Below are positions 1-33,871 of a stretch of DNA of 33,871 bases, piece after piece. The notes under the pieces are model-generated. The model saw only the letters and a list, made by a program, of their open reading frames with translations. It was not told the origin of the DNA and did not search any database. The position numbers and the translations under genes are program-made. The DNA is from Streptococcus ovis DSM 16829 (GTDB lineage: Bacteria > Bacillota > Bacilli > Lactobacillales > Streptococcaceae): positions 1 to 33,871 of the forward strand of contig NZ_KB904582.1 in the NCBI RefSeq assembly GCF_000380125.1, written 5' to 3'. The stretch's first letter is position 1. Every line of letters starts with the position of its first letter.

Positions 1-39
1 CTATCAGGCGAACTTTCTGTTAATCAAGCTACTAAATGA
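1..39 (+). CDS. hsdS: HsdS, type I restriction specificity subunit, last 12 codons only
   Basis: Reading from base 1 gives L-S-G-E-L-S-V-N-Q-A-T-K then TGA at 37-39. The same ending closes the inverted cassette at 1615-2246, where it follows L-L-P-K-L, a common end of HsdS proteins. The rest lies left of the window. This is probably the expressed specificity gene, with hsdM upstream, but neither can be seen. Confidence 0.75.
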   Translation, partial: LSGELSVNQATK

Positions 40-46
40 TGATTTA
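1..46 (+). repeat. Inverted repeat, copy A (hsdS 3' end plus recombination core)
   Basis: Bases 1-46 are the exact reverse complement of 1608-1653. The identity may continue left of base 1. The repeat covers the last hsdS codons, the stop, and a pseudo-palindromic core at 33-46 (TAAAT-GATG-ATTTA). Identity stops sharply after base 46, as expected for a crossover boundary. Confidence 0.9.
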
Positions 47-93
47 CCGCTCACCTTATCTGTACTACAATGTAACTGAAAGGCAGGTAAGGT

Positions 94-1080
94 ATGAAGG
101 ATAAAATAATCACACAGGTAGTTAATATTATGGCAGAACAGCTGACAATGGAGCAATTAGAGCAATTAGAGAGAGTGTTAGCGGCTAACTTGGCTAATGT
201 TGTAATGACGGAGAATGTTTCAAAGGTTGATGAAACATCTAACCCCAAATTATTGCACCTTTTTATCTCTGCCAAGAGGATTGAGGGGTGCAGTGAAAAG
301 TCATTAAAATACTATAAAATGGTTATTGAGAAAATGGTAGCCGAGTTGGATAAACCAATCAGGCAGATAAGCACCAGTGATTTAAGAACTTATCTTGCCA
401 ACTACCAAAAAGAACGCCAATCTAGCAAAGTAACGATTGATAACATGCGACGTATTTTTAGTAGTTTCTTTAGCTGGCTAGAAGATGAAGATTACATTTT
501 AAAAAGCCCAGTGAGACGTATTCACAAGATTAAGACGGATAAGGTTATCAAGGAAACGCTATCGGATGAAAGTCTAGAGCTGCTTAGAGATACTTGCGAC
601 AATATTCGTGACTTAGCCATGATTGATTTGCTTGCTTCAACTGGCATGCGTGTTGGAGAGCTGGTTCGACTTAATCGTGAGGACATCAACTTTCATGAGC
701 GTGAGTGTTTGGTGTTTGGTAAAGGAAATAGCGAGCGGATTGTTTATTTTGATGCAAGAACAAAGATACACTTAATCAATTATCTCGATAGTCGGAAAGA
801 TGACAGCTCTGCACTCTTTGTGTCATTAGCTTATCCCTACGACCGATTGATGATAGGTGGTGTTGAGACGAGATTGAGAGAGATTGGAAAACGGGCTAAC
901 CTTCAAAAAGTTCACCCACATAAATTCAGACGAACACTAGCAACAAGAGCAATAGATAAAGGCATGCCCATCGAGCAAGTTCAGCACTTACTAGGTCATG
1001 TCAAGATAGACACGACTATGCACTATGCCATGGTCAACCAAGCGAATGTCAAAAATTCGCATCGTAAATACATAGGATAA
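94..1080 (+). CDS. Tyrosine recombinase (XerC/CreX-like), probable hsdS invertase
   Basis: A 328-residue site-specific tyrosine recombinase. An N-terminal SAM-like core-binding domain (about residues 50-135) precedes the catalytic domain (about 155-320). The catalytic set is readable: R186 in S-T-G-M-R-V-G-E, K210 in F-G-K-G, H276 and R279 in H-K-F-R, H302 in L-L-G-H, and nucleophile Y311. Nothing essential is missing. ATG 94 follows AGGTAAGG; ATG 130 is a weaker alternative. It lies between two hsdS genes, as CreX/PsrA-type invertases do in the variable type I loci of pneumococcus and other Firmicutes, and hsdS' follows after 13 bp. Its likely substrates are the inverted repeats around it. 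It might instead be the integrase of the island, but it sits 8 kb from the att site. Confidence 0.88.
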   Translation: MKDKIITQVVNIMAEQLTMEQLEQLERVLAANLANVVMTENVSKVDETSNPKLLHLFISAKRIEGCSEKSLKYYKMVIEKMVAELDKPIRQISTSDLRTYLANYQKERQSSKVTIDNMRRIFSSFFSWLEDEDYILKSPVRRIHKIKTDKVIKETLSDESLELLRDTCDNIRDLAMIDLLASTGMRVGELVRLNREDINFHERECLVFGKGNSERIVYFDARTKIHLINYLDSRKDDSSALFVSLAYPYDRLMIGGVETRLREIGKRANLQKVHPHKFRRTLATRAIDKGMPIEQVQHLLGHVKIDTTMHYAMVNQANVKNSHRKYIG

Positions 1081-1093
1081 GGAGGAGTGACAA

Positions 1094-1630
1094 TTGAACG
1101 ATTGGAAATGGGTAAAGCTTTCAGAAATCATAGATTTTAATCCAAAAGAACGGTTGCTTAAGGGAAGCATTTCTAAAAAAATAGCAATGGAAAAAATAGA
1201 ACCATTCACTCGTGATATTTCTGAGTTTGAGAGATTAGAATTTAAAGGAGGTACAAAATTTAGAAATGGCGATACTTTAATAGCCCGTATTACGCCCAGT
1301 CTTGAAAATGGGAAAACAGCTAAGGTAAACTTACTGGATGAAGATGAAATAGGGTTTGGTTCAACAGAATTTATCGTAGCAAGAGCCAAAAAAGGTATTA
1401 GTGATGAAAATTTTGTTTATTATCTAATGCTTGACCCAAAGGTTAGAGAGGTTGCTATCAAATCAATGGTAGGAACTTCTGGAAGACAAAGAGTTCAGCT
1501 AGATGTTGTTAAGAATTATGAAATTCTATGTCCTCCATTAGAGGAGCAAATTCAAATTGGCAGAATTTTGAGTGTAATTGATGATAAAATTGAAAATAAT
1601 AAAAAGATAAATCATCATTTAGTAGCTTGA
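1094..1630 (+). CDS. hsdS: Half HsdS: first target-recognition domain plus central spacer
   Basis: A 178-residue protein with the start M-N-D-W-K-W-V-K-L typical of HsdS, one target-recognition domain (including T-L-I-A-R-I-T-P-S-L and G-F-G-S-T-E-F), then the helical spacer P-P-L-E-E-Q-I ... I-N-H-H-L. A normal HsdS has two such halves and 380-420 residues. The frame stops at TGA 1628-1630, inside the inverted repeat, giving L-V-A after I-N-H-H-L. The TTG start at 1094 has GGAGG eight bases upstream. Inverting 1605-2246 would replace the ending with L-E-Q-A-R-L-L-Y-K-N and a second domain. As it stands it is a silent half, or a short HsdS acting as a dimer; half-size HsdS variants of EcoR124I/EcoDXXI are known to work that way. 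Confidence 0.88.
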   Translation: MNDWKWVKLSEIIDFNPKERLLKGSISKKIAMEKIEPFTRDISEFERLEFKGGTKFRNGDTLIARITPSLENGKTAKVNLLDEDEIGFGSTEFIVARAKKGISDENFVYYLMLDPKVREVAIKSMVGTSGRQRVQLDVVKNYEILCPPLEEQIQIGRILSVIDDKIENNKKINHHLVA

Positions 1631-1653
1631 TTAACAGAAAGTTCGCCTGATAG
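1605..1653 (-). repeat. Inverted repeat, copy B (serves two possible inversions)
   Basis: Bases 1608-1653 mirror 1-46, and bases 1605-1621 mirror 2230-2246. The two relationships overlap on the core TAAAT-CATC-ATTTA (1608-1621), so this one site could recombine with either neighbour. Confidence 0.88.
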
Positions 1654-2246
1654 GAGTTTTGGCAAGAGGCAATCCCTTAACTCGGATAACTTTTGAATTT
1701 CAGCATTATTATTAAATATTAAATTAAATAATGGTTGCACTGTTTTATGGAAGTCAACTAAAAATTGATCTTTTATTGGAAGAATAACTTTGAAGCTATC
1801 GAAATCAGATTTTGAAATATTTATATAAACTGTTCCCGAACCAAGATTAGCATAGTAATCAAAAAGGTCTTCCAAAGCGAAAAATAAATATTCATCAAAG
1901 ATATTAGAAATTGGTTTTGCACTACCTGTTCCTCGACCAATAGCATATTCTTTAAATATTTTTGTTGTTAAACCAATAGTTGCTCTCACACCAAACACAT
2001 ATTCTCCAGGTCTAGCTATTTTTCTAGGATCAGATGTCCATTTTGAGGGTGAAATACTGTTTCTGAAGTCTGTAGCTCCATTTAATAACGGCAAACCAAT
2101 CTTGTCATCATTATAAGTCTCACCCTTAGGAGATTGTCCCATCGTAATTCTAGCAATATCTGAAAGATTTTGATATTTAGTGTCATTAGACGATATTAAA
2201 TTTTTATAAAGCAATCTAGCTTGCTCAAGTAAATGATGATTTATCT
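1615..2246 (-). pseudogene. hsdS: Silent 3' half of hsdS (second target-recognition domain), inverted cassette
   Basis: Read from 2246 leftward the frame starts inside the repeat (I-N-H-H-L-L-E-Q-A-R-L-L-Y-K-N), carries one target-recognition domain with a conserved beginning (I-T-M-G-Q-S-P-K-G), and ends with the conserved HsdS C-terminus and TGA at 1617-1615. It has no plausible start codon of its own: a TTG at 2214 opens 199 residues but has no ribosome site and falls inside the conserved linker. It is therefore a storage cassette that becomes expressed only when inverted next to 1094-1604 or exchanged into the upstream hsdS. It is intact, with no frameshift or internal stop, which argues for recent use. 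Confidence 0.85.
2230..2246 (+). repeat. Inverted repeat, copy C (linker end of the hsdS cassette)
   Basis: The exact 17-bp reverse complement of 1605-1621. It contains the third copy of the core, TAAAT-GATG-ATTTA, at 2230-2243. Only 34 bp separate it from the start codon of the next gene. Confidence 0.9.
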
Positions 2247-2280
2247 GTCATCTTAACTATATTTTAAAGGATATTGAAAA

Positions 2281-3108
2281 ATGAAAGTAAGTATTTTTGA
2301 TAAGGATATTTTAAAACAGTTTTCTAATATATGTGCTACGATTACTGCAATTTTATCGGCCGTATTGATTTTTCTTGATATTCCTAATAAATGGAGGCTT
2401 ACTTCTGGCGTTGTATACGTTGCATTTCTCTGTGTCATTTATATCTTTTTATGGAGAAGGGCAAATAGATTGAGACAAGTCAATATTAAAATAGGTGTTA
2501 CAACCCTTATTGTAAAATCAGGCGATATTTTTGAAGAAGATGGTCTGAAAGCGATTGCTTTTAATGAATATTTTGATACGACAGTTGATGATAAAATAAT
2601 TGCTAAAAAATCTTTGAACGGACAGTTTATTTTGAATCATATTGATGATGTTGCTAAATTAAATTCCGATATTGAAAGTGATGATGATTTAAAAAATAGT
2701 ATTGTAGAGAAGGAAGTAAAGCGAAAGCAAGGAAAAATGACTCAATATAAGTTAGGAAGTTCCATTTTGATAAATGATGAATATATTTTAACTGCTTTTA
2801 GCCGATTTAATAAAAATAATCAAGCAGAACTGACAATTCAGGAATATGTCAATTTTCTTTTAACGTTTTGGAATGAGATTAATAGATTGTATGCTCAAAG
2901 GTCAGTTACAGTTCCAGTATTTGGCTCGGGAATAACGAGATTTAAAAATGGTTTTGAAGATATTGATATTAATGAGCTACTGCGTATCATGATTTGGACT
3001 TTCAAAGTCAGCAAAATAAAGTTTGCGTACCCTGCAAAATTAACTATTATTGTGCATAATGATTTACTCAATCAGGTAAATCTATATAAATTAAAGGAGA
3101 ATGAATAA
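2281..3108 (+). CDS. thsA: Thoeris ThsA-like effector: two transmembrane helices plus macro domain (DUF6430 type)
   Basis: A 275-residue protein. Two hydrophobic helices lie at about residues 14-33 and 42-58, followed by a basic turn (W-R-R-A-N-R-L-R) and a soluble domain to the end. That domain has macro/DUF6430 hallmarks: G-D-I-F near 81-84, A-I-A-F-N-E-Y-F-D-T at 91-100, and a nucleotide-loop-like V-P-V-F-G-S-G at 211-217. In type II Thoeris, a TM-macro ThsA senses an ADP-ribose-derived signal made by a TIR partner (reported as histidine-ADP-ribose) and damages the membrane to abort phage infection. The TIR gene overlaps by one base, which supports the call. AAAGGA precedes ATG 2281. The gene is visibly AT-richer than hsdR. 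No promoter of its own is convincing. Family assignment is from memory of motifs. Confidence 0.72.
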   Translation: MKVSIFDKDILKQFSNICATITAILSAVLIFLDIPNKWRLTSGVVYVAFLCVIYIFLWRRANRLRQVNIKIGVTTLIVKSGDIFEEDGLKAIAFNEYFDTTVDDKIIAKKSLNGQFILNHIDDVAKLNSDIESDDDLKNSIVEKEVKRKQGKMTQYKLGSSILINDEYILTAFSRFNKNNQAELTIQEYVNFLLTFWNEINRLYAQRSVTVPVFGSGITRFKNGFEDIDINELLRIMIWTFKVSKIKFAYPAKLTIIVHNDLLNQVNLYKLKENE

Positions 3109-3608
3109 TGGCTTATCGGAATAAAACTTATGTTGCTTTTGATGGTGATAATGATATGCGTTACTATCAACTAATGAAAGCTTGGAAACAAAGTGATAAC
3201 ACAGCGTTTAATTTCTATGATGCTCATGACATTAATAGAGCTAGAGATTCTAGCCAGGAAGAATCCATTAAACGGCAACTTCGTGAAAGAATGACTAATA
3301 GCAAGGTTTTTATCTTATTAATTGGTGAGAACACCAAGTATTTAAGAAAGTTTGTAAAGTGGGAAATTGAGCTTGCCATTAAGAAAGGCTTACCAATTAT
3401 CTGTGTTAATCTAAATAAAAGCAAACAAAGGGATAACTATTGTCCATCAAGTTTAGATGGTCAACTGGCTATATTTATCCCTTTTGGAAATAAAATTATG
3501 CAGTATGCTCTTGAAAACTGGCCTCCTTCGCATGAACAATACCTTAAAAAAGGGGAAGCGGGTTCTTATTTTTATAAAGATACAGTATATAAACAATTAG
3601 GATATTAA
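3108..3608 (+). CDS. thsB: Thoeris ThsB-like TIR-domain protein (DUF1863)
   Basis: A 166-residue single-domain protein. It opens with K-T-Y-V-A-F-D-G-D-N-D (first strand and loop), then F-N-F-Y-D-A-H-D-I-N-R-A-R-D, a strand V-F-I-L-L-I-G-E-N-T near 67-76, and K-W-E-I-E-L-A-I at 84-91, where E86 or E88 would be the catalytic glutamate of a NAD-using TIR enzyme. I-I-C-V-N-L-N (97-103) forms the next strand. This order matches the ThsB family rather than STING- or CapP-type TIRs. ThsB detects phage and makes the nucleotide signal that triggers ThsA. The start ATG shares a base with the thsA stop (TAATG), so the two are translationally coupled, with GGAG just upstream. hsdR starts 27 bp later, so the pair is inserted in the restriction operon. 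Confidence 0.8.
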   Translation: MAYRNKTYVAFDGDNDMRYYQLMKAWKQSDNTAFNFYDAHDINRARDSSQEESIKRQLRERMTNSKVFILLIGENTKYLRKFVKWEIELAIKKGLPIICVNLNKSKQRDNYCPSSLDGQLAIFIPFGNKIMQYALENWPPSHEQYLKKGEAGSYFYKDTVYKQLGY

Positions 3609-3635
3609 ATTTAGAATTTATTGGGAGATATACTT

Positions 3636-6600
3636 ATGGGATTCACCGAAAACAACTACGAAAATGCAGTTATGGAGCTTTTTCGTGATAGTTTAGGGTA
3701 TTCATCTTTTTATGGTCCTGATGTCGGGAGGGACTACCGCGATAGTCTTTTTCGTGATGTGCTTTATGTAGCCTTGGAGAAACTAAATCCCTACTTACCG
3801 AGCTCTGCTATTGATTTTGCTATCAATAAGTTGCGTGATTTTGAGAGCGGCACACTGTTGCAGAAAAATAAAACTTTCATGGATTATCTCCAAAATGGGG
3901 TGCCTGTCACTTATGTTAAAAATGGCGAAGAGGTTTCGGACATTGCTTACCTCGTTGACTATGATAATACTGACGCTAATAGCTTTATTGTCGCTAATCA
4001 ATGGACAATCGAGGAACATAGTGAGAAACGACCAGACATTATTGTTTTTCTCAATGGTCTACCTATTGTGGTCTTTGAGTTGAAAAGCCCGTCACGTGAG
4101 GAAACGGAAGTTTCAGAAGCTTACAGTCAGCTCCGCAACTACATGAAGGAAATTCCATCTTTATTTTATTACAATGCCTTTTTGGTCATGAGTGACATGG
4201 CAACATCAAAGGCAGGGACTATCACAGCTGGTGAAGATCGTTTCATGGAGTGGAAGACGACTGATGGCAATTATGAGGATACACAGTTAGCAAACTTTAC
4301 AACCTTGATTGAAGGCATATTTGCCAAAGAACGTTTGTTGGATATCCTTAAAAACTTTATCTGTTTTTCAGGTGATGCCAAAATTTTAGCAGCTTATCAT
4401 CAGTATTTTGCCGTGAAAAAAGCAGTTCGTTCTACCTTAAAAGCTACGCAGACTGACGGGCGTGGTGGTGTCTTCTGGCATACGCAAGGCAGCGGCAAGT
4501 CCCTTTCGATGGTTTTCTATGCTCATTTGTTAGATAAGATATTACGGTCGCCAACAATCGTTGTCCTGACGGATAGAAATGATTTAGATAATCAGTTGTT
4601 TAAGCAATTTGACCGCTGTTCTCAATTTTTACGCCAAACACCAGTACAAGCGACAAGTCGTAAACATCTTAAAGAACTATTATCTGGTAGGCAAGCGAAC
4701 GGGATTATTTTCACAACCATGCAGAAGTTTGAAGAATCATCGGAAGCCTTGTCAGAACGACATAATATCGTCGTTATGGCTGACGAGGCACATCGTGGTC
4801 AGTATGGTTTAGAAGAAAAGATTGATCCCGCAACTGGTAAGTTTAAAATCGGGACAGCGCGCATCATCCGTGATAATCTCCCCAATGCGACCTATGTTGG
4901 TTTCACTGGAACACCTATTTCAAGTAAAGACAAATCAACAACAGAAGTATTTGGGGATTATATCGATATTTATGATATGACACAGGCTGTTGAGGACGGT
5001 GCAACTAGACCTGTCTACTATGAGAGTCGTGTCATACATCTCAACCTTGATGAAAAAATCTTGCAGGAGATTGATGCCGAATATGACGTGTTGGCAGAGC
5101 AATCCGAAGATTCTGCCATCAATAGGAGTAAAAGAGAACTTAGTCGACTGGATAGTGTTTTAGGTGCTGACCAGACCATTTCGGCGCTAGTGACAGATAT
5201 TATCACCCACTACGAAGATAATCGTGAAAATGAATTGACGGGGAAGGCGATGATTGTCGCATATTCGAGACCTATTGCGATGAAGATTTATCATAAGATA
5301 CTTGACTTGCGTCCTGATTGGGGTGATAAGGTTGGTGTTGTGATGACTTCTAGTAACAAAGATCCCGAAGAATGGCATGATCTTATAGGCAATAAAAAGC
5401 ATAAAGAAAAACTGGCTAAAAAATTTAAGGATGATAATAGTCCTTTCAAGATTGCTATCGTTGTTGATATGTGGCTAACTGGTTTTGATGTTCCAAGTCT
5501 TGCGACCATGTATGTCTATAAGCCGATGTCTGGTCATAATCTCATGCAGGCTATTGCGCGTGTTAACCGTGTCTATAAGGATAAAGAAGGTGGTTTGGTC
5601 GTTGATTATGTTGGTATCGCCTCAGCTTTAAAACAAGCTATGAACGATTATACCAATCGCGATAAAGGCAATTTTGGAGACACCAATATTGCTGCAACAG
5701 CTTACCCTAAATTTCAAGAAAAGCTTGAAGTTTGTCAAGATATGTTCTTTGGCTTTGATTACACCGCTTTTAAAGATGAAAATGCAACGAATCTGATGCG
5801 TGCTAATGTCATCACGGGTGGTGTCAACTTTATCACTAGTAGAGACAAGGATAAGGAGAGTTTTTTACGGGAGGCTACTCTCTTAAAGCAAGCCCTGCAG
5901 CTCTGTCGTTCCTTACTAACGCCAGAGGAACGCTATGAAGCAGCTTATTTTGAAGCTGTTCGAACAATATTAACGCGTATTGTTAATCCTCGAAAACCTC
6001 TATCGGTCAAAGAAATTAATGCTAAAATCAGTGAGTTGCTAAAATCAAGTATTAAGAGCGAAGATGTTATCAATCTATTTGCGGATTCTGAAAGAGATTT
6101 TTCATTGTTTGATCCTAAATTCTTGGACGAAATTGCAAAGATGAAAGAAAGGAACATTGCGGTTGAATTGTTGAAGAGGTTGATAAGAGAACAAGTTCAT
6201 ATTTATAAGCGAACAAATGTTGTTCAATCTGAGAAATTTTCAGAGATGCTTTCCAGAGCTATGAAAGCCTACTTAAATGGTATGTTGACAAATGAGGAAG
6301 TTATCGAAGAATTAAAACGCATGGCGTCGGAAATGCAAGCAGCAAGTGATGAAGGAAATGAACTAGGACTTAGTCCAGAGGAAATAGCTTTTTATGATGC
6401 GATTACCAAACCTGCTGCTGTTAAAGATTTTTATGATAATGACCAGTTAGTTGCCCTGACGCGGGAGCTGACAAACGAATTGCGGAGAAGTCGCACGATT
6501 GATTGGCAGAAAAAGGAATCTGCTCGCGCTAATATGCGACGGATCGTTAAGAGACTTTTGAGAAAATACAAGTATCCTCCAGAGGGGCTTGAAGATGCCT

Positions 6601-6644
6601 TGTCAACAGTTATCACACAATGTGAGTTATGGGCGGATAGTTAA
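3636..6644 (+). CDS. hsdR: HsdR, type I restriction endonuclease motor subunit
   Basis: A 1002-residue protein. The N-terminal nuclease domain has R-P-D-I-I-V-F and F-E-L-K (D134, E148, K150), a PD-(D/E)XK centre. The SF2 translocase follows: Walker A T-Q-G-S-G-K-S (K288), A-D-E-A-H at about 382-386, T-G-T-P, and Q-A-I-A-R-V-N-R as motif VI near 620-630. The C-terminal part is helical and would contact HsdM/HsdS. ATG 3636 is chosen over the in-frame TTG at 3621 because GGGAGA lies seven bases before it and the protein then begins M-G-F-T-E-N. The enzyme pulls DNA past the complex and cuts it when unmethylated. Intact and normal in length. Its partner HsdM is not in the window. Confidence 0.95.
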   Translation: MGFTENNYENAVMELFRDSLGYSSFYGPDVGRDYRDSLFRDVLYVALEKLNPYLPSSAIDFAINKLRDFESGTLLQKNKTFMDYLQNGVPVTYVKNGEEVSDIAYLVDYDNTDANSFIVANQWTIEEHSEKRPDIIVFLNGLPIVVFELKSPSREETEVSEAYSQLRNYMKEIPSLFYYNAFLVMSDMATSKAGTITAGEDRFMEWKTTDGNYEDTQLANFTTLIEGIFAKERLLDILKNFICFSGDAKILAAYHQYFAVKKAVRSTLKATQTDGRGGVFWHTQGSGKSLSMVFYAHLLDKILRSPTIVVLTDRNDLDNQLFKQFDRCSQFLRQTPVQATSRKHLKELLSGRQANGIIFTTMQKFEESSEALSERHNIVVMADEAHRGQYGLEEKIDPATGKFKIGTARIIRDNLPNATYVGFTGTPISSKDKSTTEVFGDYIDIYDMTQAVEDGATRPVYYESRVIHLNLDEKILQEIDAEYDVLAEQSEDSAINRSKRELSRLDSVLGADQTISALVTDIITHYEDNRENELTGKAMIVAYSRPIAMKIYHKILDLRPDWGDKVGVVMTSSNKDPEEWHDLIGNKKHKEKLAKKFKDDNSPFKIAIVVDMWLTGFDVPSLATMYVYKPMSGHNLMQAIARVNRVYKDKEGGLVVDYVGIASALKQAMNDYTNRDKGNFGDTNIAATAYPKFQEKLEVCQDMFFGFDYTAFKDENATNLMRANVITGGVNFITSRDKDKESFLREATLLKQALQLCRSLLTPEERYEAAYFEAVRTILTRIVNPRKPLSVKEINAKISELLKSSIKSEDVINLFADSERDFSLFDPKFLDEIAKMKERNIAVELLKRLIREQVHIYKRTNVVQSEKFSEMLSRAMKAYLNGMLTNEEVIEELKRMASEMQAASDEGNELGLSPEEIAFYDAITKPAAVKDFYDNDQLVALTRELTNELRRSRTIDWQKKESARANMRRIVKRLLRKYKYPPEGLEDALSTVITQCELWADS

Positions 6645-6663
6645 TAGAATTCAGGAGAAATAC

Positions 6664-8097
6664 ATGAATCGAACCTTACACTACTACCAATTTTCACCAG
6701 AAACTCAATACTTGGATAGAAAATCAGCACGCAAGAAGCCACAGGAATTACTCAAGCATCTGATTGCCTTTGCCAATGCAGACGGCGGTCAGTTGGTGGT
6801 TGGTATTGAAGATGAGAAACAGGACAACATTATCACTGGTTTCAAGGATGGCAGAGCTTATCCAATAGACGATTTCAAAAAGATTGACCGTGAGATGCGT
6901 GACACTCCTCTGGACTTATCTTTTGAAGAAATCCCTGTGGTTAATCACAAGGGAGAAGATGATTTAATTTTGGTTATATCAGTTGAATTGTCATCAAATC
7001 GAGTGATTGCTGCGCCTAATGACGAGGTCTATCTGCGTCAGGGAGATGAAACTGTTAAACTAAGTTATGAGCAACGTACTCAGCTTAGCTATGATAGGGG
7101 ACAACGTTTTTTTGAAGATGAAACTATTCCTGATGCGACCCTGGAAGACATCGATGACAACTTGGTTCAGGATTTTAAAAATCGGTTTGATATTTCAAAC
7201 CGTTCGACAGAAGAAATCCTTAAAGCACGGCGTTTTCTCGTGAATGGTAAACTGACCAAGGCAGCAATTCTACTCTTTGGTAAATATCCGTCAGCGTTTT
7301 TCCCACAAGCTCGTGTTCGCTTTCAACGTTTTGATGGGATAGATGTGGGAACGGGCAGTAGTTTCAATGTCATCAAGGAAGTGACTTTTGATGATGCACT
7401 TCCGACTTTGATTACCAAGGCGCGTGATTTTATTCGAACTCAGCTTAGAGAATTTCAGTATCTGAATGATGAGGGGCAATTTCAAATCTTGCCTGAATAT
7501 CCTGAGTTTGCTTGGTTCGAAGGTGTTGTCAATGCAGTAACTCACCGTGATTATTCTGTCTACGGAGATCACATTAGGGTGATGATGTTTGATGACCGAT
7601 TGGAAATTCATAGTCCAGGAAAGCTCCCAAATATTGTTACCGTTGAGAATATCAAACACGAACGCTTTTCAAGAAATCCGAGAATTTCCAGGACTTTGAC
7701 TGAATTTGGTTGGGTTCGTGAGATGAACGAGGGTGTCAAGCGTATCTATTCTGAAATGGAATCAGCTTTTCTTCATGAGCCTAAATACTCAGAACCAGGA
7801 AACAAAGTGGTCCTAACTCTTGAAAATAATATTGTCAGTCGCCATCTTCGTACACGTGACAGCCTAGAAAAACAGTTCTCTGATTTTAGTAATTTAAACG
7901 CAGATGAGCAGGTTATTGTCCACTATATGTACAATTCTGGCGAGAAAATGACAACAGCAAAGGCGATTGAAATTACTGGTAGAAGCCGTAAATTTATTGT
8001 AAAAACTATGAAAAACTTACAAGAATTGGGCATCCTTAATTGGTACGGCGCAAACAAAAATGATAGACATCAGTACTATACTTTAGTTGACAGATAG
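6664..8097 (+). CDS. AlbA_2 (Schlafen-like) / HATPase_c_4 / winged-helix protein
   Basis: A 477-residue protein of the COG2865 type. Residues about 15-135 form an AlbA_2 domain (F-A-N-A-D-G-G near 36-42, then V-V-G-I-E-D), about 275-400 resemble the HATPase_c_4 fold (N290 and H294 in N-A-V-T-H-R-D-Y, then L-E-I-H-S-P-G), and the C-terminus from about 420 looks like a winged helix. Such proteins are annotated as ATP-binding transcriptional regulators and are often found in type I restriction loci; their molecular job there is not settled. AGGAG precedes ATG 6664, nineteen bases after the hsdR stop, so it is the last gene of the same transcript. No damage seen. Confidence 0.8.
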   Translation: MNRTLHYYQFSPETQYLDRKSARKKPQELLKHLIAFANADGGQLVVGIEDEKQDNIITGFKDGRAYPIDDFKKIDREMRDTPLDLSFEEIPVVNHKGEDDLILVISVELSSNRVIAAPNDEVYLRQGDETVKLSYEQRTQLSYDRGQRFFEDETIPDATLEDIDDNLVQDFKNRFDISNRSTEEILKARRFLVNGKLTKAAILLFGKYPSAFFPQARVRFQRFDGIDVGTGSSFNVIKEVTFDDALPTLITKARDFIRTQLREFQYLNDEGQFQILPEYPEFAWFEGVVNAVTHRDYSVYGDHIRVMMFDDRLEIHSPGKLPNIVTVENIKHERFSRNPRISRTLTEFGWVREMNEGVKRIYSEMESAFLHEPKYSEPGNKVVLTLENNIVSRHLRTRDSLEKQFSDFSNLNADEQVIVHYMYNSGEKMTTAKAIEITGRSRKFIVKTMKNLQELGILNWYGANKNDRHQYYTLVDR

Positions 8098-8110
8098 TTT
8101 ATCCTTTATG

Positions 8111-8186
8111 AAGTAGGATACAGTAGGATACAGTAGGATACAGTAGGATACAGTAGGATACAGTAGGATACAGTAGGATACAGTAG
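8111..8186 (+). repeat. 10-bp tandem repeat (CAGTAGGATA), about 7.6 units
   Basis: The array starts 14 bp after the preceding stop with one variant unit (AAGTAGGATA), then six perfect units at 8121-8180 and a partial one. The unit is one DNA helical turn and not a multiple of three, so stops occur in every frame and it is not coding. It sits between the end of an operon and its terminator. Repeat number could vary by slippage; no function is evident. Confidence 0.95.
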
Positions 8187-8191
8187 AACAT

Positions 8192-8230
8192 AAAAAGTGG
8201 TCTTCAACGAAAGGTTGATAACCACTTTTT
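8192..8230. terminator. Bidirectional Rho-independent terminator
   Basis: A 17-bp stem with two mismatches (AAAAAGTGGT...TCAAC against GTTGA...ACCACTTTTT) around the loop GAAAG, with A and T runs at the two ends. It lies between the convergent AlbA_2 gene and the toxin gene and can serve both. Confidence 0.9.
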
Positions 8231-8232
8231 AA

Positions 8233-8640
8233 TTATAATTTTGTTATGTTTCCATCTTGCTTGAGGAAGTGAATAATTGTTTTCTTTAAATCTTCAAAAT
8301 CTCCTTGAAAGGTAGCAATTTCAACTGTCTTTTCAAGTCCATCCTGTAAGGAAAGATTGGATTGGTAACCATTCATTGCTAGAAATATATGCAAGGCAAG
8401 AACAGCAGTTCGTTTATTAGCATTATAAAAAGGATGTTTTTTAATCAAATTTATCCAGATAATAGCAGCTTTACTGTAGATATCTGGATAGAGAACTTTT
8501 CCGAAAATCTCTTGTTTAGGCTGTTCAACAATCATTTGAAGACTGTTTGGATCAGCAATGCCAACAGGTTCATTAGGAGAATATTTACCAATAACCATGA
8601 CATTGATTTTGATAATATCTTCAGCAATTAGGTATCTCAT
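8233..8640 (-). CDS. doc: Doc/Fic-family toxin (death-on-curing type)
   Basis: A 135-residue Fic-fold protein with the core H-P-F-Y-N-A-N-K-R-T-A at residues 69-79. As in Doc, asparagine-alanine replaces the glycine of classical Fic AMP-transferases (HPFxxGNGR), which matches Doc kinases that phosphorylate and inactivate elongation factor EF-Tu. Length fits the Doc family (about 125-135). ATG at 8640-8638 overlaps the antitoxin stop by four bases, so toxin synthesis depends on antitoxin translation. The gene ends at the shared terminator. It may stabilise the island or act in phage defence. Activity is inferred from the motif alone. Confidence 0.88.
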   Translation of the reverse strand: MRYLIAEDIIKINVMVIGKYSPNEPVGIADPNSLQMIVEQPKQEIFGKVLYPDIYSKAAIIWINLIKKHPFYNANKRTAVLALHIFLAMNGYQSNLSLQDGLEKTVEIATFQGDFEDLKKTIIHFLKQDGNITKL

Positions 8641-8858
8641 CTATCCACCAATTCTTTCAAAAGCTCATCGTATTGGTTCATGGCTTTTTCTAGTTCCTTA
8701 TCAAAATCAAATTTTGGCTCAGCTTTACGAATGATGACGTTATTTCCTGAAGTGACGAATTCAATTTCTTCTCCAATTTCTGCTCCAAGAGTTTCTTTAA
8801 TTTTATTGGGAATTGTAATGACAGTACTATTTCCTGTTTTTCTCAAGATAACATTCAT
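8637..8858 (-). CDS. AbrB/MazE-type antitoxin partner of Doc
   Basis: A 73-residue protein. The first 45 residues have the swapped-hairpin AbrB pattern (V-I-L-R-K-T-G-N-S, V-I-T-I-P, I-G-E-E-I-E-F), which binds DNA. The rest is an acidic helical tail (F-D-F-D-K-E-L-E-K) likely to wrap and block the toxin. ATG 8858 is chosen because GGAGG lies seven bases before it and upstream codons lack AbrB similarity. A promoter and short palindrome stand just upstream, suggesting autorepression. Doc is classically paired with Phd; an AbrB-type partner is less usual. Confidence 0.85.
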   Translation of the reverse strand: MNVILRKTGNSTVITIPNKIKETLGAEIGEEIEFVTSGNNVIIRKAEPKFDFDKELEKAMNQYDELLKELVDR

Positions 8859-8874
8859 GGTTCTACCTCCGTTT

Positions 8875-8911
8875 GTATATACATTATAAAATGAACTTAC
8901 AAAAAAGTAAA
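8875..8911 (-). promoter_or_regulatory. Promoter of the antitoxin-toxin operon with a start-site palindrome
   Basis: On the minus strand TTTACT (8911-8906), a 17-bp spacer and TATAAT (8888-8883). The 8-bp palindrome GTATATAC (8875-8882) sits at the expected transcription start, a plausible operator for the AbrB-type protein. Confidence 0.7.
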
Positions 8912-8959
8912 GTGAATACACATCGTTTCTCAATTACATAAGCTCCGAAAACGAGTTTT

Positions 8960-8978
8960 TGGTAATCTAATGGTAATC
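8960..8978 (+). repeat. Short direct repeats near the att site (possible integrase arm sites)
   Basis: TGGTAATC occurs at 8960-8967 and again at 8971-8978, an 11-bp period, about 100 bp inside the att copy. Integrases of this class use short tandem arm-type sites in such places. The match is only suggestive. The rest of 8912-9077 contains no gene; a weak hairpin (AAAGCTT / AAGCTTT) spans 9033-9055. Confidence 0.4.
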
Positions 8979-9077
8979 CATTATTTGTAGGATTAGGCTA
9001 TAAGTGTTTAAATTTAATGAAACTGACTTTTGAAAGCTTGATTTAATAAGCTTTTATTGATATTTTACTTTTGCTAC

Positions 9078-9131
9078 CCAAAACCAGGTCTTAAGAAAGC
9101 TCGTAAAGCTTCACAATTCTCAAAACGTTAA
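9078..9131 (+). pseudogene. rpsI: 3'-terminal fragment of rpsI (ribosomal protein S9), att site of the island
   Basis: Bases 9081-9131 encode K-P-G-L-K-K-A-R-K-A-S-Q-F-S-K-R and TAA, the C-terminus of streptococcal ribosomal protein S9. The residues before it (F-Y-F-C-Y-P) do not belong to S9, so homology starts abruptly at about 9081. No other part of rpsI is present. This is what a tyrosine-recombinase element leaves at its distal junction after inserting into the 3' end of rpsI; the complete gene should lie to the left of the island. Confidence 0.85.
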
Positions 9132-9155
9132 GAACCAGCTACAATACAACAGAAC

Positions 9156-9190
9156 AATACTTCATGGATTACCATGGAGTATTTTCTTTT
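9156..9190 (+). terminator. Rho-independent terminator behind the rpsI fragment
   Basis: A 12-bp stem with one G-T pair (AATACTTCATGG 9156-9167, CCATGGAGTATT 9172-9183), a four-base loop and a T-rich tail. It stands where an rpsI operon terminator would, and would block transcription leaving the island. Confidence 0.8.
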
Positions 9191-9276
9191 TGAAAGAACT
9201 GGCGGCACAATTTACGTAGTTGTTGCGACTTTAGTCGCTTACAAATACGGATGCAAAGGAGATGGAATCGCCGTGC

Positions 9277-9289
9277 CTCAAAACGTTAA
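9277..9289 (+). repeat. Second copy of the rpsI att core (13 bp)
   Basis: CTCAAAACGTTAA at 9277-9289 repeats the last 13 bases of the rpsI fragment (9119-9131), 158 bp further on and in the same orientation. Flanks differ on both sides. It may mark an earlier integration or the true chromosomal edge. The segment 9191-9311 has no supported gene. Confidence 0.65.
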
Positions 9290-9311
9290 TCCGTTTGGAG
9301 TTACGTTTTAT

Positions 9312-9342
9312 GACACCTTCCAAATGGAAGGTGTCTTTTTTT
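9312..9342 (+). terminator. Rho-independent terminator
   Basis: A perfect 10-bp stem (GACACCTTCC / GGAAGGTGTC), loop AAAT, then seven Ts. No gene precedes it on this strand inside the backbone, so it may be the original terminator of rpsI, separated from its gene by insertions. Confidence 0.88.
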
Positions 9343-9355
9343 GGTGCAAATATTA

Positions 9356-9414
9356 AATAGAACCAAAAATAGCTATGCATGCAAAATGGATAGCTATTTA
9401 TCTTTGGTCCTATT
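9356..9414 (-). terminator. Imperfect inverted repeat, probable terminator of the DUF554 gene
   Basis: Arms 9356-9376 and 9390-9414 pair through AATAG-ACCAAA-AATAGCTAT with a four-base bulge and one mismatch. It begins 14 bases after the minus-strand gene ends. Confidence 0.55.
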
Positions 9415-9427
9415 ATTTCTGACACAT

Positions 9428-10144
9428 CTACAACCACAACATCACAACATTAGTCCAAAACCAACTGAAAGGCATGACAAGGAGCATGGCAGGAATCATG
9501 TCAGCGGTTGGAAATTGCTTGAGTTGGATCATGCGAAAGCCTGTTGCTAGCATAATAAAGCCACCACAAGCCTTAAAGTCAGCAATCATATCGGGAGTAG
9601 TGAGAGGTAAAATAAAGCGGGCAAGGTAGAAGAGCAGGGCAAAAAAGATGAATTGTGGGAAAGCGATAGTGGATACGACATAGCCAAGGTTACAGGCAAA
9701 GATGGCCGCAGTAAAGAAGTCTAGGATAGATTTCGAGATGAGAATGGTAGAGTCGCCTGTCATTCCAGCGTCCAAGCTTCCGTAAATTCCTGTACCACTG
9801 GCGCAAAACAAAACGATAACGGTCAGGAGATTCGCTAGAAATTCATCCTGAGGCATGGCGTGGTTTTGTTTGGGAAATAACTTGGCCATTTTGGCCCCGA
9901 CTTGATTGATTTTCTCTCCTAGATGGATAAGTAGACCGAGTCCTGTTCCTAGAATTAAGGCGAAAATGACAGCGGGCATAGATTTCATGAGGATAATGGC
10001 AGAAATCCCCATTCCCATAGAGCAAAGTCCAAAAATTAAATTGAGTTGTGACTTGAATTCATCGCTTAAATGATGGCCAAGTAGGCCACCGAAAATTCCT
10101 CCGAGGATAACGGATAAACTATTGATGATAACGCCAGTAGGCAT
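9428..10144 (-). CDS. DUF554-family membrane protein
   Basis: A 238-residue, mostly hydrophobic protein beginning M-P-T-G-V-I-I-N-S-L-S-V with G-G-I-F-G-G-L-L-G, the conserved opening of the DUF554 (YdfK-like) family. Five to seven membrane helices are apparent. The family has been proposed to include transporters, but no substrate is established. ATG 10144 is chosen over upstream codons because GGAGG lies seven bases before it and the family starts here. It has its own promoter and stands alone, convergent with the island. Confidence 0.88.
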   Translation of the reverse strand: MPTGVIINSLSVILGGIFGGLLGHHLSDEFKSQLNLIFGLCSMGMGISAIILMKSMPAVIFALILGTGLGLLIHLGEKINQVGAKMAKLFPKQNHAMPQDEFLANLLTVIVLFCASGTGIYGSLDAGMTGDSTILISKSILDFFTAAIFACNLGYVVSTIAFPQFIFFALLFYLARFILPLTTPDMIADFKACGGFIMLATGFRMIQLKQFPTADMIPAMLLVMPFSWFWTNVVMLWL

Positions 10145-10175
10145 AATTTTCCTCCAAATAATCTTGATAGGGACT

Positions 10176-10203
10176 ATTGTAGCACAGTCAGTATAAAAAT
10201 CAA
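10176..10203 (-). promoter_or_regulatory. Promoter of the DUF554 gene
   Basis: On the minus strand TTGATT (10203-10198), a 16-bp spacer and TACAAT (10181-10176), about 32 bp upstream of the start codon. Confidence 0.7.
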
Positions 10204-10224
10204 ATCGAAATTTCGGGAAATAAC

Positions 10225-10253
10225 TTGACTGGTTAAGTATACTAGGGTATAAT
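10225..10253 (+). promoter_or_regulatory. Promoter of the 39-residue small gene
   Basis: TTGACT, a 17-bp spacer and TATAAT, 27 bp before ATG 10280. Near-consensus, divergent from the promoter at 10176-10203. Confidence 0.85.
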
Positions 10254-10279
10254 TGAAGTCTAATATAAGGAGGTTTCAA

Positions 10280-10399
10280 ATGGCAGAAAGATTAGATTTA
10301 TCCAGTGCGTATCGCAAATTAAAGAGTCCTAATATCAAAACTCGGAAGCGAGCTTTAGCTGTTATTCATGCTCATAAGCGGCAGAATAAAAAGAGCTAG
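10280..10399 (+). CDS. Small basic protein, 39 residues, unknown function
   Basis: An ATG with AGGAGG seven bases upstream opens 39 codons (M-A-E-R-L-D-L-S-S-A-Y-R-K-L-K-S... ending K-R-Q-N-K-K-S). About a third of the residues are lysine or arginine, there is no membrane segment, and it looks largely helical. A near-consensus promoter stands in front and a terminator overlaps the stop codon, so it is a self-contained transcription unit, well beyond chance for so short a frame. The charge suggests nucleic acid or ribosome binding, but that is a guess. Confidence 0.82.
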   Translation: MAERLDLSSAYRKLKSPNIKTRKRALAVIHAHKRQNKKS

Positions 10400-10410
10400 G
10401 GCTCTTTTTT
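10388..10410 (+). terminator. Terminator overlapping the small gene's stop codon
   Basis: AAAAAGAGC (10388-10396) pairs with GCTCTTTTT (10401-10409) across TAGG, which includes the stop TAG. Confidence 0.85.
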
Positions 10411-10510
10411 GGCTACGTAGAATCAAATAAAGTAAATATAGCGACTCTGTAAATTAACAGCTATTTCCTATTTTTGCGAGCGACAGAGATCTATCGAAAA
10501 AGACTTTTTC

Positions 10511-10539
10511 TTAACAAGTGTTTCAATTTTTGCTATACT
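10511..10539 (+). promoter_or_regulatory. Promoter of the PPOX-fold gene
   Basis: TTAACA, a 17-bp spacer and TATACT, 32 bp before ATG 10572. Confidence 0.75.
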
Positions 10540-10571
10540 ATAAGAAAGAAAGCGGTTCCTGGAGGTGTCGT

Positions 10572-11021
10572 ATGGAAATACAAGATTTAATGCATTTATT
10601 AGAAGAGATGAAAGTTGGTGTCTTTGCAACGGTTGATAAGGATGGGAAACCACATGCCCGTCATGCCCATATTACGGCTGCTAATGAAGAAGGTGTTTTC
10701 TTCATGACGAGTCCTGAAACGCATTTTTATCATCAACTGATGGAGGATGGCCGGATTGCTTTAACAGCAATGTCTGAGGAAGAGTATTTGATCCAAGTAG
10801 TGCGCATTGAAGGGCTAGCAAGGCCTGTGGAAAATGACTATTTGAAATCAATTTTTGCAGATAATCCTTACTATGCACATATCTACAAAGATACAGACAG
10901 TCATAGTATGCAAGTGTTTCAGATTTATGATGGAGAAGGTTTCTACCATAGTTTGACTCAAGGTCACAAGTATGTCTTCTCAGTTGGTAAAGGGAAGGCT
11001 TCTATTGTCAAAACGATTTAA
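10572..11021 (+). CDS. Pyridoxamine 5'-phosphate oxidase-like flavin-binding protein
   Basis: A 149-residue split-barrel protein: V-G-V-F-A-T-V-D-K-D-G-K-P-H-A-R-H at about 15-31, V-F-F-M-T-S near 43-48 and Y-L-I-Q-V-V-R-I-E-G-L-A near 77-88 are typical of the PPOX/general-stress FMN-binding family. Members reduce or bind flavin or related cofactors; this one is too generic to assign a substrate, and true PdxH is longer with a different signature. ATG 10572 has GGAGG six bases upstream; upstream in-frame codons lie in the promoter. Single-gene unit ending at a shared terminator. Confidence 0.82.
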   Translation: MEIQDLMHLLEEMKVGVFATVDKDGKPHARHAHITAANEEGVFFMTSPETHFYHQLMEDGRIALTAMSEEEYLIQVVRIEGLARPVENDYLKSIFADNPYYAHIYKDTDSHSMQVFQIYDGEGFYHSLTQGHKYVFSVGKGKASIVKTI

Positions 11022-11106
11022 ATGAGTAGCAAATGAAATCCTGGTCAAAGAGGGGAATACGGCTGTGTATAGTATTGTCTGTATTTCTATGAAATGAAAA
11101 TAGACT

Positions 11107-11138
11107 AAACCCTCTTGTCAGTGTGACGAGAGGGTTTT
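11107..11138. terminator. Bidirectional terminator between convergent genes
   Basis: AAACCCTCTTGTCA and TGACGAGAGGGTTT pair over 14 bp with one wobble and a GTG loop, flanked by A and T runs. It overlaps the last codons of the minus-strand gene. Confidence 0.85.
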
Positions 11139-11924
11139 GTGTTGGTCAACTTGATATAGTATGGATATAAATAAGGTGATAAAGAGTGCTGAAATAAAGG
11201 CTAGGTGGAGTGAAAAGGGAATCTCTAAGGAAGAAAAAGGCGAATTCCAGACGAAGTGGAAGAACACCACGAGAGCGATAAAAATAATACCTTTACGAAC
11301 TTGATGGTGGAGAATGAGAAAGAAGCCCAAGACAACGATAGCTGTCATCATCCAATGTGAGGTTAGGGCTCCGGAAATTCGAACGAGACTCTCTGAAATT
11401 CCTGTAGCAGGCTTGTCATCTACAGCGGTTAGAATATAGTAAATGTCTTCAGAAAGCTGGAATCCTAGTCCAGCTCCTGCACCAGACATGATGACACTTT
11501 GCATATCTTTCTTCTTTAAAAAATAAAGAGGAAAGAGGGCAGCAATTAGCTTAAGAGGCTCCTCTGTGAAAGGGGCTGTCAAAGCCGCATCCCAATCTTT
11601 CATAAACGTAGGAGAAAAGATTTGCTCAAAGAGTAGGCTCAGAAGATTATTACTAGTTGCGGCTGCCCATCCTGCGATAAAATATCCACTCACAAAAGCC
11701 AAAGGAAACAAATACGGAGAGAGATTCCAACGCTTTTGTCCCCAAAGTAACACGATAGTAAGGGGGATGAGATAAAGGCAAAGACAGATCACACCAACAA
11801 ATAAATAGGCGTATTCAATACCTGAAAAGTCCGCGTTATAATAGGAAGAAAATTCATACTCAATGCCAATGCAGACTAAAAAAAGATACATAAAGGTGAT
11901 CACAAACAATCGATTTTTTTTCAT
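11118..11924 (-). CDS. PrsW-family glutamic-type intramembrane protease
   Basis: A 268-residue protein with about eight membrane helices. It has the family motifs E-E-P-L-K (E121, E122, K125), G-A-G-L-G-F-Q-L-S-E-D (150-160) and histidines in membrane segments (H190, and H-F-V-W-N near 238). PrsW of Bacillus subtilis cleaves the anti-sigma factor RsiW; the streptococcal target is unknown and no anti-sigma gene is nearby. ATG 11924 begins M-K-K-N-R before the first helix; its ribosome site (ATAAAG) is weak. The gene ends inside the bidirectional terminator. Confidence 0.82.
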   Translation of the reverse strand: MKKNRLFVITFMYLFLVCIGIEYEFSSYYNADFSGIEYAYLFVGVICLCLYLIPLTIVLLWGQKRWNLSPYLFPLAFVSGYFIAGWAAATSNNLLSLLFEQIFSPTFMKDWDAALTAPFTEEPLKLIAALFPLYFLKKKDMQSVIMSGAGAGLGFQLSEDIYYILTAVDDKPATGISESLVRISGALTSHWMMTAIVVLGFFLILHHQVRKGIIFIALVVFFHFVWNSPFSSLEIPFSLHLAFISALFITLFISILYQVDQHKTLSSH

Positions 11925-12459
11925 ATCTTTATTTTACCATATTTTAAAAAGTTTGACAGCTTATTTGGAAAACAGAATGCATTTGGAATATTGAATAGTG
12001 AGAAGTAAAATATTTCGGGGGCCTTGTTAGAAAATGTTGAGGAATAACTGGAATACATTTCCAGAGATTAGTAGAAAAGAGGCGTTTAATCTAGCAATAA
12101 TATCGTTGCATAATTGGTCGGATTAGACTATAATAGATGGAAGAAGGATTGCTACTTGGATATTTTTGAAGCAATTGAACTATGGAAGTTTGCCACAGCT
12201 AGCATAGTTTCAAAGATAAAAAATATAGAAGTCGCACCTTCAGCTAAACAATTCATAAGTAGTAGCTAAAAGGCATCAACTTCGGGATTTGGATAGTGGA
12301 GTATGAGAGATTCAATCAGGCACATTGTATCTCTATTTTAGACTAAGTCATGAGTGGATGCTGAAGGAGAAAAGTGATTTGCACCCGCTTTTTGCTAGCT
12401 AACATGCCTACAATGAATTTGTTTGGTGACTAATATAGCAACCATAAGGAGGAAGCTGG
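11925..12459. other. 535-bp intergenic region with a promoter but no gene
   Basis: No open frame with a ribosome site is visible on either strand. It holds a small hairpin (CTGGAA 12048-12053 / TTCCAG 12059-12064), a good + strand promoter at 12106-12134, and then about 320 bp before the SPFH gene. That long leader has no obvious riboswitch or terminator pattern. Confidence 0.6.
12106..12134 (+). promoter_or_regulatory. Promoter upstream of the SPFH gene
   Basis: TTGCAT, a 17-bp spacer and TATAAT. Transcription would begin near 12141, leaving a leader of about 320 nt before ATG 12460, unless it makes a separate small RNA. Confidence 0.65.
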
Positions 12460-13344
12460 ATGGAATTTATTATTTTTTTAGTATTCGTGTTTATCGTTTT
12501 AGGAATCATAGCCAGTACCATTTATGTGGTCCGTCAACAGACAGTTGTCATCATTGAGCGTTTTGGCAAGTACCAAGACACGATGGGAAGTGGTATCCAT
12601 ATTCGCATGCCGTTTGGCATCGATCGCATTGCTGCCCGTATTCAATTGCGGATGCTTCAAAGTGAACTAGTCGTGGAAACGAAGACAAACGACAATGTAT
12701 TCGTCACGCTAAATATAGCAACGCAATATCGGGTGAATGAAGAAAATGTTATGGATGCTTACTACAAACTGATGCGTCCAGAAGAACAAATTAAGTCTTA
12801 TATTGAAGATGCCTTACGTTCATCAGTACCGAAATTGACGCTTGATGAACTATTTGAGAAAAAAGATGAGATTGCTCTTGAAGTTCAACGACAAGTGGCA
12901 GAAGAAATGTCGACTTATGGGTACATCATCGTAAAAACCTTGATTACAAAAGTTGAACCAGATGCTGAAGTGAAGCAATCCATGAATGAAATCAATGCAG
13001 CACAACGGAAGCGTGTCGCAGCTCAAGAGTTAGCTGAAGCGGATAAAATTAAAATCGTAACAGCTGCCGAGGCAGAGGCTGAGAAAGATCGTCTGCATGG
13101 TGTGGGGATTGCCCAACAACGGAAGGCGATTGTAGATGGATTGGCTGATTCTATCGCAGAATTGAAAGAAGCAAATGTTGGAATGACAGAGGAACAAATT
13201 ATGGCCATTCTGTTAACCAACCAATATTTGGATACCTTGAATACCTTTGCGGCTAAGGGGCATCAAACAATATTCTTGCCAAATACACCAAATGGTGTGG
13301 AAGATATTCGCACACAGATTCTGACAGCCTTGAAAGCAAAATAA
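12460..13344 (+). CDS. SPFH/band-7 domain protein (stomatin/prohibitin family)
   Basis: A 294-residue protein with one N-terminal membrane helix (about residues 3-23), then a band-7 domain (R-Q-Q-T-V-V-I-I-E-R-F-G-K-Y at 25-38, I-R-M-P-F-G near 48-53) and a charged alanine-rich coiled coil (about 170-220: Q-E-L-A-E-A-D-K-I, A-E-A-E-A-E-K). Such proteins oligomerise at membrane microdomains and can regulate proteases such as FtsH; the role in streptococci is undefined. AAGGAGG precedes the start. No NfeD-like partner is adjacent, so it is a stand-alone paraslipin-type gene. Confidence 0.9.
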   Translation: MEFIIFLVFVFIVLGIIASTIYVVRQQTVVIIERFGKYQDTMGSGIHIRMPFGIDRIAARIQLRMLQSELVVETKTNDNVFVTLNIATQYRVNEENVMDAYYKLMRPEEQIKSYIEDALRSSVPKLTLDELFEKKDEIALEVQRQVAEEMSTYGYIIVKTLITKVEPDAEVKQSMNEINAAQRKRVAAQELAEADKIKIVTAAEAEAEKDRLHGVGIAQQRKAIVDGLADSIAELKEANVGMTEEQIMAILLTNQYLDTLNTFAAKGHQTIFLPNTPNGVEDIRTQILTALKAK

Positions 13345-13345
13345 T

Positions 13346-13365
13346 ACATTTTATATATAAAATGT
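13346..13365. repeat. Perfect 20-bp palindrome after the SPFH gene
   Basis: ACATTTTATA followed by TATAAAATGT, starting two bases after the stop codon. It is AT-rich with no T-run, so it may be a weak terminator, a cruciform or a binding site. Confidence 0.7.
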
Positions 13366-13397
13366 CCAATTTTCGAGAGGAAATGAGGCTAAAAGGC

Positions 13398-13426
13398 TTG
13401 ACATTTCAAATAAGCTATACTATAAT
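13398..13426 (+). promoter_or_regulatory. Consensus promoter of the 69-residue gene
   Basis: TTGACA, a 17-bp spacer and TATAAT: both boxes exact, 36 bp before ATG 13463. Confidence 0.92.
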
Positions 13427-13462
13427 TACTAATTGTAAATAGTAAAAAGAAAGGGGTTTCTC

Positions 13463-13672
13463 ATGACTAGCTACGAAAAAGTTGCAGCAGTAGTGGGGTG
13501 GGTCCGTGACAAAAAAATCACTGGATACCGCATCAGCAAAGAAACGAATGCTCGTGAGATGTCAGTCATCGCTCTTGCCCAAGGTAGAGCGAAAATTGAC
13601 AATATTTCATTTGCTACTGCCCTAGGGTTAATTGATTTTTACGACAAAAATCATAAAAAGTACGAAGGATAG
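13463..13672 (+). CDS. Small protein, 69 residues, possible HTH fold, function unknown
   Basis: It reads M-T-S-Y-E-K-V-A-A-V-V-G-W-V-R-D-K-K-I-T-G-Y-R-I-S... with R-I-S-K-E-T-N-A-R-E-M-S-V-I-A-L-A-Q-G-R at 23-42, which is reminiscent of the recognition part of a small XRE-like helix-turn-helix, followed by F-A-T-A-L-G-L-I-D-F-Y. It has a consensus promoter, a ribosome site (AAGGGG) and its own terminator, so it is surely a gene and probably well expressed. I do not recognise a named family; the DNA-binding idea rests only on the pattern. Confidence 0.82.
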   Translation: MTSYEKVAAVVGWVRDKKITGYRISKETNAREMSVIALAQGRAKIDNISFATALGLIDFYDKNHKKYEG

Positions 13673-13689
13673 TCCTATCATTTGCACGG

Positions 13690-13717
13690 AAGGTAACTGT
13701 CAAAAGTTACCTTTTTT
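13690..13717 (+). terminator. Terminator of the 69-residue gene
   Basis: AAGGTAACT (13690-13698) pairs with AGTTACCTT (13705-13713), followed by a T-run. Confidence 0.9.
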
Positions 13718-14111
13718 AATTTCTTTTAAAAATATGGATTTTCTTTAATTAAAGATAAAAAATAGGATAAATAAAAAAGGCCTGAAAAACCTTTTTATTT
13801 TGTGCTCAAGAAATGGTAAAAGCACCATTTGGTATTTCAGAATGTGACCAAAATGTCATCTAAAATATAAAATATGGCAGGGCTTCTGATGAGATGTGAT
13901 ACTTACGATTTGAGCCTAGTGTTTTAAATTTTTTGGATCTCAATGGCTCTCGAGTTTCAGGAATTTTTATCACGGATGAAAGTCTGTATTAAAGCGTGCA
14001 AATGCTATTGTTTTTCTGCTCGGATAATTACTGAAGAATAGATGTTGAAAAAATACCATTTGTCTTTACTCCAAAGACTATTTGTTTTTTGGGGAGTGAA
14101 AAATGAGAAAG
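13718..14111. other. 394-bp intergenic region without a supported gene
   Basis: The only structures are a terminator-like hairpin (AATAAAAAAGG 13770-13780 with CCTTTTTATT 13790-13799) and scattered short frames of under 25 codons. It reads like decayed sequence between the small gene and the inverted repeat that follows. Confidence 0.55.
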
Positions 14112-14269
14112 AGGCTGGGACAAAAAGATTTTTAGTTTAGAAAATCTATACCAATAAATCTACTTTTCTAATAAAATGTACATAAAAACGAACAAAGAGA
14201 CTCTTTAAATATATAAGAGATAGCCTTTGTTCGTTTTTTGTTTTATTGTTCAGAGTTTTGTCCCAGTCT
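14112..14269. repeat. Intergenic inverted-repeat element with GGCTGGGACAAAA ends
   Basis: The outer arms (14112-14125 and 14256-14269) match over 13 of 14 bases around the sequence CTGGGACAAAA / TTTTGTCCCAG. This end sequence recurs between genes in many streptococcal genomes (recalled, not searched). The arms enclose 130 bp with a second, perfect 14-bp inverted repeat. It could be a non-autonomous mobile repeat. It lies behind glnQ and probably supplies its terminator. Confidence 0.65.
14184..14239. terminator. Hairpin inside the repeat, probable bidirectional terminator
   Basis: AAAAACGAACAAAG (14184-14197) and CTTTGTTCGTTTTT (14225-14238) form a perfect 14-bp stem with A and T runs, 52 bp beyond the end of glnQ on the minus strand. 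Confidence 0.75.
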
Positions 14270-14290
14270 GGAATAAGACTTAACTTTCAT

Positions 14291-15031
14291 TTATTTCAAG
14301 AAACGTTGCAAAAATTCTTTGGTCCGTTCTTGTGTAGGATGTTCAAAAATATCTTGAGGAGTGCCTTCTTCAGCAATGACCCCTTTATCCATAAAGATGA
14401 CACGGTCAGACACTTCTTTAGCGAATTCCATTTCATGCGTTACGATAAGCATCGTTAATCCAGATTGAGCTAGGTCTTTCATTGTTTTTAGGACTTCTCC
14501 GACCATTTCTGGGTCTAAGGCGGAAGTTGGCTCATCAAAGAGCATAGCTTCTGGATTGACAGACAAGGCGCGTGCGATAGCAACACGTTGCTTTTGTCCA
14601 CCTGAAAGTTGCTTAGGTTTTGCTAGCCAATATTGTTCAGTCATACCAACCTTGTTGAGGTTTTCTTTGGCAATAGCTTCCGCTTCTGTACGAGAACGTT
14701 TCAGAACAGTTGTTTGAGCAACAATCGCATTTTCTAGCACATTGAGGTTTTCAAATAGATTGAAAGACTGGAAGACCATTCCTAATTTTTCACGATAAGT
14801 GGTCAAGTCGTATCCTTTTTCTAAAACATTTTCACCATGGAAAAGGATTTCACCCCCTGAGGGTTCTTCTAGTAAATTAATAGAGCGAAGAAAGGTTGAT
14901 TTTCCTGATCCAGATGAACCAATGATGGAGATAACTTCTCCTTTGTTGACAGAAAGAGAAATATCTTTCAACACCTCATTGTTTCCATATGATTTATTTA
15001 AATGATTGATTTCTAAGATGGTTTGTGACAT
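14291..15031 (-). CDS. glnQ: GlnQ, ATP-binding protein of a polar amino acid ABC importer
   Basis: A 246-residue ABC ATPase. Walker [10 protein letters not shown] (38-46), Q-loop M-V-F-Q-S-F-N-L-F, signature L-S-G-G-Q-K-Q-R, Walker [12 protein letters not shown] and switch histidine in V-T-H-E-M-E-F are all intact; the last pattern is typical of the polar amino acid (PAAT) subfamily. It powers the fused receptor-permease encoded just upstream on the same strand (eight bases between genes), probably for glutamine or glutamate. GGAGAG precedes the start. Confidence 0.94.
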
Positions 15032-15039
15032 AAGCTCTC

Positions 15040-16593
15040 CTATATTTGCATCTGGTTTGCCCCGGTAGTGTAATTGTCTGAATCAAAACGTTTTTCAATA
15101 GAGCGTAAGATACGAGTGACAGTAAAGGTTAGGACGAAGTAGATAATAGCAATGATGGTAAAGGTTTGGAAATATTGGTAAGTTTGTGTGGCAACAGTAT
15201 TCCCAGAGAAATACAATTCTACAACAGAGATTACATTCAATACAGAAGTATCTTTGATGTTGATGACAAACTCGTTACCAGTGGCAGGTAAAATGTTTCG
15301 AATAACTTGTGGCAAGACGACTTTACGCATGGTCTGACCATGAGTGAAACCAAGAGCAGTTGCTGCTTCAAATTGTCCTTTATCAACAGCAAAGATACCA
15401 CCACGTACAATTTCACTCATGTATGCCCCTGTATTAATCGAAACGATGAAGATAGCGGCGAGTGTTCGATTAATTGAAATGCCAAATGCTTGCGCAGTTC
15501 CGTAATAGATGACCATTGATTGTACAATCATCGGTGTACCACGGAAAATTTCAATATAAGCTGTTAAGAACCAACCGAAGACTTTTTGTAAAGCAGCCAC
15601 AACAGCTTTCTCTGACTTGGGTGCTGTACGGAAAACACCAATGAGCAATCCGATGATAAGACCAACGATGGTACCAATCATAGAAATAAGAAGGGTGATC
15701 CCTGTTCCTCGTAAAAATTGTTTCCAGTTTTTAGAAAGAATGGTTCCCATTTGTTGGAAGAAATTTGGAGTTTCTTCTTGGTCAGCATCGTCTGCTGGTT
15801 GGATGTTAATCATTTTGTCCATTAAAGCAACGCGATCTTTTTCAGAAATAGTAGACAAGACATCATTGACTTGGACGAGTGTAGCAACGTCATCTTTTCG
15901 TAAACCAACAGCGGTAGCAGCATCTGATTCTGAAACTTCAAAGCCTGGATCAGGAGCAATCATTTTAAATGTTTTGTTGGCACTTTCAGCAGTAAGAGCT
16001 TCAGGACGTTCTGAAATGTACGCATCAATCACGCCTGATGACAGTGCTTGACGCATTTGAGAGAAGTCTCCCATTGGTGTTTGCGCATCTACCCCAGCTA
16101 ATTGTGGGAAAAGGTTGACATGCCATACACCTTGTTGGGCAGTGATTTTAGCATTTTTAAAATCATCAAGTCCCTTGGCGTCAGCGAATTCTCCATCCCG
16201 TGATACGACGAGTACGGGTTCGCTTGTGTAATAACTATTTGAGAACGAAATTTCTAATTTACGTTCTTCTGTTGGACTCATACCTGCGGCAATCATATCG
16301 ATTTTACCTGATGTCAAAGCTGGAATTAAACCAGTCCAAGAAATTTTGACCACCAATGGTTTTTTCCCCATGGATTCTGCAATCTTCTTAGCAATCTGTA
16401 CATCATACCCGTTGGCATATTGATTTGTGCCTTCAATCTTGACGGCACCGTTTGAATCGTCTTCCTGCGTCCAGTTGAAAGGAGCATAGGCCGCTTCCAT
16501 TCCGACACGGAGGTATTCGTCAGCTTTTACGCGGAATCCTGTAGCAATCAAAGCGACGAGAGTTAAGAGAAGTAAGGCGTATTTTTTCTTCAT
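15040..16593 (-). CDS. glnP: GlnP, fused substrate-binding protein and permease
   Basis: A 517-residue fusion. A signal-like helix (about residues 5-19, ending V-K-A-D-E) leads into one periplasmic-type binding domain (about 25-270, with [15 protein letters not shown] and [10 protein letters not shown]) and then a PAAT permease domain (about 295-510) whose EAA loop reads E-A-A-T-A-L-G-F near the middle. Lactococcal GlnP has two binding domains; this form has one. The start is ATG 16593 with AAAGGAG eight bases upstream; twenty further in-frame codons upstream lie over the promoter. With GlnQ it forms the importer. Confidence 0.94.
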
Positions 16594-16624
16594 AATGTCT
16601 CCTTTGTTAAAAAATAGTGAATCC

Positions 16625-16653
16625 ATTGTATAAAAAATTCTGAAAATTTGCAA
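16625..16653 (-). promoter_or_regulatory. Promoter of glnPQ
   Basis: On the minus strand TTGCAA (16653-16648), a 17-bp spacer and TACAAT (16630-16625), 32 bp before ATG 16593. Confidence 0.75.
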
Positions 16654-16901
16654 TAGTTTATTTTTGAAAAATTAAAAAAATCTATTTTTACGAATAAAAG
16701 AAGTTTTTGACCTGATTTTTTTGATACAGATCGGAATATGAAAAGGCCATGCAACGGCTTGTTGCTGCCTTGCAAACAGTTGCTGGATGTCAGTCTTTTC
16801 AAATCACTAGGAATGCAGAGATCGTATCAACAGATAAAACCTGATTCGATACGATATGGTAACACTTGTCTATCATTCATCGAAAATCATTTTAAATTTT
16901 A

Positions 16902-16910
16902 TGGTATAAT
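16902..16910 (+). promoter_or_regulatory. Extended -10 promoter of uppP
   Basis: TGG-TATAAT with no good -35 box, 29 bp before the GTG start. The preceding 240 bp up to the glnP promoter hold no supported gene. Confidence 0.65.
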
Positions 16911-16938
16911 GGTAGAAAATGTATGGAGGAAAGAAATA

Positions 16939-17772
16939 GTGGTAGAGATTTTGAAGGCAATCTTTTTTGGGATTGTAGAAGGGATTACAGAGTGGCTTCC
17001 AGTTTCAAGTACGGGTCACTTGATTTTGATGCAGGAGTTTATCCAATTGAACCAGACGAAAGCGTTCATGGATATGTTTAACATTGTTATTCAGCTAGGA
17101 GCTATCTTGGCGGTTATGGTGATTTACTTTGAACGTCTGAATCCTTTTCAACCGGGTAAAACAAAGAGAGAAATTCAGTTGACATGGCAATTATGGCTGA
17201 AGGTTGTGATTGCTTGTTTGCCATCAATCGTGATTGCAGTACCTCTGGATGACTGGTTTGAGGCTCATTTTAGCTTTATGATTCCTATTGCGATTGCCTT
17301 GATTGTATATGGGGTTGCCTTTCTTTGGATTGAACATCGAAATGCAGCAGTGGAACCTCAAGTGACAACATTGGCACAGATGTCCTATAAAACAGCTTTC
17401 TTAATCGGCTGTTTTCAGGTGTTGAGTATTGTTCCAGGAACTAGTCGGTCTGGGGCTACCATTTTAGGCGGTATCATACTTGGGACTAGTCGTTCTGTTG
17501 CGGCAGATTTCACCTTCTTTCTTGCGATTCCTACGATGTTTGGGTATAGTGGATTGAAAGCTTTTAAATTCTTTTTAGATGGAAATGTTTTAACACTTTC
17601 TCAGGGAATTGTATTGTTAATTGCTAGTGTCACCGCTTTTGTAGTTAGCTTGTACGCAATCCGATTCTTGACAGATTATGTGAAAAAACATGACTTTACT
17701 GTTTTTGGAAAATACCGTATTGGACTGGGTCTGGTGCTGATTGCCTATTCTTTGTTTACTTGGATCTTCTAA
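16939..17772 (+). CDS. uppP: UppP (BacA), undecaprenyl-diphosphate phosphatase
   Basis: A 277-residue integral membrane enzyme that recycles the lipid carrier of peptidoglycan synthesis and confers bacitracin tolerance. The signatures [17 protein letters not shown] (11-27) and P-G-T-S-R-S-G-A-T (near 165-173) hold the catalytic glutamates, serine and arginine. The start is taken as GTG 16939 with GGAGGA eight bases upstream, giving the family's normal length; an in-frame ATG 201 bp further up would add a hydrophilic extension across the promoter. Single-gene unit. Confidence 0.95.
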
Positions 17773-17794
17773 AGCTGGCTTGTCCAGCTTTTCC
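17771..17794 (+). terminator. Terminator of uppP
   Basis: AAAGCTGG (17771-17778) pairs with CCAGCTTT (17784-17791), T-rich tail; the stem overlaps the stop codon. Confidence 0.85.
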
Positions 17795-17795
17795 T

Positions 17796-17824
17796 TTGTA
17801 AAAAACAAGGAATTCTTGTATAAT
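17796..17824 (+). promoter_or_regulatory. Promoter of mecA-rgpG
   Basis: TTGTAA, a 17-bp spacer and TATAAT, immediately after the uppP terminator and 28 bp before ATG 17853. Confidence 0.75.
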
Positions 17825-17852
17825 TAATAGATATCATGTGCGAGGTATAACT

Positions 17853-18578
17853 ATGAAAATGAAACAAATCAGTGATTCCACATTGAAAATCACGATTAAA
17901 ATGGAAGATTTAGAAGAACGTGGCATGGAATTGGCTGACTTTCTCATTCCGCAAGAAAAAACCGAGGACTTTTTCTATGCAGTGCTGGATGAGTTGGATT
18001 TGCCAGTCACGTTTAAAGAGAGTGGCATGCTGAGTTTCCGTGTAACACCAAAACCAGATAAAATTGATATTTTTGTGACAAAATCAGATTTGGACCAGTC
18101 ACTTGATTTCGATGATTTGGCCGAAATGGCAAATATGGATGAAATTTCTCAGATGACCCCGGATGAATTTTTAAAGACTTTGGAAAAGACTGTTCGGGAT
18201 AAGAGTCTTGGCATGGGGGATGAACAGGCCATTCGGCACTTAGAAGAAGTAGAACAACAAGAAGAAGCGGCAGAAGAATATCATCCTTATATTTACTATA
18301 TATTGCAGTTTAAAGATTTAGGACAGGCAGTGCGGTTTGCACATACGATTGATTTTGAAGTAGATACCTCAGAATTGTATAAGATGGATCACTCGTATTA
18401 CATGACTGTTTTGATTCATGTTGCAAATCGTTCGCAACACTATCCAGCCTACCTACTGTCAAGAATGCTCGAATACGTTGATGATACACAAATAAGTCGC
18501 CCAGTCTTACAAGAGCACGGTCAATTGTTATTAGAATCAGGTGCACTCGAAGAATTGAGAAAGGTTCAGTTGGCATGA
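17853..18578 (+). CDS. mecA: MecA, adaptor protein for the ClpC protease
   Basis: A 241-residue acidic adaptor. The N-terminal substrate-binding part starts M-K-M-K-Q-I-S-D-S-T-L-K-I-T-I and includes D-L-E-E-R-G-M-E-L-A-D-F, an acidic linker rich in glutamate lies at about 125-150, and the C-terminal ClpC-binding domain follows (Y-I-Y-Y-I-L-Q-F-K-D-L). In streptococci MecA-ClpC degrades the competence sigma factor ComX, whose gene starts at 33646 in this window. ATG 17853 follows CGAGGT; an in-frame GTG at 17838 is less likely. It overlaps the next gene by four bases. Confidence 0.94.
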   Translation: MKMKQISDSTLKITIKMEDLEERGMELADFLIPQEKTEDFFYAVLDELDLPVTFKESGMLSFRVTPKPDKIDIFVTKSDLDQSLDFDDLAEMANMDEISQMTPDEFLKTLEKTVRDKSLGMGDEQAIRHLEEVEQQEEAAEEYHPYIYYILQFKDLGQAVRFAHTIDFEVDTSELYKMDHSYYMTVLIHVANRSQHYPAYLLSRMLEYVDDTQISRPVLQEHGQLLLESGALEELRKVQLA

Positions 18579-19738
18579 TTCCATTTCCATTGAAGTACAT
18601 CATGGTATTGATTGCTACCTTGATTGTTTCGGCGATTTCGACCCCTCTTGTTCGTTTTTTAGCCTTTAAAATAGGGGCGGTTGATAATCCGAATGCACGT
18701 CGAATCAATAAGGTTCCCATGCCAACAGCGGGTGGCTTAGCCATTTTTATCTCTTTTATTATTTCAACTTTGTTTTTTCTACCAGGATTGGTCAAGCATT
18801 TGAATTATAATGGGACGTACGTTGACTATGTAGTGCCAATCATCATAGCTGGCGGAATTGTCATTGTGACAGGCTTGATTGACGATATCAAAGAGTTGAA
18901 GCCGATTCCTAAATTACTCGGAATTGTCGTAGCAGCCTCTATTGTTTGGATGTGGACGGGCTTCCGTTTTAATGATTTTAAGATTCCTTTTGGAGGCCCC
19001 CTCCTTCATTTTCCATTATGGTTATCTTTTCTGTTGACCGTATTATGGATTGTTGCAATTACGAATGCAGTCAATTTGATTGACGGGTTGGATGGACTGG
19101 TATCAGGGGTTTCCATCATTTCCTTGACGACAATGGGTCTGGTTTCTTACTTCTTTCTCCATGATAGCAATATTTTTCTACCACTGACAATTTTTATTCT
19201 AGTGGCTGCAATTGTGGGATTTTTGCCGTACAACTATCATCCAGCTATTATCTACTTGGGAGATACTGGTGCGTTGTTCATCGGTTTTATGATTGGTGTT
19301 CTATCCTTGCAGGGGCTGAAAAATTCAACAGCTGTAGCAGTTGTAACTCCGATGATTATTTTGGGAGTTCCGATTACAGATACGGTTATTGCTATTATTC
19401 GTAGAACGCTATCGGGTCAAAAAATTTATGAAGCAGACCGGATGCATTTACATCATCGGCTCCTATCAATGGGACTCACCCATCGTGGAACGGTTTTAGT
19501 GATTTATGCCATTTCGTTTGTCTTTTCATTGACTTCTCTCCTGCTCAATGTCTCTAGTCGTTTGGGAGGAGTGATGTTGCTGGTTGCGCTTGTTCTAGGG
19601 GTACTTGTTTTGAGTGAAATGATTGGTATTTTTGGTGAAAACCGAACGCCGCTTTTGAATACATTACGCTTTATTGGGAACAGTTCCTACCGGCAAGAAG
19701 TGCTTGAGAAGTGTCGAAAAAAACGGGCATCAAAATAA
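18575..19738 (+). CDS. rgpG: RgpG/TagO/WecA-type GlcNAc-1-phosphate transferase
   Basis: A 387-residue polytopic membrane enzyme that links GlcNAc-1-phosphate to undecaprenyl phosphate, the first step of wall polysaccharide synthesis. It has about eleven helices, D103-D104 in L-I-D-D-I-K-E-L, the catalytic segment N-A-V-N-L-I-D-G-L-D-G (164-174), G-D-T-G-A-L-F-I-G-F and the sugar-binding H-L-H-H-R-L-L. ATGA overlap with mecA indicates translational coupling. In S. mutans the orthologue rgpG starts the rhamnose-glucose polymer. Confidence 0.92.
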   Translation: MIPFPLKYIMVLIATLIVSAISTPLVRFLAFKIGAVDNPNARRINKVPMPTAGGLAIFISFIISTLFFLPGLVKHLNYNGTYVDYVVPIIIAGGIVIVTGLIDDIKELKPIPKLLGIVVAASIVWMWTGFRFNDFKIPFGGPLLHFPLWLSFLLTVLWIVAITNAVNLIDGLDGLVSGVSIISLTTMGLVSYFFLHDSNIFLPLTIFILVAAIVGFLPYNYHPAIIYLGDTGALFIGFMIGVLSLQGLKNSTAVAVVTPMIILGVPITDTVIAIIRRTLSGQKIYEADRMHLHHRLLSMGLTHRGTVLVIYAISFVFSLTSLLLNVSSRLGGVMLLVALVLGVLVLSEMIGIFGENRTPLLNTLRFIGNSSYRQEVLEKCRKKRASK

Positions 19739-19742
19739 GATA

Positions 19743-19769
19743 AAAACAGAGTCAACACTCTGTTTTTTT
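19743..19769 (+). terminator. Terminator of mecA-rgpG
   Basis: AAAACAGAGT (19743-19752), loop CAAC, ACTCTGTTTT (19757-19766) and more Ts. Confidence 0.92.
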
Positions 19770-19823
19770 GAGTCAAATCAGCTGTTATCTTGAAACAACA
19801 TCAGAGCAATATGGGCCGTTTTT

Positions 19824-19832
19824 TGGTATAAT
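19824..19832 (+). promoter_or_regulatory. Extended -10 promoter of the suf operon
   Basis: TGG-TATAAT, 29 bp before ATG 19862, with AGGAG as the ribosome site. No clear -35 box. Confidence 0.65.
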
Positions 19833-19861
19833 AGCGTGGAAAAAAATAAAAGGAGATTATC

Positions 19862-20638
19862 ATGTCAGTATTAGAAATTAAAGACTTGCATGTTGAAATT
19901 GAAGGCAAAGAAATCCTCAAAGGTGTTAACTTGACCTTAAAGACAGGTGAGATTGCAGCCATTATGGGTCCAAATGGGACGGGGAAATCTACCCTATCTG
20001 CAGCGATTATGGGAAATCCGAACTATGAAGTCACAAAGGGGGAAGTTCTTTTTGATGGTATGAATATCTTGGAGTTGGAAGTCGATGAGCGCGCTCGTAT
20101 GGGACTCTTTCTAGCGATGCAATACCCGTCAGAAATTCCGGGAATCACCAATGCTGAATTTCTACGTGCTGCCATGAATGCTGGCAAAGAGGAAGATGAA
20201 AAAATTGGGGTGCTGCCATTTATTAAGAAACTAGATGAAAAAATGGCTCTTCTTAATATGAAAGAAGAAATGGCAGAACGCTATCTGAATGAAGGTTTTT
20301 CAGGTGGGGAAAAGAAACGCAATGAGATACTGCAATTATTGATGATCGAACCAACGTTTGCTATTCTTGACGAAATTGACTCAGGCTTGGATATTGATGC
20401 CCTCAAAGTTGTTTCAAAAGGGGTCAATGCTATGCGTGGTGAGGGGTTTGGAGCGATGATTATCACGCATTACCAACGATTACTCAATTACATCACACCG
20501 GATGTTGTTCATGTCATGATGGAAGGTCGTGTTGTGGCTTCTGGTGGGCCAGAATTAGCAGCACGTCTTGAAAAAGAAGGATATATCCATCTAGCAGCTG
20601 AACTGGGAATTGATTATACAGAGCATGAAGAAGCCTAG
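19862..20638 (+). CDS. sufC: SufC, ATPase of the SUF iron-sulfur assembly machinery
   Basis: A 258-residue cytosolic ABC-type ATPase. Walker A G-P-N-G-T-G-K-S (36-43), SufC-type signature F-S-G-G-E-K-K-R-N-E (146-155), Walker B F-A-I-L-D-E-I-D-S-G-L-D (167-178) and a switch histidine in I-I-T-H-Y all present. It binds SufB and SufD as the cluster scaffold. First gene of sufCDSUB, with a standard promoter and AGGAG. Confidence 0.96.
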   Translation: MSVLEIKDLHVEIEGKEILKGVNLTLKTGEIAAIMGPNGTGKSTLSAAIMGNPNYEVTKGEVLFDGMNILELEVDERARMGLFLAMQYPSEIPGITNAEFLRAAMNAGKEEDEKIGVLPFIKKLDEKMALLNMKEEMAERYLNEGFSGGEKKRNEILQLLMIEPTFAILDEIDSGLDIDALKVVSKGVNAMRGEGFGAMIITHYQRLLNYITPDVVHVMMEGRVVASGGPELAARLEKEGYIHLAAELGIDYTEHEEA

Positions 20639-20676
20639 TCTTTGTCATTGGCAAACTTTTTAGAAAGAGAGAAAAA

Positions 20677-23601
<2,925 letters not shown>

Positions 23602-23658
23602 ACGTCAGATGGAGACTTCCCAGATGATGTGTCACTGCGGTAAGAGAAAGGAAGATTT

Positions 23659-25071
23659 ATGTCAGAAGAAATGATTGAACCAAAGGCGATTGATCTAGGG
23701 GAATACCAATTTGGTTTTCATGATGATGTGGAGCCGATTTATTCAACAGGAAAAGGCTTGAACGAAGCTGTCATTCGTGAAATGTCTGCAGCCAAAGGGG
23801 AGCCGGAATGGATGTTGGATTTTCGTTTAAAATCCTATGAAGCCTTTAAAAAAATGCCTATGCAAACTTGGGGAGCGGATTTATCTGATTTAGATTTTGA
23901 TGATATTATTTATTATCAAAAGGCGTCCGAAAAACCTGTGAAAAGCTGGGATGATGTTCCAGATAAAATCAAGGAAACCTTTGAGCGAATCGGAATTCCA
24001 GAAGCTGAGCGTGCCTATCTGGCTGGAGCGGCTGCTCAGTACGAATCAGAAGTGGTTTACCACAATATGAAAGAAGAATATGATAAGTTGGGAATCATCT
24101 TTACAGATACAGATTCTGCTCTTAAAGAATATCCTGAGTTGTTCAAAAAATACTTTGCCAAATTAGTTCCCCCAACAGATAATAAATTGGCTGCGCTGAA
24201 CTCAGCCGTGTGGTCAGGTGGAACCTTCATTTATGTTCCGAAAGGAGTTAAATGTGAAGTCCCACTTCAAACGTATTTCCGGATTAATAATGAGGGAACG
24301 GGTCAGTTTGAGCGCACATTGATTATTGTGGATGAGGGGGCAAGCGTTCACTATGTTGAAGGTTGTACAGCTCCGACCTATTCCACTGCAAGCTTACACG
24401 CTGCAGTTGTAGAAATTATTGCCCACGAAGGTGCGTATATGCGTTATACAACCATTCAAAACTGGTCTGACAATGTTTATAATTTAGTAACCAAGCGAGC
24501 GCGTGCTGAAAAAAATGCCACTGTTGAGTGGATTGATGGAAATCTTGGTGCGCATACAACGATGAAATACCCAGCTGTTTACCTTGAAGGAGAAGGAGCT
24601 CGCGGGACGATGTTGTCAATTGCCTTTGCCAATAAAGGACAGCATCAAGACACAGGTGCGAAGATGATTCACAATGCACCGCATACCAGCTCTTCCATCG
24701 TATCTAAGTCCATTGCTAAAAGTGGTGGTGAAGTAAACTATCGCGGACAAGTTACCTTCAATAAAAATTCGAAGAAATCAGTGAGTCATATTGAATGTGA
24801 TACGATTATTATGGATGATATCTCACGTTCGGATACCATTCCATTCAATGAAATCCATAACTCACAAGTCGCCTTGGAACACGAAGCGAAAGTATCTAAA
24901 ATCTCAGAAGAGCAGCTCTACTATCTCATGAGTCGTGGTTTATCAGAACAAGAAGCAACTGAAATGATTGTCATGGGATTTGTCGAACCATTTACCAAAG
25001 AACTCCCAATGGAATACGCTGTTGAGTTGAATAGACTGATCGCATATGAGATGGAGGGTTCAGTAGGTTGA
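23659..25071 (+). CDS. sufB: SufB, scaffold subunit of SufBCD
   Basis: A 470-residue protein, the most conserved SUF component. It shows [17 protein letters not shown] near 235, the catalytic-type stretch [13 protein letters not shown], and the C-terminal [17 protein letters not shown]. Cluster assembly takes place at the SufB-SufD interface. Last gene of the operon; its stop codon overlaps the first arm of a long hairpin. Confidence 0.96.
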
Positions 25072-25320
25072 TGGCATTAGTGATTTAGTAGCTATGAAGC
25101 TACTAAATACAATGCCATCAACCACTGAATTGGTAGATAAGGAAATACGGTAGTATTTCTACTAATTAGAGTAATTAGAGCAAAGCAAAGAATCTCCGAC
25201 AGAGGTTGGAGAAAAACAAGGGTTAGCTTGTATCGTTTTACTTACTGAAGTGGTAAATAAGAAGCAACGGGAGTCGCTTGCATTATAAGTCTTATGGGAC
25301 TTTTTTAATACTCAAAAAGC
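25070..25320 (+). repeat. Hairpin-rich, partly repeated intergenic region after sufB
   Basis: No gene is visible. A two-part stem (25070-25078 with 25111-25119; 25083-25092 with 25099-25108, loop TATGAA) covers the sufB stop. A second hairpin is GAAATAC / GTATTTC at 25142-25148 and 25153-25159, and a third TCTCCGAC / GTTGGAGA spans about 25193-25212. A degenerate direct repeat starts with ACTGAA at 25124 and 25244, exactly 120 bp apart, matching at 24 of 31 positions. AAGTC / GACTT plus Ts at 25287-25306 is a probable weak terminator. Confidence 0.7.
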
Positions 25321-25378
25321 CCTATAATCTCCAAAGTAGATTTACCCATTATAGAAATTATAGAGCCGAAATAAAAGA

Positions 25379-25408
25379 AAAGGAAAATCTGCTAGGATTT
25401 TCCTTTTT
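25379..25408. terminator. Bidirectional terminator between suf and dacA
   Basis: AAAGGAAAATC (25379-25389) pairs with GATTTTCCTTT (25396-25406) around TGCTAG, with flanking A and T runs. It ends seven bases before the dacA stop. Confidence 0.88.
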
Positions 25409-25414
25409 GATACG

Positions 25415-26671
25415 TTATAAATTCTCATTGACATAACGAATGAATTGATTCCACCAAGAGAGAGGCCAAATAGCTTTTGAAATATCTTTTTCGGCAACCA
25501 TAGTGATTACTTGATGGTTCTTTTCCAGATAACCCTGACCAATTAAATCTTTGTCAACAATTGCTAGTTCACCAAGTGTTGTCCCTTTTTTGAGGGGAGC
25601 ATCTACTGTTTTTTTAGTGACTGTAAAATCCGTTAGAACAGCAGGCTCCATTCCCTTTTTAGCGACAACGAGGAGATCATTTTTTGATACCGCTTTGCTA
25701 ATAGGCTCTTTCCCATTGAAAACAGCAACTTTGCTGCCTTTGTATGACTTCCCCTTATTTACCAAAGGTGACATTGTAAATGTTTGATAGACATAGTCCA
25801 TCAAATCATTGGTTGCAAGAAAACGATTTTCTGGATAGAGTTCACCATCATGGGCATGGAGGACCACCGTGATGATTCGCATGTGATTTTTTTTGGTTGT
25901 TGCGACAAATGAGACCTCTCCGTTTTCTGAAGTGCCAGTCTTCAGGCCATCAACCCCCTCGCGGAAATATAGTCCATCTTCTAGCATTTGATTGGTATTA
26001 TAATAACTGGTACCGGCAAAGTCATAACTGTACTGTGAAGTGATGTCTAGCACTTCTGGATAGTCTAAAATGAGACGTCTTGCAATAAAAGCGACATCTC
26101 TTGCAGACATCTGATTTTCGTCTGATTCTTTAGAATCAGGATAACGATTATCTCCTATATAAATATTATTTAAACCGGTAGCATTCACCAATGTTGCGTG
26201 TTTGATTCCCCAGTCTTGAAGTTTATCTTTCATTTTATCTACAAATGCTGACTCGTTCCCTGAGACAGCTTCGGCTAAAGCAATAGTTGCACTATTGGCC
26301 GAAGTGTTTAGTGATGCCTTCAGTAAGTCGTGCACGGTATATTCTCGAGCATCTAAGTTTACATTGCTCACAGGTGATATCGTTAGTTCAAATGGATAAT
26401 CAGAGATAGGGACGGTTGTATCCAGTGTGAGGTTTCCGTTTTCAACAGCTTCATAGGTCAAATAGGCTGTTAGTAAATTGGTGATTGAAGCGATAGAAAC
26501 AGGAGTCTGCGCCTCTTGTTCATATAATATCTTTCCTGTGTTGACTTCCACAGCAATGGCATGTTTCGCTGGAACTGAAAATTTGTCAGCACTTGCATGT
26601 TGCGAAAAGAATGCTAGACTACTGAATAGAATGGAAACGAAAAAGCAAGTTTTGGTGAAATATGGTCTCAT
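25415..26671 (-). CDS. dacA: DacA (PBP3), D,D-carboxypeptidase with an altered SxxK motif
   Basis: A 418-residue secreted, low-molecular-weight penicillin-binding protein. It has a signal peptide (residues 1-28, ending H-A-S-A-D), the peptidase S11 domain, a PBP5-type C-terminal domain, and an amphipathic C-terminal anchor (W-W-N-Q-F-I-R-Y-V-N-E-N-L). The enzyme normally trims the terminal D-alanine from wall pentapeptides. S-A-N (near 121-123) and K-T-G (G-L-K-T-G-T) are intact, but the first motif reads S62-I-T-N65 where S11 enzymes, including pneumococcal PBP3 as I recall it, have S-x-x-K. The codon is AAT (minus strand, 26479-26477), one base from AAA or AAG. The frame is otherwise undamaged. 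GGAG precedes the start. Confidence 0.93.
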   Translation of the reverse strand: MRPYFTKTCFFVSILFSSLAFFSQHASADKFSVPAKHAIAVEVNTGKILYEQEAQTPVSIASITNLLTAYLTYEAVENGNLTLDTTVPISDYPFELTISPVSNVNLDAREYTVHDLLKASLNTSANSATIALAEAVSGNESAFVDKMKDKLQDWGIKHATLVNATGLNNIYIGDNRYPDSKESDENQMSARDVAFIARRLILDYPEVLDITSQYSYDFAGTSYYNTNQMLEDGLYFREGVDGLKTGTSENGEVSFVATTKKNHMRIITVVLHAHDGELYPENRFLATNDLMDYVYQTFTMSPLVNKGKSYKGSKVAVFNGKEPISKAVSKNDLLVVAKKGMEPAVLTDFTVTKKTVDAPLKKGTTLGELAIVDKDLIGQGYLEKNHQVITMVAEKDISKAIWPLSWWNQFIRYVNENL

Positions 26672-26697
26672 AACGACTCCTTTTATTCTTATACAGT

Positions 26698-26726
26698 ATT
26701 ATAACATAAAAGAAAAAAGGGTGAAA
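26698..26726 (-). promoter_or_regulatory. Promoter of dacA
   Basis: On the minus strand TTTCAC (26726-26721), a 17-bp spacer and TATAAT (26703-26698), 27 bp before the start codon. Confidence 0.75.
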
Positions 26727-26767
26727 AAAACAAAAAAGTCAGAAAATTTCCAAAAAACTAAAATTAC

Positions 26768-26796
26768 TTTACAATTTCAAAGAACAATGATATAAT
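26768..26796 (+). promoter_or_regulatory. Promoter of the ami (opp) operon
   Basis: TTTACA, a 17-bp spacer and TATAAT, 70 bp before ATG 26866, divergent from dacA. GAGGAG is the ribosome site. Confidence 0.8.
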
Positions 26797-26865
26797 CTTG
26801 ATTATACTATTTAAGAATTGTTTAAATTTTGACAATTCGTTATTTTCAAATAGAGGAGACCTTTT

Positions 26866-28836
26866 ATGCAGAAAAGAAAAATTGTGGCTCTTGCTGGTGT
26901 GACTTTGTTATCTGCAGGCTTTTTAGCAGCTTGTGGCAATGCTTCATCTGGCAAATCAGAAGCATCAAGCACTTACTCGTACGTTTATACAGAAGATCCA
27001 ACATCATTGGACTACCTTGCTTATAGTCGTGCACAAATTTCAGATCACGTGACAAACTTTATCGATGGTTTGATGGAAAATGACAAGTATGGTAATCTTG
27101 TTCCATCTCTTGCAGAGGATTGGACAGTGTCAAAAGATGGATTGACGTATACTTATACACTTCGTGATGGTATTAACTGGTACACATCAGATGGTGAAGA
27201 GTACGCACCTGTAACCGCAGAAGACTTCGTAACAGCTTTGAAACATGCTGTAGACGTAAAAGGTGAAGGTCTCTATGTCGTAGAAAACTCTATTAAAGGT
27301 TTGTCAGACTACATGAGTGGTAAGACAACAGACTTCTCAACAGTTGGTGTAAAAGCGATTGATGAGAAAACTGTTCAATATACATTGAACCAGCCTGAAA
27401 GCTACTGGAACTCAAAATTGACAATGGCTGTTATGTTGCCATTGAATGCAGACTTCCTTGAGTCACAAGGTAAAGATTTTGGTAAAGTATCACCAGACGG
27501 TATTCTTTACAATGGCGCTTACTTGATGAGTAGCATGACATCTAAGTCTTCTATTGAATATGAAAAAAATCCTAACTATTGGGATGCAGAAAATGTCAAA
27601 ATTGACAAGATTAAATTAACTTTCTATGATGGTCAAGATCCAGAATCGTTGATTAAAGGATTTAGTGATGGTGACTACACAACTGCTCGTGTATTCCCTA
27701 ACTCTTCTACGTTTGCTGCAGTGAAAAAAGAATACGGCAAAAACATCCGTTATAGCTTACAAGATGGTACGGTTTACTACCGTGTCTTTAACTTGAATCG
27801 TGTGACATACAACCACACCGCTAAAACAACAGATGCACAAAAAGAGTCAACTAAGAAAGCTTTGTTGAACAAAGATTTTCGTCAGTCAATTGCATTTGCT
27901 TGGGATCGTAAAGCTTATACTGCACAAAGTGTTGGAGAAGATGCAGCTGCAAACATCCTCCGTAACATCCTTGTGGCTCCAACCTTTGTAAGTGCAGAAG
28001 CCAAAAACTTTGGTCAATTGACGCAAGAAAAATTGATCACTTATGGTGATGAGTGGGCAAATGTAAACTTGGAAGATGCACAAGACGGTTTCTACAATGC
28101 AGAAAAAGCAAAAACTGAATTTGCAAAAGCAAAAGAAGCTCTTGTTGCTGAAGGAGTTGAATTCCCAATTCATCTTGATGTGCCTGTGAACCAAACAAAC
28201 GAAGTTGGTGTGCAACAAGCATCATCCATGAAGGAATCAATTGAAAAAGCTCTTGGTAAAGAAAATGTAGTAGTTGACCTTCTTCAAATGGGTGATGAAG
28301 AATTCCAAAACGTAGCATTCTACACAGAATCTCCTGATCAGAATGATTATGACTTGTCATATGCAGGCTGGGGACCAGACTACTTGGATCCATCGACTTA
28401 CCTGGATATATTTGCGCCAGGCGGAGCGAGTTTTGACAAGACTGGTATTGCAGTAGATAAAGATACAGCTGTGATTCAACAAGTTGGCTTCGACAAATAT
28501 GCAGAATTGGTTAAAGTCGCAAACGCTGAAAATGCTGATGTAGAAGCTCGTTACAATAAATATGCAGAAGCACAAGCTTGGTTGACCGATAGTGCTATAG
28601 TGATTCCTTATCAATCGCTTGGAGCAACACCGGGTGTAACTAAAGTCGTTCCATTTACAGGAACTGATGGCTGGGTTGGTATCAAGAACTCTGGTTCTTC
28701 ACACTTCAAAGGTATGGAAGTTGGGGATATCGTTGTAGCTGACGAATACTATAAAGCACGTGAAAAATGGTTGGAAGAAAAAGCAAAATCGAACGCAAAA
28801 GCGGAAGAAGAGCTTGCTGACCACGTAGAAAAGTAA
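26866..28836 (+). CDS. amiA: AmiA/OppA-type oligopeptide-binding lipoprotein
   Basis: A 656-residue receptor of an oligopeptide ABC importer. The N-terminus K-R-K-I-V-A-L-A-G-V-T-L-L, followed by the lipobox L-A-A-C-G, predicts lipidation at C23. The SBP_bac_5 domain (about 45-560) begins Y-V-Y-T-E-D-P-T-S-L-D-Y and contains N-G-A-Y near 218. Its length matches pneumococcal AmiA. It binds nutrient peptides and, in species with ComRS, the XIP pheromone. Codon use looks that of a highly expressed gene. First gene of amiACDEF. Confidence 0.93.
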   Translation: MQKRKIVALAGVTLLSAGFLAACGNASSGKSEASSTYSYVYTEDPTSLDYLAYSRAQISDHVTNFIDGLMENDKYGNLVPSLAEDWTVSKDGLTYTYTLRDGINWYTSDGEEYAPVTAEDFVTALKHAVDVKGEGLYVVENSIKGLSDYMSGKTTDFSTVGVKAIDEKTVQYTLNQPESYWNSKLTMAVMLPLNADFLESQGKDFGKVSPDGILYNGAYLMSSMTSKSSIEYEKNPNYWDAENVKIDKIKLTFYDGQDPESLIKGFSDGDYTTARVFPNSSTFAAVKKEYGKNIRYSLQDGTVYYRVFNLNRVTYNHTAKTTDAQKESTKKALLNKDFRQSIAFAWDRKAYTAQSVGEDAAANILRNILVAPTFVSAEAKNFGQLTQEKLITYGDEWANVNLEDAQDGFYNAEKAKTEFAKAKEALVAEGVEFPIHLDVPVNQTNEVGVQQASSMKESIEKALGKENVVVDLLQMGDEEFQNVAFYTESPDQNDYDLSYAGWGPDYLDPSTYLDIFAPGGASFDKTGIAVDKDTAVIQQVGFDKYAELVKVANAENADVEARYNKYAEAQAWLTDSAIVIPYQSLGATPGVTKVVPFTGTDGWVGIKNSGSSHFKGMEVGDIVVADEYYKAREKWLEEKAKSNAKAEEELADHVEK

Positions 28837-28857
28837 AGGACTTTTAAGAACTTTTCC

Positions 28858-28896
28858 AAGAGGACTTTCTCTATAAGTTTTAGAGAAAGTCCTCTT
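28858..28896 (+). terminator. Long intercistronic hairpin between amiA and amiC (attenuator or stabiliser)
   Basis: A perfect 15-bp stem (AAGAGGACTTTCTCT 28858-28872 with AGAGAAAGTCCTCTT 28882-28896) with no T-run after it. Such stems usually protect or partly terminate the receptor mRNA so that the binding protein outnumbers the permease. Confidence 0.75.
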
Positions 28897-28918
28897 GAGA
28901 TTTGGAGGAAAAATTGCA

Positions 28919-30424
28919 ATGAAAAAGTATGTTTTCATGCGTATCTTGCGTTCCCTTCTCTCTCTTTTTCTTGTAACTACTTTGATTTATACCATCATCT
29001 ATACGATGGTGCCAAGGAAAAAGATTTTTGATAAGGATCCGCTATATGCGAAAATGACTGCTAAACCGGATATAAAGACAAATTATATTAATACTGTCTA
29101 TGAAAAAATGGGCTACATAGAGTATCTCGATACCAAGGAGCTTAAGGAAGCTGCGGAAAAAATTGATAGTAGTGTAACAACAGCAGGTACTGCTAAAAAC
29201 AAAGCTATTTACAAAAAATGGGAAGCGGAAAAAGGAAACGGCTGGGTTGTTGGTCGTTTTACAGACAGCAAAGAATTTTATGCAACACGAGAAATTCCTA
29301 TTACACAACGGATTTTTGAGTTTTATGGAAATTTAATTCAAATTGATCATAAAAATAAAATTCAAGACCCTAAAAACCCAGACCTCGAAAGATATATCCG
29401 TGTTGAAAATGATCCATCTATTGGTTGGTCAGTAGTTGGTTCTGGTACAGAGCATAAGTATCTTTTGTATTTCAATAGTCAATTCCCGTTTGTACATCAA
29501 AACTTTGTTACTTTTAATATGGGGGTTTCATATCCTACGTATGCCAATATTGATGTATTGGAAGTTTTGACACAAGGGCAGGGTAAGAAGGAATTAACAG
29601 AAGTAACCTTCCCAACTGGTGTTACAAAACAAACCTCTATTGATATCTATAGCCGGACGTATAAATCACCTTCTTCTGCTGATGCAAAAGACAAGGCAAA
29701 TTTCGGCGAAGGGGACGCCTATACAGCAACAAAAGCAAAATATAGAGAACCATCTATGTTAGTGAACTCTTCTATTATTGGACTAATCGGTATCTGTATT
29801 GCTTATGCAATTGGTTTACCGCTTGGAACCTTGATGGCTCGCTATAAGAATAAATGGTTTGATAATGCTTCAACAGCAACATTAAGTTTCTTAATGGCCT
29901 TGCCATCTATCGCTTTTGTATATATTTTCCGATTGTTACTCGGTAAATTATTTAATCTACCAGATACTTTCCCAGCGCTTGGTGCGGAAGATCCACGTTC
30001 TTATGTTTTGCCATCTATTCTGTTAGGACTTCTAAGTGTTCCGAACATTGCTATTTGGTTCCGTCGGTATGTATTGGACTTACAGTCAAGTGATTTTGTC
30101 CGTTTTGCACGTGCCAAAGGATTGTCTGAAAGAGAAATCTCGCAACATCACGTCTTCAAAAATGCAATGGTACCTGTTGTAGTTGGTATTCCAAGTTCAG
30201 TACTCTTAGTTATCACTGGGGCGACATTTACTGAATCAGTGTTTGCTTTTCCAGGTATGGGTAAGATGTTGATTGATTCGATTAAAGTGGCCAATAATAC
30301 TATGGTTGTGGCTCTAAGCTTTATCTTTGCAGCCCTATCTATTTTTGCCCTTTTATTGGGTGACTTGTTGATGACAGTAGTTGATCCACGTATTAAATTA
30401 ACAAATAAAAAAGGAGGTAAATGA
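28919..30424 (+). CDS. amiC: AmiC/OppB-type oligopeptide permease subunit
   Basis: A 501-residue membrane protein. One helix (about residues 10-30) is followed by a large extracellular domain (about 33-280) characteristic of AmiC rather than shorter OppB proteins (about 310 residues), then five helices with the EAA motif R-A-K-G-L-S-E near 395-401. It ends D-P-R-I-K-L-T. The start ATG 28919 has GGAGG ten bases before it. It pairs with the next gene product to form the channel. Confidence 0.93.
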
Positions 30425-31350
30425 TGTCGTTGATTGATAAAAGTAAATTTCAATTTGTAAAACGGGATGATTTTGCCTCTGAAGTTATTGACGCCCCTGC
30501 CTATTCTTATTGGAAGACAGTGCTTCGCCAATTCTTGAGAAAAAAATCAACCATCGTGATGTTGGTTATTCTGATTGCGATTGTGCTGATGAGTTTCATC
30601 TATCCAATGTTTGCTAATTATGATTTCAATGACGTAAGTAAGATTAATGATTTTTCTGCTCGTTTTAATTGGCCAAATTCGAAGTATTGGTTTGGTACGG
30701 ACGGAAATGGCCAGTCTCTCTTTGATGGTGTTTGGTACGGCGCACGTAACTCTATCATCATTGCGTTGATTGCGACAGTCATCAACTTGACGATTGGAAT
30801 TATTGTTGGTGGCTTCTGGGGCATCTCAAAGACAGTTGATATGGTCATGATGGAAGTTTACAATATCATTTCAAACATCCCTTATCTCCTCATCATTATT
30901 GTCTTGATTTATGCTTTGGGAGCTGGTTTCTGGAATTTAATTTTAGCCTTCTGTTTGACGGGTTGGATTGGTGTAGCGTATTCTATCCGTGTCCAAATTA
31001 TGCGCTATCGTGACTTAGAGTATAACCTCGCCAGTCGTACATTAGGGACTTCTAACTTTAAATTGGTGATTAAAAACCTCTTACCACAATTAGTTTCTGT
31101 AATCGTGACCCAAGCTTCACAAAGTCTCCCTGGTTATATTTCATCGGAAGCCTTTCTATCTTATTTCGGTATTGGACTTCCTGTGACTGTACCAAGTTTA
31201 GGGCGTTTGATTTCTAAGTATGCACAAAACGTAACAACAAATGCTTACCTATTCTGGATTCCACTAACAGCGCTAGTTCTTGTTTCGCTGTCACTTTTCA
31301 TCGTCGGTCAAAACCTTTCTGATGCAAGTGACCCACGTACACATAGATAA
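30424..31350 (+). CDS. amiD: AmiD/OppC-type oligopeptide permease subunit
   Basis: A 308-residue membrane protein with a cytosolic N-terminus ([12 protein letters not shown]), six helices, and the EAA-type loop A-S-R-T-L-G-T. Two adjacent ATGs exist (30421 and 30424); the second is chosen because it gives a six-base spacing to GGAGG (30413-30417) and matches the AmiD start M-S-x-I-D-K. Either way it abuts or overlaps the amiC stop, so the two are coupled. Confidence 0.93.
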
Positions 31351-31359
31351 GGAGTCAAT

Positions 31360-32424
31360 ATGACAAATCAAAAAAATGTAATATTAACTGCCCAAGATGT
31401 GGTCGTGGAATTTGATGTTCGTGACCGTGTGTTGACGGCTATCAGAGGAGTTTCTCTCGAGCTTGTAGAAGGAGAAGTTCTGGCATTAGTCGGAGAATCT
31501 GGATCAGGAAAATCAGTTTTGACAAAAACGTTCACTGGTATGTTGGAAGAGAATGGTCGCATTGCGTCAGGAAAAATCACTTACCGTGGTCAGGACTTAA
31601 CAGAAGTAAAATCAAATAAAGATTGGCAAAATATTCGTGGATCGAAGATTGCAACCATCTTCCAAGATCCAATGACAAGTTTAAATCCTATTGTTACTAT
31701 TGGTAAACAAATCACAGAAGTGATTATCAAGCATCAAGGTGTTTCGGCAAAAGATGCAGAAGCATTGGCAATTGATTACATGGAAAAAGTTGGAATTCCC
31801 GATGCTAAAAAACGTTTTAATGAATACCCATTCCAATATTCAGGTGGTATGCGCCAACGGATTGTTATTGCAATTGCTTTAGCTTGTAGACCGGATGTAT
31901 TAATTTGTGACGAGCCTACCACTGCACTTGATGTAACGATTCAAGCACAAATCCTAGATCTCTTGAAGTCATTACAAAAAGAATATAATTTTACGACAAT
32001 TTTTATTACGCACGACCTTGGAGTTGTTGCAAGTATTGCAGATAAAGTAGCGGTAATGTACGCAGGTGAAGTAATCGAGTATGGAACGGTAGAAGATATC
32101 TTCTATGATCCTCGCCATCCATATACTTGGAGCTTGTTGTCCAGTCTTCCACAGTTAGCGGATGCTAGTGGTGAATTGTACTCAATTCCGGGCACACCGC
32201 CATCACTTTATACTCCTGTTGTTGGTGATGCATTTGCTCCTCGTTCAGAGTTTGCTATGCAAATCGATTTTGAAGAAAAATCGCCAGTATTTTCTGTAAG
32301 TGATACTCATTGGGCGAAGACTTGGCTTCTTCATCCAGAAGCACCAAAAGTTGAGAAACCTGAGATGATTCGTGACTTACATGAAAAAATAAAGCAAAAA
32401 ATGTTGACAGAAGAAATTAAATAG
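31360..32424 (+). CDS. amiE: AmiE/OppD-type ATPase
   Basis: A 354-residue cytosolic ATPase. Walker A G-E-S-G-S-G-K-S-V (about 45-53), signature Y-S-G-G-M-R-Q-R, Walker B L-I-C-D-E-P-T-T-A-L-D and switch H in I-T-H-D-L-G are intact; the C-terminal oligopeptide-family extension (H-P-Y-T-W-S-L-L, P-G-T-P-P-S) follows. The usual cysteine-rich cluster-binding motif of enteric OppD is absent, as is common in streptococci. Starts nine bases after amiD, with AAGGAG. Confidence 0.94.
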   Translation: MTNQKNVILTAQDVVVEFDVRDRVLTAIRGVSLELVEGEVLALVGESGSGKSVLTKTFTGMLEENGRIASGKITYRGQDLTEVKSNKDWQNIRGSKIATIFQDPMTSLNPIVTIGKQITEVIIKHQGVSAKDAEALAIDYMEKVGIPDAKKRFNEYPFQYSGGMRQRIVIAIALACRPDVLICDEPTTALDVTIQAQILDLLKSLQKEYNFTTIFITHDLGVVASIADKVAVMYAGEVIEYGTVEDIFYDPRHPYTWSLLSSLPQLADASGELYSIPGTPPSLYTPVVGDAFAPRSEFAMQIDFEEKSPVFSVSDTHWAKTWLLHPEAPKVEKPEMIRDLHEKIKQKMLTEEIK

Positions 32425-32433
32425 GAGGAAGAA

Positions 32434-33360
32434 ATGACTGAAAAATTAGTTGAAATTAAAGATTTAGAAATTTCTTTCGGTCATGGCAATAAAAAGTTTG
32501 TTGCTGTGAAAAATGCTAATTTCTTTATCAATAAAGGTGAAACATTCTCTTTAGTTGGAGAATCTGGTTCAGGTAAAACAACCATTGGCCGAGCAATCAT
32601 TGGGTTAAATGATACAAGTAGTGGGGATATTCTTTACAAAGGTGAAAAAATTAACGGGAAAAAATCTCGCGAAAAAGAACGAGAATTAATTCGTAAAATT
32701 CAGATGATTTTCCAAGATCCTGCTGCCAGTCTAAATGAACGTGCAACAGTTGATTATATTATCTCTGAAGGTCTTTACAACTTCAAATTGTATGAAAACG
32801 AAGAAGATCGAAAAGAAAAAGTTCGTAAAATTATCAATGAAGTTGGATTACTGGCAGAACACTTGACTCGTTACCCACATGAGTTCTCAGGTGGACAACG
32901 CCAGCGTATCGGAATTGCCCGTGCACTTGTAATGCAGCCAGAACTTGTTATTGCAGATGAACCAATCTCCGCTTTGGATGTCTCGGTTCGTGCTCAGGTT
33001 TTGAATCTATTGAAGCAATTTCAAGCAGAGCTTGGTTTGACCTATTTGTTTATTGCCCATGACCTTTCTGTTGTTCGCTTTATTTCAGATCGTATTGCAG
33101 TTATCCATAAAGGGATTATTGTTGAAGTAGCTGAAACGGAAGAACTCTTCCGCAATCCAATCCATCCTTATACACGATCACTTTTGTCCGCTGTTCCAAT
33201 TCCAGATCCTATTTTGGAACGTCAGAAGAAATTAGTCGTGTATAATCCTGATGATCATGATTACAGTGTGGACCAGCCTAAAATGGTTGAAATTAAACCA
33301 GGTCACTTTGTCTGGTGCAATTCAGCAGAAGAAGCACAATATAGAAAAGAATTCCTGTAA
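32434..33360 (+). CDS. amiF: AmiF/OppF-type ATPase
   Basis: A 308-residue ATPase, partner of AmiE. Walker [10 protein letters not shown] (about 42-50), signature F-S-G-G-Q-R-Q-R, Walker [12 protein letters not shown], switch I-A-H-D-L-S. C-terminal [12 protein letters not shown] is the family extension. AGGAGG precedes ATG 32434. Last gene of the operon; a terminator follows. Confidence 0.94.
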
Positions 33361-33379
33361 CCCTGATATCGTATATTGT

Positions 33380-33408
33380 GAGAAGACTAGAATGGTCTTC
33401 TCCTTTTT
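33380..33408 (+). terminator. Terminator of the ami operon
   Basis: GAGAAGAC (33380-33387) pairs with GTCTTCTC (33395-33402), then a run of Ts. Confidence 0.9.
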
Positions 33409-33543
33409 TATGGGATACTTCTTCCGGAAAAATTTCATAGCTACCATCAGCCCTAGTAAACCTCAAATTGCAAAGATTTAAAGTTTTTTCCTTAAGTTAT
33501 CACGAAGTGAGAGAAAAGACCTTATAAGAAAATAGGAAAAGTT

Positions 33544-33572
33544 CCGGAATAAAAAAATTCCGGGCTTTTTTT
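33544..33572 (+). terminator. Second terminator directly before the comX promoter
   Basis: CCGGAAT (33544-33550) pairs with ATTCCGG (33557-33563) around six As, followed by a T-run at 33566-33572. It ends ten bases before the ComR-type box and would shield comX from read-through. The 135 bp between the two terminators hold no gene. Confidence 0.85.
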
Positions 33573-33581
33573 AAAAGAAGA

Positions 33582-33614
33582 AGGACAAAAATGTCCTGTA
33601 CGAACCCTTATGTA
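33582..33614 (+). promoter_or_regulatory. ComR-type (ECom) box and -10 element of comX
   Basis: AGGACA (33582-33587), AAAA, TGTCCT (33592-33597) is a perfect palindrome of the GACA-N4-TGTC type bound by ComR-XIP in ComRS streptococci. Its centre is about 20 bp upstream of TATGTA (33609-33614), a usable -10. No -35 box is present, as expected of an activator-dependent promoter. Confidence 0.82.
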
Positions 33615-33645
33615 GGAAGTAGACTAGAGAGGAAGGAGTGGAAAG

Positions 33646-33871
33646 ATGGAATTTAAGACAATCTATTCAAAGGTAAGCGGGATAGTGGAGAAAGCCCGGA
33701 AGGAATACTACGTGAAGTCATGGGAGCACGAGGATTGGGAACAAGAAGGGATGCTGGTATTGTATGAATTACTATCAAGCGATGCAAGCATCACGGAAGA
33801 CATGAGTCGCTTATATGTGTACTATAAGGTTAAGTTCCGGAATCACGTAAAAGACAAGATACGGCGCCAAG
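33646..33871 (+). CDS. comX: ComX (SigX), competence sigma factor, 5' part only
   Basis: The first 75 codons are present; the gene runs off the end of the window. It reads M-E-F-K-T-I-Y-S-K-V... then W-E-H-E-D-W-E-Q-E-G-M-L-V-L-Y-E-L-L, the conserved core-binding segment of streptococcal ComX, and V-Y-Y-K-V-K-F-R-N-H-V-K-D. AAGGAG lies seven bases before ATG 33646. ComX directs RNA polymerase to CIN-box promoters of DNA uptake genes. It follows the pheromone importer and stands behind a ComR box; MecA, encoded at 17853, targets it for degradation in related species. No frameshift so far. Confidence 0.93.
   Translation, partial: MEFKTIYSKVSGIVEKARKEYYVKSWEHEDWEQEGMLVLYELLSSDASITEDMSRLYVYYKVKFRNHVKDKIRRQ

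Follow-up and report, generated by a model that had tools for sequence, protein, structure and literature searches.

The window analysed here is a stretch of 33,871 nucleotides from Streptococcus ovis DSM 16829 (contig NZ_KB904582.1, positions 1 to 33,871) that opens within a type I restriction-modification locus. The locus has the following features:

1–39, forward strand: last 13 codons of hsdS1, stop included, which form the forward-oriented tail of cassette X1; reads LSGELSVNQATK followed by a stop and has a copy in a 46-bp inverted repeat
33–46, reverse strand: site e1, third copy in the window of a 14-bp core, reading TAAATGATGATTTA
94–1080, forward strand: tyrosine recombinase, the xerD of SsuCC20p (PF00589, E 6.4e-36; NF040815 above the cut-off)
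1094–1630, forward strand: 5′ half of hsdS2, TRD3-type, 178 amino acids, with a TTG start after AAGGAGGAG (PF01420; open reading frame; start region)
1605–1621, forward strand: site m2, left 17-bp arm with the core at 1608–1621 (inverted-repeat and shuffle searches)
1622–2229, reverse strand: cassette X2, an inverted 3′ half of hsdS (PF01420; match to S. agalactiae ATCC 13813)
2230–2246, reverse strand: site e2, right 17-bp arm with the core at 2230–2243 (inverted-repeat and shuffle searches)
2281–3108, forward strand: thsA, predicted Macro-domain Thoeris protein whose N-terminus looks hydrophobic by eye (PF20016, E 7.2e-60; PADLOC ThsA, E 3.2e-115)
3108–3608, forward strand: thsB, predicted TIR-like Thoeris protein (PF08937, E 2.8e-23; PADLOC ThsB, E 3.5e-84)
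3621–6644, forward strand: hsdR (TIGR00348, E 2.8e-182; PADLOC REase_I)

The two 17-bp arms are 100% complementary and are separated by 608 bp that hold a backward 3′ half of hsdS, as a sequence-only reading of this DNA had described. Both hsdS halves matched the Methylase_S family PF01420 (E 1.1e-16 and 1.6e-7). With up to three mismatches allowed, the 17-mer matched the window three times, two of the matches being exact, compared to a mean of 0.30 matches in 100 shuffled sequences, one of which reached three. A chance repeat was ruled out by this comparison together with the four intact cores in the locus. The 5′ half of hsdS2 ends in NHHLVA and a stop a few codons past the site because the tail of the inverted cassette supplies the stop codon. 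Frame arithmetic showed that the turned cassette would instead give 172 codons before the site and 208 after it, which reproduces the 380-codon frame proposed in the earlier reading, and the linker INHHLLEQAR that it had specified was read directly from the sequence.

Three elements were absent from that reading: the third core at 33–46, a 46-bp perfect inverted repeat between 1–46 and 1608–1653 with the tail of the main hsdS (hsdS1) as its left arm, and a fourth core beyond the window at C21:33903–33916 which closes the contig that carries hsdM and hsdS1. The 14-bp core TAAATCATCATTTA occurs four times in the genome, in every case within the hsdS locus (positions 33, 1608 and 2230 of the window and C21:33903), and the four sites correspond to two per cassette. 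One edge of X1, the 3′ cassette of hsdS1, coincides with the start of the window contig and the other with the end of the hsdM contig. This cassette lies in an assembly gap, searches of the strain's own genome having recovered its tail only, and three TRDs are present in the assembly (TRD1, TRD3 and X2). The hsdM gene is on the same scaffold as the window but separated from it by a 16-N gap, with the scaffold order setting the hsdM contig behind the comX end of the window. A 34-kb inversion was not accepted on the basis of this order, which was judged to be a scaffolding guess given the repeated comX end and the 16-N join. The comX-like gene, named by eye, spans 33646–33871 and its end is repeated with 100% identity at G000 C4:1–382 and C5:1–280; as it recurs at the ends of two other contigs, the end of the window contig is a repeat. 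The hsdM contig probably joins the left end of the window, and the forward tail at 1–39 points to a state in which hsdS1 would be complete and hsdS2 truncated.

The locus is orthologous to SsuCC20p, a phase-variable type I system of Streptococcus suis, and the feature therefore is already known. The 17-nt repeat AGATAAATCATCATTTA was printed in 2016 (PMC5198162), and SsuCC20p was described in 2023 as having 14-bp inverted repeats, four TRDs of which two make up a complete hsdS, the recombinase XerD and two hypothetical proteins (PMC10790761). The window has the same gene set and the same arrangement of two fixed 5′ and two movable 3′ halves, and its repeats match the published 17-nt and 14-nt sequences exactly. 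The "two identical sets of 14-bp inverted repeats" of the published description are found in the window genome, as are two further locus genes, here thsA and thsB between hsdS2 and hsdR. In the published selection, loci were assigned to SsuCC20p when hsdM, xerD and hsdR were at least 90% identical to the S. suis locus and on one contig (PMC10790761). Against S. suis 10581, named in the same paper as holding the locus without some parts, the three are 99%, 97% and 97% identical, respectively, and so pass the identity threshold, with hsdM across the N gap and therefore not on one contig. S. agalactiae ATCC 13813 also was compared: the recombinases differ at one of 328 residues, and X2 is 99.0% identical across 598 bp to an inverted cassette of that strain.

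According to the S. suis report, SsuCC20p switches and deletion of xerD freezes the locus (PMC10790761). When the complete hsdS is the one behind xerD, it is transcribed and contributes to methylation, and allele E is transcribed and considered to methylate (PMC10790761). Complete hsdS2 accompanies truncated hsdS1, and loci with two complete or only truncated hsdS genes were absent from the full-locus assemblies and from the reads and PCR products of strain 861160, in which there were two methylation profiles only, both bipartite and non-palindromic (PMC10790761). One S. agalactiae strain lacks a functional hsdS and five others have three TRDs, an inverted xerD and lost repeats (PMC10790761). 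The authors leave the precise mechanism open and raise coordinated double recombination and intramolecular recombination as possibilities (PMC10790761). In S. suis, switching of this type alters both methylation and transcription. In the present analysis the sites, the gene halves, the conserved architecture and the states of relatives were observed directly, whereas recombinase dependence, expression and methylation are drawn from the S. suis work.

The window differs from the published description in that the pair of genes before hsdR can be named. By Pfam and PADLOC matches these are a predicted Thoeris pair, with ThsA (Macro) adjoining ThsB (TIR), and the two hypothetical proteins of the SsuCC20p paper probably are the same two proteins. 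S. suis 10581, which is reported without the two genes, has a 30-bp gap at that place. Thoeris in the SsuCC20p locus was not found in the open-licence literature: the word is absent from the main text of the SsuCC20p paper (PMC10790761), and one study that counts Thoeris in S. suis does not mention CC20 or phase-variable in the text available. The Thoeris pair of window 2281–3608 also occurs in loci L041, L042, L121, L122, L123 and L159 and in the viral contig L166. In eight relatives with other genes at this place, Pfam assigned an FRG domain in two, a YhcG nuclease in one, a marginal DUF3800 in one and no family in four. Lactococcal plasmids have an annotated DUF3800 gene before hsdR, and many loci have an empty space of less than 150 bp there.

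Loci that are near-identical outside the cassettes reveal how the states differ. The Streptococcus assembly G059 contains the locus twice, on contigs of 213 kb and 7 kb. The M segment (1561 bp) and 600 bp of the right flank are identical between the two copies, as are 1545 bp on the left (100% by BLAST), and X1 (659 bp) and X2 (638 bp) are exchanged with their orientation kept. Farther to the right, 11 gaps open in the small contig over 2729 aligned bases, as in a thin long-read contig. The small contig probably represents another form present in the same culture, but might be a genuine second copy. Among four lactococcal plasmids, M shows 100% identity, as do 1500 bp on either side, and the cassettes occur as (+a,−b) in two plasmids, (+b,−a) in one and (−a,+a) in one. 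The last of these is pJM1A of Lactococcus cremoris (L196), which has the same cassette in both places in opposite orientation (100% over 635 bp compared to L194). In Lachnospiraceae GAM79 (L100), an identical cassette occupies both places in the same orientation. These two duplications suggest crossover between replicons in different states. A lone flip was absent from the comparisons within the G059 pair and among the four plasmids. The shuffling of domains between genes, regarded as classical and set aside in the sequence-only reading, is what is seen between near-identical loci.

A site search was run on 126 loci, 119 with a recombinase match. Both repeat pairs were found in 53 of the latter, the left pair only in 13, the right pair only in 10 and neither in 43, such that 66 of the 119 were not scorable for both pairs. 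Pairs were defined as exact inverted words of at least 12 bases holding TAAA[CT]N5TTTA, and agreement between left and right was not imposed. Five loci whose M segment was identical to that of another (L087, L091, L122, L160 and L170) were dropped, which reduced the 53 to 48. The recombinase runs in the direction of hsdM in 39 of these, is inverted in eight and is undetermined in one (L059). Cassette orientation was called by script, with a second rule for cases left unclear by the first and a looser rule for L053, L055, L059 and L120. The window, L041, L042/L158, L044 and L052 fall outside the 48, a pair being incomplete in each. In the draft of S. agalactiae ATCC 13813 (L041, 7740–12394) there are N runs at or near all four sites, which a mixed culture could cause, and this locus was left unscored. 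G198 (L159) also was left unscored as an apparent assembly chimera: both of its outer cassette ends are tails, and it has internal N and no listed recombinase match.

Among the 39 loci with the recombinase in normal direction, exactly one hsdS is complete in 35, two are complete in four (L047, L076, L100 and L176) and there is no locus with none. The complete gene is hsdS1 in 22 cases, hsdS2 in 13 and both in four. None of 100,000 label shuffles attained 35 of 39, a comparison in which the loci are not independent draws as they are related and draft assemblies vary. In a follow-up set of 18 loci fetched after the rule had been stated (L188–L205), exactly one hsdS was complete in eight of nine scored loci (L188, L193, L194, L195, L196, L201, L202, L203 and L205). 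L201 and L203 were scored from record annotation with sites at zero to one mismatch, and L188, L193 and L205 were rechecked. The remainder were left out because they were identical to L194 (L197), by length apparently on the same contig as L105 (L189), rearranged (L200), of the inverted type (L204) or had no clear pairs (L190, L191, L192, L198 and L199). In L202, the complete plasmid pBNS11-360kb of Ligilactobacillus salivarius, both hsdS genes are truncated and the cassettes inverted, which is the sole state with no complete gene among the scored loci. No paper describing the rule of exactly one complete hsdS beyond S. suis was found in the open-licence literature.

The left-pair and right-pair 14-mers are the same in 48 of 48 loci, which span several phyla, albeit with one arm of the right pair off by one or two bases in five. 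There are 12 variants of the 14-mer among these loci, and two different loci share one with a chance of 0.14. This agreement within loci would fit recombination between left and right sites. In all eight loci with an inverted recombinase, the right cassette lies between two facing 5′ halves, and the geometry thus dictates that exactly one hsdS is complete in each. Cassette orientations are equal in three of these eight compared to four of 39 normal loci (Fisher p 0.08); this difference could point to lone flips, with selection rather than mechanism keeping one gene complete, but does not settle the matter. The hsdM and hsdR genes are on the same side in five of the eight (L071, L075, L081, L095 and L101), in which segment inversion may be a fixed plan. 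In L158 the recombinase segment is turned relative to thsA and hsdR. In S. porci contig C4 (L157:6582–8762, reverse strand), a 726-residue frame fuses an hsdS cassette, exactly at the recombination site, to a repeat protein that looks secreted; this fusion reflects either stray recombination with a chromosomal place or misassembly.

Taken as a whole, the locus very probably is a device in which two 3′ cassettes are exchanged between two hsdS genes by the recombinase acting at four sites, thereby changing methylation specificity. X1 and X2 would follow two fixed 5′ halves and each would lie between inverted copies of a common 14-bp site, and the complete HsdS would combine TRD1 or TRD3 with either cassette, so that methylation specificity changes. 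As the order of site orientations is +, −, +, −, the proposed reactions pair two + sites and then two − sites or, alternatively, sites of opposite sign. Excision by m1 × m2 (m1 being the remaining site of the four) followed by reinsertion through e1 × e2 would exchange the cassettes without turning them, the change seen in G059. Inversion by m1 × e2 and e1 × m2, first of the whole stretch and then of the middle, would swap them with both turned, as between pJM2A and pUCCL627F. Either route would leave exactly one complete hsdS. Duplicated cassettes, of which pJM1A (−a,+a) and L100 (+a,+a) are examples, could arise by crossover of replicons in different states. The main transitions probably are exchanges between the two cassettes by these routes, and the window strain itself is likely to be capable of switching. 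The scheme supplies an explicit exchange route for the point that the S. suis paper leaves open, namely how the recombinase moves domains such that two or zero complete hsdS genes are not seen there. Both kinds of exchange are found in near-identical DNA, and the rule of exactly one complete gene extends, with exceptions, well beyond streptococci.

The sequence-only reading had proposed an on/off flip of a secondary hsdS. This is supported in part: the cassette is invertible by the recombinase and hsdS2 can be completed and used, as published for SsuCC20p (PMC10790761); the stand-alone character of the flip is not supported. An independent m2 × e2 inversion in place, switching hsdS2 between on and off with hsdS1 permanently on, is permitted by the geometry, with perfect 17-bp arms 608 bp apart and a 380-codon frame, and the four loci of 39 with two complete genes, the empty state of L202 and the equal orientations in three of eight inverted-segment loci are compatible with it. 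A lone flip from the probable state of the window would lead to two complete hsdS genes, the very state that, along with truncated-only loci, is missing from full-locus S. suis assemblies and from the reads and PCR of strain 861160 (PMC10790761). Exactly one gene is complete in 35 of 39 loci and none lacks a complete gene, what separates near-identical loci is an exchange or a duplication of cassettes, and the identical cassettes of L100 fit crossover between two states better. As the main mode of switching, independent flipping consequently is unlikely. An occasional lone flip is possible given the two-complete loci, L202 and the S. agalactiae strain without functional hsdS.

HsdS proteins of half the usual size can function as dimers, and the 5′ half of hsdS2 retains an intact TRD and the ribosome-binding-like AAGGAGGAG. 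A truncated HsdS consisting of one TRD and the linker hence might act as a self-pair on a palindromic target, giving two specificities per state. With the two profiles of S. suis 861160 both bipartite and non-palindromic (PMC10790761), this proposal is the most improbable of those considered. Scarcely more credible is the notion that the repeat is an old scar at a locus where the recombinase is inactive. X2 has a single orientation in this one assembly, as a frozen remnant would, but the recombinase is full length and nearly invariant relative to ATCC 13813, all four cores are intact, and the assembly breaks that flank X1 and the N runs in ATCC 13813 could be explained by mixed cultures.

Cassette exchange between two hsdS genes, the preferred reading, may have a wider setting. 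Tentatively, and with slightly more doubt than conviction, the loci can be viewed as one family of two-cassette hsdS exchangers that spans phyla and is united by a shared form of site, by a rule of exactly one complete gene that derives from site pairing and by a slot before hsdR. The proposed family would range across streptococci, lactococcal and enterococcal plasmids, Clostridia, Spirochaetes, Synergistetes, Bacteroidetes and a gammaproteobacterium. Its site would be TAAAY-N5-TTTA, in which the inner bases drift between loci but agree on either side of the recombinase. The exactly-one rule would stem from site pairing in cassette exchange and not from selection alone, and the slot before hsdR would take other genes, some with roles in defence such as Thoeris. 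A phylum scan for further loci was positive in six of 398 genomes, the window's own included.

Intragenic invertons are single in-place flips of a coding segment between short inverted repeats. The window segment differs from these in belonging to a pair that trades places between two genes. The SpnD39III (ivr) system of Streptococcus pneumoniae, with the recombinase CreX/PsrA, resembles the window as a type I system with inverted hsdS cassettes and a locus-encoded tyrosine recombinase, but it has repeats of several lengths, and expression reportedly is confined to the hsdS that follows hsdM. The ivr repeats are given as 15, 85 and 333 bp (PMC10790761) or as 15, 85 and 33 bp (PMC7394358). In the pneumococcal SpnIV (tvr) locus, excision and reinsertion with circles have been documented (PMC6265443), a feature shared with the route suggested here for the orientation-keeping swap. 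The tvr locus has two types of direct repeat and TvrA/TvrT, whereas in SsuCC20p-type loci a single site occurs four times, its orientation alternating. A REBASE survey of inverting type I systems used a minimum repeat of 20 bp and states that shorter ones are missed (PMC7394358). As exact repeats in SsuCC20p-type loci mostly are 14–20 bp, with some longer, most of these loci would escape that survey.

Within the genus, the recombinase was found in 24 of 284 Streptococcus genomes at E 1e-20 with identities of 60–100%. The 14-mer core is present in 30 of the 284, most single matches being in genomes without the recombinase; these were taken as chance, and the pattern read backward also gave a few matches. 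Twelve genus loci with a 59–64% identical recombinase (L126–L137) were scanned and had no pair of the SsuCC20p site type; judged by recombinase identity, they probably are of the pneumococcal type. Adjoining the restriction locus in the window are a Fic/DOC-family gene and a MazE-like antitoxin gene on the reverse strand (8233–8933), and a tandem repeat of a 10-bp unit (AGTAGGATAC) occupies 8102–8196 just downstream of a Schlafen/AlbA_2 gene.
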